From the NCBI GenBank assembly GCA_021732415.1, contig JAKFVC010000014.1, positions 1-49,047 on the forward strand: a stretch of 49,047 bases of DNA. Direction: 5' to 3'. This document shows, in pieces, positions 1 to 49,047 of the stretch. Numbering within the stretch: the stretch's first letter is position 1; each line of letters starts with the position of its first letter. Source of the DNA: Planctomycetaceae bacterium. GTDB lineage: Bacteria; Planctomycetota; Planctomycetia; Planctomycetales; Planctomycetaceae. Both the position numbers and the translations under genes were made by a program. The notes under the pieces are model-generated. The model made no database searches, was not told the DNA's origin, and saw only the letters and a list, made by a program, of their open reading frames with translations.

Positions 1-8
1 CCCCCCAG

Positions 9-38
9 CCCCTCTCCCCGGAGTACCAGGGCGAGGGG
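9..38. repeat. GC-rich hairpin (REP-like)
   Basis: CCCCTC at 9-14 pairs with GAGGGG at 33-38 and CCC at 16-18 pairs with GGG at 29-31, leaving a 10-nt loop. It lies about 55 bp past the 3' end of the minus-strand gene that stops at 94. It could be a terminator for that gene or a copy of a dispersed palindrome. No T-tract directly follows the stem on the minus strand. Confidence 0.45.
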
Positions 39-93
39 GGCAGTTTTACTGGTTTTTTACTCTGTTTCTAAAATTCAACCTCGCCGGGCAGGT

Positions 94-507
94 CTATTTC
101 GACGAAACCGGGTCAGCCGCTGCAAAGTGCTGGACGATCTTCGCCACGAGTTGACCTTCGGTCATCTTGTCAGCCGCCTTCACTTCCACGCTCAGACCGC
201 TGACCTTCTTACTCTCCAGGCGCTTTTGAAACTCGCCTTTTGCTTCTCCCGGACCGAGGATCAGCAACGTTTTTAATCCTTGCAGGCTAATGATGAGCTC
301 ATCATAAAACTTTTTTAGATTGCTGTCGAACTTTCGCTCGAGCGTGTCTTCTGGAACGAAATCGTGCGACGAGTGAGCGTTCTTGAGCGTTGGGCGATCA
401 GCGTCTTCAATACCTGAGCTGAACTTCTTGATGTCGTGGCCCGTGCTCGTTAACAGCACCAGGATCGCCTGACGATGGTCAATCCATACCCCGGCTTTGA
501 CTGACAT
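94..507 (-). CDS. Small eRF1/host-attachment-like protein
   Basis: This 137-aa soluble protein has no signal peptide. Its N-terminus, M-S-V-K-A-G-V-W-I-D-H-R-Q-A, and its middle segment L-I-L-G-P-G-E-A-K match the pattern of small bacterial proteins annotated as eRF1-domain-like or 'translational machinery' proteins; 'VWIDHR' is the hallmark. Their biochemical role is unsettled, so no reaction is assigned. The ATG at 505-507 fits the usual start two or three residues before the hallmark. No strong Shine-Dalgarno site is visible. It is divergent from the Mg2+ ATPase, with about 265 bp between starts, so shared regulation is possible but not shown. Confidence 0.7.
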   Translation of the reverse strand: MSVKAGVWIDHRQAILVLLTSTGHDIKKFSSGIEDADRPTLKNAHSSHDFVPEDTLERKFDSNLKKFYDELIISLQGLKTLLILGPGEAKGEFQKRLESKKVSGLSVEVKAADKMTEGQLVAKIVQHFAAADPVSSK

Positions 508-772
508 AGTTCATATCTTTCGCTGATAAGAGAGCATTTCGGTGACGTGAATCACTCGATCGCTGGAAGACTCATCAATCGGCCGCTGGCAATTCGCGGA
601 GCCAGATTGATGCGGAGAAACTGCACACTCAACGAGCGGCGAGGGATCAGCGTGCAACTCGCATGCCCCTAATCTGAAAACACGAACAGGTTCGCCTCGA
701 TATAATGCCGGCGGCTTGTACGCGGGGAGTGTGCGGGCGGATCTCGAAGGAATAAGATCAGAACGGGCCGAA

Positions 773-3451
773 ATGTCATATTTCCCGACGCACCGAGGGA
801 ATCTTCCTCGACAGATTTTCACGGCGATCCACGAAAACAAACCGGCGCACGACGTAGCACCCAGCCTGGTTGACGCGGCCAAGCTGGAACCGCATTCCGT
901 CCTGGAAAAATTCTCGACCCGTAACGAGGGATTGGCGGGTACCGAAGCCGCGACGCGCCTCGCGCAGCATGGCCCCAACGTGTTGGCCGCAGACCAGCCA
1001 CATGGTGTCTTAGGTCTCCTGTGGCCGGCGATTCTCAATCCTGTCGTCATCTTGCTGGCGGCGCTCGCCACGATTTCGTTTGCGACGGGTGATCCCCGCG
1101 CGGGCATCATGATGTCGTTGATGATTGTTCTGGGAGTGGGACTTAAACTCACCCAGGAGGCCAAGGCGAATCACGCTGCCGCAAAGTTAAAGACGCTGAT
1201 CTCGGTCAGCGCGACTGTGATCCGCGATGGGAACGCATCAGAAATTCCCATTTCTCAATTGGTTCCGGGCGATATTGTGGAACTCGCGGCGGGCGACATG
1301 ATACCCGCTGATGTGCGAATTCTCTCAGCAAAAGATCTGTTCGTGAATCAAGGCTCGTTAACCGGCGAGACATTCCCAATTGAGAAGTTCGCGCTCGAAA
1401 CGAACACGTCGGCAGCGGCTCCCATCGATCTGGCGAACATCGCGTTCCTCGGCACGAGTGTCGAGAGTGGTTCAGCGCGAGCGGTCGTGATTACGACGGG
1501 ACGCGAGACATACCTGGGCGGAATCGCTCATTCGTTGTCGGATGAGCCGATCCAAACCTCTTTTGACAAGGGGATCGCCCAGTTCACGGGACTGATGCTG
1601 CGTTTTATCCTGATCATGGTGCCGCTGGTGTTTGTGATTAACGGTCTGTCCAAAGGCAATTGGACAGCCGCATTTTTCTTCGCGGTCGCCGTGGCTGTGG
1701 GGCTGACTCCCGAGATGCTGCCGATGATCGTGACGGTCTGCCTGTCCAAAGGCGCGCTGGCGATGAGCCGCCAGAAGGTCATCGTCAAGCGGATCAATGC
1801 CATCCAAAACCTGGGTGGGATGGATGTCCTCTGCACCGACAAGACGGGGACGTTGACTATGGATCAAGTCACCCTGGAGAAGCATTGCGATGTGCAACTG
1901 AAAGAGGACGAGGGCGTACTGGCCCTGGCCTACATGAACAGCCATTTCCAGACGGGTTTACGAAACGTCCTTGACCGCGCGATTCTCGCTCATACCGAGA
2001 CTCACGCGCATGCAAAGATCCCGGATTATGCGAAAGTGGATGAGATCCCATTCGATTTCCAGCGCCGCATCATGTCGGTCGTTGTCCGCACGCCCGAAGG
2101 TCAGGACCGAATTATCAGCAAAGGAGCCCCCGAAGCGATCTTCCCGTGTTGTGCTAATTTCGAACTCGATGGCCAACTCTACCCGATGGATCATGGGCAC
2201 ATCGACAAATTGAAGCTGGAGTACGAACGACTGTCGGCTGACGGTTTTCGTGTTCTCGCCCTCGCCAGCAAGGACAAGCCGCCGCACGGTGTCGTTGCCG
2301 GCGCAGCGACGCCCTATACCAAAGCCGATGAGTGCGACCTGATCCTGAATGGCTACGTGGCATTCCTGGACCCGCCGAAGGAATCGGCGACCGCCGCGAT
2401 CAAGGCTCTGCAAGGACACGGCGTCACAGTGAAAGTGCTGACCGGCGACAACGATCTGGTTGCCCGCAAGATCTGTAAAGAGGTCGGGCTGGCGACCGAA
2501 TTCGTGATGCTCGGGAGCGAAGTCGAAATGCTGTCCGACGTTGATCTGGCGGATGCTGCGGAACGCGTCACGCTGTTTGCCCGTGTCTCACCGACTCACA
2601 AACAGCGGATTATCAAGGCCCTGCAGTCGCATCACCACACGGTGGGATATATGGGTGACGGCATCAACGACGCGCCCGCGTTGCATGCGGCGGACGTGGG
2701 GATCAGTGTCGATACCGCAGTCGATGTCGCCAAAGAGTCGGCGGACATGATCCTGTTGGAAAAATCTCTGCTCGTGCTGGAAGCAGGGGTTGTCGAAGGA
2801 CGAAAGGTCTTCGCCAACATTCTCAAGTATGTCCGCATGGGGGCGAGCAGCAACTTCGGCAATATGTTCAGCGTCCTCGGGGCGAGCATTTTCGTCCCCT
2901 ATCTGCCGATGACGCCGATCCAGATTCTCGCCAACAACCTGCTCTACGATTTCAGTCAAACCGCCATTCCGACAGACGACGTTGATCTCGAGCAAGTCGA
3001 GAAGCCACGTCCCTGGGACATTCAACAACTGACCCGTTTCATCGTCTTTATTGGTCCGTGCTCATCGATCTTCGATTACACGACCTATTTCATGATGTTG
3101 TCCATTTTCAACTGTTGGAATACGTCAACGCCCGAGGCTGCGGCTCACAGTGCCAGCCTGTTTCAGACCGGCTGGTTCATCGAAAGCCTGCTGACGCAGA
3201 CACTGATCATTCACATCATCCGCACCAACAAGATTCCGTTCTTGCAAAGCCGCTCATCGTGGCCGCTACTGGCCACGTCGATCTGCATCATGCTGATTGG
3301 GATGGCGATTCCATTCACCCCGCTGGGCACCTATCTGGGTTTCATCGCCCCACCGCCACTGTACTGGCCACTTCTTTTGCTAACGCTTGTGAGTTATGTC
3401 GTCCTCACTCAATTGGTCAAAATGTGGCTCTTGAGCAAGCAGTGGGTCTAA
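773..3451 (+). CDS. mgtA: Magnesium-translocating P-type ATPase
   Basis: An inner-membrane P3B-type ATPase that imports Mg2+ using ATP. Numbered from the ATG at 773 it has 892 residues, the usual MgtA/MgtB length. The actuator-domain T-G-E motif is at 197-199, the phosphorylated Asp in D-K-T-G-T-L-T is D356, and the hinge G-D-G-I-N-D-A-P begins at 628. Membrane helices flank the actuator domain, and a helix-rich C-terminal block follows the hinge, as expected for about ten segments. An in-frame TTG at 716 would add 19 non-conserved residues, so I prefer 773. A GAAGGA box sits rather far upstream (746-751). The gene is intact. No leader peptide or Mg2+ riboswitch could be recognised in the 265-bp upstream gap. 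Confidence 0.93.
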   Translation: MSYFPTHRGNLPRQIFTAIHENKPAHDVAPSLVDAAKLEPHSVLEKFSTRNEGLAGTEAATRLAQHGPNVLAADQPHGVLGLLWPAILNPVVILLAALATISFATGDPRAGIMMSLMIVLGVGLKLTQEAKANHAAAKLKTLISVSATVIRDGNASEIPISQLVPGDIVELAAGDMIPADVRILSAKDLFVNQGSLTGETFPIEKFALETNTSAAAPIDLANIAFLGTSVESGSARAVVITTGRETYLGGIAHSLSDEPIQTSFDKGIAQFTGLMLRFILIMVPLVFVINGLSKGNWTAAFFFAVAVAVGLTPEMLPMIVTVCLSKGALAMSRQKVIVKRINAIQNLGGMDVLCTDKTGTLTMDQVTLEKHCDVQLKEDEGVLALAYMNSHFQTGLRNVLDRAILAHTETHAHAKIPDYAKVDEIPFDFQRRIMSVVVRTPEGQDRIISKGAPEAIFPCCANFELDGQLYPMDHGHIDKLKLEYERLSADGFRVLALASKDKPPHGVVAGAATPYTKADECDLILNGYVAFLDPPKESATAAIKALQGHGVTVKVLTGDNDLVARKICKEVGLATEFVMLGSEVEMLSDVDLADAAERVTLFARVSPTHKQRIIKALQSHHHTVGYMGDGINDAPALHAADVGISVDTAVDVAKESADMILLEKSLLVLEAGVVEGRKVFANILKYVRMGASSNFGNMFSVLGASIFVPYLPMTPIQILANNLLYDFSQTAIPTDDVDLEQVEKPRPWDIQQLTRFIVFIGPCSSIFDYTTYFMMLSIFNCWNTSTPEAAAHSASLFQTGWFIESLLTQTLIIHIIRTNKIPFLQSRSSWPLLATSICIMLIGMAIPFTPLGTYLGFIAPPPLYWPLLLLTLVSYVVLTQLVKMWLLSKQWV

Positions 3452-3650
3452 GGCGATGCCCCAGCCGGCAGCAGCCACCCAGTGATTACAGACGCACTCT
3501 TGACGTCATTGCCGATGCCCTATTGGCGTGTTGGAACGCAGCTTGACAGGTCACAGCGCGACCTCAGAACACGGGTGCCGACTGACGCTCCGCTCGGTCA
3601 CCTGAAACTTTTTATATTAAGGATATCGACATTCCCAGGCCGCTTGGCAT

Positions 3651-3938
3651 GACGCGCCGGTCGTCGTGAATGGCAGCGGTTCGGCTGCCCAGGACGGAAC
3701 ATTCAGTGGTTCGCTCGCCCCGTTGGCGACCGACACTGAAGGAGATCCACTGACATTCAGTGCGGTCACTCAACCGCTGTATGGCACGCTGAACCTCAGT
3801 CCGGACGGCAACTTTGTCTACACACCGACCGCCGGTTTTAGCGGTGCGGACCTCTTCTTTCTCTTCGAATCTCGAAAGAGCGGCGCCTGCACCAGTGTGA
3901 ATAACACAATCCTCGCCCTTGCTGAATCGAATCCTTAA
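3651..3938 (+). pseudogene. Cadherin-like / tandem Ig-like domain fragment
   Basis: Reading from 3651, the frame gives D-A-P-V-V-V-N-G-S-G-S and then a block with T-D-T-E-G-D-P-L-T-F-S, G-T-L-N-L-S-P-D-G-N-F-V-Y-T-P and A-G-F-S-G-A-D. This is the signature of bacterial cadherin-like ('tandem-95') repeats in large planctomycete surface proteins. Homology begins before any start codon (GTG at 3666) and is lost after about 3868, where F-T-F-K would be expected. It therefore looks like a single repeat cut from a much larger gene. No partner repeats are present here. Confidence 0.7.
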
Positions 3939-4158
3939 CCCACTGGTTAACACTGGATACTCGCACTGGTGTTGACTGGGGATAGAGCCGATTCGTCGTG
4001 GGTGACGCAATTTCGATTGGGAGATGAATGTCGACTCGTCGCAGACCGCATTGAGTCCAGTACTTGTGAGCCTATCTCTGGTGACATAGAGGATTGTTTA
4101 GAAAGGGATCCGTTCCGGAGAGGCCAGTAGCAGACTATGTCCTGATACAGCTGGTTTG

Positions 4159-4575
4159 TCATTCAAGGGTAAAATCCAACTCGTTTTGCCCTGCATCGAC
4201 CTGCGCCGTCAACGTGCCATGCACTCGATATTTGGGGGGAATTCTCACAACCGGCGTGGATTCGAGGGACTTTCCGCTGTCATCCGTTTTCGGCTCCGGG
4301 GCTTAAATGAGCACGGTATGCACCCCCACTTCAGCGCCCGCGCGATGTTGGTTGAACATCAGCTGATATTCGCCGTTCTCATTGGTTCTGCCATAGTATG
4401 GAGATCCGTTCACATGGGGAATGAAGGTGACATTCACACCGCGAACGGGTTCGCCATTCATCAGGACCGTTCCAGTAACGGTTTCCAACCGCGGGCCGTG
4501 ACCGCCTCCACAACCGAGGCTGAAGCAAGCCAGGTCGACACAAGTGACCAGTAATCGAGAAGATGTTTTTTTCAT
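4159..4575 (-). pseudogene. Carboxypeptidase-regulatory-like lipoprotein interrupted by a stop
   Basis: The frame opens with M-K-K-T-S-S-R-L-L and a cysteine-containing leader (L-G-C-G-G-G), then V-T-G-T-V-L-M-N-G-E-P-V-R-G-V, typical of the transthyretin-like/carboxypeptidase regulatory fold found in small planctomycete lipoproteins. After V-G-V-H-T-V-L-I there is a TAA at 4303-4305. The same frame then continues for 47 sense codons (A-P-E-P-K-T-D-D...I-P-P-K-Y-R...V-D-A-G-Q-N-E-L-D-F-T-L-E) to a TGA at 4159-4161. That tail matches the family's normal C-terminus and the intact homologue at 18586-19074. The full frame of 138 codons is the expected length. It is either a recent nonsense mutation or a sequencing error. 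Confidence 0.85.
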
Positions 4576-4643
4576 CGCATCATTTCCATGGAATGTCTCG
4601 CTATCCCTCGAGTCAGGGAGCAGCGAAAGTGCAACTTGAATCT

Positions 4644-5144
4644 TTAGAATTCCGATACGACCTGACCATCATTGATACCGGCCAGCCGCTGATATGTCCC
4701 ATAGGGACCGTTGAGGTTGGAGGGACTGGCCACATAGTTTGTTTCAGAATGATCAATACTGTCGCTGACGAATCGGACCGCTCCATCACCCATCAGGAAA
4801 TGAGCTCCGCCAACTTGCGCGCTATGGAAAGAACGCTCGAGATTGGCGGATCCCAGGATCGGCCCATTCAGTTTCTGACGGGTCCAGCGAATGTGAACGT
4901 GAGCGCCATTATTGTTGGGCCCGTTGTTGTCGCACTTGGCGTCGCCGCCCGTGGTCACATTCCCATAGACGAATTGGTGGTCGGAACCGTAGTCAGCGCC
5001 AGCAGCGTCCGTACCGCTCGGGATCCAACGAACTTCACCCAAGGCGAAAACATTGGAGGTGCCGTCAGTGATGTCACGAATGCCGAGCGTACTATTGACC
5101 CTAAATAGACCGATATCCTCTTGGCGAACTAATTTCCATTCGTG
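4644..5144 (-). pseudogene. 5'-truncated DUF1559 (prepilin-like) gene
   Basis: The frame contains R-D-I-T-D-G-T-S-N-V-F-A-L-G-E-V and V-G-G-A-H-F-L-M-G-D-G-A-V-R-F-V. These are the centre and C-terminal H-x9-DG signature of planctomycete DUF1559 proteins. The N-terminal prepilin methylation helix and about half the protein are missing: the frame is closed by a stop at 5145-5147 and the homology starts only near 5115. A TTG at 5040-5042 is an artefactual start inside the domain. It is followed 68 bp later by the interrupted lipoprotein, the same order as the intact pair at 18.6-20.3 kb. Confidence 0.85.
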
Positions 5145-5166
5145 TCATTGGTGTGATTCGAGGTTC

Positions 5167-6627
5167 TTAATCATCCTGATTTTGCTGATTCCGCTTCTTT
5201 TTCTTCTGCTTGCCCGCTGCCGGATTTTTGTCAGGATCTTGTGGGGTCGGCATCTTAGCACCAACTGCTTGCCGCCAGCCTGCGAGCTTTTTCTGTAGCT
5301 CGGCTGCTTTCTCTGGCTGGATCTGGGCGAGATCGTGACGTTCGCCAAGATCTTCTTTCAGGTTGTAGAGTTCCACATGGTGATCCTCGAAGAACTCCAA
5401 TAGCTTCCAGTCACCGGCGCGGATCGCACCCACTGGAGTCGTCCGCCAGGTATTGCCGCCCGCGCCCAGGTAGCCGGGGAAGTGCCAATACAGTGCGTCA
5501 CGCTGCAATGCACTCTTTCCGTTTGAAGTGAGCAGTGCCGCATAGCTGACACCGTCCAAAGGATAGTCAGCGGGCTTGTCAGCTCCCGTGATTTCCAGCA
5601 GAGTCGGGTAGAGGTCCACGGAGTTAATGGGCGTATCATTCACTGCTCCAGGGGCGATCTTGCCAGGCCAGCGGAAGATATAGGGGACGCGAATTCCGCC
5701 TTCGTACAGCATGCCTTTCCCGCCGTGCAGTGGAGCGTTGTCCGTGATCGATCCGCCGCGGATTCCTTCTCGCTCGTAGCCGCCTACGCCGCCGTTGTCG
5801 CTGCTGAAGATGACCAGGGTGTTGTCGGCGAGCTTCAGCTCATCCAGCAGCGCTACGACCCGGCCTACGCTTTCGTCGACGCTGGCGATCATGGCAGCAT
5901 ATGCCGGATCTTTATGTCCGCCGACGGCGGCTTTGTCTTTAAACTTGCTGATCAGTTCTGGCTTGGCCTGATGCGGGGCATGAACTCCAAAGTGCGGTAG
6001 ATAGAGAAAGAACGGCTCATCCTTGTGCCGGCGAATAAAGTCGACCGCCTTGTCTGTCAGAAAGTCCGCCAGATACGTGCCGGCGGGATATTCTGTCGGC
6101 GGATCGGTCTTGAAGTTGAAGTGCTCGCCCGCCGACACGATGGCCTCATCGAAGCCGCGCTTCGACGGATGATGTGCCGCATCGTTCCCGAGATGCCACT
6201 TCCCAAACATCCCCGTCGCATAGCCAGCCCGCTTGAGTGATTGGGGGAGCGTGAGCTTATCGCGTGGCAGCTTTTGAACGTTCTCGACCGGACGTAGCGG
6301 TCTGCTCTGCCAATCGAAGCGGTCGATGCCACCGACGGTATAAACTCCGGTGCGCGGATTATATTGACCACTCATGATGGCGGCGCGCGTCGGCTGGCAA
6401 TTGGGGCCGCACGTATAGCCGCTCGTAAAGCGAACACCGTTAGCAGCCAGACGATCAATTTGCGGCGTTTCGTAATACTTGCTGCCGTAGCAGGCGACAT
6501 CGGTGTAGCCGAGGTCATCGGCCAGAATGAACACGACATTGGGCCGTTTATCCGCAGCCAGGAGTGCCGACGTTCCGCAGCAAACGATGACAAATGCGGC
6601 GCACCAGGCAGAACTTTTCGACAACAT
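5167..6627 (-). CDS. Secreted arylsulfatase-type sulfatase
   Basis: A 486-aa sulfatase expected to hydrolyse sulfate esters outside the cytoplasm. Residues 1-25 form a signal peptide ending A-L-L-A-A. The metal-binding D-D is at 37-38. The formylglycine motif C77-Q-P-T-R81 lies in N-C-Q-P-T-R-A-A-I-M-S-G, so activation by a formylglycine-generating enzyme is expected; none is in the window. G-K-W-H-L-G and F-S-S-D-N-G-G supply further active-site residues. The start at 6627 is chosen because the signal peptide begins there and GGAG lies about 10 nt upstream; longer in-frame extensions run into the next gene. The C-terminus is a lysine-rich then acidic tail. The substrate cannot be told from sequence alone. 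Confidence 0.94.
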   Translation of the reverse strand: MLSKSSAWCAAFVIVCCGTSALLAADKRPNVVFILADDLGYTDVACYGSKYYETPQIDRLAANGVRFTSGYTCGPNCQPTRAAIMSGQYNPRTGVYTVGGIDRFDWQSRPLRPVENVQKLPRDKLTLPQSLKRAGYATGMFGKWHLGNDAAHHPSKRGFDEAIVSAGEHFNFKTDPPTEYPAGTYLADFLTDKAVDFIRRHKDEPFFLYLPHFGVHAPHQAKPELISKFKDKAAVGGHKDPAYAAMIASVDESVGRVVALLDELKLADNTLVIFSSDNGGVGGYEREGIRGGSITDNAPLHGGKGMLYEGGIRVPYIFRWPGKIAPGAVNDTPINSVDLYPTLLEITGADKPADYPLDGVSYAALLTSNGKSALQRDALYWHFPGYLGAGGNTWRTTPVGAIRAGDWKLLEFFEDHHVELYNLKEDLGERHDLAQIQPEKAAELQKKLAGWRQAVGAKMPTPQDPDKNPAAGKQKKKKRNQQNQDD

Positions 6628-6688
6628 TGTTTTAAGTCTCCAAATTGAAAGCGAGACGGCGTTCACATAATAGAGGGGAGGGCGAGAC

Positions 6689-8179
6689 TCAATCATCTTC
6701 GTTCGACTCAGCCTTCTTCTTGCCCCTGGCCCCTGCCCTTGGCCGCACCTTTCCCGAGGAAATATCGTCGGCATCAGCGGCAGGCAGCAGTTTGGCGAGT
6801 TCCGCCTTCTTCGCGGCATGCGCGGGATCGCCAGCCAGATTTTTCCACTCGAACGGATCCTGAACTTCGTCGTACAATTCTTCATCACCATTGGCATAGC
6901 GGATGTAACGCCAGCCCGCAGTTCTCACCGCATGGTTTTTATATTCATGAGTCGTGATCGCTGGATCGTCCCAGGGTGCTTGAGGATTCTCCAGCAGCGG
7001 CTTAATACTCTTGCCTCGAACATGGGACGGTGTCGGAATTCCGGCCAGGTCCGTCAACGTCGGATAGATCGACATGAAGTCGACGGTACGATCGCACACT
7101 TGGTTCGGCTTCGTGATGCCCGGAGCCACCCAGATCAGCGGCGCCCGGGTCGCCTCTTCCCACAGAGCAAACTTTCGCCAGTGTTGTTTCTCGCCCAGAT
7201 GCCAGCCGTGATCGCCCCAGAACACGATGATGGTGTTGTCACGATGAGGGCTGGCGTCCAAGGCATCAATCAATCGTCCGATCATGGCATCCGCGTAGGA
7301 GATCGACGCGAGATAAGCTTGCACGGCTTCCTTCCAGCGACCCGATTCGAGCATCTTGCGATGATCGCCGTCGGGATTCGCCATTTTCTTGCCGGCTGGG
7401 GGAATGTCGGCCAGATCGTCGGGTGCCGTGGGAGGCAATTCAATCTGATCGAGCGGATGCAGATCGAAATGTTTTTGAGGCACATTCCACGGCATGTGGG
7501 GCTTGTGCAGCCCGATGGTCAAGAAGAATGGCTTCTCGTGAGATTTGCGGAGTTGCTCGATGCCGTAGTTCACGATGTGCCATTCACGCAAATCTTCATC
7601 GCGGCAGTCTAGCTTCGCAAACCGAATGCCACCGACGCCGAGATCGCCAGTCGGTTTCGGGTCGCCTTTCACATTCTTCAGATAGTCGTCCCAATCCGAG
7701 TGCCGATCGAAACCGCCGTGATAGATTTTGCCTGCTCCACCAGCAAAATACCCGGCACGACGAAAGGTGTTCGGCAAGGTCAGTTCCGGCGCGATGGACG
7801 GCCGCCAGTCGTCACCATTGTCATAGACTCCGCTGCTGAAGGGACGCAGCCCGGACATCAACGCAGTTCGCGACGGATTGCACACTGGTGCGGCGCAATA
7901 ACTATGAGTGAAGCGGACTCCACGTTGTGCCAGACGATCGATGTTCGGAGTCTTGGTCTGCTTATTGCGTCCCAGGTAGCCGACCCAGTGGTTCAGATCA
8001 TCGACAGCGATGAACAGGACATTCGGCTTTCGTTGTGGCGTCGGGTTCGGTTCGTCCGCCCTAGCCCCCGAAACGAAAAATGCCAGGCCGAAAATGGTGA
8101 CGAGAACTCGACAAAAAGAGAGTGGATTACGCTTACGAGAAACCGGGGAATACGGCATGCCTTCGGACAAGGACGACAT
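6689..8179 (-). CDS. Secreted iduronate-2-sulfatase-like sulfatase
   Basis: A 496-aa sulfatase with a hydrophobic leader (residues about 22-40) preceded by a basic stretch. D60-D61 bind the metal, and C100-N-P-S-R104 is the formylglycine motif of the Cys type. The block G-D-H-G-W-H-L-G-E-K-Q-H-W-R-K-F and the nearby W-E-E-A-T-R-A-P-L-I-W resemble iduronate-2-sulfatases, suggesting action on uronic-acid or related sulfated sugars; this is inference. The ATG at 8179 has GGAG about 9 nt upstream. The gene ends 61 bp before the start of the next sulfatase on the same strand, so the two are probably co-transcribed. It also ends in a K-K-K then acidic tail. Confidence 0.94.
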   Translation of the reverse strand: MSSLSEGMPYSPVSRKRNPLSFCRVLVTIFGLAFFVSGARADEPNPTPQRKPNVLFIAVDDLNHWVGYLGRNKQTKTPNIDRLAQRGVRFTHSYCAAPVCNPSRTALMSGLRPFSSGVYDNGDDWRPSIAPELTLPNTFRRAGYFAGGAGKIYHGGFDRHSDWDDYLKNVKGDPKPTGDLGVGGIRFAKLDCRDEDLREWHIVNYGIEQLRKSHEKPFFLTIGLHKPHMPWNVPQKHFDLHPLDQIELPPTAPDDLADIPPAGKKMANPDGDHRKMLESGRWKEAVQAYLASISYADAMIGRLIDALDASPHRDNTIIVFWGDHGWHLGEKQHWRKFALWEEATRAPLIWVAPGITKPNQVCDRTVDFMSIYPTLTDLAGIPTPSHVRGKSIKPLLENPQAPWDDPAITTHEYKNHAVRTAGWRYIRYANGDEELYDEVQDPFEWKNLAGDPAHAAKKAELAKLLPAADADDISSGKVRPRAGARGKKKAESNEDD

Positions 8180-8899
8180 TGAACGATCTCCAGTAAGTTT
8201 GTGCGGAAACGGCGAAGTTTGACACTCCACGCGACAGCAGAGTGCTCTTTCATCGCAATATTGGAAACGCTGGGAGCGATCGCGGTATTCAAGAAGAAGG
8301 TGGAAACCCACGATCCAATCGGAACCGAGGCCTGACGCGAAGCAGTAATCGATCGCGTGAATGCCTCCAGGAATCCGGTCAGCAGCACGACACTGATTCC
8401 GGCCCTGAATGCGGTCAGGCAAACAGCCGGTCACGTGCGGTGCATCATGTCGTGGATCATGCGAAGTTGTCAAGCCAGGAACTCGACGCGCTAGTCGTCA
8501 CGCACAGAGTTGTGTGCGAGGCAGACCTTGTCTGAAGATTGAAGTCCAATCTCTCTGAAACTTTACTGTTCGATCAGGATTTGGCGACTTGGAATGCCCG
8601 TCGCTCACATTTACTTGGAGGTCGTAGTTACCGGCGCTGGGACTTCGCCGAGTTACCCGGCAACCCCTATCGACTTTTCCTGAGCTCACAGACCTTCGCC
8701 GTAATGATGGCACGGCCTTAGCGAGCTAGGTCCGGCTGTGCCTGACGTGCTCAACTCGTCGTAGCCGCATCTCGCCAGAGTGCGGGCCTCGCCGGTCACT
8801 TCCCCGCGTTCTGGCGAAACGCGGCTACAACAGCGGCAACCCCGAGCGGCGGCCACTGTCTCTCGTCGGTGCTATCGCCCGCGCCTTGATTTAGACAGT
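8180..8899. other. Gene-free gap with one palindromic element
   Basis: About 720 bp between the second sulfatase start and the 3' end of the PQQ-like gene. Short frames are present but none shows a recognisable domain, signal peptide or ribosome site. The only structure I can support is the inverted repeat at 8761-8828. The part nearest 8179 should hold the sulfatase promoter, but no clear -35/-10 pair was recognised. Confidence 0.5.
8761..8828. repeat. Palindromic dispersed element, diverged copy
   Basis: The left arm at 8761-8786 starts GTAGCCGCA and the right arm at 8803-8828 ends GCGGCTAC. The 26-bp arms match at 22 of 26 positions around a 16-nt loop. The same arms occur as a perfect inverted repeat at 19256-19322, so this is a copy of a dispersed family rather than a one-off hairpin. 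Confidence 0.85.
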
Positions 8900-10144
8900 C
8901 TATTCTCCAATACAAAACAGATGCTTCTGGCCGCGAATGAAGAGTTCGCGATCAACGGGAGCGGGTGTCGCATCGACTGTTTCGTCGACGGAATTCGTGG
9001 CTGCAATTTCGAACGTAGCGGAATCTTTGATGACGACCGTGGTACCGCTGCGGTCAGTCAGATAGACAAATCCGCCCGCCGCGATGGGCGAGGCGTAGAT
9101 CGCATTGAGTCCTGTTCTGACAGGGCCGAAATGGAGTTTGCCTGTGGCAGCGTCGACACATGTCAGGATACCGACCTTATCCTTGAAGTAGTAGATTCTT
9201 CCCGAAGACAGCAGGAGCGATCCGACGTCAGGCGTGTCTTTGTCAATCTCCCAGGCCACATGTTTCGTTCCCTTGATGTCTCCGCGACCGTCCAGCCGCA
9301 GGGCTCCCAGGTAGGCACCCCGAAAACCGCTGCCGACGAAAACCAAGCCGTCCGCCGCGACAGGGGAAGCGGCTGGGCGTTCGGTCTGGCCGTTGCAATG
9401 CCAGAGTTCCTTGCCTGTTTCCAGATCGTAGGCGCGAGCAATCTTTTGTCCGTTCATCACGACTTGCTTGTGGCCGGCATGCTCGACAACAAGTGGGGTT
9501 GCCCAGCACGTTGCCGAATCGCGCGGCGTCTTCCAAATATCCTTACCGGTCAATTTGTCCAAAGCATACAGAAACGATTGCCCTTCATGATCCCACGGGA
9601 GGAGGATCTTGTTCCCTTCTAATGTCGGTGAACTCCCTTCGCCGAAGCTGTTCCTGGTTTTCATGGGAGGAAAGTCGTCTCGCTTCCATTTCAGCTCGCC
9701 GTCCATCGAGTAGGAGTACAGACCTCGAGAACCGAAGGGTGCGTAAACATGCTCGCCGTCGGTACAGGGAGACGCTGACGCGAATCCATTGGTGTTGTGC
9801 GTTCCCTGGTGAGGTGTCGCGACGACCGCCGTCTTCTCCCATTTAGCCTCACCAGTCTTACGATCGAAGCAAAAGAGTTTGAACTGCAACTCCTTGCTGT
9901 TTTCGGTCCCCACCGCTGAAGTCACGAAGACGCGATCTCCCCAGATGACCGGCGAGCTGGAACCTAACCCGGGAACGGCCACTTTCCATTTCACGTTCTT
10001 CGTGGCGCTCCACTGGATGGGAGGCTTGGCTGTGGTGGAGACCCCATTTCCGGATTCACCGCGCCAGTGTGGCCAGTTATCCGCCTGAGCGAACGAAGTC
10101 AACAACAGAAACGAACCAGCGACATACACAACGATCTTGTTCAT
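8900..10144 (-). CDS. Secreted PQQ-like (BamB-type) beta-propeller protein
   Basis: A 414-aa protein with a clean signal peptide (M-N-K-I-V-V-Y to S-F-A-Q-A), followed at once by the family-opening motif N23-W-P-H-W-R-G29. Repeated blades carry the PQQ pattern: F-D-R-K-T-G-E-A-K-W, L-D-K-L-T-G-K-D-I-W, L-E-T-G-K-E-L-W and D-A-A-T-G-K-L. Such proteins are extracytoplasmic scaffolds or quinone-type enzymes. No catalytic residue set for a true dehydrogenase is evident, so the reaction is unknown. The start at 10144 begins the signal peptide; upstream in-frame residues are not leader-like. It serves as the internal comparison for the propeller at 33.9-35.0 kb. Confidence 0.9.
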   Translation of the reverse strand: MNKIVVYVAGSFLLLTSFAQADNWPHWRGESGNGVSTTAKPPIQWSATKNVKWKVAVPGLGSSSPVIWGDRVFVTSAVGTENSKELQFKLFCFDRKTGEAKWEKTAVVATPHQGTHNTNGFASASPCTDGEHVYAPFGSRGLYSYSMDGELKWKRDDFPPMKTRNSFGEGSSPTLEGNKILLPWDHEGQSFLYALDKLTGKDIWKTPRDSATCWATPLVVEHAGHKQVVMNGQKIARAYDLETGKELWHCNGQTERPAASPVAADGLVFVGSGFRGAYLGALRLDGRGDIKGTKHVAWEIDKDTPDVGSLLLSSGRIYYFKDKVGILTCVDAATGKLHFGPVRTGLNAIYASPIAAGGFVYLTDRSGTTVVIKDSATFEIAATNSVDETVDATPAPVDRELFIRGQKHLFCIGE

Positions 10145-10369
10145 GAAATCCCAGCTTTTCAGATGCCTTGAAGCCCATTCGCGACGGATCACTTCCTGCG
10201 ACGCGTCCTCATCTCCGGGCCCCGTAAATCGACCGCGACGTTTGTCTGAACGTTGACTTTCACACCGGGATTATCATAAACACAACACGAATTGCTCTCA
10301 AACGAGTACTCTCTCGAACACTGCTGCTCCCAGCGTCCATGGACCACTCTGAGACAAAGAAAGCGGGCG

Positions 10370-10630
10370 ATGCGGATCACATTGATTGCTGGTTGCTGCG
10401 GAATCTTCTCCGTCCTGATGTTGCCATCCATCTGGGCCGCGGACTTCGAGGAACTGGATCCTGCGTATTATCATGCGGGCGAATTGGCGGGATCGCTACG
10501 TGCGGCGGATGCACCTGCGCTGGGTGATGCTGATCCGCAACACGTTTGGAATCGCCTGTATGCGGCTGTCCACGGGCTGATTCACATCCAGATTGAGGTC
10601 CCCGCCGGTGACGTTAGGCTGTATGATTGA
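10370..10630 (+). pseudogene. Short secreted-protein remnant
   Basis: From the ATG at 10370 the frame gives a convincing signal peptide (M-R-I-T-L-I-A-G-C-C...P-S-I-W-A-A-D). An Ala/Asp-rich stretch follows, containing D-P-Q-H-V-W-N-R-L-Y-A-A-V-H-G, and then it stops at 86 residues. The D-P-x-H-V-W-N-R-L segment looks like the start of a longer planctomycete secreted protein, and the last 17 residues look unrelated. I read it as an N-terminal fragment rather than a complete small gene. A genuine short exported protein cannot be excluded. It lies 139 bp upstream of the DUF1592 gene. Confidence 0.45.
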
Positions 10631-10769
10631 ATTACCCAGTCAATTGGGGTGGACTGAGGAAAGCCTCGTGGGATTGCATGTATGTCTTGCGTGAAGCCAC
10701 CCTCACATCCGAAGATGTAAATTCCAATGACTGGAAGAATTGAAAAAGCTGCTCAAAACGAAACCACCA

Positions 10770-13226
<2,457 letters not shown>

Positions 13227-13281
13227 CTCACTCCAAAGTCCGCGGATTTTGAACACTCCCCAACGCCAATAACCGCTCGTC

Positions 13282-13300
13282 ACTAAGAACTAAGAACTAG
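13282..13300. repeat. Heptamer-type short tandem repeat
   Basis: The 7-bp unit AAGAACT occurs twice in tandem within the spacer ahead of the DUF1552 gene. Related units recur around and inside the next gene (14694-14854) and, with a different base composition, in the second DUF1552 locus. Confidence 0.7.
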
Positions 13301-13312
13301 AAACCAACAACC

Positions 13313-14668
13313 ATGAACTATCTCTCGCAGTCTTGGCTACTCGACCGTCGACATGCCCTCCGGGCGATGGGGACATGTATCGCGCTGCCGTTCCTGGAGT
13401 GTATGGCGCCGCTCGGGGCTGCCGAGGAGAAGTTGGCAACTCCGCGGCGCAGTGCGTTTATCTATCTTGCGAATGGCGTCCACTCGCTCAATTACCAGAT
13501 CACCACACCCGGCAAGGATTATCAGTTTTCTCGGTCGCTCAAGCCGCTGGAAAAGCACCGCGACGTGATCACGCCGATCAGCGGGCTGCATCATCCGGGA
13601 GCGCTCAGTCACCATCACAACTGCATTTCGGTCTGGCTGACCGGCGGCAATCTCGGTCCTTCGGATCGTAATACCATCTCCGTCGACCAGAAGATGGCTG
13701 AAATCACCGCGATGCACACGCGGTACTCGTCGCTGGAAATTGCGATCACGCAGGATTCTCTGGCTTGGACAGCAGATGGCGTCCGGCTTCCCGCGATGCG
13801 TCGTTGCAGCGAGATCTTTGCCTCGCTGTTTGAAGAGCCCAAAGGTGGCAAGGGCGCACAGCGCAGGGTCTTGCGCCGCAAAGGGAGTGTTCTCGACGCC
13901 AACCTCGCGGAAGTGCGCAAGATCGAACAAAAGATGGGCGCGGCGGACAAAGGCCGCATGGAACAGTATCTGACGTCAGTCCGTGAGGCAGAGATTCGCA
14001 CGCGGCGGGCCGACGCCTGGCTCGATACGCCGCTGCCGACCGTCTCGGCCACGGATCGCCAACGCACCAACCGCGATATCGCTCACACCATGGCAGGTGA
14101 CTATTTCCGCACCGTCTATGATCTGATCGTGCTCGCGTTCCAGACCGATTTGACACGCGTGGCCACCTTCAGTCTGGGTGGTGAGGGAGACGCCATCGCC
14201 ATTCCCGAGATCGGCATCACTGAGTCCCGCCATCAGCTCAGCCATCACGGCGGCGATGCCGGCTACATCGAGAAGCTGACTAACTACGATACCTTCGCCA
14301 TCGAGCAGTACAGCTACTTCCTCACCCGCCTGGCGGAAACGAAAGATCTCAACGGCCAACCGCTCCTGGGTTCCACGATGTCCCTCTTCGGCAGCGGCAT
14401 GTCTTACGGTCACAGCCACGGCAACGCCAACCTGCCCCTCGTGCTCGCTGGTGGATCCGACCTGGGTTTGAAGCACGGCAGCCATCTCGACTTTAACCAG
14501 GGGCACTTCAAGGGCTATCAGCTAGACAAACCCGGTGAGCATTACTCGCTCTGCAGCCGACCGGCGAACCCGGATGCCCACCTGAGCAATCTGCTCCTGT
14601 TGATGGCTCAGCGCATGGGGGTAGAAACGGATAAGTTTGGGGATAGTAATAAGGCGGTTGAGTTGTGA
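13313..14668 (+). CDS. DUF1552 protein, Tat-exported
   Basis: A 451-aa protein whose N-terminus has R12-R13-H-A-L-R followed by a hydrophobic stretch, consistent with twin-arginine export and therefore folding before transport. Diagnostic DUF1552 blocks include [27 protein letters not shown] and L-S-H-H-G-G-D. It is the invariant partner of DUF1592 proteins, and the gene order here repeats at 42-45.7 kb. Function is unknown. The several His-rich turns suggest metal binding, which is only inference. The preceding spacer contains a heptamer-type repeat (13282-13300). Confidence 0.92.
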
Positions 14669-14693
14669 AATAGTTTTTGGTTCTTAGCTGTTC

Positions 14694-14854
14694 GTTCTTG
14701 GTTCTTCGTTTTGGCTGGTTGTGAGTTATGAAACAGTTACTCGTTCTTGGTTCTTCGTCGCTGGGACTTAGTCGGTTGATGTTTGTGCTACTTGGCTTTT
14801 TCGTCTTAACCGCGACCGCGACCGGCGAGGAACCAAGTAATAAGAACCAAGAAC
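14694..14854. repeat. GTTCTTGGTTCTT repeats, two direct and one inverted
   Basis: GTTCTTGGTTCTTCG occurs at 14694-14708 and 14743-14757. The exact 13-bp reverse complement, AAGAACCAAGAAC, is at 14842-14854. The first copy is intergenic and the other two fall inside the start of the next coding region, before and after its hydrophobic leader. Pairing could form a stem enclosing the translation start. Confidence 0.75.
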
Positions 14855-16002
14855 AAGGAACTAATAAGTTTCCGGCTTTGGATAAAGCGCGGTCTTATCG
14901 TGGCGTGCTGGCGTTCGTTGACCATGCGAATCGTCGTGGCAGCCTCCGTGTGGAATCCACGGGTGAGTTCTTCCGCAATCCGCCGCATCCTTTTGCCATG
15001 TTGCCTTACGGCATCGTCCGCCGTCACGGCGCGCCGGCCGATCTGCGAGACATGCCGCTCGGCGGCGTCTTGCACGTGCGCGCTTATCTGCCGCCAGATC
15101 CCAAGACTTCCGCCGTGCCGGTTTCTCAGAGTGGACCACCCGAGCGGCCTGCCGAGAACCACGTGCTGCTCCTCGAAGACGAGTCCAGCTTCTGCCTGCG
15201 CGAAGGCAAAGTCTGGAAGTTGAAGGAGATCGACCTGCAGCAGAACCAAGGGGTGATCGTCGCCAGCCGGGAACCGAAAGAAGGTGGCGGAGACAACAAA
15301 GCTGCGGAGGAAAAGCTGACCTTCAATGCCGCCACTCGCATCTGGCGCGGCCGCGAATGTCTGGCTCTCGCCGATTTGATTGCCGAGGGCGCCTGGCCCG
15401 CGGAAGGCAAGAAATCTCTGGCAGGCCAGGCCGTTCAGCTCGGACTCAACTGGCAGCCCACTCCGGGCGGGGTGTTCCTGCGCTACCACATCTCAGACAT
15501 CTGGCTGGATGACACCGCCCTGCAGCGTGCCGCGCAGAATCAAACGGAGACGCACAAGGCGCTCATTCGCAGCCGCTGGATGCCTGCGATTGTCGATGCC
15601 GTCGAGTACGGCAAGTTCGGCCGTGCGACCGTCACCGTGACGCTGTTCGGTGGAATGGACGATTCTCTGTACGCCGACTTCAAAAAAGGCAACCAGGCAG
15701 TGATGAACGCCTCCGAGAATACTCTCAAGCATGCGGGCGGCGATTACGGGCCTGCGCACATGGCATCCCGAGGCTCCATCCTCGACGTCACACGCGCGAC
15801 AGGTGAGATTCCTCTCGGAAGCAGTGGCATTCAAGTCCGCTTCGAGACCGACCTGATCATCGAAGGCATCCGGCCCGGCCGAGTCGTCCGCGTGCGCCCG
15901 GCAAGCTGGCCCGAACTCACCGTGCCGCGTGAGGAATATTTGAGTGACGGGAACTCCACTGAAGTCCGCTTCCCGTCCCCGGCCATCTTTCCCAAATACT
16001 GA
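14728..16002 (+). CDS. Secreted protein of unknown function
   Basis: A 424-aa protein that I do not recognise. It has a hydrophobic leader (L-M-F-V-L-L-G-F-F-V-L-T-A-T-A-T-G), then a low-complexity N-K-N-Q-E-Q-G-T-N-K stretch encoded by a repeat. The rest is soluble and beta-rich, with Y-R-G-V-L-A-F-V-D, M-P-L-G-G-V-L-H-V-R and a C-terminal motif P-L-G-S-S-G-I-Q-V-R...G-I-R-P-G-R-V-V-R-V-R-P. A decayed paralogue of this C-terminus lies at 20918-21171. The ATG at 14779 is a credible alternative start just before the leader, since the 17 residues ahead of it are largely repeat-encoded. It follows DUF1552 by 59 bp and is probably in the same operon. Confidence 0.75.
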   Translation: MKQLLVLGSSSLGLSRLMFVLLGFFVLTATATGEEPSNKNQEQGTNKFPALDKARSYRGVLAFVDHANRRGSLRVESTGEFFRNPPHPFAMLPYGIVRRHGAPADLRDMPLGGVLHVRAYLPPDPKTSAVPVSQSGPPERPAENHVLLLEDESSFCLREGKVWKLKEIDLQQNQGVIVASREPKEGGGDNKAAEEKLTFNAATRIWRGRECLALADLIAEGAWPAEGKKSLAGQAVQLGLNWQPTPGGVFLRYHISDIWLDDTALQRAAQNQTETHKALIRSRWMPAIVDAVEYGKFGRATVTVTLFGGMDDSLYADFKKGNQAVMNASENTLKHAGGDYGPAHMASRGSILDVTRATGEIPLGSSGIQVRFETDLIIEGIRPGRVVRVRPASWPELTVPREEYLSDGNSTEVRFPSPAIFPKY

Positions 16003-16048
16003 CCGGCAGTCGTTGACGTCGGACTCATTAGACGACTCCGGAAACTGG

Positions 16049-16267
16049 TTATTTCACGATATCGAGGTTGTTCCACAACATTCGCTGTCTCGCCCATCCC
16101 ATCTCTGCGACGACCGTCCGCAACCCACGCTCTGAGATCGGATCTTTACCGCTCGTGACTGCGGGCCAGCACAATATCTTATTTTGGATATCCGGGACCA
16201 AACTAGGCAGATTCATAATCTGAGTAACTCTCGCCCGGGTAGCGTTCCCCAAAAGAACCCGCTTCAA
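16049..16267 (-). pseudogene. HTH protein remnant (recombinase-associated type)
   Basis: The frame reads A-T-R-A-R-V-T-Q-I-M-N-L, then P-D-I-Q-N-K-I-L, S-G-K-D-P-I-S-E-R-G-L-R and a Trp-rich end. This is the C-terminal two-thirds of the small helix-turn-helix protein found beside planctomycete recombinases (hallmark R-A-R-V-T-Q-I-M). Only a TTG is available as start, with in-frame stops just upstream (TGA TGA), so the N-terminal part is lost. No recombinase is adjacent. Probably a relic of a mobile element between the 424-aa gene and the SGNH hydrolase. Confidence 0.75.
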
Positions 16268-16357
16268 CCCTCATCAGTTCCTATTAGGCGCGCCCGCGAT
16301 TCGATAGGATGTCGTGAAGCGTCCCTAAAGAGCCCCAATTACACGAGAGCGCACACC

Positions 16358-17203
16358 ATGTCCCGTCTGACCCTCGCCGGTTGCCTGATGGCAGCATGTC
16401 TGTTCATTCCCAGCCTGACCGCTCAAGAAAAAACTGCGGAGAACCCAGCGGCCAGGAAACTCGACCGCGACATCCCGCGGCACAAGGACTTCCTCAAACG
16501 CATTGAGCAAAGCCAGGGCGTGGGCGATATCGTCTTTCTGGGCGATTCCATCACGCACGGTTGGGAAGGTCAAAAAGCCTGGCAGGAGTACTTCGGTGGC
16601 TTCAAACCGGTGAACCTTGGCATCAGCGGCGACCAGACAGGTCACGTTCTCTGGCGCATTACCGAAGGTCATGAACTGGACAGTCTCAAGCCCAAGGCGG
16701 CGGTCATTATGATCGGCACCAACAACATTGGTGGTCATACCGCCCCGCAGATCGCCGGCGGCATCGCGGAAATCGTCGAGGAACTGAAGCGTCAGAAGCC
16801 GGGCATAAAGGTTCTGGTACTGGGCGTCTTCCCTCGCGGCAGTTCAGGCGATGCCGAGCGGAGCCTGGAACAGATCGCCGCTGGGATCAAGCCGATCAAT
16901 GAGGAACTGAAGAAGGACAAGCCGGATCTCAAACTCCTGAACGCTGCGGTCCGGAATTTGGAACAACAGCGGGGAACGATTCCGGCAGCACAACTGAACA
17001 AGAAGGTTGCCGAGATCAATGCCATTATCGGCAAGCTGGACGACGGCAAGACCGTATTCTACAAGGACATCGGCCCCGAGTTTCTGGACCAGAACGGAGG
17101 TCTGTCAGGCGAAATCATGCCGGACTACCTGCACTTGAGCAGCAAAGGCTACGAGATCTGGGGCAAGGCGATCAAGACCGATCTTGAGAAGCTCACCAAG
17201 TAG
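16358..17203 (+). CDS. Secreted SGNH/GDSL-type hydrolase
   Basis: A 281-aa esterase-like protein with a signal peptide ending near L-T-A-Q. The SGNH blocks are complete: G-D-S64-I-T-H-G (nucleophile), N-L-G-I-S-G-D (block II Gly), G-T-N-N at 120-123 (block III Asn), and D256-Y-L-H259-L-S (block V). In planctomycetes this type often acts as a carbohydrate esterase, but the substrate here is unknown. The ATG at 16358 begins the leader; upstream in-frame codons overlap the HTH remnant and are not leader-like. The protein ends in a charged helix (D-L-E-K-L-T-K). Confidence 0.92.
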   Translation: MSRLTLAGCLMAACLFIPSLTAQEKTAENPAARKLDRDIPRHKDFLKRIEQSQGVGDIVFLGDSITHGWEGQKAWQEYFGGFKPVNLGISGDQTGHVLWRITEGHELDSLKPKAAVIMIGTNNIGGHTAPQIAGGIAEIVEELKRQKPGIKVLVLGVFPRGSSGDAERSLEQIAAGIKPINEELKKDKPDLKLLNAAVRNLEQQRGTIPAAQLNKKVAEINAIIGKLDDGKTVFYKDIGPEFLDQNGGLSGEIMPDYLHLSSKGYEIWGKAIKTDLEKLTK

Positions 17204-17721
17204 GTCGAGGTCCCCAAGGCTGGTCCGGTCTTCCGCGCAGGCAGACTGGTAGTTGGCTCAACGTGAGGTCGCTGCTGTGTTGATGCAAGCGGAGACACCT
17301 CACGCCGCACTGTGAAAAAGGTCGGTCAATTCAGGTCAGACAACAGTCAGGAGACTGTTTTTAAACTACACGTGCTGATACGCGCGGGACATCGGGGTTA
17401 CGAACGATGCGGCAAAGCACGCTTCGGCACATCGCACGATGTGTAAGTTTAGGCTGAAGTGACATAACCCACGATTGTTTTTTGCCAGAGAACACGTTGT
17501 TTCCCGCCCCGTACAAAAACTCTGGCACAGTTCTGCGAATTTAAATCCAAGGTACTCTTTGGACGTGGACGCCTTGAAGTGACATGCGAGACCACCATTG
17601 TGGCCACCATCAAGGGCTCGGATGTTTGGGTGATTCATGGCATCGAGGTTTGATTGCAGTCTACGCGCGTACGGCGAACGCAGTGGTCGTTATGTTGAGG
17701 TACTGGTGCGGCTCGGTAGTC
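17204..17721. other. Gene-free stretch
   Basis: About 518 bp after the SGNH hydrolase. I see no frame with a recognisable domain, no tRNA-like fold and no strong hairpin. It leads into the transposase remnant and is probably decayed insertion DNA. Confidence 0.4.
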
Positions 17722-18135
17722 CTAAGCGGCCCGGCAGGAGTACGACTTCAGCACGCCACCGAGTCGAGTCTCACACACAACGTCGGTTAATTTGATCGTA
17801 TTCCGAGGCGAGGGTGGCGACTTACATCCCGGCGGCAGGAAATCCCGAGCCGAATGCGGATGCTCGTGATTATACCAACCCTGAAATTCGCGATTGATTA
17901 AGTTTAGATGTCCCTGTGACACGACAACGAATCTGTCGAGACAATCGATTTACAATGTCTGAATGTCTGAATGAAACGTTCGATGTGAGCACGTAGATTT
18001 GGTGATGCCGGCGTATTCCGTTTGATCTCAGCATCGCTCGATTCGAACACCTCATCGAATTGGTCGGTATATTTTCCGTCGATGTCCCGCATGACATACG
18101 TCGGAGCGAGTTCGACGTCATCCTGACGACGCGAG
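17722..18135 (-). pseudogene. Integrase-core (rve) transposase remnant, frameshifted
   Basis: One frame (about 18135-17950) gives L-A-P-T-Y-V-M-R-D-I-D-G-K-Y-T-D-Q-F-D-E-V-F and then A-H-I-E-R-F-I-Q-T-F-R-H. This is the second catalytic Asp and downstream Glu region of a DDE integrase core. Near 17945 the frame shifts, and a second frame continues D-C-L-D-R-F-V-V-V-S-Q-G-H-L-N...W-Y-N-H-E-H-P-H-S and ends E-T-R-L-G-G-V-L-K-S-Y at 17722. The N-terminal half with the HTH and first Asp is missing, so the gene is both truncated and frameshifted. Confidence 0.85.
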
Positions 18136-18390
18136 CAAATTCAGGCCCGAGCCGCCGGCCGGCGCGTCATTGGCAGCCTGTAACGTCACAGTAAAGAGAT
18201 CGCCAATCGTTCCCAAGTTGAAACGAGGCGCCAGCCACTCTGGCGTTTTCATCACTGGCTGGGAGGTCCAAATGCCGTATCAGCGGCAAACACGCGTCTG
18301 TTGTTTTTGTCTCATGGCGCAAGTGATCTCGCTTCGGCTGCCACCCGTTGCAACCTACCAAGCAATTCCTGCATCAGAAGGAAAAGCGGT

Positions 18391-18573
18391 CAGCTCCGGT
18401 TGTTGCGATTGAACAACACGCTCGTCACAGATGCAGGCATTCAGCACCTCGTGGGATTATCGACCATTGACGATCTCTATCTCCTGGGAACCAAGGTCAC
18501 CGACGCCTGCCTGGGATTGCTGGGTGATCTGCCCAAGCTCAAGTACATCTGCCCGTCCAATACCACCGTCCCG
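18391..18573 (+). pseudogene. Leucine-rich-repeat fragment
   Basis: The plus-strand frame here reads L-R-L-L-R-L-N-N-T-L-V-T-D-A-G-I-Q-H-L, then L-Y-L-L-G-T-K-V-T-D-A-C-L-G-L-L, then L-P-K-L-K-Y-I-C. These are two to three turns of the planctomycete 'L-x-x-T-x-V-T-D-A-G-L' LRR. No start codon, leader or further repeats are present. The frame continues only as the antisense shadow of the lipoprotein gene that ends at 18586. It is a leftover of an LRR protein. Confidence 0.75.
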
Positions 18574-18585
18574 TGTGCTCGGCGG

Positions 18586-19074
18586 TTACTCCTCACGCGG
18601 TGTTTGGACTTTGACTTTGCTTTCGAGGTGGAAATCAAACACGTTCTCACCTGGCTGCACATCGGCTTCGAGTTCCGACTTCGTGTTGTAGTGGGCCGGG
18701 ATTGCGACTTTCCCCGGTTTCGACCGCTTGGGGGGAGGGGCCGCACTCTCCGTGTCGGCGACCTCGGTGGACTCGTCTCCGCCTTCCTCGTTGGGTGCGA
18801 TCTGCACGCGGTTATGTCCCACTTTGCATCCCGGCGTTTTGGCGATGTACGTCAATTCGTAGTGGCCTTCTTGATCGGTCTTGCCGCGCGCCGGACGGCC
18901 TTCGTCAGGTTGAAAGACCACCACAATGCCGCTCACGGGTTTGTCATCCAGCGTGACGGTTCCAACCACCAGGCCCAGTTCCGGCCGATCGCTACCGCTG
19001 CACCCGCACAGATTGAGTGCCAGCATGGAGAGAATGACCGCCAGCAGCCCGCTATGGATCGTCTTCAAAATCAC
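18586..19074 (-). CDS. Carboxypeptidase-regulatory-like lipoprotein
   Basis: A 162-aa exported lipoprotein. The leader ends A-L-N-L-C-G-C-S-G, a lipobox-like site. The body starts V-V-G-T-V-T-L-D-D-K-P-V-S-G-I-V-V-V-F-Q-P, the carboxypeptidase regulatory/transthyretin-like fold, and ends I-P-A-H-Y-N-T-K-S-E-L...V-Q-P-G-E-N-V-F-D-F. A charged Glu/Asp/Pro-rich insert sits between. The start is GTG at 19074; no ATG is available. It is downstream of DUF1559 on the same strand, the usual planctomycete pairing. It is the intact counterpart of the broken gene at 4159-4575. Confidence 0.87.
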   Translation of the reverse strand: MILKTIHSGLLAVILSMLALNLCGCSGSDRPELGLVVGTVTLDDKPVSGIVVVFQPDEGRPARGKTDQEGHYELTYIAKTPGCKVGHNRVQIAPNEEGGDESTEVADTESAAPPPKRSKPGKVAIPAHYNTKSELEADVQPGENVFDFHLESKVKVQTPREE

Positions 19075-19255
19075 AACTCACTTTGCATATTGAGTAACAA
19101 AGGCGGCAGCGCCAATTCGCAGCCGTCTTCAATCAGAGAGGAAGGCCACGGTTGCCAAGACACAACCGTGCCACCTGAGCGCACTGGATTCCGACAGAGG
19201 GAATTCCGGTGCATTGTCAACGCTTCATCTGCGGGTTGTGTGCAGAATTATTTAC

Positions 19256-19322
19256 GTAGCCGCAATTCGCCAGAATGCGGGCCGGTCTACGGATTGCCCG
19301 CATTCTGGCGAATTGCGGCTAC
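19256..19322. repeat. Palindromic dispersed element, perfect copy
   Basis: The arms at 19256-19281 and 19297-19322 are perfect 26-bp reverse complements around a 15-nt loop; they begin GTAGCCGCAATTCG and end GAATTGCGGCTAC. It lies between the DUF1559 stop and the lipoprotein start. A diverged copy is at 8761-8828. It may also act as a transcript hairpin in the pair's mRNA. Confidence 0.9.
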
Positions 19323-19344
19323 ACATCTTATTCTGCGTAGTTAT

Positions 19345-20292
19345 TTAGAGTTCGCCGACAGTTTCGCCACTCGCGCGAGTGCTCACGGCCTGGTAAGTCG
19401 GCATGTTCATGTTCTCGGACAAGAACCTGACCGAACCATCGCCGAAGACGAAATGGGCTCCGCCCACATGAAAACTGCCGGCTGCTTCCTCGGCGCCGCC
19501 ATTAATCGGGTCATTGCTTTCCGCAGCGATGAGATATTCCGACATTTCGGTGGGGGGATTTCCATCAGCACCGCCGGAGAAGATGACCCGGCGGTCGCAA
19601 CCCGCGTCGAAGATGCCGAGGGCGTCGCCGCCGCTGTCAGGGACTTCGCTGACAAAGATGGTGTTGGACAGGCCGTCCGTCACGTCACGGAATCGCACGC
19701 CACTGCCGACGAAAATCACTCCATCGCCATTCATGCAACCCCAAGGCTTGGTAATGATGTCGTCGATGGTGACGACAGACCCGCTGAGGCAGTCGTCGGA
19801 ACCATCGCCGATATGGGTCCCCATGTTCCCGTTATAGTTGCACGTCTGATAACCGTTTTTCTGTGTACCCTTGCGGACATCCGGTTGCGAAGGACACCAG
19901 AAGACCGACAGGGTCAGCGGTTTGACGACTTGTGTCAAGCCTGTATCCTGATCACCGCTTTCGTTGCCCATTCCCTGCGTCCCCTGGATGCTGTTGTAGA
20001 GAGCAGACTGATCAAGCTGCGGCAGGATGCTGGCACCCCACGTCCAGCCGTGACCACCAGCGCTCGTGTGAGCCGCATTCAGCAACACAATGCTGCCGGG
20101 AGGGATGGCATTGTGTATGTCGTTGTAGTTGTGCAGCGCCAGTCCAATCTGCTTCAAATTATTTTTGCACTGTGAGCGCCGCGCGGCCTCACGCGCCTGC
20201 TGCACGGCTGGCAGCAACAGCGAAATCAGGACGGCGATGATCGCAATGACAACCAGTAACTCAATGAGTGTGAATCCGCGCCGCAGTTTCAT
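19345..20292 (-). CDS. DUF1559 prepilin-like protein
   Basis: A 315-aa protein with a type IV prepilin-like N-terminus: [20 protein letters not shown], cleaved by a prepilin peptidase after Gly6. It continues with [21 protein letters not shown] and the central [12 protein letters not shown]. The C-terminal H-x9-DG signature is [16 protein letters not shown]. The ATG at 20292 has a perfect AAGGAG 6-7 nt upstream, which decides the start. Function is unknown; the family is massively expanded in planctomycetes and presumed pseudopilin-like. Confidence 0.94.
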
Positions 20293-20917
20293 GACAAACT
20301 CCTTTTCAATAAATAGAATCAGACGCAATACGCTCGACAATTTGAGCGTGCGTCGCGTAAGTGGCGCGTACGGTTCAAGCCACCGGTAGGAATGCGGGCA
20401 ACCTGCCGTTTGCCACGGTACTGGGCGTTTTGAAGGCGTTTTGACGCGTGTCCGGTCGAGCAGCGACCAATTGGGGCCCCGCCTGTTGTGTCATCACCCG
20501 TGTCGCGGCCTCTCAACCGGTTCACATCGACGACTTCGAATGCTTGTTTGACGGGGGCCGTGCCAAATGACAGTGGAACACGTTCGCAAAAGATGCGCTG
20601 TGTCTCATCGACGGGGTCAGGTTACCGCGATTGTGTGAATGAATTAAAAAGACAATACGAAGATGACGTGAAGTTTGGATGACGCTCGGCTTGGAAAAAC
20701 TCGCGCATACAGACTGTCACTGGCCAGCGGGGATACGGACGAGCGAAGAAATACAATGTTTTCTATGCATTCAGCGTATCGGGCCTGAGGAACTTCGTGT
20801 GAAACTACCGACGGTCAACGACCTCTTCGCAGCGTCCAGCCATGCGGTGTCATGGGGGTTTCGGCGATCGGCGTAATATTCGGTGAATTGACGGCTTACG
20901 GGTTGTCTTATGCGATG
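20293..20917. other. Gene-free stretch
   Basis: About 625 bp upstream of the DUF1559 gene. It must hold that gene's promoter, but no clear promoter motif was found. I see no convincing coding frame. The far end merges into the decayed paralogue fragment. Confidence 0.4.
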
Positions 20918-21171
20918 GGCACCAGCATTGCCGCCGCGGAAGCGACGCTCCGCACCTGGCGGTAGGAATACGACATAAATACGGCCACATTCTCGAACGC
21001 AAAGACGGGGAGAATCCGCCGCTCGGCAGCAGTGGCATTCAGCTCCGCCCGCAGGTCAACGAACTGCTGGAAGGCTTCCGCCCCGGGCGAGTGGTCCGCC
21101 TGTGCTTAGGCGAATGGCCGCAAGTCAAGTTGCCGCCGGAAGAGCGTGTCAAGGATCTGAACGATCGTTAA
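20918..21171 (+). pseudogene. Decayed paralogue of the 424-aa secreted protein (C-terminus)
   Basis: The last 57 codons read K-D-G-E-N-P-P-L-G-S-S-G-I-Q-L-R...L-L-E-G-F-R-P-G-R-V-V-R-L...W-P-Q-V-K-L-P-P-E-E-R. They align with P-L-G-S-S-G-I-Q-V-R...G-I-R-P-G-R-V-V-R-V...W-P-E-L-T-V-P-R-E-E at the C-terminus of the protein at 14728-16002. Just upstream, E-A-T-L-R-T-W-R is interrupted by a TAG, and the frame then shifts before H-K-Y-G-H-I-L-E-R-K. No start or leader remains. Confidence 0.8.
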
Positions 21172-21189
21172 AAGCCCGCGCCGCGGCTT

Positions 21190-22089
21190 TCATTGCGGTT
21201 TTCCAGACGTGCTGGCTGGCTTGGTTTCTAACGGCTCCAGCAGGCCGCTGTCGGACAACCATTCCGTGAATCGCTCTGGCCAGCGAGCGGCGGCGCTGGG
21301 CTTGGCATTGTGGCGATATCCAAAGCCGTGGCCCGCATTGGAAAACAGCAGCAGTTCTGCGGGAACCTTAGCCGCCTTGTACTTGAGGTACAGGGTTGCC
21401 ATCCCTTCGGAGATATCAGGCCGGTCCCCGTATCCCGCAGCAATGAACACCGGAGGCATCCCCGCTTCGGCCGTGAAGCTGCCCGAACTCCCCGGATAGA
21501 TGAGTGCCTGGAAATCGGGCCGGCAGCTCTGCTGCTCGATGGCATCCGCCGAATCCTTCTGGCCTGGATCGTGCTTCATCGCCGCATAAGCAGCGAGTTC
21601 CCCTCCCGCTGAGAAGCCGAGGATCCCCACCCGATCGCTCTTGATGTGCCACTCGGCAGCGCGGCTGCGAACTAACCGTAAAGCCCGTCGCGTGTCGGCC
21701 ATCGCATGCTCCTGAATCGTGTAGGTGCTCCCCTTCTCACGAGCGAGCCGGTACTTCAACACGAATGCCGCGATGCCCCGATCTCGAAACCATTCCGCCA
21801 GGGCATAGCCCTCATGCCCCAGGCAGAGTTTAGAATGCCCTCCACCGGGGCAAATGATGACAGCAGTGCCTGTCGCCTTCGCAGGGTCCGGGATATACGG
21901 GGTCAGCGTCGGATTATGAACATTGCCGCAATTGTCCCCGACAAAGTTTTCCTGCTCCTTCGCGCGAGCCTCCGAACCCGGAGCACCCTGGCCCCACAAC
22001 GGAATCGCAGTCGGAATATCCTTCGGCAACTCAGCAAATGCGGAGACCGACGACAACAATACTATGACTCCCACGAGAGCAGACTTCAT
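21190..22089 (-). CDS. Secreted alpha/beta-hydrolase (esterase-like)
   Basis: A 299-aa hydrolase with a signal peptide ending V-S-A-F-A. The oxyanion loop is P-G-G-G-H (81-85), the nucleophile elbow is G-F-S160-A-G-G-E, and the C-terminal catalytic His lies in S-N-A-G-H-G-F-G-Y. The layout matches the BD-FAE / acetyl-xylan-esterase-like group of planctomycetes, usually carbohydrate de-esterification; this substrate is inferred. The ATG at 22089 has AGGAAA about 8 nt upstream. It ends 18 bp from the decayed paralogue on the opposite strand. Confidence 0.9.
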   Translation of the reverse strand: MKSALVGVIVLLSSVSAFAELPKDIPTAIPLWGQGAPGSEARAKEQENFVGDNCGNVHNPTLTPYIPDPAKATGTAVIICPGGGHSKLCLGHEGYALAEWFRDRGIAAFVLKYRLAREKGSTYTIQEHAMADTRRALRLVRSRAAEWHIKSDRVGILGFSAGGELAAYAAMKHDPGQKDSADAIEQQSCRPDFQALIYPGSSGSFTAEAGMPPVFIAAGYGDRPDISEGMATLYLKYKAAKVPAELLLFSNAGHGFGYRHNAKPSAAARWPERFTEWLSDSGLLEPLETKPASTSGKPQ

Positions 22090-22252
22090 GGTATTTCCTG
22101 GGGTTTTGAAACGGGGACGAGGATGCATCATAAGAATTCCGATTGTTAAGGTCGCCATTGCGTGGAAACACCCAACCTAGATTCAAGCCTGATCAAGATC
22201 CGCAGAAAACGACCGCAGATTCTGACGTTTCATCTAAGAATTAAAAGGACAA

Positions 22253-22328
22253 GATCTCACGCAAAGGCGCCAAGGCGCAAAGAATTCATCTCTTCGTACT
22301 TTGCGCCTTGGCGCCTTTGCGTGAGATC
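22253..22328. repeat. Perfect 30-bp inverted repeat
   Basis: GATCTCACGCAAAGGCG... at 22253-22282 is the exact reverse complement of 22299-22328, with a 16-nt loop. It sits 38 bp beyond the 3' end of the serine hydrolase gene (22367) and upstream of the alpha/beta-hydrolase on the same strand. It may serve as a terminator or mRNA stabiliser, but there is no T-run. Its sequence differs from the GTAGCCGCA family. Confidence 0.92.
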
Positions 22329-22366
22329 ATTCTTCTAAAAACTGATGTATAGAATTTTGTCCGGGA

Positions 22367-23488
22367 CTATTTCGTCCCCGGCAACTTGAGCGTGTTTGGC
22401 GCGTGCGTCACCGGAACAGCAAGTTTGGCGAGAGTCGCTTTGAGTTGGTTTTCTTCGTCAGCATTTGCCGGCAGCGCGGCGGCCTGGAACGCAGGCAGAA
22501 GTTTGTCCCAGACGACATTGAGTTCGGCCTGCATGTCTTTCGTATCCGCAGTGATGGCGATGACGGCGTCCTGTTCTGGAAGGACGATACAAAATTGTCC
22601 GAACGCTCCGTCGCCCCGGTAGGCACCGTGACGGCAACGCCAAAACTGAAAGCCGTACCCCTGATCCCAATCGCGAGCAGGATCGCTGCCGTTCGAGACT
22701 TGCTTAGCGGTCGCTTGCTCGATCCATGCCGCGGGTACCAACAGCTTGCCGTTCCACTTACCCTTCTGCAAATAGAGCTGCCCGAACTTGGCAATGTCCT
22801 CGGTGCGTAGCATCAACCCCCAGCCGCCCGTTGAGATTCCTTGTGGATTGCTCATCCAAGTCGGGTTCTCGATTCCCAGCGGTTCAAACAAGCGCGGTTT
22901 CAAATACTCCCGCACCGTTTGGCCAGTGACCTTCTGCACGATGGCCGACTGCATGAAGGTCGCGGGCGAGTTGTACTGGAAGTGAGCCCCCGGTTTATGC
23001 GGTACCGGATGCGCGAGAAACGTCTTCACCCAGGAATCATCCGCAGTGAACTTCGGCTCGGTCTCGTGCCCTGTGGACATCGTCAACAGATCACGGACGC
23101 GCATTTGCTTCAGTTTGTCTGACGGCTTCTCGGGAGCGTCGTCCGGAAAGAATTTGAGTACGGGATCGTCGATACTCAGCTTCCCCTCAGCGACAGCGAG
23201 TCCCACTGCAGTAGAGCAAAAACTCTTACTGAGCGAATGCAGGACGTGCGGCTTATCGGCCGTTTCGGGCTTCCACCACCCTTCAGCGACGACGTGCCCG
23301 TGTCGCACCAGCATGAAGCTGTGCAACGTGTCGATCTTCTGATTCGCCGTATCGATGAACTCGCGAATCGCCTTTGATGAAACTCCCTGCGCCTCCGGCG
23401 AACTTCGCGGCAAACGGACTTCATCCGCAGCCATCAACGGCAACGCCGACACGAAACTCAACACGACAATGATGAGAGAGCGACTCAT
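22367..23488 (-). CDS. Secreted serine hydrolase (beta-lactamase/class C fold)
   Basis: A 373-aa protein with leader M-S-R-S-L-I-I-V-V-L...L-M-A-A. The catalytic S85-L-S-K88 lies in H-S-L-S-K-S-F, and Y172-N-S174 provides the second motif. G-G-W-G-L-M-L-R-T-E-D-I-A-K-F-G-Q-L-Y is the usual lid helix. Such planctomycete enzymes are mostly esterases or peptidases of unknown substrate rather than antibiotic-resistance enzymes. The start at 23488 begins the leader with AAGGAA about 12 nt upstream. The protein ends with a Lys/Pro-containing tail. Confidence 0.92.
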   Translation of the reverse strand: MSRSLIIVVLSFVSALPLMAADEVRLPRSSPEAQGVSSKAIREFIDTANQKIDTLHSFMLVRHGHVVAEGWWKPETADKPHVLHSLSKSFCSTAVGLAVAEGKLSIDDPVLKFFPDDAPEKPSDKLKQMRVRDLLTMSTGHETEPKFTADDSWVKTFLAHPVPHKPGAHFQYNSPATFMQSAIVQKVTGQTVREYLKPRLFEPLGIENPTWMSNPQGISTGGWGLMLRTEDIAKFGQLYLQKGKWNGKLLVPAAWIEQATAKQVSNGSDPARDWDQGYGFQFWRCRHGAYRGDGAFGQFCIVLPEQDAVIAITADTKDMQAELNVVWDKLLPAFQAAALPANADEENQLKATLAKLAVPVTHAPNTLKLPGTK

Positions 23489-23971
23489 GCTGGATTGTTC
23501 CTTTGCGATCGAATGGAGCGACATCAATGGTTGCGTGCTGGAATGGGAGCGATCCACGTAGTGGAAGTCATTGGCCCGAAGTTATTGATCCCACCGCTGG
23601 TGACGATGATAACGCGAGACTTGAACTCTGCAGAGGGAGACAGGAGCCGCGTTGCGCCGGCCACCCAAAACTGCGACCGGGATTTGCGCGCCCAGGATTC
23701 CCAGTGGACGTTGGCAGACCGGTCCATTCGTTCGTCGAACGCGCAGGGCAGGTGCGCGACCGTGCTCTCGAAGATGAGTAAGTGGGATACCTCCTTCGCA
23801 TCAGATGAATTCGCTCCCGTCGATTCTGATTTGCACTCTGTCCAAAGCGACGCGATGTATAATGCAGCCGCCGCGTACGGCACATAAAGTGCAGTAATTG
23901 TTAAGGCCGACGAGGGGCGTAGACAGGACCCATGTCGCTGGTATCGGACTGCTCACAACAGGAGAAACGAG
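23489..23971. other. Divergent intergenic gap
   Basis: About 483 bp between the divergent serine hydrolase and VOC genes. It should carry both promoters; none could be pinned down. Positions 23603-23643 resemble 25787-25824, a weak sign of shared decayed sequence. No gene is supported. Confidence 0.4.
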
Positions 23972-24457
23972 ATGGCGAAACAAGCCAAGAATACGATTTG
24001 CCTTTGGTACGACGGCGGTGCCGAGGAAGCGGCGCAGTTTTACGCCAAGACCTTTCCCGATTCGTCCGTGGGTGCGTCGCACCGCGCACCGGGAGATTAT
24101 CCAGACGGCAAACAAGGGGACGTCTTGACTGTTGAATTCACCGTGATGGGCATCCCCTGCATCGGCCTCAACGGCGGCCCGATGTTCAAGCACAGTGAAG
24201 CGTTCTCGTTTCAGGTTGTGACGATGGATCAGGCCGAGACGGATCGGTACTGGAACGCCATCGTCGGCAATGGCGGGGAAGAGAGCCAGTGCGGGTGGTG
24301 CAAGGACAAGTGGGGTTTGTCCTGGCAGATCAGTCCCGTCGTTCTGATGAATGCGGTCGCCAATCCCGATCCTGCGGTCGCCAAGCGCGCCTTCACGGCG
24401 ATGATGACCATGAAAAAGATCGACATTGCGGCCATTGAGGCGGCGTGTCGCGGCTGA
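23972..24457 (+). CDS. VOC-family (PhnB/3-demethylubiquinone methyltransferase-like) protein
   Basis: A 161-aa cytoplasmic protein. It has K-N-T-I-C-L-W-Y-D-G-G-A-E-E-A-A-Q-F-Y at the start, V-L-T-V-E-F-T-V-M-G-I-P-C-I-G-L-N-G-G-P in the middle and G-L-S-W-Q-I-S-P near the end, all standard for the single-module PhnB-like vicinal-oxygen-chelate family. These proteins fold as paired beta-alpha-beta-beta-beta units. The exact activity is generally unknown despite the 'methyltransferase' label. The ATG at 23972 has CAGGAGA about 7 nt upstream, a strong ribosome site. It stands alone. Confidence 0.92.
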   Translation: MAKQAKNTICLWYDGGAEEAAQFYAKTFPDSSVGASHRAPGDYPDGKQGDVLTVEFTVMGIPCIGLNGGPMFKHSEAFSFQVVTMDQAETDRYWNAIVGNGGEESQCGWCKDKWGLSWQISPVVLMNAVANPDPAVAKRAFTAMMTMKKIDIAAIEAACRG

Positions 24458-24491
24458 TGCTCGAAATCCAGTTCCTGCGCTCCATCTCAGA

Positions 24492-25616
24492 TCACGGACG
24501 GGGCGCGACTGATAAGCTCACCGCCATCACCCAGGTCAGGCTTTTTCCAATCTCATAGGTTTCGAGTCGTGTGAGTTTTCCGGTCTCGGGATGGCACTTA
24601 TAGAATGCGAGTTTGCCCGACCCTTCACCCGCTCCAAATACAAATTGACCGCTGGGAGCGATGTCGAACGACCGGGGTGTTTTTTCCGTCGGAGTTTGTC
24701 CGATGGCCGTCAATTTCCCCGCGTCGTCGATCGAGAAGCCTGCCAGGCTGTCGTGTCCGCGGTTCGAGACCCAGACAAATTTTCCATTGGGATGTACCTT
24801 CACTTCGGCTGTCGAGTTGCCTCCCGTGAAACCGGCGGGAAGCGTCGACAGCGTCTGCAACGGTTTCAGTCCTGTTTGCGGATCAACCTGGTAGGCGGTC
24901 ACGCTGCTGCCGCTCTCATCTGAAGTGAAGGCGAAATTCTTCGTCGGATGAAAAGCGAGATGTCGCGGACCGGCTTTCTCTGTTCCGCCGGGAGCTCGTC
25001 CCATGTCTTTCAGCGAGCCGGTTTTATCGTCGAAGCGAAATTGGTAGACCGCATTGGGAGCGACGTGCGGTACGTAGACGACGGTGTTCTCGCGATTGAC
25101 CGCGATGCTATGAGCGGTCTGGGTGGTGGCGATTGTTTGTACGGCAGGGCTGACAATCGATCCGTCGGCGTTCAGCTTATGGACGACAACTTTTCCGCCT
25201 GAATAGGACGCCGAAAGCAGCCAAGCTCCCGATCGATCGGTCGCGACAAATGCCGCGTTGGAACCATCGGACAAGGAGACCTCATTGAGCAACTGTAAAC
25301 TTCCAGTCTCGGGATCGATACGAAAACTGCCGATTTTATTTGTGCTTCGCAGTGACGCGTACAAGTATTTCTTCTGTGGGTCGACGCACAAAGACCCCGG
25401 GGCGCCGTCCACCGGGATCGTCTGGGCGGCGTTCAGTTTCTTCGCCTGGTCGTCGAGCAGGAAGACCTGAATCTGCTGTTCGGGGGATTTTGAAACGTAC
25501 ACTAACGTGCGAGCTTTGTCTTCTGCCACAAGGAACGTCCCTCCCGACAATGTCGCGTATAGTACCAATCCCACGTAAAGAGTTTTCAATAAGCTTGTCG
25601 AACAGAAGTGGCACAT
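24492..25616 (-). CDS. Lactonase-family (6-phosphogluconolactonase-like) beta-propeller
   Basis: A 374-aa exported seven-bladed propeller of the PF10282 lactonase family. The leader is M-C-H-F-C-S-T-S-L-L-K...G-T-F-L-V-A. Typical blades follow: V-D-P-Q-K-K-Y-L-Y-A-S-L-R, A-V-N-R-E-N-T-V-V-Y-V-P, G-P-R-H-L-A-F-H-P-T-K-N-F-A-F and V-H-P-N-G-K-F-V-W-V-S-N-R-G-H-D-S. The cytoplasmic relative Pgl hydrolyses 6-phosphogluconolactone, but an exported version is unlikely to do so; the substrate is unknown. The gene converges with the VOC gene at 24457. Confidence 0.9.
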   Translation of the reverse strand: MCHFCSTSLLKTLYVGLVLYATLSGGTFLVAEDKARTLVYVSKSPEQQIQVFLLDDQAKKLNAAQTIPVDGAPGSLCVDPQKKYLYASLRSTNKIGSFRIDPETGSLQLLNEVSLSDGSNAAFVATDRSGAWLLSASYSGGKVVVHKLNADGSIVSPAVQTIATTQTAHSIAVNRENTVVYVPHVAPNAVYQFRFDDKTGSLKDMGRAPGGTEKAGPRHLAFHPTKNFAFTSDESGSSVTAYQVDPQTGLKPLQTLSTLPAGFTGGNSTAEVKVHPNGKFVWVSNRGHDSLAGFSIDDAGKLTAIGQTPTEKTPRSFDIAPSGQFVFGAGEGSGKLAFYKCHPETGKLTRLETYEIGKSLTWVMAVSLSVAPRP

Positions 25617-26020
25617 GGTCAGGGCCTTATTCTCAGGTTTTGCGGTAGCGAACTGGGATCAACAGCACACAGCCGGCGAGTCGCATTCGCAGGGAAGTTA
25701 CCCGATCGACGATGAATGTCTTAGAGTTCGACGATCAGTTGGCGATCATTGGGTGAGTCCACCTGCCCCCTTATTTCCCTCCCAACATGATAACGCCAGA
25801 ATTGATCCCTGCGGAGGGAGCCAGAAACTTCTCGGGAATTCGCCCCACGGTTCTACGTATACAAATCTACGGATACTCAAGCCTGACGCTGGCTCGGATT
25901 GTTCTTGACGCATGAGGTTTCCGACCGTGATAATGCTGCGACGGTGCCAGCACGCCCCGACCTGCCGATGACAGGACCTGTCCTCCGCGGGCTGCCGTCC
26001 ATCCGTTTAAGGAACGTGCC
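25617..26020. other. Divergent intergenic gap
   Basis: About 404 bp between the divergent lactonase and DUF1501 genes. It contains short frames without recognisable domains. Both promoters should be here but are not identifiable by eye. Positions 25787-25824 resemble 23603-23643. Confidence 0.4.
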
Positions 26021-27352
26021 ATGCGCTCGCTGTCGCTCCCCAATGATTTCTCCCGACGGCAGTTTCTGCGTGGCGCCGGACTGGGCTTGGGCGGTTTGAT
26101 GCTCGGCGACCTGCTTCGCCTGCGTGCCGAGGACAAAGCGCCCCGTGCCAAGGCGGTCATCATGGTGCTCCTGATCGGGGGCCCCAGCCACATCGACATG
26201 TACGACATGAAGCCCGACGCGCCGCTCGAAATCCGCGGCGACTTCAAACCGATCGCGACCAACGTGCCGGGCATCGAAATCTGCGAGCACATGCCCCGCC
26301 AGGCGGCGATCGCCGACAAACTCACCATTGTTCGAAATATGAAATTCACCGGCGACAATCACTCCGGCGAGCAATTGACTACCGGTTTGCGGTCGGCAAA
26401 TAATACTCTCCTGCAACGGCCCGCGCAGGGGGCCATCGTCAGCTACCTGCGAGAGAAACAGGCGGGGGGCCCCTCGCAGGTGCCGGCCTTCGTGACGCTC
26501 AGCCCGCCCATGCGGGACGGCCCGGTCTTCCGAGATGAGTTCGGGCCCCTCTATCTGGGCGGCGGGCATCGCGCGTTCAATCCCACCGGCCCGGCACTCG
26601 ATGATATGGGGCTGTCAGCCGGCATGACGCACGAGCGGCTCGGGGTCCGCCAGGAGCTGCTGCACTCCTTCGACACGCTGCGTCGCGACCTGGATCACCG
26701 GCGCGAGTTGGCCGCCATGGATCGGTTTAATGCGCAGGCGTTTGAATTGCTGGCCTCCTCGAAGACCCGCACAGCCTTGGACATCAGCCAGGAACCGGAG
26801 AGCGTGCGCGAGCGGTACGGCATCCGCGGGCCCCACTCCGAACGGGCCGCGCGCTGGCTCCAGGCGCGCCGGCTGGTCGAAGCGGGGGTGCCGGTGGTGA
26901 ACTTTCGCGCGGCCGGGCAGGAAGACTGGGATACGCATACCGGCAACTTCTCGGGGTTGCGCCAGTCGCTGCTGCCGACTCTCGACCAGGGTCTGTCGGC
27001 GCTGGTGACCGACCTGCATGAGCGGGGGCTCGACAAGGACGTGGCGGTGGTGGTCTGGGGCGAGATGGGCCGCACCCCCAAGGTCTCGAAGGACCGTTCC
27101 GGAGGCGGCCGCGATCACTGGCATGACTCGAGTTTTGCCGTGCTCGCGGGAGGCGGCTGGCCGATGGGGCAGGTGATCGGCAAGACAGATGCCTGGGCAT
27201 CGGCGGCGATCGACACACCGTACACGCCGCCGAATGTGCTGGCGACTCTCTATCGTCACCTGGGCATCGATGCGACCACGACACTCATTGATTTCGCGGG
27301 CCGGCCCCTGCCGCTCCTCGACGATTGCACGCCCATCAAGGAGTTGCTGTGA
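26021..27352 (+). CDS. DUF1501 protein, Tat-exported
   Basis: A 443-aa protein. The Tat motif is S-R12-R13-Q-F-L-R, followed by a Gly/Leu-rich hydrophobic region. DUF1501 hallmarks are L-I-G-G-P-S-H-I-D-M-Y-D-M-K-P, C-E-H-M-P-R-Q-A, F-T-G-D-N-H-S-G, D-W-D-T-H-T-G-N-F and V-V-W-G-E-M-G-R-T-P. The fold is thought to be alkaline-phosphatase/sulfatase-like, with metal-site Asp/His residues; the reaction is unknown. It normally follows a DUF1549/DUF1553 cytochrome gene, but none is adjacent, so this is a solo copy. Its sequence is more GC-rich than its neighbours. Confidence 0.92.
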   Translation: MRSLSLPNDFSRRQFLRGAGLGLGGLMLGDLLRLRAEDKAPRAKAVIMVLLIGGPSHIDMYDMKPDAPLEIRGDFKPIATNVPGIEICEHMPRQAAIADKLTIVRNMKFTGDNHSGEQLTTGLRSANNTLLQRPAQGAIVSYLREKQAGGPSQVPAFVTLSPPMRDGPVFRDEFGPLYLGGGHRAFNPTGPALDDMGLSAGMTHERLGVRQELLHSFDTLRRDLDHRRELAAMDRFNAQAFELLASSKTRTALDISQEPESVRERYGIRGPHSERAARWLQARRLVEAGVPVVNFRAAGQEDWDTHTGNFSGLRQSLLPTLDQGLSALVTDLHERGLDKDVAVVVWGEMGRTPKVSKDRSGGGRDHWHDSSFAVLAGGGWPMGQVIGKTDAWASAAIDTPYTPPNVLATLYRHLGIDATTTLIDFAGRPLPLLDDCTPIKELL

Positions 27353-27415
27353 TGCTGACGCTCCGGGGCTGAGTCGCGGTTTCTGCGACCACCTCAACCG
27401 CGGAGCGTAAAAATT

Positions 27416-27450
27416 GGGTCAGGACTTTTTGATTCAAAGAGTCCTGACCC
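27416..27450. repeat. Near-perfect palindrome GGGTCAGGACT...AGTCCTGACCC
   Basis: Arms 27416-27432 and 27434-27450 match at 16 of 17 positions around a single base. It lies 63 bp after the DUF1501 stop and is flanked by T/A runs on both sides, so it could terminate transcription in either direction. A diverged copy in the same orientation is at 32720-32768. It is probably a REP or insertion-sequence end; a spurious GTG start for the following gene lies here. Confidence 0.85.
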
Positions 27451-27614
27451 ATTTGTTTCCGTGGAGGCGATCTGGAACTACAAGAACAGCAATAACTAAG
27501 GTTAGCGTGCCATCGGTGCCGACCTCGTCGCAGCCGCCCGCGAGCACCTTGAGGAGAGGCCCGTACAGCAATAATCGCAGCCCCACATCGCATCCTTCTA
27601 TTTGGCGCATTCCA

Positions 27615-30600
27615 ATGATGAAACATCTGCCAACGGTCCAATCTCGGGCAGCCTGCCTGCTCGCAGGCTTCCTCATTCTGTCAGCGGCTTCGATTCGCAC
27701 GACGCACGCTGGTGATGCTGTAGCGCCTATGGAGAAGTCAGGCAATCCTTTCGTCGTCGCGTTGAATGCAGCCGACACGGCAGAAATGGAGTTTCGGGTT
27801 GGGGTGTCGGGGAAAATCGCGGTGCTGTTCAAGTTCGCGGATGGCAAGACTCAGACGCTCCTCGGGGCCGTGAAGGCGGATTCGCAGAAGCGCTTGGTGG
27901 AGAAAGACGGCAAAAAGACCTCTGAGTTGATGCCGATGGCGGATGGATCAATCGAGTTCACGGGCGGGGGCTTGAGATTTCAGTATCACAGTCGCCCGCG
28001 CATCTCCCGCTACACGGAGCCTCAGCAAGCGGACTTGGCGAAGGTGTGGGATACGCTGCCGGCGGCGTCGCAGTGTTGGGTGCCACTGGAGGTGCGGGCG
28101 GATGCTGCGGGAGCGGAGTTGTGGCTGGATGGGCGATACTGCGGACGAATCGCCAGTCAAAGCCGGCTCGTGGAGGTGAGCTTAGTGCTGGAAGCGGGCG
28201 GCGAGGTGCGTGGCGAGCGGTCATTCACGCGCGCCAACCCGGACATGTTCCTGCCGCTGGACGTGAGACGTATTGCCCGCCCGGGAGTAATGAAGACGGC
28301 GAGCGTGTCATTGAAGCCAGGGCTGCAGCAGGTCAACGCGGTGCCGATGGTGGTCGCGGACGGTGCGGGTAATGCGGATGTTGGCGAAGCGAAGTTGATG
28401 CAGGGTCTGCGTTCACTGGAGACCAATGAGAATACCTCGCGCACGTCGCTGGACGGCATGCGAGAGTCGCTGCACTTCTCGGTGCCGCAGGCGTTTTATC
28501 GGCGCGCGTGGGTGCTGTGTGCGGTGGAGGCGGATGCGACCAGGGACGCGGTGCTTACCACGCGGCTCACGCGTTTTGGCGTTTGGGGCCGCGGTGGTGC
28601 GATCGCGGATACTACGCTCACTTTACCGCGCGGCGATGAGAAACCGGGCAATGGCATCGAGCAAGTGGGCAGCGTGGAATACACCAACGCCGACCAGCAG
28701 AAGATCACGGCGCCACTCTATCTCGTGCGCGTCGATTTGAAGTTGGGCGACATCGTTGATCTGCTCGCCGAAACCAATGATCCGCATGCGGCGATGAAGA
28801 TCGGGCCGTATCTGGATTTTGAGTTCCTGGGAAAAATGGACGGCCTGAAGCTGCAGAATGATCGTCGCCGCATGCCGCTGGCGACCTCGACGAGCGCGGT
28901 GCATGTCTTCGGCGTGACCTTGGAGAAATCGCCCGTCGAGCTGCGGCTGAAGCAGTCGCACCCTGGCAACATCTTCCACAATGACGACGTGCCCGAGACG
29001 ACGATCAGCCTGCGAGCGGTGCAGCCGACGAAGTGCGTGCTGCAGTGGGAGATCAGCGATGTGAACGGCAACAAGTTGGCCACGCAAGAGCGGGCAGTCA
29101 CGCTGGATGCGATCGGCAGCGAATCGGACATCACCCTGTCGTTGGCCATGCCGCAAGTCGGCTGGTATGGCCTGCACATTACCGTAAATGACGACCGCGG
29201 CGCGCCACTGCTGAAGCATGAGGCCGCGTTTGCGGTACTGGGTAAGGATACACGGCAGGCGGGCTATGAATCACCCTTTGGCACGTGGTGGTTTAATGGA
29301 GTGCACTATACGACCCGCGATCCGGCCATCGCCGGGCCGATGCTGTACAAGGCGGGCATGCGACGCACGACGTTTAATTGGACCAAGGATTCCGAGGCCG
29401 AGCTCGCACCGTGGAAAGTCTCGCTCAACCAGATCAGGTGGCCCTTCCGGCTCGCGGATCTCAAAGACTGGCCTGCCGCTGAAGCACGCGCGGAGAAAGA
29501 GATCACCGAGTTGCTGCGGCGATTCCCGCATTGCCAGTATGTCGATCTGTTTCACGAGAGCTACCATCCCGGCGCCTATCCGCCCGAGCTGTACGGAGAC
29601 AGGTATGTCGCGGATGAAGCACAGGCGAAGCGAGACGATGACCTCTACGAGCTGGGCCTGCGCGGTGCGAAGTTCCTGCGTGCAAAGTTTCCGCAGCTCA
29701 AGATCATCGCGGGCAATTCAGGCGGATCGATCGGCATGATCGCCGTGATGCTGCGTCGTGGTTTCCCGCGTGAGTTGATCGATTACCTCGGCAGCGAGAC
29801 CACTGGTCAAAGCTTCGCGCCGGAAAAGCTCAGTCCGTGGACCAGCGGCGGCATCTGGCTGATGAGCGAGACTGCGCGCGTGTTCGGCTACGACATTCCG
29901 CTGGCCGGCTGCTTCGAGTTCACCTATCGTGCCGAGCGCGATCTTGGCCCACAACGGCACGCCGAGTGGTATGCGCGCGACATGATGATCGGCCTGGCGT
30001 ATCGCTTTCCCACAATTTCACCCGCCGTGATCGAAGATACGAACAATGCCTACTACGATGCGCTGTGGGGCGGCTGTGGGCTGTGTCAGCGCAGTCCCTT
30101 GCACTACCCCAAACCTGCTTATGTCGCGCTCGCCACGGTGACGAAAGTGCTCGACAGTGCGACTCTCGTGCGGCAGTGGGATACCGGGTCGTCGAGCGCC
30201 CATGTTCTGGAGTTCACACGCGGCAGCGAGCACATTTACGCGGTGTGGACACTACGCGGCGAGTGCGAGATGCAGGTGGAATTGCCCTCCGACGGAACGC
30301 TCACGCAGATCGAATTCTATGGCGTGCAGCGGCAGACGGCATCTCGTAACAAACGCCTCGCCATCACCGCCTCCACCGCGGTGAGCTACTTCACCAGTCC
30401 CGAGGCAGTGACCAGCATCACTGCGGGCACGCGTCGATTTCCGCAGCAGCAACCGCCGCTCGGCACGCAAATCGTTGCCAGCATGGACAACGTCGCCGAT
30501 TGGCAGCTTGTGGCTGATGACACCCCAGTGACCACCAGGCTGCGTCGTCCCGGCAAGTTTACGCTGCGCCAGCACAGCGATGCCGAACAGGGCGCATGCC

Positions 30601-31076
30601 TCGAAGTCACGCTGCAAAAGGCAGGAGAGCTACCTGCCGTCGTGGCCGAGTACACCGCGCTGAAATTGAAGCAACCGGCGCCCATCCCAGGGCGACCGCA
30701 CAGTATCGGCATGTGGGTCAAAGGCGATAGCAGTTGGGGGCGGATCATGTGGGAGATTGAAGACGCCCAGGGTGAACGTTTTCGCTCCTCCGGCGGCCTC
30801 GACGGCGGTGACTGGGGCAACTACAGTGCCCTCGACTTCGATGACTGGTGCTTCATGAGTTTCCCGCTCACCAACGATTCGCCGTTCGTCCACATCGAGC
30901 CCGGCCCCGGTTCCAAGCAATGGGAAAGCCAGGGCGATGGCCGGCTCGACTACCCACTGAAGCTCATCGGGATCTACGTCATCACGCATCGCCAATCCTT
31001 GAACCTCACCAGGATGATGCCGGTGACGCAGCCTCTGCGCTTCAAGAACATGAGTGTCATTGGAAGTGCCGAGTAA
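27615..31076 (+). CDS. Large secreted protein, possible glycosidase-like core
   Basis: A 1153-aa exported protein. The ATG-ATG at 27615 begins a leader ending S-I-R-T-T-H-A; the in-frame GTG at 27414 lies inside a palindromic repeat and is rejected. Residues about 30-550 are beta-rich (V-E-V-S-L-V-L-E, repeated sandwich-like strands). Residues about 560-900 look like an alpha/beta barrel, with V-D-L-F-H-E648-S-Y-H-P-G and Y-L-G-S-E728-T-T-G as candidate acid/base and nucleophile positions. The C-terminal ~200 residues (S-I-G-M-W-V-K-G-D-S-S-W-G-R) resemble a carbohydrate-binding jelly roll. I recognise no named family; the glycosidase reading is inference. Confidence 0.8.
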   Translation: MMKHLPTVQSRAACLLAGFLILSAASIRTTHAGDAVAPMEKSGNPFVVALNAADTAEMEFRVGVSGKIAVLFKFADGKTQTLLGAVKADSQKRLVEKDGKKTSELMPMADGSIEFTGGGLRFQYHSRPRISRYTEPQQADLAKVWDTLPAASQCWVPLEVRADAAGAELWLDGRYCGRIASQSRLVEVSLVLEAGGEVRGERSFTRANPDMFLPLDVRRIARPGVMKTASVSLKPGLQQVNAVPMVVADGAGNADVGEAKLMQGLRSLETNENTSRTSLDGMRESLHFSVPQAFYRRAWVLCAVEADATRDAVLTTRLTRFGVWGRGGAIADTTLTLPRGDEKPGNGIEQVGSVEYTNADQQKITAPLYLVRVDLKLGDIVDLLAETNDPHAAMKIGPYLDFEFLGKMDGLKLQNDRRRMPLATSTSAVHVFGVTLEKSPVELRLKQSHPGNIFHNDDVPETTISLRAVQPTKCVLQWEISDVNGNKLATQERAVTLDAIGSESDITLSLAMPQVGWYGLHITVNDDRGAPLLKHEAAFAVLGKDTRQAGYESPFGTWWFNGVHYTTRDPAIAGPMLYKAGMRRTTFNWTKDSEAELAPWKVSLNQIRWPFRLADLKDWPAAEARAEKEITELLRRFPHCQYVDLFHESYHPGAYPPELYGDRYVADEAQAKRDDDLYELGLRGAKFLRAKFPQLKIIAGNSGGSIGMIAVMLRRGFPRELIDYLGSETTGQSFAPEKLSPWTSGGIWLMSETARVFGYDIPLAGCFEFTYRAERDLGPQRHAEWYARDMMIGLAYRFPTISPAVIEDTNNAYYDALWGGCGLCQRSPLHYPKPAYVALATVTKVLDSATLVRQWDTGSSSAHVLEFTRGSEHIYAVWTLRGECEMQVELPSDGTLTQIEFYGVQRQTASRNKRLAITASTAVSYFTSPEAVTSITAGTRRFPQQQPPLGTQIVASMDNVADWQLVADDTPVTTRLRRPGKFTLRQHSDAEQGACLEVTLQKAGELPAVVAEYTALKLKQPAPIPGRPHSIGMWVKGDSSWGRIMWEIEDAQGERFRSSGGLDGGDWGNYSALDFDDWCFMSFPLTNDSPFVHIEPGPGSKQWESQGDGRLDYPLKLIGIYVITHRQSLNLTRMMPVTQPLRFKNMSVIGSAE

Positions 31077-31455
31077 CCCACTGGTTGTGCCTCCACCGGC
31101 GCGATGGGGCGTGATCCGCGATTGACGATGGAACCGCCAGCCGGTTTCCCGTTGGCCCAGCCGTAGTGCGAAACGAGTCAGAATGCGATCGTCTTTTGGA
31201 AATGCCGGGGGGTTAAGTCCAGCTTGTTGCGTGTCGGTCACATCGACCGCGGTATGTCGGCCCGACGCCGTCCTGGCCGATCGCGTTCGCGGCCAGGATG
31301 CATCCCAACGAAGGATCAAACTGCTGAATTCAAAATCTGCCTATCTACATTCCAACTTCTGCCAACGATCGCTGCGCGCCTCGCGTAATGATCCATGAAC
31401 ATCTTTTTACGGCGCGATCAATTAAGCGGTTCCATTCGCCGTCGAGTATTCCTGT
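31077..31455. other. Intergenic gap with a short hairpin
   Basis: About 379 bp between the large secreted protein and dgkA. CCTGGCCG at 31272-31279 pairs with CGGCCAGG at 31290-31297 around a 10-nt loop, a possible terminator although no T-run follows. No coding frame is supported. Confidence 0.45.
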
Positions 31456-31824
31456 ATGAACTTATCAAAATTCTTTCGTAGTTTTGCTATTGGGTTCTAC
31501 GGCATTTGCCATGCGTTGAGGACCGAACAGAACATGCGAATTCACGGCCTTGCTGCGATTGGAGTGATTGTCGCGGGCGCGGCGTTTTCGCTGGCAACGT
31601 GGGAATGGATTGCGGTTTTGCTCTGCATCGGGCTGGTGATCTCAGCCGAGTGCATGAATACGGCAATCGAGAGACTCGCGGATCGCATCTCTCAAGAACA
31701 GAATCCGCTGATCAAACAGGCGAAAGATTGCGGTTCAGCCGCAGTGTTAGTGCTCGCGATGACATCGGCCGCGGTTGGTTTGACCATTTTTGTTCCCAAG
31801 ATTTGGGTGCTGTCAGGATGGTGA
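31456..31824 (+). CDS. dgkA: Diacylglycerol/undecaprenol kinase family protein
   Basis: A 122-aa inner-membrane protein with three hydrophobic segments. The catalytic signature V-I-S-A-E-C-M-N-T-A-I-E-R-L-A-D and the following K-Q-A-K-D-C-G-S-A-A-V-L match DgkA-type kinases, which phosphorylate diacylglycerol or, in many bacteria, undecaprenol. Length is normal for the family. The next gene starts 3 bp after its stop, indicating an operon and possibly coupled translation. Confidence 0.92.
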   Translation: MNLSKFFRSFAIGFYGICHALRTEQNMRIHGLAAIGVIVAGAAFSLATWEWIAVLLCIGLVISAECMNTAIERLADRISQEQNPLIKQAKDCGSAAVLVLAMTSAAVGLTIFVPKIWVLSGW

Positions 31825-31827
31825 ATC

Positions 31828-32703
31828 ATGTCCAGCGAACAGACTCTTGCCAAAGGTGGCACTGATCGATTGCGCTGGTGGTATACGCCAAGTTGGCTGG
31901 GACTGGATGCTCCCTGTGTCGTTTCGACCTGGACCTGGGCGACCAGTCTGGCACTGGGTGTCACTTTACCGCTCCGTCCGGTTGCCGCCTTGTTTCTCGT
32001 CGTCTGGTGCATTTACTTGTTGGACCGTTGTATTGATGTTTCCAGTTGCAAAAATTGGACTCAGGCAACTGGTCGCCTGCAATTTGGGCGAAATTATCGC
32101 TCCTTGTTTTGGGCCTGTCTGAGCTTCTGTTTCCTGGGCATACTCGGGGTCCTGGCGTTGGGTTTGCCAAGACCTGTAATGGAACGTTCACTGCTGGTTG
32201 GACTTGGAGTGGGTTTGCATTTCCTCGCTTTTATCAAGCCGATTGTCCTCGGCAAAAAACTGCCGGGGAAAGAGTTCGGTGTCGGAATCTTTTTTGCGTT
32301 GGGAGCATTCGCCTGCCTGGGGGTGACCACGCGTTCGTGGCCGTTGCTCGCATCGATTGCCGGCATGGTGGCCTACAATTGTCTGGTAATCGCCGCACGC
32401 GATACCGAAAGTGATCAAGCGAATGATCCTGGCGGGGCCTCCCATTGGTGGCGAACCATGAACCGTGATCTTCTGTTTCTGGGCATTATGTCTGCGCTGA
32501 CGGCGGCGATGTGCGCGGTCCTGATGGATGAAAAGACGTTTTACCTTTCAGTGACCGCAGCCTTCGCCGCACACGTCGTACTGCACCTTTACGCGAATCG
32601 GTTGAGCGGAGATTCTGTGCGGGCTCTGGCTGACTATGGGTTGCTGACGCCGATACCGATCATGGGGGGAATACCCTGTGCAGCAATCTTGTTTGGACTT
32701 TAA
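31828..32703 (+). CDS. UbiA-like integral membrane protein
   Basis: A 291-aa protein with about eight to nine hydrophobic segments. The first cytoplasmic loop has Y-L-L-D66-R-C-I-D70, resembling the Asp-rich first motif of UbiA prenyltransferases. K-E-F-G-V-G-I-F-F-A-L-G and D-T-E-S-D-Q-A-N-D sit where the second motif is expected. It is probably a divergent UbiA-superfamily member acting on a prenyl lipid. Tight coupling to dgkA suggests a shared polyprenyl-phosphate or lipid role. The full N-D-x-x-D motif is not preserved, so activity is uncertain. Confidence 0.65.
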   Translation: MSSEQTLAKGGTDRLRWWYTPSWLGLDAPCVVSTWTWATSLALGVTLPLRPVAALFLVVWCIYLLDRCIDVSSCKNWTQATGRLQFGRNYRSLFWACLSFCFLGILGVLALGLPRPVMERSLLVGLGVGLHFLAFIKPIVLGKKLPGKEFGVGIFFALGAFACLGVTTRSWPLLASIAGMVAYNCLVIAARDTESDQANDPGGASHWWRTMNRDLLFLGIMSALTAAMCAVLMDEKTFYLSVTAAFAAHVVLHLYANRLSGDSVRALADYGLLTPIPIMGGIPCAAILFGL

Positions 32704-32719
32704 ACAAGAGTCGAGCGTG

Positions 32720-32768
32720 AAAAATGGGTTCGCACTGTTTGATTCGAAGAGTCCTGACCCATTTGTTT
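32720..32768. repeat. Second copy of the GGGTCAGGACT-type palindrome, decayed left arm
   Basis: The right half, GATTC-AAGAGTCCTGACCCATTTGTTT, is nearly identical to 27430-27457. The left half has mutated (GGGTTCGCACT instead of GGGTCAGGACT). It lies 16 bp past the UbiA-like gene. The two copies bracket the 5.3-kb block of the large secreted protein, dgkA and the UbiA-like gene. Confidence 0.8.
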
Positions 32769-32876
32769 TGGCCCCGGAGACTCCATCTCGAAATCAGGCA
32801 ATGTGAGCGACCCGCTCCTTTCGGGGCGAGATACACTTTCACGCCAGCGATCAAGCAATGCGTGTCGTCCGAGTCA

Positions 32877-33521
32877 TCACTTCAACGAGTGCTGCTCCTC
32901 TGAGCCGGCCGGCCAGCGCAGCGTGACGTTCATCGCAAACGAAAGTCGGTGAAACTCGCCGCGATGTGGCGTTACGGAATGCCACACGTAGGCGGGGAAG
33001 ATCAGCATCAGGCCCGGGCGCGGAACGACCTTGATGTGATCGCGATTGCAGACGGAGGTCAGGTTTGCATTGAAACGCGGATCGTGGAGTACCAGCGCTC
33101 CGTCGCCAGCCTCGAAATAGTCTTCGCTGTCGGCCGGAGAGATGGGTTGTCGATTGGAATCCGTCGTGCGGGCGTAATAGATGCCGATTAGGTCGGTGTT
33201 GTGATTGTGAGCAATCGTAGACTCTCCGCGGCCCATGCGGTTGCTGAAGAGCAACAGATCGATCCCCTCCGGTCCCGCGATTCCCTCGGTCTCCAACCAG
33301 TGTTTCACCCCTGTGATGAACATGGACCGGAGCTGCTCGATCGCAGGCACGGTGTTCGCCAGACGCAGCAAATTCAGCGCGTCGGGGTGCATGTTGGACC
33401 TGTCGTCGAGTTCCGGCCGGCGCTCCAGCAGATCGCAGAGCTCCGCATTCAGGGGGCCGGTGTCCGGGAATTGGATTGTCACCACCCGCGTCGGAAAAAA
33501 AGCATAGTCCGTCACTTCCAT
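32877..33521 (-). CDS. Putative 2OG-Fe(II) oxygenase
   Basis: A 214-aa soluble protein of the '2OG-FeII_Oxy_5' type. The metal-binding part is S-T-I-A-H105-N-H107-N-T-D110-L, followed by G-I-Y-Y-A; the distal His is in V-W-H181-S-V-T-P, and a 2-oxoglutarate-binding Arg is R192 in F-H-R-L-S-F-A-M-N-V. The double-stranded beta-helix strands G-D-G-A-L-V-L-H-D-P-R and P-G-L-M-L-I-F-P-A-Y fit. It presumably hydroxylates an unknown substrate. GAGG about 7 nt before the ATG at 33521 decides the start. No signal peptide, so it is cytoplasmic. Confidence 0.85.
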   Translation of the reverse strand: MEVTDYAFFPTRVVTIQFPDTGPLNAELCDLLERRPELDDRSNMHPDALNLLRLANTVPAIEQLRSMFITGVKHWLETEGIAGPEGIDLLLFSNRMGRGESTIAHNHNTDLIGIYYARTTDSNRQPISPADSEDYFEAGDGALVLHDPRFNANLTSVCNRDHIKVVPRPGLMLIFPAYVWHSVTPHRGEFHRLSFAMNVTLRWPAGSEEQHSLK

Positions 33522-33861
33522 CAGCCAACCTCTTCATACGTAAACCCACTGCACCCGCTGCAAAACGAACCGCTCACAGCTCCAGAGGAGACCGAGAACG
33601 CACTCGTCGTCTTGTCGGTTTATTAAGCATAATAGAATCTGGGCTATGGTTTGCGCAACCATGGCGACTGTCCTATGCCCTTCATTCACATGCACATTGT
33701 CGCTGACATTTGAAGTCCCAATCGACATCGCTCCTTATTTGAGTCCTGTCACATCGCGTATCTGATTCGCGATTCGCGTCCGCTAAAGACTTCCTTCGAC
33801 TTCCTTTCCCAATCGGTAATTCGTCAGTTCTCCGGCGTGTGATTGAGCACACTGGTGCGTC
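33522..33861. other. Gene-free gap
   Basis: About 340 bp between the oxygenase start and the 3' end of the PQQ propeller. No coding frame, strong hairpin or repeat is supported here. Confidence 0.4.
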
Positions 33862-35055
33862 TCAACGTTCGTTTGCCGAAGCCAAGCTGAGGCACACCAG
33901 CGAATTGGAACCTCGAACGTAGATCCGGTTTCCCACGATCGCGGGGTGAGAGTAGAGTCCGGCTTCGTCTTCCATGAGTTGCACGTCGGAGAGCTTCGAG
34001 AACTCGGCTGTGTCGGTGCGGAATAGCAGCAGGCGGCCTTTGAGAGTGGTGATCAGGACTCGCTGTGGGCTGCCGATCAGTGATGCGTACTCGCGAAACT
34101 GCCGGTCATTTTCTCGCCAAATTTGGGTGAGATTGCGGGTGGCATCCAGGCAGAACAGGTGATCGGAAACTCCGAAGACTCGTGAGCCCACGAGGATCGG
34201 CGAATGGCAATCGGGGACCAGGCGATCGTTGCGGGAAGTGGGAGTCGACTGGATGGTACCTTGTTTACTAACGTCATACATGCGCGTGCCATTGTTTTCG
34301 GTCGCTACGATGATCTTTTCGCCCCAGATGACAGGTGTGGGGACATTGAAGTCGCCGGGGCGGTCTGGCGTGAGCGTCCACAAACGCTGTCCGGAGGCGG
34401 CATCCCACGCGCCCAGCGAGTCGACATCATAGCCCACTAGTTGCTGCTTTCCACCGAGGTTGGCAACGATGAAAGAACCGTGCCCCGGAGCACGGCCCGG
34501 TGATTTCCACAGCACGTCGCCCGTGGAAGGTTCGAGAGCCACGAGGGACGTTTCGGCCCCGCCAGGATTGATGATCAGGCGGCCGTCTGCGATTAACGGC
34601 GAGGAGCAGAAACCCCACGACAGGTTGACCGGCCCTCCGAAATCCTTTTGAAAGTGCTTCTTCCAGCGAGTCTTTCCAGTGGCCAGGTCGACGGCGTGTA
34701 GATGCCCTTGAGCTCCCTGCAGGAAGACCAGCTCGCCATGTATTTGCGGGGTGGCGCGAGGCGAGTTTCCATAATCGAGTTTGCCGGGTGCCGAGTAGCG
34801 CAGGGTCCAGCGTTCGGTGCCGTCGGCGTTGTAACAGCGGAAGATGTCGACTCGATCGGCCGGATCGCGGTCGGCCACGATAACGAGTTCCCGCGTGGCG
34901 GCCACGCCCGCCAGCGCCGGGCTCGACAGGCGTTTCGACCACAGAATTGCATCTTTGCCCGGCAGGAATTCGGGCAGCCAATTGACCAGACCGTCGCGAT
35001 TCAAACCCCGCCAGCCGGGCCAGTCGCCGTTGTCAGCGCTGGTGGGGGCTGCTAC
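33862..35055 (-). CDS. PQQ-like beta-propeller, probably expressed by -1 frameshift from the PhnD-like gene
   Basis: The open frame runs from the slippery site at 35055 to 33862 (397 codons). It opens V-A-A-P-T-S-A-D-N-G-D-W-P-G-W-R-G-L-N-R-D-G, the family's N-terminal motif (compare N-W-P-H-W-R-G in the protein at 8900-10144). Propeller blades follow, such as A-V-D-L-A-T-G-K-T-R-W, L-E-P-S-T-G-D-V-L-W and W-D-A-A-S-G-Q-R-L-W. The first start codon in this frame is a TTG at 35004, after the W-P-G-W-R-G motif and without a signal peptide. The stop closing the frame upstream is TGA at 35089-35091, so no earlier start exists. Translation as a fusion to the preceding protein (about 688 aa in total) is the simplest explanation. 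Confidence 0.85.
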   Translation of the reverse strand, partial: VAAPTSADNGDWPGWRGLNRDGLVNWLPEFLPGKDAILWSKRLSSPALAGVAATRELVIVADRDPADRVDIFRCYNADGTERWTLRYSAPGKLDYGNSPRATPQIHGELVFLQGAQGHLHAVDLATGKTRWKKHFQKDFGGPVNLSWGFCSSPLIADGRLIINPGGAETSLVALEPSTGDVLWKSPGRAPGHGSFIVANLGGKQQLVGYDVDSLGAWDAASGQRLWTLTPDRPGDFNVPTPVIWGEKIIVATENNGTRMYDVSKQGTIQSTPTSRNDRLVPDCHSPILVGSRVFGVSDHLFCLDATRNLTQIWRENDRQFREYASLIGSPQRVLITTLKGRLLLFRTDTAEFSKLSDVQLMEDEAGLYSHPAIVGNRIYVRGSNSLVCLSLASANER

Positions 35056-35061
35056 TTTTTT
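35006..35061 (-). promoter_or_regulatory. Candidate -1 ribosomal frameshift signal
   Basis: In the mRNA the heptamer A AAA AAG (35061-35055) is in phase with the PhnD-like frame and is followed immediately by the stop UAG (35054-35052). After a 7-nt spacer, CCCCACCAGC (35047-35038) pairs with GCUGGCGGGG (35015-35006), 9 of 10 positions, around a 22-nt loop. Heptamer, short spacer and GC-rich stem are the classic parts of a dnaX-type -1 frameshift site. The nine-A run would also permit transcriptional slippage. Confidence 0.7.
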
Positions 35062-35927
35062 TTTGCCACTTCGTTTTCGGTCTCGGCGTCAGCGACAAAC
35101 CCGCGTTTCGTTTCGAGTGCGATGCGGAGATTGACATCAGCGGTCGATTTCAGCAACGCGTCGCTGATCGCCGATTGCAACTTCGAATCCAGGCCGGCGT
35201 TCAGATAGGCGGCCACAAACGGGACATCTTCCGTCTCGCCGACGATGCGCAGGGCTCCCTTCTTCACCTGTCCGCAACCTTCCAGCAACGGCTTGGCATA
35301 GCTGGAAATCACCGCACAGCCACGTTCCCCCTTCTCCGCCATTTCCAGGATCTTGATCGCCCCTTCATCGCAGGCGACGGCGGTGTCCAACTTCTGGGGG
35401 ATCGCGATTCCGGCGGCCGTAAGCAGTCGCATTGCAGCGGCGTGTTTCTCGTCGCACTCCTGTGGGCCGAAGTAGATGCGGTAATCCTTCAGGTCAGACA
35501 TTTGTTTGGCGGGATCGGCCGTGGCGACAACCACCAGGCCCCGCTGCGTCGTGAGACCGTCCTTGCCGGACAGCATGGCCACCTTCTTGAGGTTCAGTTT
35601 CGAGGCCTTCGCATCTTGCAGAATGACCGATTGTTTGCCGATCACCAAGTCGATGCGAATGACCTGCTTCTTCTTCTGAGCTGCGACCAGCGAATCGTTG
35701 AAGACCACAACGACCTCGCGCTGTAGCGTTTTCTGTAGCGCCTCGGCGAGTTTCTCATAATCGCGTTGGGCATAGCCGGCCACACACGGACACGACAACG
35801 GTTTCGCCAGAGGGTCCATCACCACGAGCGTCAAGGGCTCGGGGGCCAGGGATTTCTCCTCGCTCGCCACCACGGAGACGAGCGACAGGAGAATGGCGCA
35901 CACGAAGACTCTTCGAGCGTATCGCAT
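35052..35927 (-). CDS. PhnD/SsuA-like periplasmic substrate-binding protein, Cys-rich
   Basis: A 291-aa protein with a signal peptide (M-R-Y-A-R-R-V-F-V-C-A-I-L-L...V-V-A-S). It has the type-2 periplasmic-binding pattern of PhnD-like proteins: Y-E-K-L-A-E-A-L-Q-K, L-S-D-L-K-D-Y-R-I-Y-F-G-P-Q and F-V-A-A-Y-L-N-A. An unusual C46-P-C48 pair follows the first strand, with further Cys at 158, 186, 204 and 218. No ABC permease or ATPase is nearby, so import is not supported; a sensing or redox role is possible. It ends K-K-K-stop on a run of nine A, where the PQQ frame takes over. The ATG at 35927 begins the leader; only a weak ribosome site is visible. Confidence 0.83.
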   Translation of the reverse strand: MRYARRVFVCAILLSLVSVVASEEKSLAPEPLTLVVMDPLAKPLSCPCVAGYAQRDYEKLAEALQKTLQREVVVVFNDSLVAAQKKKQVIRIDLVIGKQSVILQDAKASKLNLKKVAMLSGKDGLTTQRGLVVVATADPAKQMSDLKDYRIYFGPQECDEKHAAAMRLLTAAGIAIPQKLDTAVACDEGAIKILEMAEKGERGCAVISSYAKPLLEGCGQVKKGALRIVGETEDVPFVAAYLNAGLDSKLQSAISDALLKSTADVNLRIALETKRGFVADAETENEVAKKK

Positions 35928-35979
35928 AGTAGAACTCACAGGGTGAGGGAGGCTAATCGGAAACTTTGTGGAGGAACAC

Positions 35980-37404
35980 TTACTTGCTGGCCTGTTCCTC
36001 ACCGCGCGACAGGACAATGATCTTCGATTTTTCGATGTCGATGTAATAGAGGCGGCTTTCATCGGCATTGACGGCGACGCATGAGTTCTTGCAGCCTGCC
36101 TGAACCTTGGCGACACCGACGAGCCCCAGGTATTTGCCATCGGGCGTAAAGTGCTTGACGACACCGTTACTTTCCGAGACGAAGAGATTCCCGTCCTTGT
36201 TGAAGCACAGATTCATGGGGTTGCAGCAGCCACTAAAGTTCTCGCCCTCGCCCTCGCGATCGCGTTTGCCGAACTGTCCGAGTTCTTTCCCATCGAGATC
36301 GAAGCGAACGACTCGGTGCCGCGAGTTCTCGCAGACGTACAGTTCGCCATTCCGGCATTGCACATCCATTTGACCGCAGCATCCTGACAGGCTTTTGACA
36401 ATCTCTTTCGCGTTGTCGAATTTGTTGTCGGTACGCCAGATACCATAGCCATAACCAGACATCGCATGGCAGGTCACGAACACGTTGTCCTGACTGGCAC
36501 TGATCGCGTGGATTGTTCGGGCCCGGCCGACCACTTGCTGCAGCGCCTGTTCGATCGTCTTCTTCTCCATTTGCTTCGCTTGCTGCTTGAGCTGCGTGAT
36601 GATCTGCTTCAAATTCCGCTCTTCGAACTGAGTAGATTGAACCGAATCTTCTTCTTCATCCTCTGTGCTGGATTCGGCATCCTGTTTGTCTTTCTGCTCT
36701 TTGCTTGCGCCGTCCTTTTTCGCGGCGGCCTTCTTCTTCTCGGCGTTTTCCTTATTGGCTTGCAGTTCTTTGAGTTGATCTTCGTACTCTTTGACCTGGT
36801 CCGCGAACATCGCGCGGTCGGTTTCCAACTGCTCCTTGGCCCGTTCGCGCATGTCGTCCGCATGCTCTTTGATGTAAGTCATCTGTGGCGATTCGGTCTC
36901 CAACAGCTTCTTTCCCGCGAGATCGAAGCGTGCCACGCGACCACTGCCCCCGACGAGTACGGTCCCATCGGGAGCCGTATTGATGGCCTCTCCCGGGAAC
37001 CCGATGGCCCACGTGGCGACCAGCTTGCCGGCCGCGTCGTAGACGTACACGGCGGGCTCAAACTTTGGTGCCTTCTTCTTCTTGCTACCATTCAACAGAC
37101 GCACGGCCAAGCCGCCGAGAGACGAATCGCCGTCGAAGTCGTTGGGACCAGCGGCGCCGACCAACGCCAGAATGCGACCTTCACTGTCGCTGCAGAAGTC
37201 CTCAAGCTTCTGGCCTTCTTCCGTCTTGGCGACCTTCAGTTCCAGCAACTGTTTATACAAGGCCGGCTCATTCTTAGTCGATTTTGTGACGGCCTCATCG
37301 GCTCGGGCTGCAGTCCACAATGTCAGCAAAATCGAACTGGCCGCCAAAACGACACCGACGCCACCAGCGCGAAGCATGCGCGAGCTGCGAGAAATTTCTG
37401 GCAT
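35980..37404 (-). CDS. Secreted NHL-like beta-propeller with a coiled-coil insert and Cys pairs
   Basis: A 474-aa exported protein (leader about residues 8-35, ending T-A-A-R-A). Residues 40-170 form N-terminal propeller blades. Residues 175-292 are a long charged coiled coil rich in Glu/Lys with an acidic S-T-E-D-E-E-E-D segment. Residues 295-470 return to the propeller. Three blade starts carry unusual Cys clusters: G-C342-C343-G-Q-M-D, G-C393-C394-N-P-M-N and G-C438-K-N-S-C442. Two more Cys lie at 350 and 400. These could bind metal or form disulphides; this is inference. AGGAG 7 nt before the ATG at 37404 decides the start. It is 52 bp upstream of the PhnD-like gene, so probably the first gene of that operon. 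Confidence 0.82.
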   Translation of the reverse strand: MPEISRSSRMLRAGGVGVVLAASSILLTLWTAARADEAVTKSTKNEPALYKQLLELKVAKTEEGQKLEDFCSDSEGRILALVGAAGPNDFDGDSSLGGLAVRLLNGSKKKKAPKFEPAVYVYDAAGKLVATWAIGFPGEAINTAPDGTVLVGGSGRVARFDLAGKKLLETESPQMTYIKEHADDMRERAKEQLETDRAMFADQVKEYEDQLKELQANKENAEKKKAAAKKDGASKEQKDKQDAESSTEDEEEDSVQSTQFEERNLKQIITQLKQQAKQMEKKTIEQALQQVVGRARTIHAISASQDNVFVTCHAMSGYGYGIWRTDNKFDNAKEIVKSLSGCCGQMDVQCRNGELYVCENSRHRVVRFDLDGKELGQFGKRDREGEGENFSGCCNPMNLCFNKDGNLFVSESNGVVKHFTPDGKYLGLVGVAKVQAGCKNSCVAVNADESRLYYIDIEKSKIIVLSRGEEQASK

Positions 37405-37493
37405 GGAAAGGCTCCTGAGAGAGAGGACTCCGCCGACAGCAGATCTGAACAACCATCAGGATATGAGGCCGGAAGCATCACGTCAACTTTTTC

Positions 37494-37571
37494 GGTAGTG
37501 GGTCAGACTAATCCGAAGATTTGTCAGATTTCTTCAGGCGGGTGTTGTAAGCCAGCTCGGGGATGAGGTCG
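37494..37571 (-). mobile_element. Transposase 3'-end remnant, copy 1
   Basis: These 78 bp match 41568-41645 at 73 positions, in the same orientation. In the larger copy the minus strand encodes the end of an IS1-like transposase (I-P-E-L-V-Y-N-T-R-P). Here the similarity stops at 37571, so only the terminal part survives. It lies 90 bp upstream of the Cys-rich propeller gene start and 70 bp past the 3' end of the serine hydrolase. Confidence 0.8.
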
Positions 37572-37640
37572 GCCAACGGCGGTGGGCAAGAGTGGTGGAG
37601 TGCAATTCGTCGATCGCTGCGCTGGCCTCGGCGATCCAAC

Positions 37641-38870
37641 CTACACAAACGCCGCAGCGACGGCATTCGACAAATGCACCAGACGCCAGGGTGCCCTGGC
37701 TCGCAGGTAATTCGTAAACACGATACAAAACCCCTGGGTTTCTGGGTCCATCCAGACGACGTTGCCTGCCGAGCCGGTGTGACCGAAGACGCGTCGGCTC
37801 AGTAAATCGCTCCAACTGTCCGTTGTGCCCAGGTGGTTCTGTCGCCAGCCGAGCCCCCACGGTTGCGTGCGACGTACCGGCTCTGGTAGCTCGGGCAAAT
37901 CGTTCATCCGGTTCGTGGTCATCATTCGAACCGTCGCCGGAGACAAGAGCCGAACATCTCCCCACTTGCCGCCGCCGAGCATCAGGGAACAGATCACCGC
38001 ATAATCCTGGGGTGTGCTAAAGAGTCCACCGGCGGGCGAACCGAACTCCTGCCAATACGCGCTATTCCAATTTCCCGGGCTGCCGACCTGGTAGTCAGGC
38101 ACGGTCGTGCGCACCAGCCGCTCGCGAGCAAAACCTTGTGATCCCAAGCCCGTCGACTTCAGCCCCAGGGGAGTGATGATTTCCTCCCGCACGAAATCGC
38201 GGATCGAGCGACCCGAAAGTCGCTGCACGATCTCGGCAACGAGGATTGTGCCCGAGCTGGAATAGCTGAACTGTGTCCCCGGCACGAATAGCAATTCGGT
38301 TTTGATGACCTCCTCAATGAATTTTGCCAACGGCGCCTGTTCACGGCGCAAATCCCCGTTGCGTGGCAATTCGTCCGGAAGTCCCGACGTATGCGTAAAG
38401 AGGTGGAGGACCTGTGCCTTTTCCTTATCCTGGCCGGTGAACTCGGGTATGTAACGCGTGACCCGATCGCTCAAGTTGAGTTGTCCGCGCTCCACGAGCA
38501 ACATGCCCGCCATAAAGATCACCGGCTTAGTGACCGACGCCATGTAAAACATCGCGTCGTCGCGAATCGGTTCGGCATCGGGCTCGGGGCCCTGCCGTCC
38601 GAAGAACCGCGGCGCCACGGTTTTCCCGAAGCGGCCGATGAGAATCGCACCGCCCGGAACCGGGGCATTCGGACCGGTCGTCCATTTCTCCAGCAGATCG
38701 TAGGCCACCTGCAGACGCCGCGGGTCGAGCTGAATCTCCTCCGGTTTGACTTGGGGTATAGCGGACGCGGCTCTCGCCGGGCAAAAGGTGCCAAAAGCGA
38801 AGGCCGCCCCCCCGCCGATCACGGCATTTCGCAGCAAATCGCGGCGGGAGAGTTCGGTTGGTGAACTCAT
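37641..38870 (-). CDS. Tat-exported serine hydrolase (beta-lactamase fold)
   Basis: A 409-aa enzyme with a Tat leader (L-S-R9-R10-D-L-L-R then G-G-G-A-A-F-A-F-G). The catalytic S112-V-T-K115 is in M-A-S-V-T-K-P, Y203-S-S supplies the second motif, and V-F-G-H-T-G-S-A-G-N near the C-terminus matches the K/H-T-G motif. Probably an esterase or peptidase-type class C relative. It shares only the fold with the serine hydrolase at 22.4-23.5 kb, which has a Sec leader. The start at 38870 begins the Tat signal. It sits with the G8 gene inside the block bracketed by transposase tails. Confidence 0.91.
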   Translation of the reverse strand: MSSPTELSRRDLLRNAVIGGGAAFAFGTFCPARAASAIPQVKPEEIQLDPRRLQVAYDLLEKWTTGPNAPVPGGAILIGRFGKTVAPRFFGRQGPEPDAEPIRDDAMFYMASVTKPVIFMAGMLLVERGQLNLSDRVTRYIPEFTGQDKEKAQVLHLFTHTSGLPDELPRNGDLRREQAPLAKFIEEVIKTELLFVPGTQFSYSSSGTILVAEIVQRLSGRSIRDFVREEIITPLGLKSTGLGSQGFARERLVRTTVPDYQVGSPGNWNSAYWQEFGSPAGGLFSTPQDYAVICSLMLGGGKWGDVRLLSPATVRMMTTNRMNDLPELPEPVRRTQPWGLGWRQNHLGTTDSWSDLLSRRVFGHTGSAGNVVWMDPETQGFCIVFTNYLRARAPWRLVHLSNAVAAAFV

Positions 38871-39003
38871 GGGCCGGCCCTTTCGTTGGCAAAAACGAAG
38901 TATCACATGGACGCCATGCGTCAAAGTCACAATTCACGTTGACAGCCTGGTGATCGTTCTCGACGGTGTTTTCTCCTGTCCAAACCGGGTACGTCTTTGT
39001 CGA

Positions 39004-41451
39004 TCAACGGCTACTTAATTCATGTTTCACTTGCTCCACGTTGCCGGCCCGGTCGGCGGCGTGGGCGGTGATTTTTTGGGCGGCTGCGGGGAGTTCGATG
39101 GACCAGTCGGCGACGCCGGCGCGGTTGGACGAAATCTTGGCGGCTTGGCCGTTTACGGTGACGGAGACAATGTCGCCGTTGTCATGCGTGATGCCTGTGA
39201 CGACGAGTTTGTCGCCCTGGCGAACGGCGGCTGTGATGACGGTCGCTGGCGGCAGGTCGTCGACCGGTTGCAGCAGTTCCGGCCACTTGACGTTCGTGAC
39301 TTCGGCCACGACCGATTCGTCACCGGTCAGCGGCGGCTCATTGCGGTACTTGTTGCCGTCATTCACCAGGTTCTTCGCCGCCGTGCTGATAATCTTCGCG
39401 TGGCGGCCAGGACCGTAGTAGTCGTGGATGTAATATGGCACGCCCCCTTCGACATAGGGATCGACCCGCGCACTGCCGCCGCGGTTGAATACGGCCCGGC
39501 GGCCGTCGGCGTTCGACCAGACGACGTGGCGGAAGTGGTTTTCGGCCCGACCGGAAAGATTGTTGTCGGTCATGTGCACGATCGGGTGCCGTTGGTCGCC
39601 GCGAACATCGTCGATCTGCAAACCGTCGACCGTGATCTGACCGTTCTGGGCGCTGGCATCGTCCATTCCGCGGTTGAACGGCTCGCCGCCGGCCGACGAC
39701 AGATGAACATTGCGGTAGACTTGATTGTCAAACGCCGGACGATAGATGCCGTAAGCCACGCGGTGAATCCGCAGGCCGTCGATCAGCATCGACGGGCTGT
39801 GCGGGCGGAAGGCGTAATGGGCTTCCCAAATCGTGAGGTTGCGAATGATATGCGGATGGCGGGCGTCGGGCCCGGTCCAGTCGACGGCCTTGATTCGATT
39901 GAGCATCGTTTCGTCAAGGATCGAATCATCAACTTGTTGATCGCCGTTGCAAGCGACGACCATGCCGGCCAGGCCTTCGGAGTGCGACTCGTTATCTTCG
40001 AAACGCCAGATCGGAATCGTGCGGACGTCGACCTGCTGCGTCTTGCCGTCGGGCATGGTCACTGGCAGCGTGCTGTTGAATGACGTCGAGTGCTGCATGT
40101 CGTAGCGGTAGCCGTAAATGTCGTTTTCAACCGCCACGTTGCGGACGAGGGTGTTGCGACCGTTGGCCCACCAGAAGGCCGACCCTTCGTTGCCGTCGAA
40201 CGGCAGGACCTGTTTCGGCAACCTCTTGCCGTGATACGATTGCACGCCGAGGTTGCGGTCGAGCAAGTTGTACACTTCAGTGCCGTCTTCCATGAAGTAG
40301 CCGTGGCCCACGCTACGGAAGCCAACGCAATCGCGAACGACAAGATACTCGGTGCCGTGAATCGTGATCCAGCGGTTGTGCGAATCGACGACCGAGACGC
40401 CGAGCACCTGGCTGCCGCGCATCGTGTCGCCGACGAGATGAAAGTGGATCGCATAGCGGCCAAGCACTCCCTCCTTGCCGAGATGCGCGAAGCGGGCGTA
40501 GCTCATGCCGCCCCGACTGTAGGCGTGATACATTGTGTGCCCGCGAACGCCGGCCGGATCGGCACTTTCGACGATGACGTTTCGCGACAGGTTGGCGACT
40601 TCGCTGCGAAATTCGCCCGTGCCGTAGTGTTCGTTCTTCAGCGGTGCATCGAGCGTGAGCGTCGTGCCGTCGATCTTCGTGATGCGCCGCGTTTCTGTGC
40701 CCAGACTTTCACCGTCGCGATAAGTCTTGCTGCGGGCGACCATCTTCGAACCGGTGACGATCACTTCGTCGCCCTCGCGCCATCCGGTGACCAATTCGGC
40801 GAGCGTGACTTTCTCCTCGCCAGGAGCGACCGCCGCGCCGAGCTTGACCCAGGTGCGGTTCATGGGCGCGCCGTGCAGTTCCATGCGGCCCGAGCAGCAA
40901 ACCAGTCCCGGGGCGTCTTCCTTGTTCATCCCGTTGATGTAGTGCAGCCGAATTCGGGCGGTGAACTGGGCCGGAATGGGGTCCGCGAGCGTGCCGACTT
41001 CGAGCGTCGGCAGCGTCCCCTTTTGCGGGAGGAGCGGTTCACCAAGGTCGTTCACACCGCCGAAGTCGCACGAGAAGCCGCTCTCGCTGCACTCGTCGCT
41101 GTTTTGCACCTTGAGCAGTCCGACGTTCAATTCCGTGTTCCGGTCGCGAGCAAACGTGAGCGAGCCGACGACTTGCACCAGGCGAATCACAGCTTTGTCG
41201 GCGACGTCGTACACGACCTTCGTACCACGGGCCACCAGGATGCGGTCACCCGCTTTCGGCACGCGGGCCGGAGCCCAGGTTTTGGGATCCGACCAGTTGC
41301 CGTCGCGCGTGCTGCGGAGATCGGGATCGACGTGTTCATGGTGGGCATGTCCGGCATCCCCCTTCGGCGCAGCCGCCGAAGCCGCAGCGGTGAAGGCGAA
41401 CAGGCGAAGCGACAACGTCAGCGCGACCAACATGAGCAGCGTGCGAGGCAT
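39004..41451 (-). CDS. G8-domain, right-handed beta-helix secreted protein
   Basis: An 815-aa exported protein. The leader ends A-A-S-A-A-A. A His-rich segment (G-H-A-H-H-E-H) precedes the G8 domain at about 45-170, recognised by D-G-N-W-S-D-P-K-T-W and A-G-D-R-I-L-V-A-R-G. After it come parallel beta-helix repeats with R-D-C-V-G-F-R-S-V-G-H-G-Y-F-M-E-D-G-T-E and N-I/V-V-E-N-D-I-Y-G-Y, the layout of the CEMIP/TMEM2 hyaluronidase-like family. The C-terminus is an Ig-like domain (A-H-A-A-D-R-A-G-N-V). Polysaccharide binding or cleavage is inferred. AGGAG 6 nt before the ATG at 41451 decides the start. Confidence 0.9.
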   Translation of the reverse strand: MPRTLLMLVALTLSLRLFAFTAAASAAAPKGDAGHAHHEHVDPDLRSTRDGNWSDPKTWAPARVPKAGDRILVARGTKVVYDVADKAVIRLVQVVGSLTFARDRNTELNVGLLKVQNSDECSESGFSCDFGGVNDLGEPLLPQKGTLPTLEVGTLADPIPAQFTARIRLHYINGMNKEDAPGLVCCSGRMELHGAPMNRTWVKLGAAVAPGEEKVTLAELVTGWREGDEVIVTGSKMVARSKTYRDGESLGTETRRITKIDGTTLTLDAPLKNEHYGTGEFRSEVANLSRNVIVESADPAGVRGHTMYHAYSRGGMSYARFAHLGKEGVLGRYAIHFHLVGDTMRGSQVLGVSVVDSHNRWITIHGTEYLVVRDCVGFRSVGHGYFMEDGTEVYNLLDRNLGVQSYHGKRLPKQVLPFDGNEGSAFWWANGRNTLVRNVAVENDIYGYRYDMQHSTSFNSTLPVTMPDGKTQQVDVRTIPIWRFEDNESHSEGLAGMVVACNGDQQVDDSILDETMLNRIKAVDWTGPDARHPHIIRNLTIWEAHYAFRPHSPSMLIDGLRIHRVAYGIYRPAFDNQVYRNVHLSSAGGEPFNRGMDDASAQNGQITVDGLQIDDVRGDQRHPIVHMTDNNLSGRAENHFRHVVWSNADGRRAVFNRGGSARVDPYVEGGVPYYIHDYYGPGRHAKIISTAAKNLVNDGNKYRNEPPLTGDESVVAEVTNVKWPELLQPVDDLPPATVITAAVRQGDKLVVTGITHDNGDIVSVTVNGQAAKISSNRAGVADWSIELPAAAQKITAHAADRAGNVEQVKHELSSR

Positions 41452-41581
41452 AACGATCTCCTATCGGGCAGGTGGCGAGCGGGGGCGGATGGCCGGGGAG
41501 GCAATCTTGGCTAGAGTCCGGTTATGGTAAGCGGCGCAGCGTTGCCTGTCCAGAAAATAGAGCAGCGGGTAGTGGGTCAGT

Positions 41582-41830
41582 CTAATTCAAAGATTTGTCA
41601 GATTTCTTCGGGCGGGTGTTGTAAACCAGCTCGGGGATGAGGTCGATCATGTCTGAAACTTCCCATTTCTCGTGGTCAATTCCAGCTTTCATGGCGGGAG
41701 TCATCTTGAACGATTGGTGAACTCGGACGAAGTTGTGATAGAAGAATGTGATCGCATTCGGGTGGAGATTGTCGTCCCCAGTGAACACATCCTCGACAAT
41801 AAACTCTTCTTGTCTCCGCTTGCCGGAACA
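41582..41830 (-). pseudogene. IS1-like transposase C-terminal fragment, copy 2
   Basis: The frame reads S-G-K-R-R-Q-E-E-F-I-V-E-D-V-F then L-H-P-N-A-I-T-F-F-Y-H-N-F-V-R-V-H-Q-S-F, T-P-A-M-K-A-G-I and N-T-R-P-K-K-S-D. This is the end of an IS1-type transposase (hallmark 'N-F-x-R-x-H-x-S/T-L...T-P-A-M'). The catalytic core is missing and there is no start codon in context. Together with the 78-bp tail copy at 37494-37571 it brackets 4 kb in direct orientation. Confidence 0.8.
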
Positions 41831-41978
41831 AGAAGCCCATCGCTAGACCATCAGATTATGGATCGGCGCGTGGCTGGCACGTGGTGTCTTGGGTATCATC
41901 GTGTGGAGTGTTTCTGGACTGCCGATTTCGGTCCCTGGGTCCTTCCGTCTCCACACCTTCATTCCTGAGGAGAAGGTC

Positions 41979-44384
41979 ATGTTGCCGCGAGTCGTCCTGA
42001 TTACGGCAGTCGTCGTGCTGGCGCAGGTCCCGGTTTGCGCACAGGACCTCCCGGCCTCCAACGAGAGCACGACGAACGCTTCGTCGGAAACGGCCCGCGC
42101 CTTCCTGAATCATCATTGCCTGGAATGCCACGGCCCGGAGAAGCCTAAAGGGATGTTCCGCGTCGATTCGCTCTCGGCGGACTTCGGCGACCGGGCCGAG
42201 GGGGACCGGTGGCAGGCGGTACTCAAACGCGTCAGCGCCGGCGAGATGCCGCCGAAGACGAAGCCGCGTCCATCGGAACAGGAAGTTGCCGCACTGACCC
42301 ACTGGATCGGGGCGCATGCGGAGGCGGCCGAAGTGGCCCGTCGTGCCGCTGAGGGTCGCGTCGTTCTGCGACGGCTGAACCGTACCGAGTACGAGAAGAC
42401 GGTGCGCGATCTGCTGGGAATCGATGTCGATCTGCGCGACAGGCTCGCCTTGGACGGCTCGATGGACGGCTTCGACAACGTTGGCGCCGCACTGCGTCTT
42501 TCCTCCTTCGCCCTGGAGCGCTACGTGGAAGCCGCCGACGTCGCGCTGAACATCGCCATCTGTAACAAACCGGCACCGCCTAAGATGAAGCAACGCTTCA
42601 GTCTCAAAGACCAGCACGCGGTCAAAATCTACGGCAACGAATTCTATCGCGTCCTGGAAGATGGCACCGTAGTGATGTTCATCTCGACCCACGATACGAC
42701 GGTCACGGTTTCTCAGTTCGATCCGCGCGACCTGGGTTATTATCGCTTCCGCATCTCCGCCTCGGGCTTTCAAAGTTCCGGAAAACCGGTCACGTTCGCG
42801 GTCCATAATCACTCTGCCGGGCTAGTCGGCTATTTCGATGTTCCGCCCGAGAAGCCAACGGTGATCGAGTTTGTCGCCCGGCAGGAGCGTAATCGGGGCA
42901 GTATTCAAATCGCTCCCTACGGACTGGGTAGGGAGGTGACGCAAACCCCAGGTAAAGCCGCTCAATATCAGGGTGCGGGGCTGGCTGTACACTGGGTCGA
43001 AGTGGAAGGGCCGCTGTACGACACCTGGCCGCCGGCCAGCCATCGCCGCATCTTCGGTGACCTGCCCCAGGAGCGACTCGACCGCAACAGCGATCAGCTG
43101 GAGGTCGTTTCAAAAGATCCAAAAGCCGATGCCGAGCGGATCATTCGCGAATTTGCTCGCCGTGCCTTCCGGCGTCCGCTGACCGAGTACGACCTCACAC
43201 TCTTTATGTCGCTGGTGGATGGCCGGCTGGCCGAGAAGGACACGTTCGAACAAGCCGTCCGTGTGAGTCTGACCGGCATCCTGTCATCGCCGAAATTTCT
43301 GTTTCTCGATGAAAAGCCCGGCCAGCTCGATGACTTCGCCCTGGCCAGCCGCCTTTCCTACTTCTTCTGGAGCACGCTGCCCGACGACGAACTGCTCACC
43401 CTCGCCGAACAGAAGAAGCTGTCTCAGCCGGAGGTTCTTCGCCGGCAGGTCGAACGCATGCTCCAGGACCCGAAGGCGGCGGCTTTGGCCACCAACTTCT
43501 GCGGCCAATGGCTGAACCTGCGCGACATTGAGGCCACGATACCGCATTCCGGACGCTACCCGGAATTCGACAAGATGCTGCAAGTGTCAATGGTCAAAGA
43601 GGCCGAACTGTTCTTCACCGAGCTTCTGAAAAACGACCTGAGTCTGACCAATGTCGTGGCGTCGGACTTTTCGATGCTCAACGGCCGGTTGGCGCAGCAC
43701 TACGGCATTCCCGGCGTAGAAGGCTTGTGGGAATTCCGGAAGACACCGCTGCCTGCCGAGAGCCATCGCGGCGGCGCCTTGACCATGGCGGCCGTGCTGA
43801 AGGTGACTGCCGACGGCACCAATACTTCCCCAGTCAAGCGCGGTGCCTGGGTGCTAGAGCGGATCCTGGGCACGCCGCCACCGCCGCCGCCGCCAGACGT
43901 GCCGCCTTTGGAGCCGGACGTTCGCGGTGCCACGAGCCTCCGCGAACGACTGGCGAAACATCGCAGCAATGAGGCCTGTGCGTCATGCCACGCCAAGATC
44001 GATCCGCCGGGGTTTGCCCTGGAGAGCTTCGACGCGATCGGCGGTTGGCGGGAATACTACCGGCTGAACAACTGGGTGGCCGGAGCCAAGGAGATCAAAG
44101 GCAAGTTTTATCTGCAGGGCCCTGACGTGGACGCGACAGGAGAAACTGCCGACGGCAAGCATTTTCAAAACATTGATGAGTTCAAGCAGTTGCTCTTGCG
44201 AGACAAGGATCAACTGGCCCGAGCCCTCACCGAAAGGCTGGTGACCTACGCTACTGGCGGAGTGCCGGAGGCCGCCGACAAGCCGGAGATCGAGGCAATC
44301 GTCGCCAGGATTCGCGACAAGGACTACGGCTTGCGAACGCTGGTGCACGAAATCGTGCAAAGTACGATGTTTAAAAATAAGTAG
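41979..44384 (+). CDS. DUF1592-type planctomycete cytochrome c protein, second copy
   Basis: An 801-aa exported protein with the same domain order as the one at 10.8-13.2 kb. The leader is M-L-P-R-V-V-L...P-V-C-A-Q. The N-terminal haem motif is C47-L-E-C50-H51 and the second is C667-A-S-C670-H671. R-L-N-R-T-E-Y-E-K-T-V-R-D-L-L-G-I marks DUF1587, and a run of seven Pro (G-T-P-P-P-P-P-P-P-D-V-P-P) precedes the second haem region. GAGGAGAAGG ends 2 nt before the ATG at 41979, a very strong ribosome site that decides the start over the in-frame 41889. It is a distant paralogue of the first copy, not a recent duplicate. Confidence 0.93.
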   Translation: MLPRVVLITAVVVLAQVPVCAQDLPASNESTTNASSETARAFLNHHCLECHGPEKPKGMFRVDSLSADFGDRAEGDRWQAVLKRVSAGEMPPKTKPRPSEQEVAALTHWIGAHAEAAEVARRAAEGRVVLRRLNRTEYEKTVRDLLGIDVDLRDRLALDGSMDGFDNVGAALRLSSFALERYVEAADVALNIAICNKPAPPKMKQRFSLKDQHAVKIYGNEFYRVLEDGTVVMFISTHDTTVTVSQFDPRDLGYYRFRISASGFQSSGKPVTFAVHNHSAGLVGYFDVPPEKPTVIEFVARQERNRGSIQIAPYGLGREVTQTPGKAAQYQGAGLAVHWVEVEGPLYDTWPPASHRRIFGDLPQERLDRNSDQLEVVSKDPKADAERIIREFARRAFRRPLTEYDLTLFMSLVDGRLAEKDTFEQAVRVSLTGILSSPKFLFLDEKPGQLDDFALASRLSYFFWSTLPDDELLTLAEQKKLSQPEVLRRQVERMLQDPKAAALATNFCGQWLNLRDIEATIPHSGRYPEFDKMLQVSMVKEAELFFTELLKNDLSLTNVVASDFSMLNGRLAQHYGIPGVEGLWEFRKTPLPAESHRGGALTMAAVLKVTADGTNTSPVKRGAWVLERILGTPPPPPPPDVPPLEPDVRGATSLRERLAKHRSNEACASCHAKIDPPGFALESFDAIGGWREYYRLNNWVAGAKEIKGKFYLQGPDVDATGETADGKHFQNIDEFKQLLLRDKDQLARALTERLVTYATGGVPEAADKPEIEAIVARIRDKDYGLRTLVHEIVQSTMFKNK

Positions 44385-44562
44385 TGTTTGGTGTTTAGTA
44401 TTTGGTGTTGATGCGAGTTTTGGTCAGGAAGAGGAGCCATGAAGAATCTGAACCGACGCACGTTCCTCCGCGCGTCAGGCGTGTCCCTGGCGCTACCATG
44501 GTTGGACGCCTGCGCCGCTAACCTGCCCAAATCGCAAACACGAAACACGAAACACCAAACAC
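44384..44562. repeat. GTGTTTGGTGTTT repeats, intergenic and inverted in-gene copy
   Basis: GTGTTTGGTGTTT at 44384-44396 is followed by a degenerate unit (TATTTGGTGTT). The exact 13-bp reverse complement, AAACACCAAACAC, is at 44550-44562 inside the DUF1552 gene, preceded by AACACGAAACACG. The design mirrors the repeats at 14694-14854. Confidence 0.75.
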
Positions 44563-45719
44563 CAAGGCGTATGGTGTGCCTGAATGCGCCGCTGGGATTC
44601 CACCCTCCGTTGTTCTTCCCGCAGGACTCAGGCGCCAACTACAAATTGTCTCCTTACCTGGAGTTGATCAAGGACTACCGCGACGACTTCACGGTCATGT
44701 CCGGGCTGTCCAATCCGGAGGTGGGCGAGGGACATGATTCCAGCTACAGTTTTTTGACTGGCGCCCATCACAACGGCTTCGTATTCCAGGGAGGTTTTCG
44801 CAATACGATTTCACTGGATCAAGTGGCTGCCGAACACATTGGGCTGGAAACGCGTTATCCCACGCTCTCGTTCACCATTGGAGGCGATGTTCTTTCATGG
44901 ACTCGTACCGGCGTGCCAATCCAGGCGGATATGCAGCCGTCCGGCGTATTCGCCCGGCTGTTCCTGGAAGGCACCCCCGAACAGGTCGCAGCCCAGGCCC
45001 GTCGGCTGCGCTACGGCCAAAGCGTCCTCGACCAGGTTGGCGAGCAAGCCAAGGCGATGCACACCGGCCTGGGCGCCAATGATCGGGAGAAGCTGGATGA
45101 GTATTTCACCAGTGTTCGCGAGCTGGAAAAGCGGCTGGTGGCCAACGAGGAGTGGTCGAAGAAGCCCAAACCGATGGTCGATGCGCAGCCTCCCAACAAT
45201 CCCCCCAATGTGGACGTAGTGGCCTGCACTCGGACCTGGTTCGATCTCATTCACCTGGCGTTGCAGACCGATTCCACTCGGCTCATCACCATGTCCATCG
45301 TTGGAGCCAACGGTGTTCCGCCCATCACTGGGGTCTCACACCAGCATCACGATCTGACGCACCATGGTCAGGATCCGAAATTAATCGAGGAGCTCCAGCG
45401 CATCGAATTTGAGCTGATGAAGGCCCTGGGCGACTTGTTGGCCAAGCTGAAGCAGACGAAGGAAGAGGGCGTGAGTCTGCTCGATCGGACGATGGTGTTC
45501 TGCGGCAGCAACCTGGGCAACGCCAGTTATCATTCGACGACGAACCTGCCCGTGCTGCTGGCCGGCGGCGGTTTCAAGCATGGCCAGCACCTGGCATTCG
45601 ATCCGAAGAATCATCCGCCGTTATGCAATCTCTATGTGAGCATGCTGCAACGGCTGGGTATCGAGGCCGACAAGTTCGGGTCGAGCACCGGCACCCTGAC
45701 AGGGCTGGAGATGAGCTAA
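44439..45719 (+). CDS. DUF1552 protein, Tat-exported, second copy
   Basis: A 426-aa protein with the Tat motif N-R6-R7-T-F-L-R-A-S-G. DUF1552 blocks include L-N-A-P-L-G-F-H-P, M-S-G-L-S-N-P, S-L-D-Q-V-A-A-E and T-R-L-I-T-M-S-I, plus S-H-Q-H-H-D-L-T-H-H-G. Between leader and domain is an atypical stretch, K-S-Q-T-R-N-T-K-H-Q-T-P, encoded by heptamer-type repeats (44533-44563). A GGAGCC box sits 7 nt before the ATG. It starts 54 bp after the DUF1592 gene and is followed by the transglutaminase-like gene. Confidence 0.92.
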   Translation: MKNLNRRTFLRASGVSLALPWLDACAANLPKSQTRNTKHQTPRRMVCLNAPLGFHPPLFFPQDSGANYKLSPYLELIKDYRDDFTVMSGLSNPEVGEGHDSSYSFLTGAHHNGFVFQGGFRNTISLDQVAAEHIGLETRYPTLSFTIGGDVLSWTRTGVPIQADMQPSGVFARLFLEGTPEQVAAQARRLRYGQSVLDQVGEQAKAMHTGLGANDREKLDEYFTSVRELEKRLVANEEWSKKPKPMVDAQPPNNPPNVDVVACTRTWFDLIHLALQTDSTRLITMSIVGANGVPPITGVSHQHHDLTHHGQDPKLIEELQRIEFELMKALGDLLAKLKQTKEEGVSLLDRTMVFCGSNLGNASYHSTTNLPVLLAGGGFKHGQHLAFDPKNHPPLCNLYVSMLQRLGIEADKFGSSTGTLTGLEMS

Positions 45720-45756
45720 CCAAAAGGTAATGTATCGAGTTTGAGAGGAACCCGTG

Positions 45757-48258
45757 ATGCGACTCATTTCATTGGCGATGGTGCTCCTATCCTGCTTACC
45801 GACATTCGCGGAGGACAAGCTGGCTACGGTTCCCGGCTCAGACAGCGCGCTGGAGCCTTGGGCCTCGAAGGCCCAGCCAGGTGATGTCCCCAAGAGCCAC
45901 GTCAAGAACATCACCACTGGAGTGTGCAAGTACATCGTATTGCATGGGGGCACGATGGACGGCACCAACTGCCGGTCGCCGATGGGCTGCGGGATGAACC
46001 GGGAAGGGGCCATCGAGCAGAGCTGGCAGTCGAACCGCGCCGTGCGGATGGAGAATGTGGGCCAGACTGACGTGATCGATCCCTGGCTCTCCGACGGGCG
46101 GAACAACTTCCGCAACATCAAGGAGATCGTGGCCTCGGTGGTCACTCCCGGGATGAGTGATGGGGAGAAAGCATTCGCCCTCTGGTACCAGCAGATCCAG
46201 CATCGGTATCACTCCTCGGCCGGCGGCAATGATCTCGGTGATCCGGTGAAAGTGTTCAACATCTACGGCCTCAACCCGTGCGGGAAGGACGCCATGATGA
46301 TGGGGGGCCTATGGAAGCAGGTGGGGCTGAAGGGGGCCCCGGTCCGGCTGGTGGGCCACGCCATTGCGCAGGTCTATTACGACGGCGACTGGCACGTGAT
46401 GGATGGCGACCTGGGCATGATCTACCTGCTGCGGGACAACGAGACGCTGGCGAGCGACCGGCAATTGGCCCGCGACCATGACCTGGTGAAGCGGACACAT
46501 ACGATGGGCATCTTGGTAGACGACAGCCGCATGCGCGACGAGTACGCCGCGGCGATGTTCGTGAGCGAAGAGCCGATCCAGGGAAGCCGGGCGTGCCTGG
46601 AGGACACGACCATGAAGATGACGCTTCGCCCCGGCGAGGCGCTCGTCTGGCGTTTCGGGCACTTGAAGCCGGCCAAGCACATGTCGCCCAACGCATTCAT
46701 CTACCCGGACAACATCTGCAACGGCCTGTGGGAATACCGGCCGGACTTCGGCGGCGAGGTGTGGAAGAAGGGTGCGATGAAGGTGGAGAACGTCGCCTCC
46801 GGCCCCGAGGGACTGGCGGCGGAAGACGGCAAGACGGGCACGGTCGTGTGGAAGATCACTAGTCCCTACGCCTTCGTCGGCGGGCATCTCGAAACGGAAG
46901 CCGGCGGGGCGCGGTTTGCCGTTTCGTCCGATGGCACAAAATGGACGGACATCGAGGGCAGCAACTTCGACAAGTTCTTTCCGCTGGAAGGCGATCCGTA
47001 TTACCAGTACCAACTGCGTTGCGAGCTACCCGCCGGAGCCAAATTGAAGCGTCTGGCGGTCATCAACGACCTGCAGATGGCCCTGCTCGCACTGCCCGAG
47101 ATGACAGTCGGAGAGAACAGTTTCACCTACACCGACAAGTCGTCCGGCGAGCGGAAGGTGCGGATTACACACGAGTGGGTGGAGCGATCCACCAGCCAGC
47201 CGCCGGAGGCCCCGAAGGCGGTCTATCCGCCCGATGGCGGCCAGGCCGAGGGTACGGACTTCGCTTTCGGCTGGAGCGTGCCGAAGGACCCCGACGGCGA
47301 AAAGATCACCGACTACCACTTCATCCTCGCCAACCGGCAAGATATGCGGTGGCCGCTGTCGACGAACTTCGACAAACTGATTTCGCGGACTAGGGACAAG
47401 GGCAAGGCGCAATATACTTTGCCCAGCACGGGCCTGCTGACTGGCGGCAAGATGTATTACTGGCGCGTGCGGGCCAAGGATGCGAAAGGTGTTTGGGGCC
47501 CGTGGAGCAAGACTTTCAGTTTCACGCCCCAGGCGCCGAATTATCCTCGGGAGATTGCGCTCGACTACGACAAGGACAAGGCGCTCGGCACCCTGAAGTG
47601 GAAGGCCAACCCGGGCGGCCAGAAGCCGGTGAAGTACCGCGTGTATGGCAGCGATGAGAAGGGTTTTTCGGTGAGCGACGCGCCCTACAGAATTAACGTC
47701 GGGGCATCGAAGGAGTTGAAGCCTGAATTCTCGCCGAACTTCATCGCCGAGACCACGGCCACCGAACTTGCGGTGATGGGCGACGGCGTCGAGTCACCCA
47801 ACGCCAACCAGACGTACTATCGCGTGGTGGCCGTGGACGCGCAGGGCAAGCGGAGCGGACCTTCCGACTACGCCACGGCCCCGCGGCCGACGATTTATGG
47901 AAAGCCGGTGACGCAAGCCAAAGTCGGCGCGGAGTACCGTTGCCAACTTCGGGCCAACCGCTCTCTGGGCGACCTGCGGATGCGCAAGGAGACGGCCAAT
48001 TTCTGGGACATCGAAAAGCCCAAGTTCGCCATCGAAAAGGGACCGGCCTGGTTGAAGATCGATCCGGCCACAGGCCTGCTTTCCGGCACGCCCGACGCCG
48101 CCGGGAAAGTTGACGTGGCGGTCACCATGACGATCGATCAAGAATCGCGAAAGCTGGACGACAGCAAACTCGGCTGGGGCATAGAGGAGGTGGTCTCAAC
48201 CTCGACGGAGCGGGTGGGCAGCGCCACGCGGATGTTCTCAATCGAGGTCGGCCGCTAG
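45757..48258 (+). CDS. Secreted transglutaminase-like protein with FN3 and Ig-like domains
   Basis: An 833-aa exported protein (leader M-R-L-I-S-L-A-M-V-L-L-S-C...F-A). The transglutaminase-like core has N-P-C175-G-K-D-A, V-G-H201-A-I-A-Q-V-Y-Y and W-H-V-M-D216, a plausible Cys-His-Asp triad with normal H-to-D spacing. Residues about 480-590 form a fibronectin-type-III domain (Y-Y-W-R-V-R-A-K-D-A). A second FN3-like unit follows, then a He_PIG-type Ig fold (G-P-A-W-L-K-I-D-P-A-T-G-L-L-S-G-T-P). Function is unknown: a protease or cross-linker of extracellular protein is possible. GTG at 45754 is an alternative start; AGAGGA lies 9 nt before the ATG. It is the last gene of the DUF1592-DUF1552 operon. 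Confidence 0.88.
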   Translation: MRLISLAMVLLSCLPTFAEDKLATVPGSDSALEPWASKAQPGDVPKSHVKNITTGVCKYIVLHGGTMDGTNCRSPMGCGMNREGAIEQSWQSNRAVRMENVGQTDVIDPWLSDGRNNFRNIKEIVASVVTPGMSDGEKAFALWYQQIQHRYHSSAGGNDLGDPVKVFNIYGLNPCGKDAMMMGGLWKQVGLKGAPVRLVGHAIAQVYYDGDWHVMDGDLGMIYLLRDNETLASDRQLARDHDLVKRTHTMGILVDDSRMRDEYAAAMFVSEEPIQGSRACLEDTTMKMTLRPGEALVWRFGHLKPAKHMSPNAFIYPDNICNGLWEYRPDFGGEVWKKGAMKVENVASGPEGLAAEDGKTGTVVWKITSPYAFVGGHLETEAGGARFAVSSDGTKWTDIEGSNFDKFFPLEGDPYYQYQLRCELPAGAKLKRLAVINDLQMALLALPEMTVGENSFTYTDKSSGERKVRITHEWVERSTSQPPEAPKAVYPPDGGQAEGTDFAFGWSVPKDPDGEKITDYHFILANRQDMRWPLSTNFDKLISRTRDKGKAQYTLPSTGLLTGGKMYYWRVRAKDAKGVWGPWSKTFSFTPQAPNYPREIALDYDKDKALGTLKWKANPGGQKPVKYRVYGSDEKGFSVSDAPYRINVGASKELKPEFSPNFIAETTATELAVMGDGVESPNANQTYYRVVAVDAQGKRSGPSDYATAPRPTIYGKPVTQAKVGAEYRCQLRANRSLGDLRMRKETANFWDIEKPKFAIEKGPAWLKIDPATGLLSGTPDAAGKVDVAVTMTIDQESRKLDDSKLGWGIEEVVSTSTERVGSATRMFSIEVGR

Positions 48259-48282
48259 CAGGCCCCAGAATGTACGAGGCGG

Positions 48283-48790
48283 CCCGTATCACCCACCAAC
48301 TTCTTCGAACTCTTTGACTTCTTCGATCTGTCTTGAGTCTACTCTCTACTCACTCGCCTCAACTCTCTCGCCGCAGGCGTCCCGTATCACCCACCAACTT
48401 CTTCGAACTCTTTGACTTCTTCGATCTGTCTTGAGTCTACTCTCTACTCACTCGCCTCAACTCTCTCGCCGCAGGCGTCCCGTATCAACCGCCAACTTCT
48501 TTGAACTCTTCGACTTCTTTGATTTCTTCGATCTGTCTTGAGTCTACTCTCTACTTACTCGCCTCAACTCTCTCGCCGCAGGTGCCCGTATCAACCGCCA
48601 ACTTTCTTTGAACTCTTCGACTTCTTTGAATTCTTCGATGCGTCTTGAATCTACTCTCTACTTACTCACCTCAACTCTCTCGCCGCAGGCGCCCGTATCA
48701 ACGACCAACTTCTTTGGACTCTTCGACTTCTTTGACCCCTTCGATTTGTCTTCAGTCTACTCTCGACTCACTCCCCTCTACTTTCTCGGC
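48283..48790. repeat. Minisatellite, five copies of a 98-107-bp unit
   Basis: Units begin with CCCGTATC at 48283, 48381, 48479, 48585 and 48692. Copies 1 and 2 are identical over 98 bp. Later copies carry an extra TTTGATTTCTTC-like block and substitutions, and the last decays near 48790. The unit is pyrimidine-rich on the plus strand (CTTCTTCGAACTC, GTCTACTCTCTACTCACTCG). The unit length is not a multiple of three and no ribosome site is present, so it is not read as coding. Confidence 0.93.
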
Positions 48791-48954
48791 GCAGCCGTGT
48801 GCGCCCTCGAACGGTCGCGCAGATCAAGTCCACCGGCCGCCGTTTGGCGAATCTCAGTCGTACCCTATCGGCAACAGCGCAACTCCGTCGAGCTCCATTG
48901 ACGGCACCTCCGGCGTGGATCGTGGATAAAGGGGACAGGTCCATTTAATTCGAT
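48791..48954. other. Non-coding flank of the transposase
   Basis: AAGGGGACAGGTCCATTTAA at 48929-48948 directly follows the transposase stop and looks like the end element of a REP-type transposon. The rest shows no recognisable gene. Confidence 0.5.
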
Positions 48955-49047
48955 TCAAATCGACTTTTTGGGGCGACCGCGAGTTCGAATCGTGGATTCC
49001 AAGCCGAGTTGCTTGGCCGTGGCCTCGGTCCACTGGGACGAACCGAA
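48955..49047 (-). CDS. REP-associated tyrosine transposase, C-terminal 30 residues (cut by the window edge)
   Basis: The minus strand reads F-G-S-S-Q-W-T-E-A-T-A-K-Q-L-G-L-E-S-T, then R-T-R-G-R-P-K-K-S-I and a TGA at 48955-48957. The end L-G-L-E-S-T-x-R-x-R-G-R-P-K-K is the characteristic C-terminus of planctomycete REP-associated tyrosine (Y1, IS200-like) transposases. The catalytic HUH and Tyr motifs would lie beyond the window, so intactness cannot be judged. Confidence 0.8.
   Translation of the reverse strand, partial: FGSSQWTEATAKQLGLESTIRTRGRPKKSI

Follow-up and report, generated by a model that had tools for sequence, protein, structure and literature searches.

Evidence for conserved, probably transcriptional frameshifting at the junction of a PhnD-like protein and a beta-propeller in planctomycetes

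Structure of the locus

We analysed a stretch of 49,047 nucleotides from a Planctomycetaceae bacterium (contig JAKFVC010000014.1), which we call the window. On its minus strand, a PhnD-like ORF runs into a propeller ORF that lies in the -1 frame. The features are as follows.

35052..35927, minus strand: PhnD-like (Phosphonate-bd) ORF with a Pfam match, ATG at 35927, 291 aa; the predicted short product
35056..35064, minus strand: A9 tract, the candidate slippage site, at the domain junction; A8-A10 in 59 of 59 split homologues
35052..35054, minus strand: TAG, the stop of the zero frame, adjoining the tract codon; all 59 split homologues have a zero-frame stop within four codons
35033..35035, minus strand: third-frame (+1/-2) stop TGA, 7 codons past the tract (row L002 of our locus set)
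33862..35061, minus strand: PQQ/BamB-like beta-propeller, 397 codons past KKK in the -1 frame, with no start codon of its own before the W motif
35980..37452, minus strand: gene for an NHL-like protein, a probable operon partner, 52 nt upstream of the PhnD-like ORF

The initial annotation had described an A AAA AAG heptamer in phase within a run of nine A's at the end of the PhnD-like ORF, with a stop following at once, and a propeller of 397 codons in the -1 frame that lacks a usable start codon before a TTG at 35004. The window sequence bears out both descriptions. The end of the PhnD-like ORF reads GCA AAA AAA AAG TAG on the minus strand. After a stop at 35091-35089, the -1 frame stays open from 35088 until a stop whose last base is 33862, and its first ATG, GTG or TTG is the TTG at 35004, beyond the W motif (here W-P-G-W-R-G). 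A product that passes the junction by slippage is predicted to have 688 aa (291 + 397).

The PhnD-like part scores 55.7 bits with Pfam PF12974 (Phosphonate-bd; cut-off 27) and the propeller 86.5 bits with PF13360 (PQQ_2/BamB-like; cut-off 27.6), while the NHL-like gene stays just below the cut-off of 20 for PF01436, with 19.7 bits. Judged by eye, the N-terminus of the PhnD-like ORF resembles a signal peptide; the propeller of the window has no leader of its own.

The A9 tract is the sole run of eight or more A's or T's within the window, and the pattern A8-G-TAR occurs once in the 9.87-Mb genome, namely at this junction. Note that the reversed control pattern also occurs once in the 9.87 Mb, so that the rarity alone shows nothing; what lifts the A9 tract above chance is its conservation at the junction in all 59 split homologues. 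In total, the genome has about 69 tracts of at least eight A's (87 overlapping 8-mers, merged by hand).

Conservation of the junction

A search with the PhnD-like protein found it in 11 of 59 relatives, in 82 of the 397 genomes from the class (with a threshold of E 1e-30) and in 17 of 392 genomes of the phylum; these sets share members, and the genome of the window is part of each count. Further matches are 15 loci on named contigs, including Verrucomicrobia. We fetched 104 loci, of which 96 were left after 8 duplicates had been dropped; two partial matches from the class (G255:C725 and G263:C52) lie outside this set. Both the PhnD-like part and the propeller are present in 92 of the 96 distinct loci. 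In 59 of these the gene is split at an A8-A10 tract and in 32 it is a single ORF fused in frame, which supplies the comparison of fused, split and single homologues that the initial annotation had proposed. In the one remaining locus (L062) the two halves share a frame and are parted by a TAG, and there is no start codon in the 200 nt before the propeller motif. We saw no propeller in 4 of the 96 loci, namely L028 (a partial match), L084 (where the contig ends 361 nt past the match), L091 and L102. In the last two, the PhnD-like genes stand alone, which shows that the short unit can exist by itself.

Of the 59 split loci, 42 carry A9, 16 carry A8 and one carries A10, and none has fewer than eight A's. 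The tract is followed by G in 55 loci and by C in 4. A stop in the zero frame (TAG 27, TAA 22, TGA 10) adjoins the tract codon in 46 loci and comes within four codons in all 59. The propeller is reached by a -1 change in 58 of the 59 loci, the exception being L005, which has A10 and needs +1. Since AAG is commoner than AAA among the lysine codons in the bodies of the split genes (917 and 490, respectively), the sequence AAA AAA AAG cannot be put down to codon habit. By group code, the split loci come from 29 genera and 5 families. These loci are related by descent, and the counts are therefore not independent trials.

Both halves of the gene are under purifying selection: dN/dS lies between 0.05 and 0.23 in both in 8 of 10 pairs, the other 2 pairs being saturated. 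On the grounds of these values we rejected the idea that the locus is a pseudogene.

The propeller could simply be a separate gene with its own start codon. In 15 of the 58 split loci that could be evaluated, the 150 nt that precede the W motif do contain an ATG, GTG or TTG in the propeller frame; against this, 43 of the 58 have no such start, the propeller of the window lacks a leader, and in 32 loci the halves are fused in frame. We regard two separate genes as extremely improbable.

A miscounted homopolymer, with a true run of ten A's and one continuous ORF, had been named in the initial annotation as a further possibility. Homopolymers are indeed prone to error, and some Gimesia loci carry A10 in frame. 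Such an error would, however, have to be made in the same way in 58 of 59 split loci, ten of which (L006, L008, L029, L039, L041, L053, L059, L089, L090 and L095) come from genomes of one to three contigs. This makes a miscount very unlikely.

On a quickly built tree of 89 loci (which leaves out L012, L019 and L079), 7 changes are required to explain the split state, and well supported branches force at least 4 of them. In the Gimesia group, split members with A9 stand beside in-frame members with A10 or, in L054, A8, and it seems that a small change in length converts one state into the other. Phase variation, in which slippage during replication toggles the fusion on and off, would fit an A tract at a domain junction and this mixture of A9 split and A10 in-frame members. 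On the other hand, 58 of the 59 split loci fall into the -1 class, and the A8 loci keep AAA AAA AAG or AAC, differing from the A9 loci by the preceding base and not by length; phase variation seems to us highly doubtful. A fused gene with an in-frame A9 tract was also seen (L093), in which the other two frames reach a stop 3 and 7 codons after the tract begins.

Ribosomal or transcriptional slippage

The initial annotation had suggested a programmed -1 shift that yields a short PhnD-like form and a fusion of about 688 aa. The homologues support such a shift, as judged from their sequences. As for the mechanism, it had favoured a ribosomal shift of the dnaX type with a spacer and a stem. In programmed ribosomal frameshifting of the dnaX/IS type, tRNA-Lys would re-pair one base back at A_AAA_AAG on a faithful mRNA. 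The tract ends with an in-phase AAG or AAC in 55 of the 59 split loci (L006, L032, L012 and L100 hold A_AAA_AAA), and G is the next base in 55 of 59. This would suit a ribosomal shift as well and counts against slippage of the polymerase. A_AAA_AAG is reported to be among the strongest motifs in E. coli when stimulators are present, and 61% of heptamers are reported to shift to some extent without them (PMC4066793). An in-phase slippery heptamer is contained in every A8-A9 tract, so the phase of the tract cannot separate the two mechanisms.

We therefore turn to features that might. A polymerase that slips yields transcripts of mixed lengths, so that early stops are expected in both other frames, whereas a -1 shift on the ribosome does not require the third frame to stop early. 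This was analysed in 57 split loci, the same set as in the tests of folding and of Shine-Dalgarno (SD) duplexes below, which omits L005 (A10, +1) and L079 (a second frame break in the propeller). In 47 of the 57, a third-frame stop comes within 10 codons; the median distance is 4 codons, compared to 34 at control positions in the same genes. Synonymous reshuffles that keep the amino acids of the propeller (n = 200) gave 17.0 +/- 2.8 of 57, with a maximum of 26. The early stops are seen both in A8 loci (12 of 16, with 3.4 after reshuffling) and in A9 loci (35 of 41, with 13.9). If only one locus per genus is counted, 22 of 29 stop within 10 codons (9.2 +/- 2.3 in 500 reshuffles, maximum 16) and 15 of 29 within 5 codons (5.8, maximum 12); within 3 codons the difference is weak (9 of 29, with 4.4 and a maximum of 9 in the reshuffles). 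For fused loci, counting from 33 nt before the W motif, a third-frame stop within 10 codons is found in 7 of 32. Third-frame stops are thus over-represented, as in Thermus dnaX, which favours slippage of the RNA polymerase over that of the ribosome. Early stops in both other frames also speak against the assembly error discussed above.

The length of the tract points in the same direction: at least eight A's are always kept, where A_AAA_AAG needs only six. Transcriptional slippage has been described for A_n with n > 7 (PMC3711429), and many genomes are reported to show selection against slippage at a length of nine (PMC1088944). It has to be said that the 16 loci with only A8 are at the low end for a polymerase, which counts against polymerase slippage. 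Four loci have A_AAA_AAC, which is reported as weak in E. coli (PMC4066793) and so speaks against the ribosome.

Among possible stimulators of ribosomal shifting, SD-like motifs are not above background (9 of 59 split loci, 392 of 2301 control positions). A scan for SD duplexes showed only a small rise 30-10 nt upstream (strong in 9 and 8 of 57 loci), which was equalled 48-68 nt downstream (9 of 57 and 8 of 56). The pairs of the 9/10 stem proposed in the initial annotation (35047-35038 with 35015-35006) are present in the window sequence, but the folding of this region (35062-34990) is not above chance (z = -0.57, which 52 of 200 shuffles equal or surpass in folding). Over the family as a whole, folding of the RNA immediately 3' of the tract is stronger than at other positions, with a mean z of -0.82 to -1.00 versus -0.33 to 0.02, and with z below -1.5 in 15-16 of 56 loci versus 4-7 elsewhere; this supports the ribosome and counts against the polymerase.

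The genome of the window encodes both tRNA-Lys(UUU) and tRNA-Lys(CUU), and the presence of the latter is a point against a ribosomal shift; two Lys tRNAs may explain why slippage at Thermus dnaX is transcriptional (PMC5009743). Besides scattered single tRNA genes, this genome has dense tRNA arrays with 39 genes (L136, G000:C11), 39 (L137, G000:C46), 14 (L138, C163) and 12 (L139, C12), the first two being similar in order.

Taken together, the SD-like motifs and the window stem at background, the second tRNA-Lys, the surplus of A's and the third-frame stops weigh against the dnaX-type ribosomal mechanism, which we consider possible but rather unlikely.

Other A tracts and a second family

Apart from the junction, the genome has 68 A8+ tracts, which we screened with a crude codon score that had been trained on ORFs of the window. 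This gave 4 more frame changes, along with 3 in-frame tracts, 17 at an edge and 44 others. Two of the frame changes are in transposase genes, at A8 (-1) in L198 (DDE_3) and at A9 (+1) in L202 (rve), which we take to be IS630 and IS3 transposases. The third (L156, G000:C2:48944-51944) encodes ThuA, LamG and then DUF6797. It is split by -1 at A9 in the genus of the window (L254, L255 and L257). Among 22 comparable loci, 18 stay in frame and have no tract, and one more shows a -1 change, also with no tract.

The fourth (L217, G000:C244:8270-11270; loci L224-L253 and L284-L303) is a pair of halves of about 500 aa each, with no Pfam match and no BLAST similarity to the PhnD-propeller family. Of 50 homologous loci that we fetched, 35 hold both halves and in 15 the second half was not detected. 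The gene is split in 31 of the 35, always with a tract (A9 in 28, A10 in 2 and A8 in one), by -1 in 30 and by +1 in L244; the remaining 4 are fused and have no tract, a pattern that is also found in the PhnD-propeller family. For the first 26 split loci, the tract is followed by C in 20, G in 4 and T in 2, and three phases of the tract occur (21, 3 and 2 loci). In all 26, the zero frame stops within 10 codons (reshuffles: 8.7, maximum 14), and in 21 so does the third (10.0 +/- 2.2, maximum 17); 20 have no start codon nearby. The tract is kept more strictly than its phase or the base that follows, and this too speaks for the polymerase.

Gene neighbourhood and possible function

A similar NHL-like protein is encoded upstream in 55 of the 60 loci with at least 700 nt of upstream sequence (duplicates included). 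Neither an ABC permease nor an ABC ATPase is among the annotated ORFs next to the gene in the window. The congener L014 does have an ABC ATPase downstream, together with a GntR-type regulator, so that a role in transport is possible. Elsewhere in the window, a 1220-codon ORF on the plus strand (27414-31073) has no Pfam match at E 0.001.

As in PhnD/PtxB-type binding proteins and BamB, the PF12974 and PF13360 scores are above their cut-offs. The difference is that the scores for TIGR01098 (phosphonate/phosphite ABC binding protein; 19.1, cut-off 112.05) and TIGR03300 (BamB; 77, cut-off 285.2) are below theirs, the propeller reaching only the broader PF13360, and that the propeller is fused to a binding protein. 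Matches in the PDB are weak for phosphonate/phosphite binding proteins (best E 0.059) and better for BamB (1.1e-07). Two natural fusions (L022 and L026) have, by eye, a lipobox-like start.

We propose that the PhnD-like domain may bind a ligand outside the cytoplasm, and that the propeller would serve as an optional docking or sensing module that works with the upstream NHL-like protein.

Discussion

The junction between the PhnD-like part and the propeller looks like a case of conserved programmed frameshifting, the mechanism of which is probably transcriptional. We think it likely, from comparative evidence, that the two ORFs form one gene with two products, made by slippage of RNA polymerase on the A9 tract. 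The polymerase would add one A in a part of the transcripts (A9 to A10) and so bring the propeller into frame. The faithful mRNA would then give the exported PhnD-like protein of 291 aa and the slipped mRNA the PhnD-propeller fusion of 688 aa, while translation of transcripts with other numbers of A's would end at the nearby stops. We infer that the slippage occurs in the cell, and in transcription and not on the ribosome; the ratio of the products and the usefulness of the short form are inferred likewise. As 32 loci are fused, the short form is not needed everywhere.

The closest parallel is dnaX of Thermus thermophilus, for which transcriptional slippage is described (PMC1088944, PMC5009743). 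It shares with the PhnD-propeller gene an A9 tract on the sense strand, two products with a common N-terminus, close stops in both other frames and two tRNA-Lys species. In Thermus, however, the faithful mRNA gives the long product, whereas here it would give the short one; the fused locus L093 has the Thermus orientation. In tssM of Citrobacter rodentium (PMC4256274) and mxiE of Shigella flexneri (PMC1088944), extra bases in the transcript are likewise reported to yield a longer protein from a split gene. Both forms of tssM are reported as needed, and slippage there is reported in two species (PMC4256274). These two genes differ from ours in their tracts (A11 in tssM and a run of U in mxiE, compared to A8-A10) and both are related to secretion. 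The E. coli dnaX gene, with its -1 ribosomal frameshift, has the same A_AAA_AAG in phase, but the PhnD-propeller gene has a longer tract, no enrichment of SD-like motifs and no significant stem in the window, and here it is the longer product that would be the shifted one (PMC3711429).

In the titles and abstract openings of papers listed by searches of the open PMC library, we found nothing on the PhnD-propeller gene or on slippage in cellular genes of planctomycetes. One survey includes two planctomycetes, and its main text has neither PQQ nor phosphonate (PMC3711429).

Cellular genes that depend on slippage are few in the papers compared here, namely dnaX, mxiE and tssM. On balance, it appears fairly probable that planctomycetes routinely rely on slippage of RNA polymerase at A8-A10 tracts as a conserved means of producing ordinary, non-mobile proteins in two lengths. 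This would hold for at least two families with no detectable mutual similarity, each conserved in many genera and each with a coding sequence shaped to stop both unwanted frames early. If this is true, two conserved families in one group would offer a comparative system for studying selection on slippage ratios, and some planctomycete gene pairs and apparent frameshifted pseudogenes would in fact be single genes with two products.
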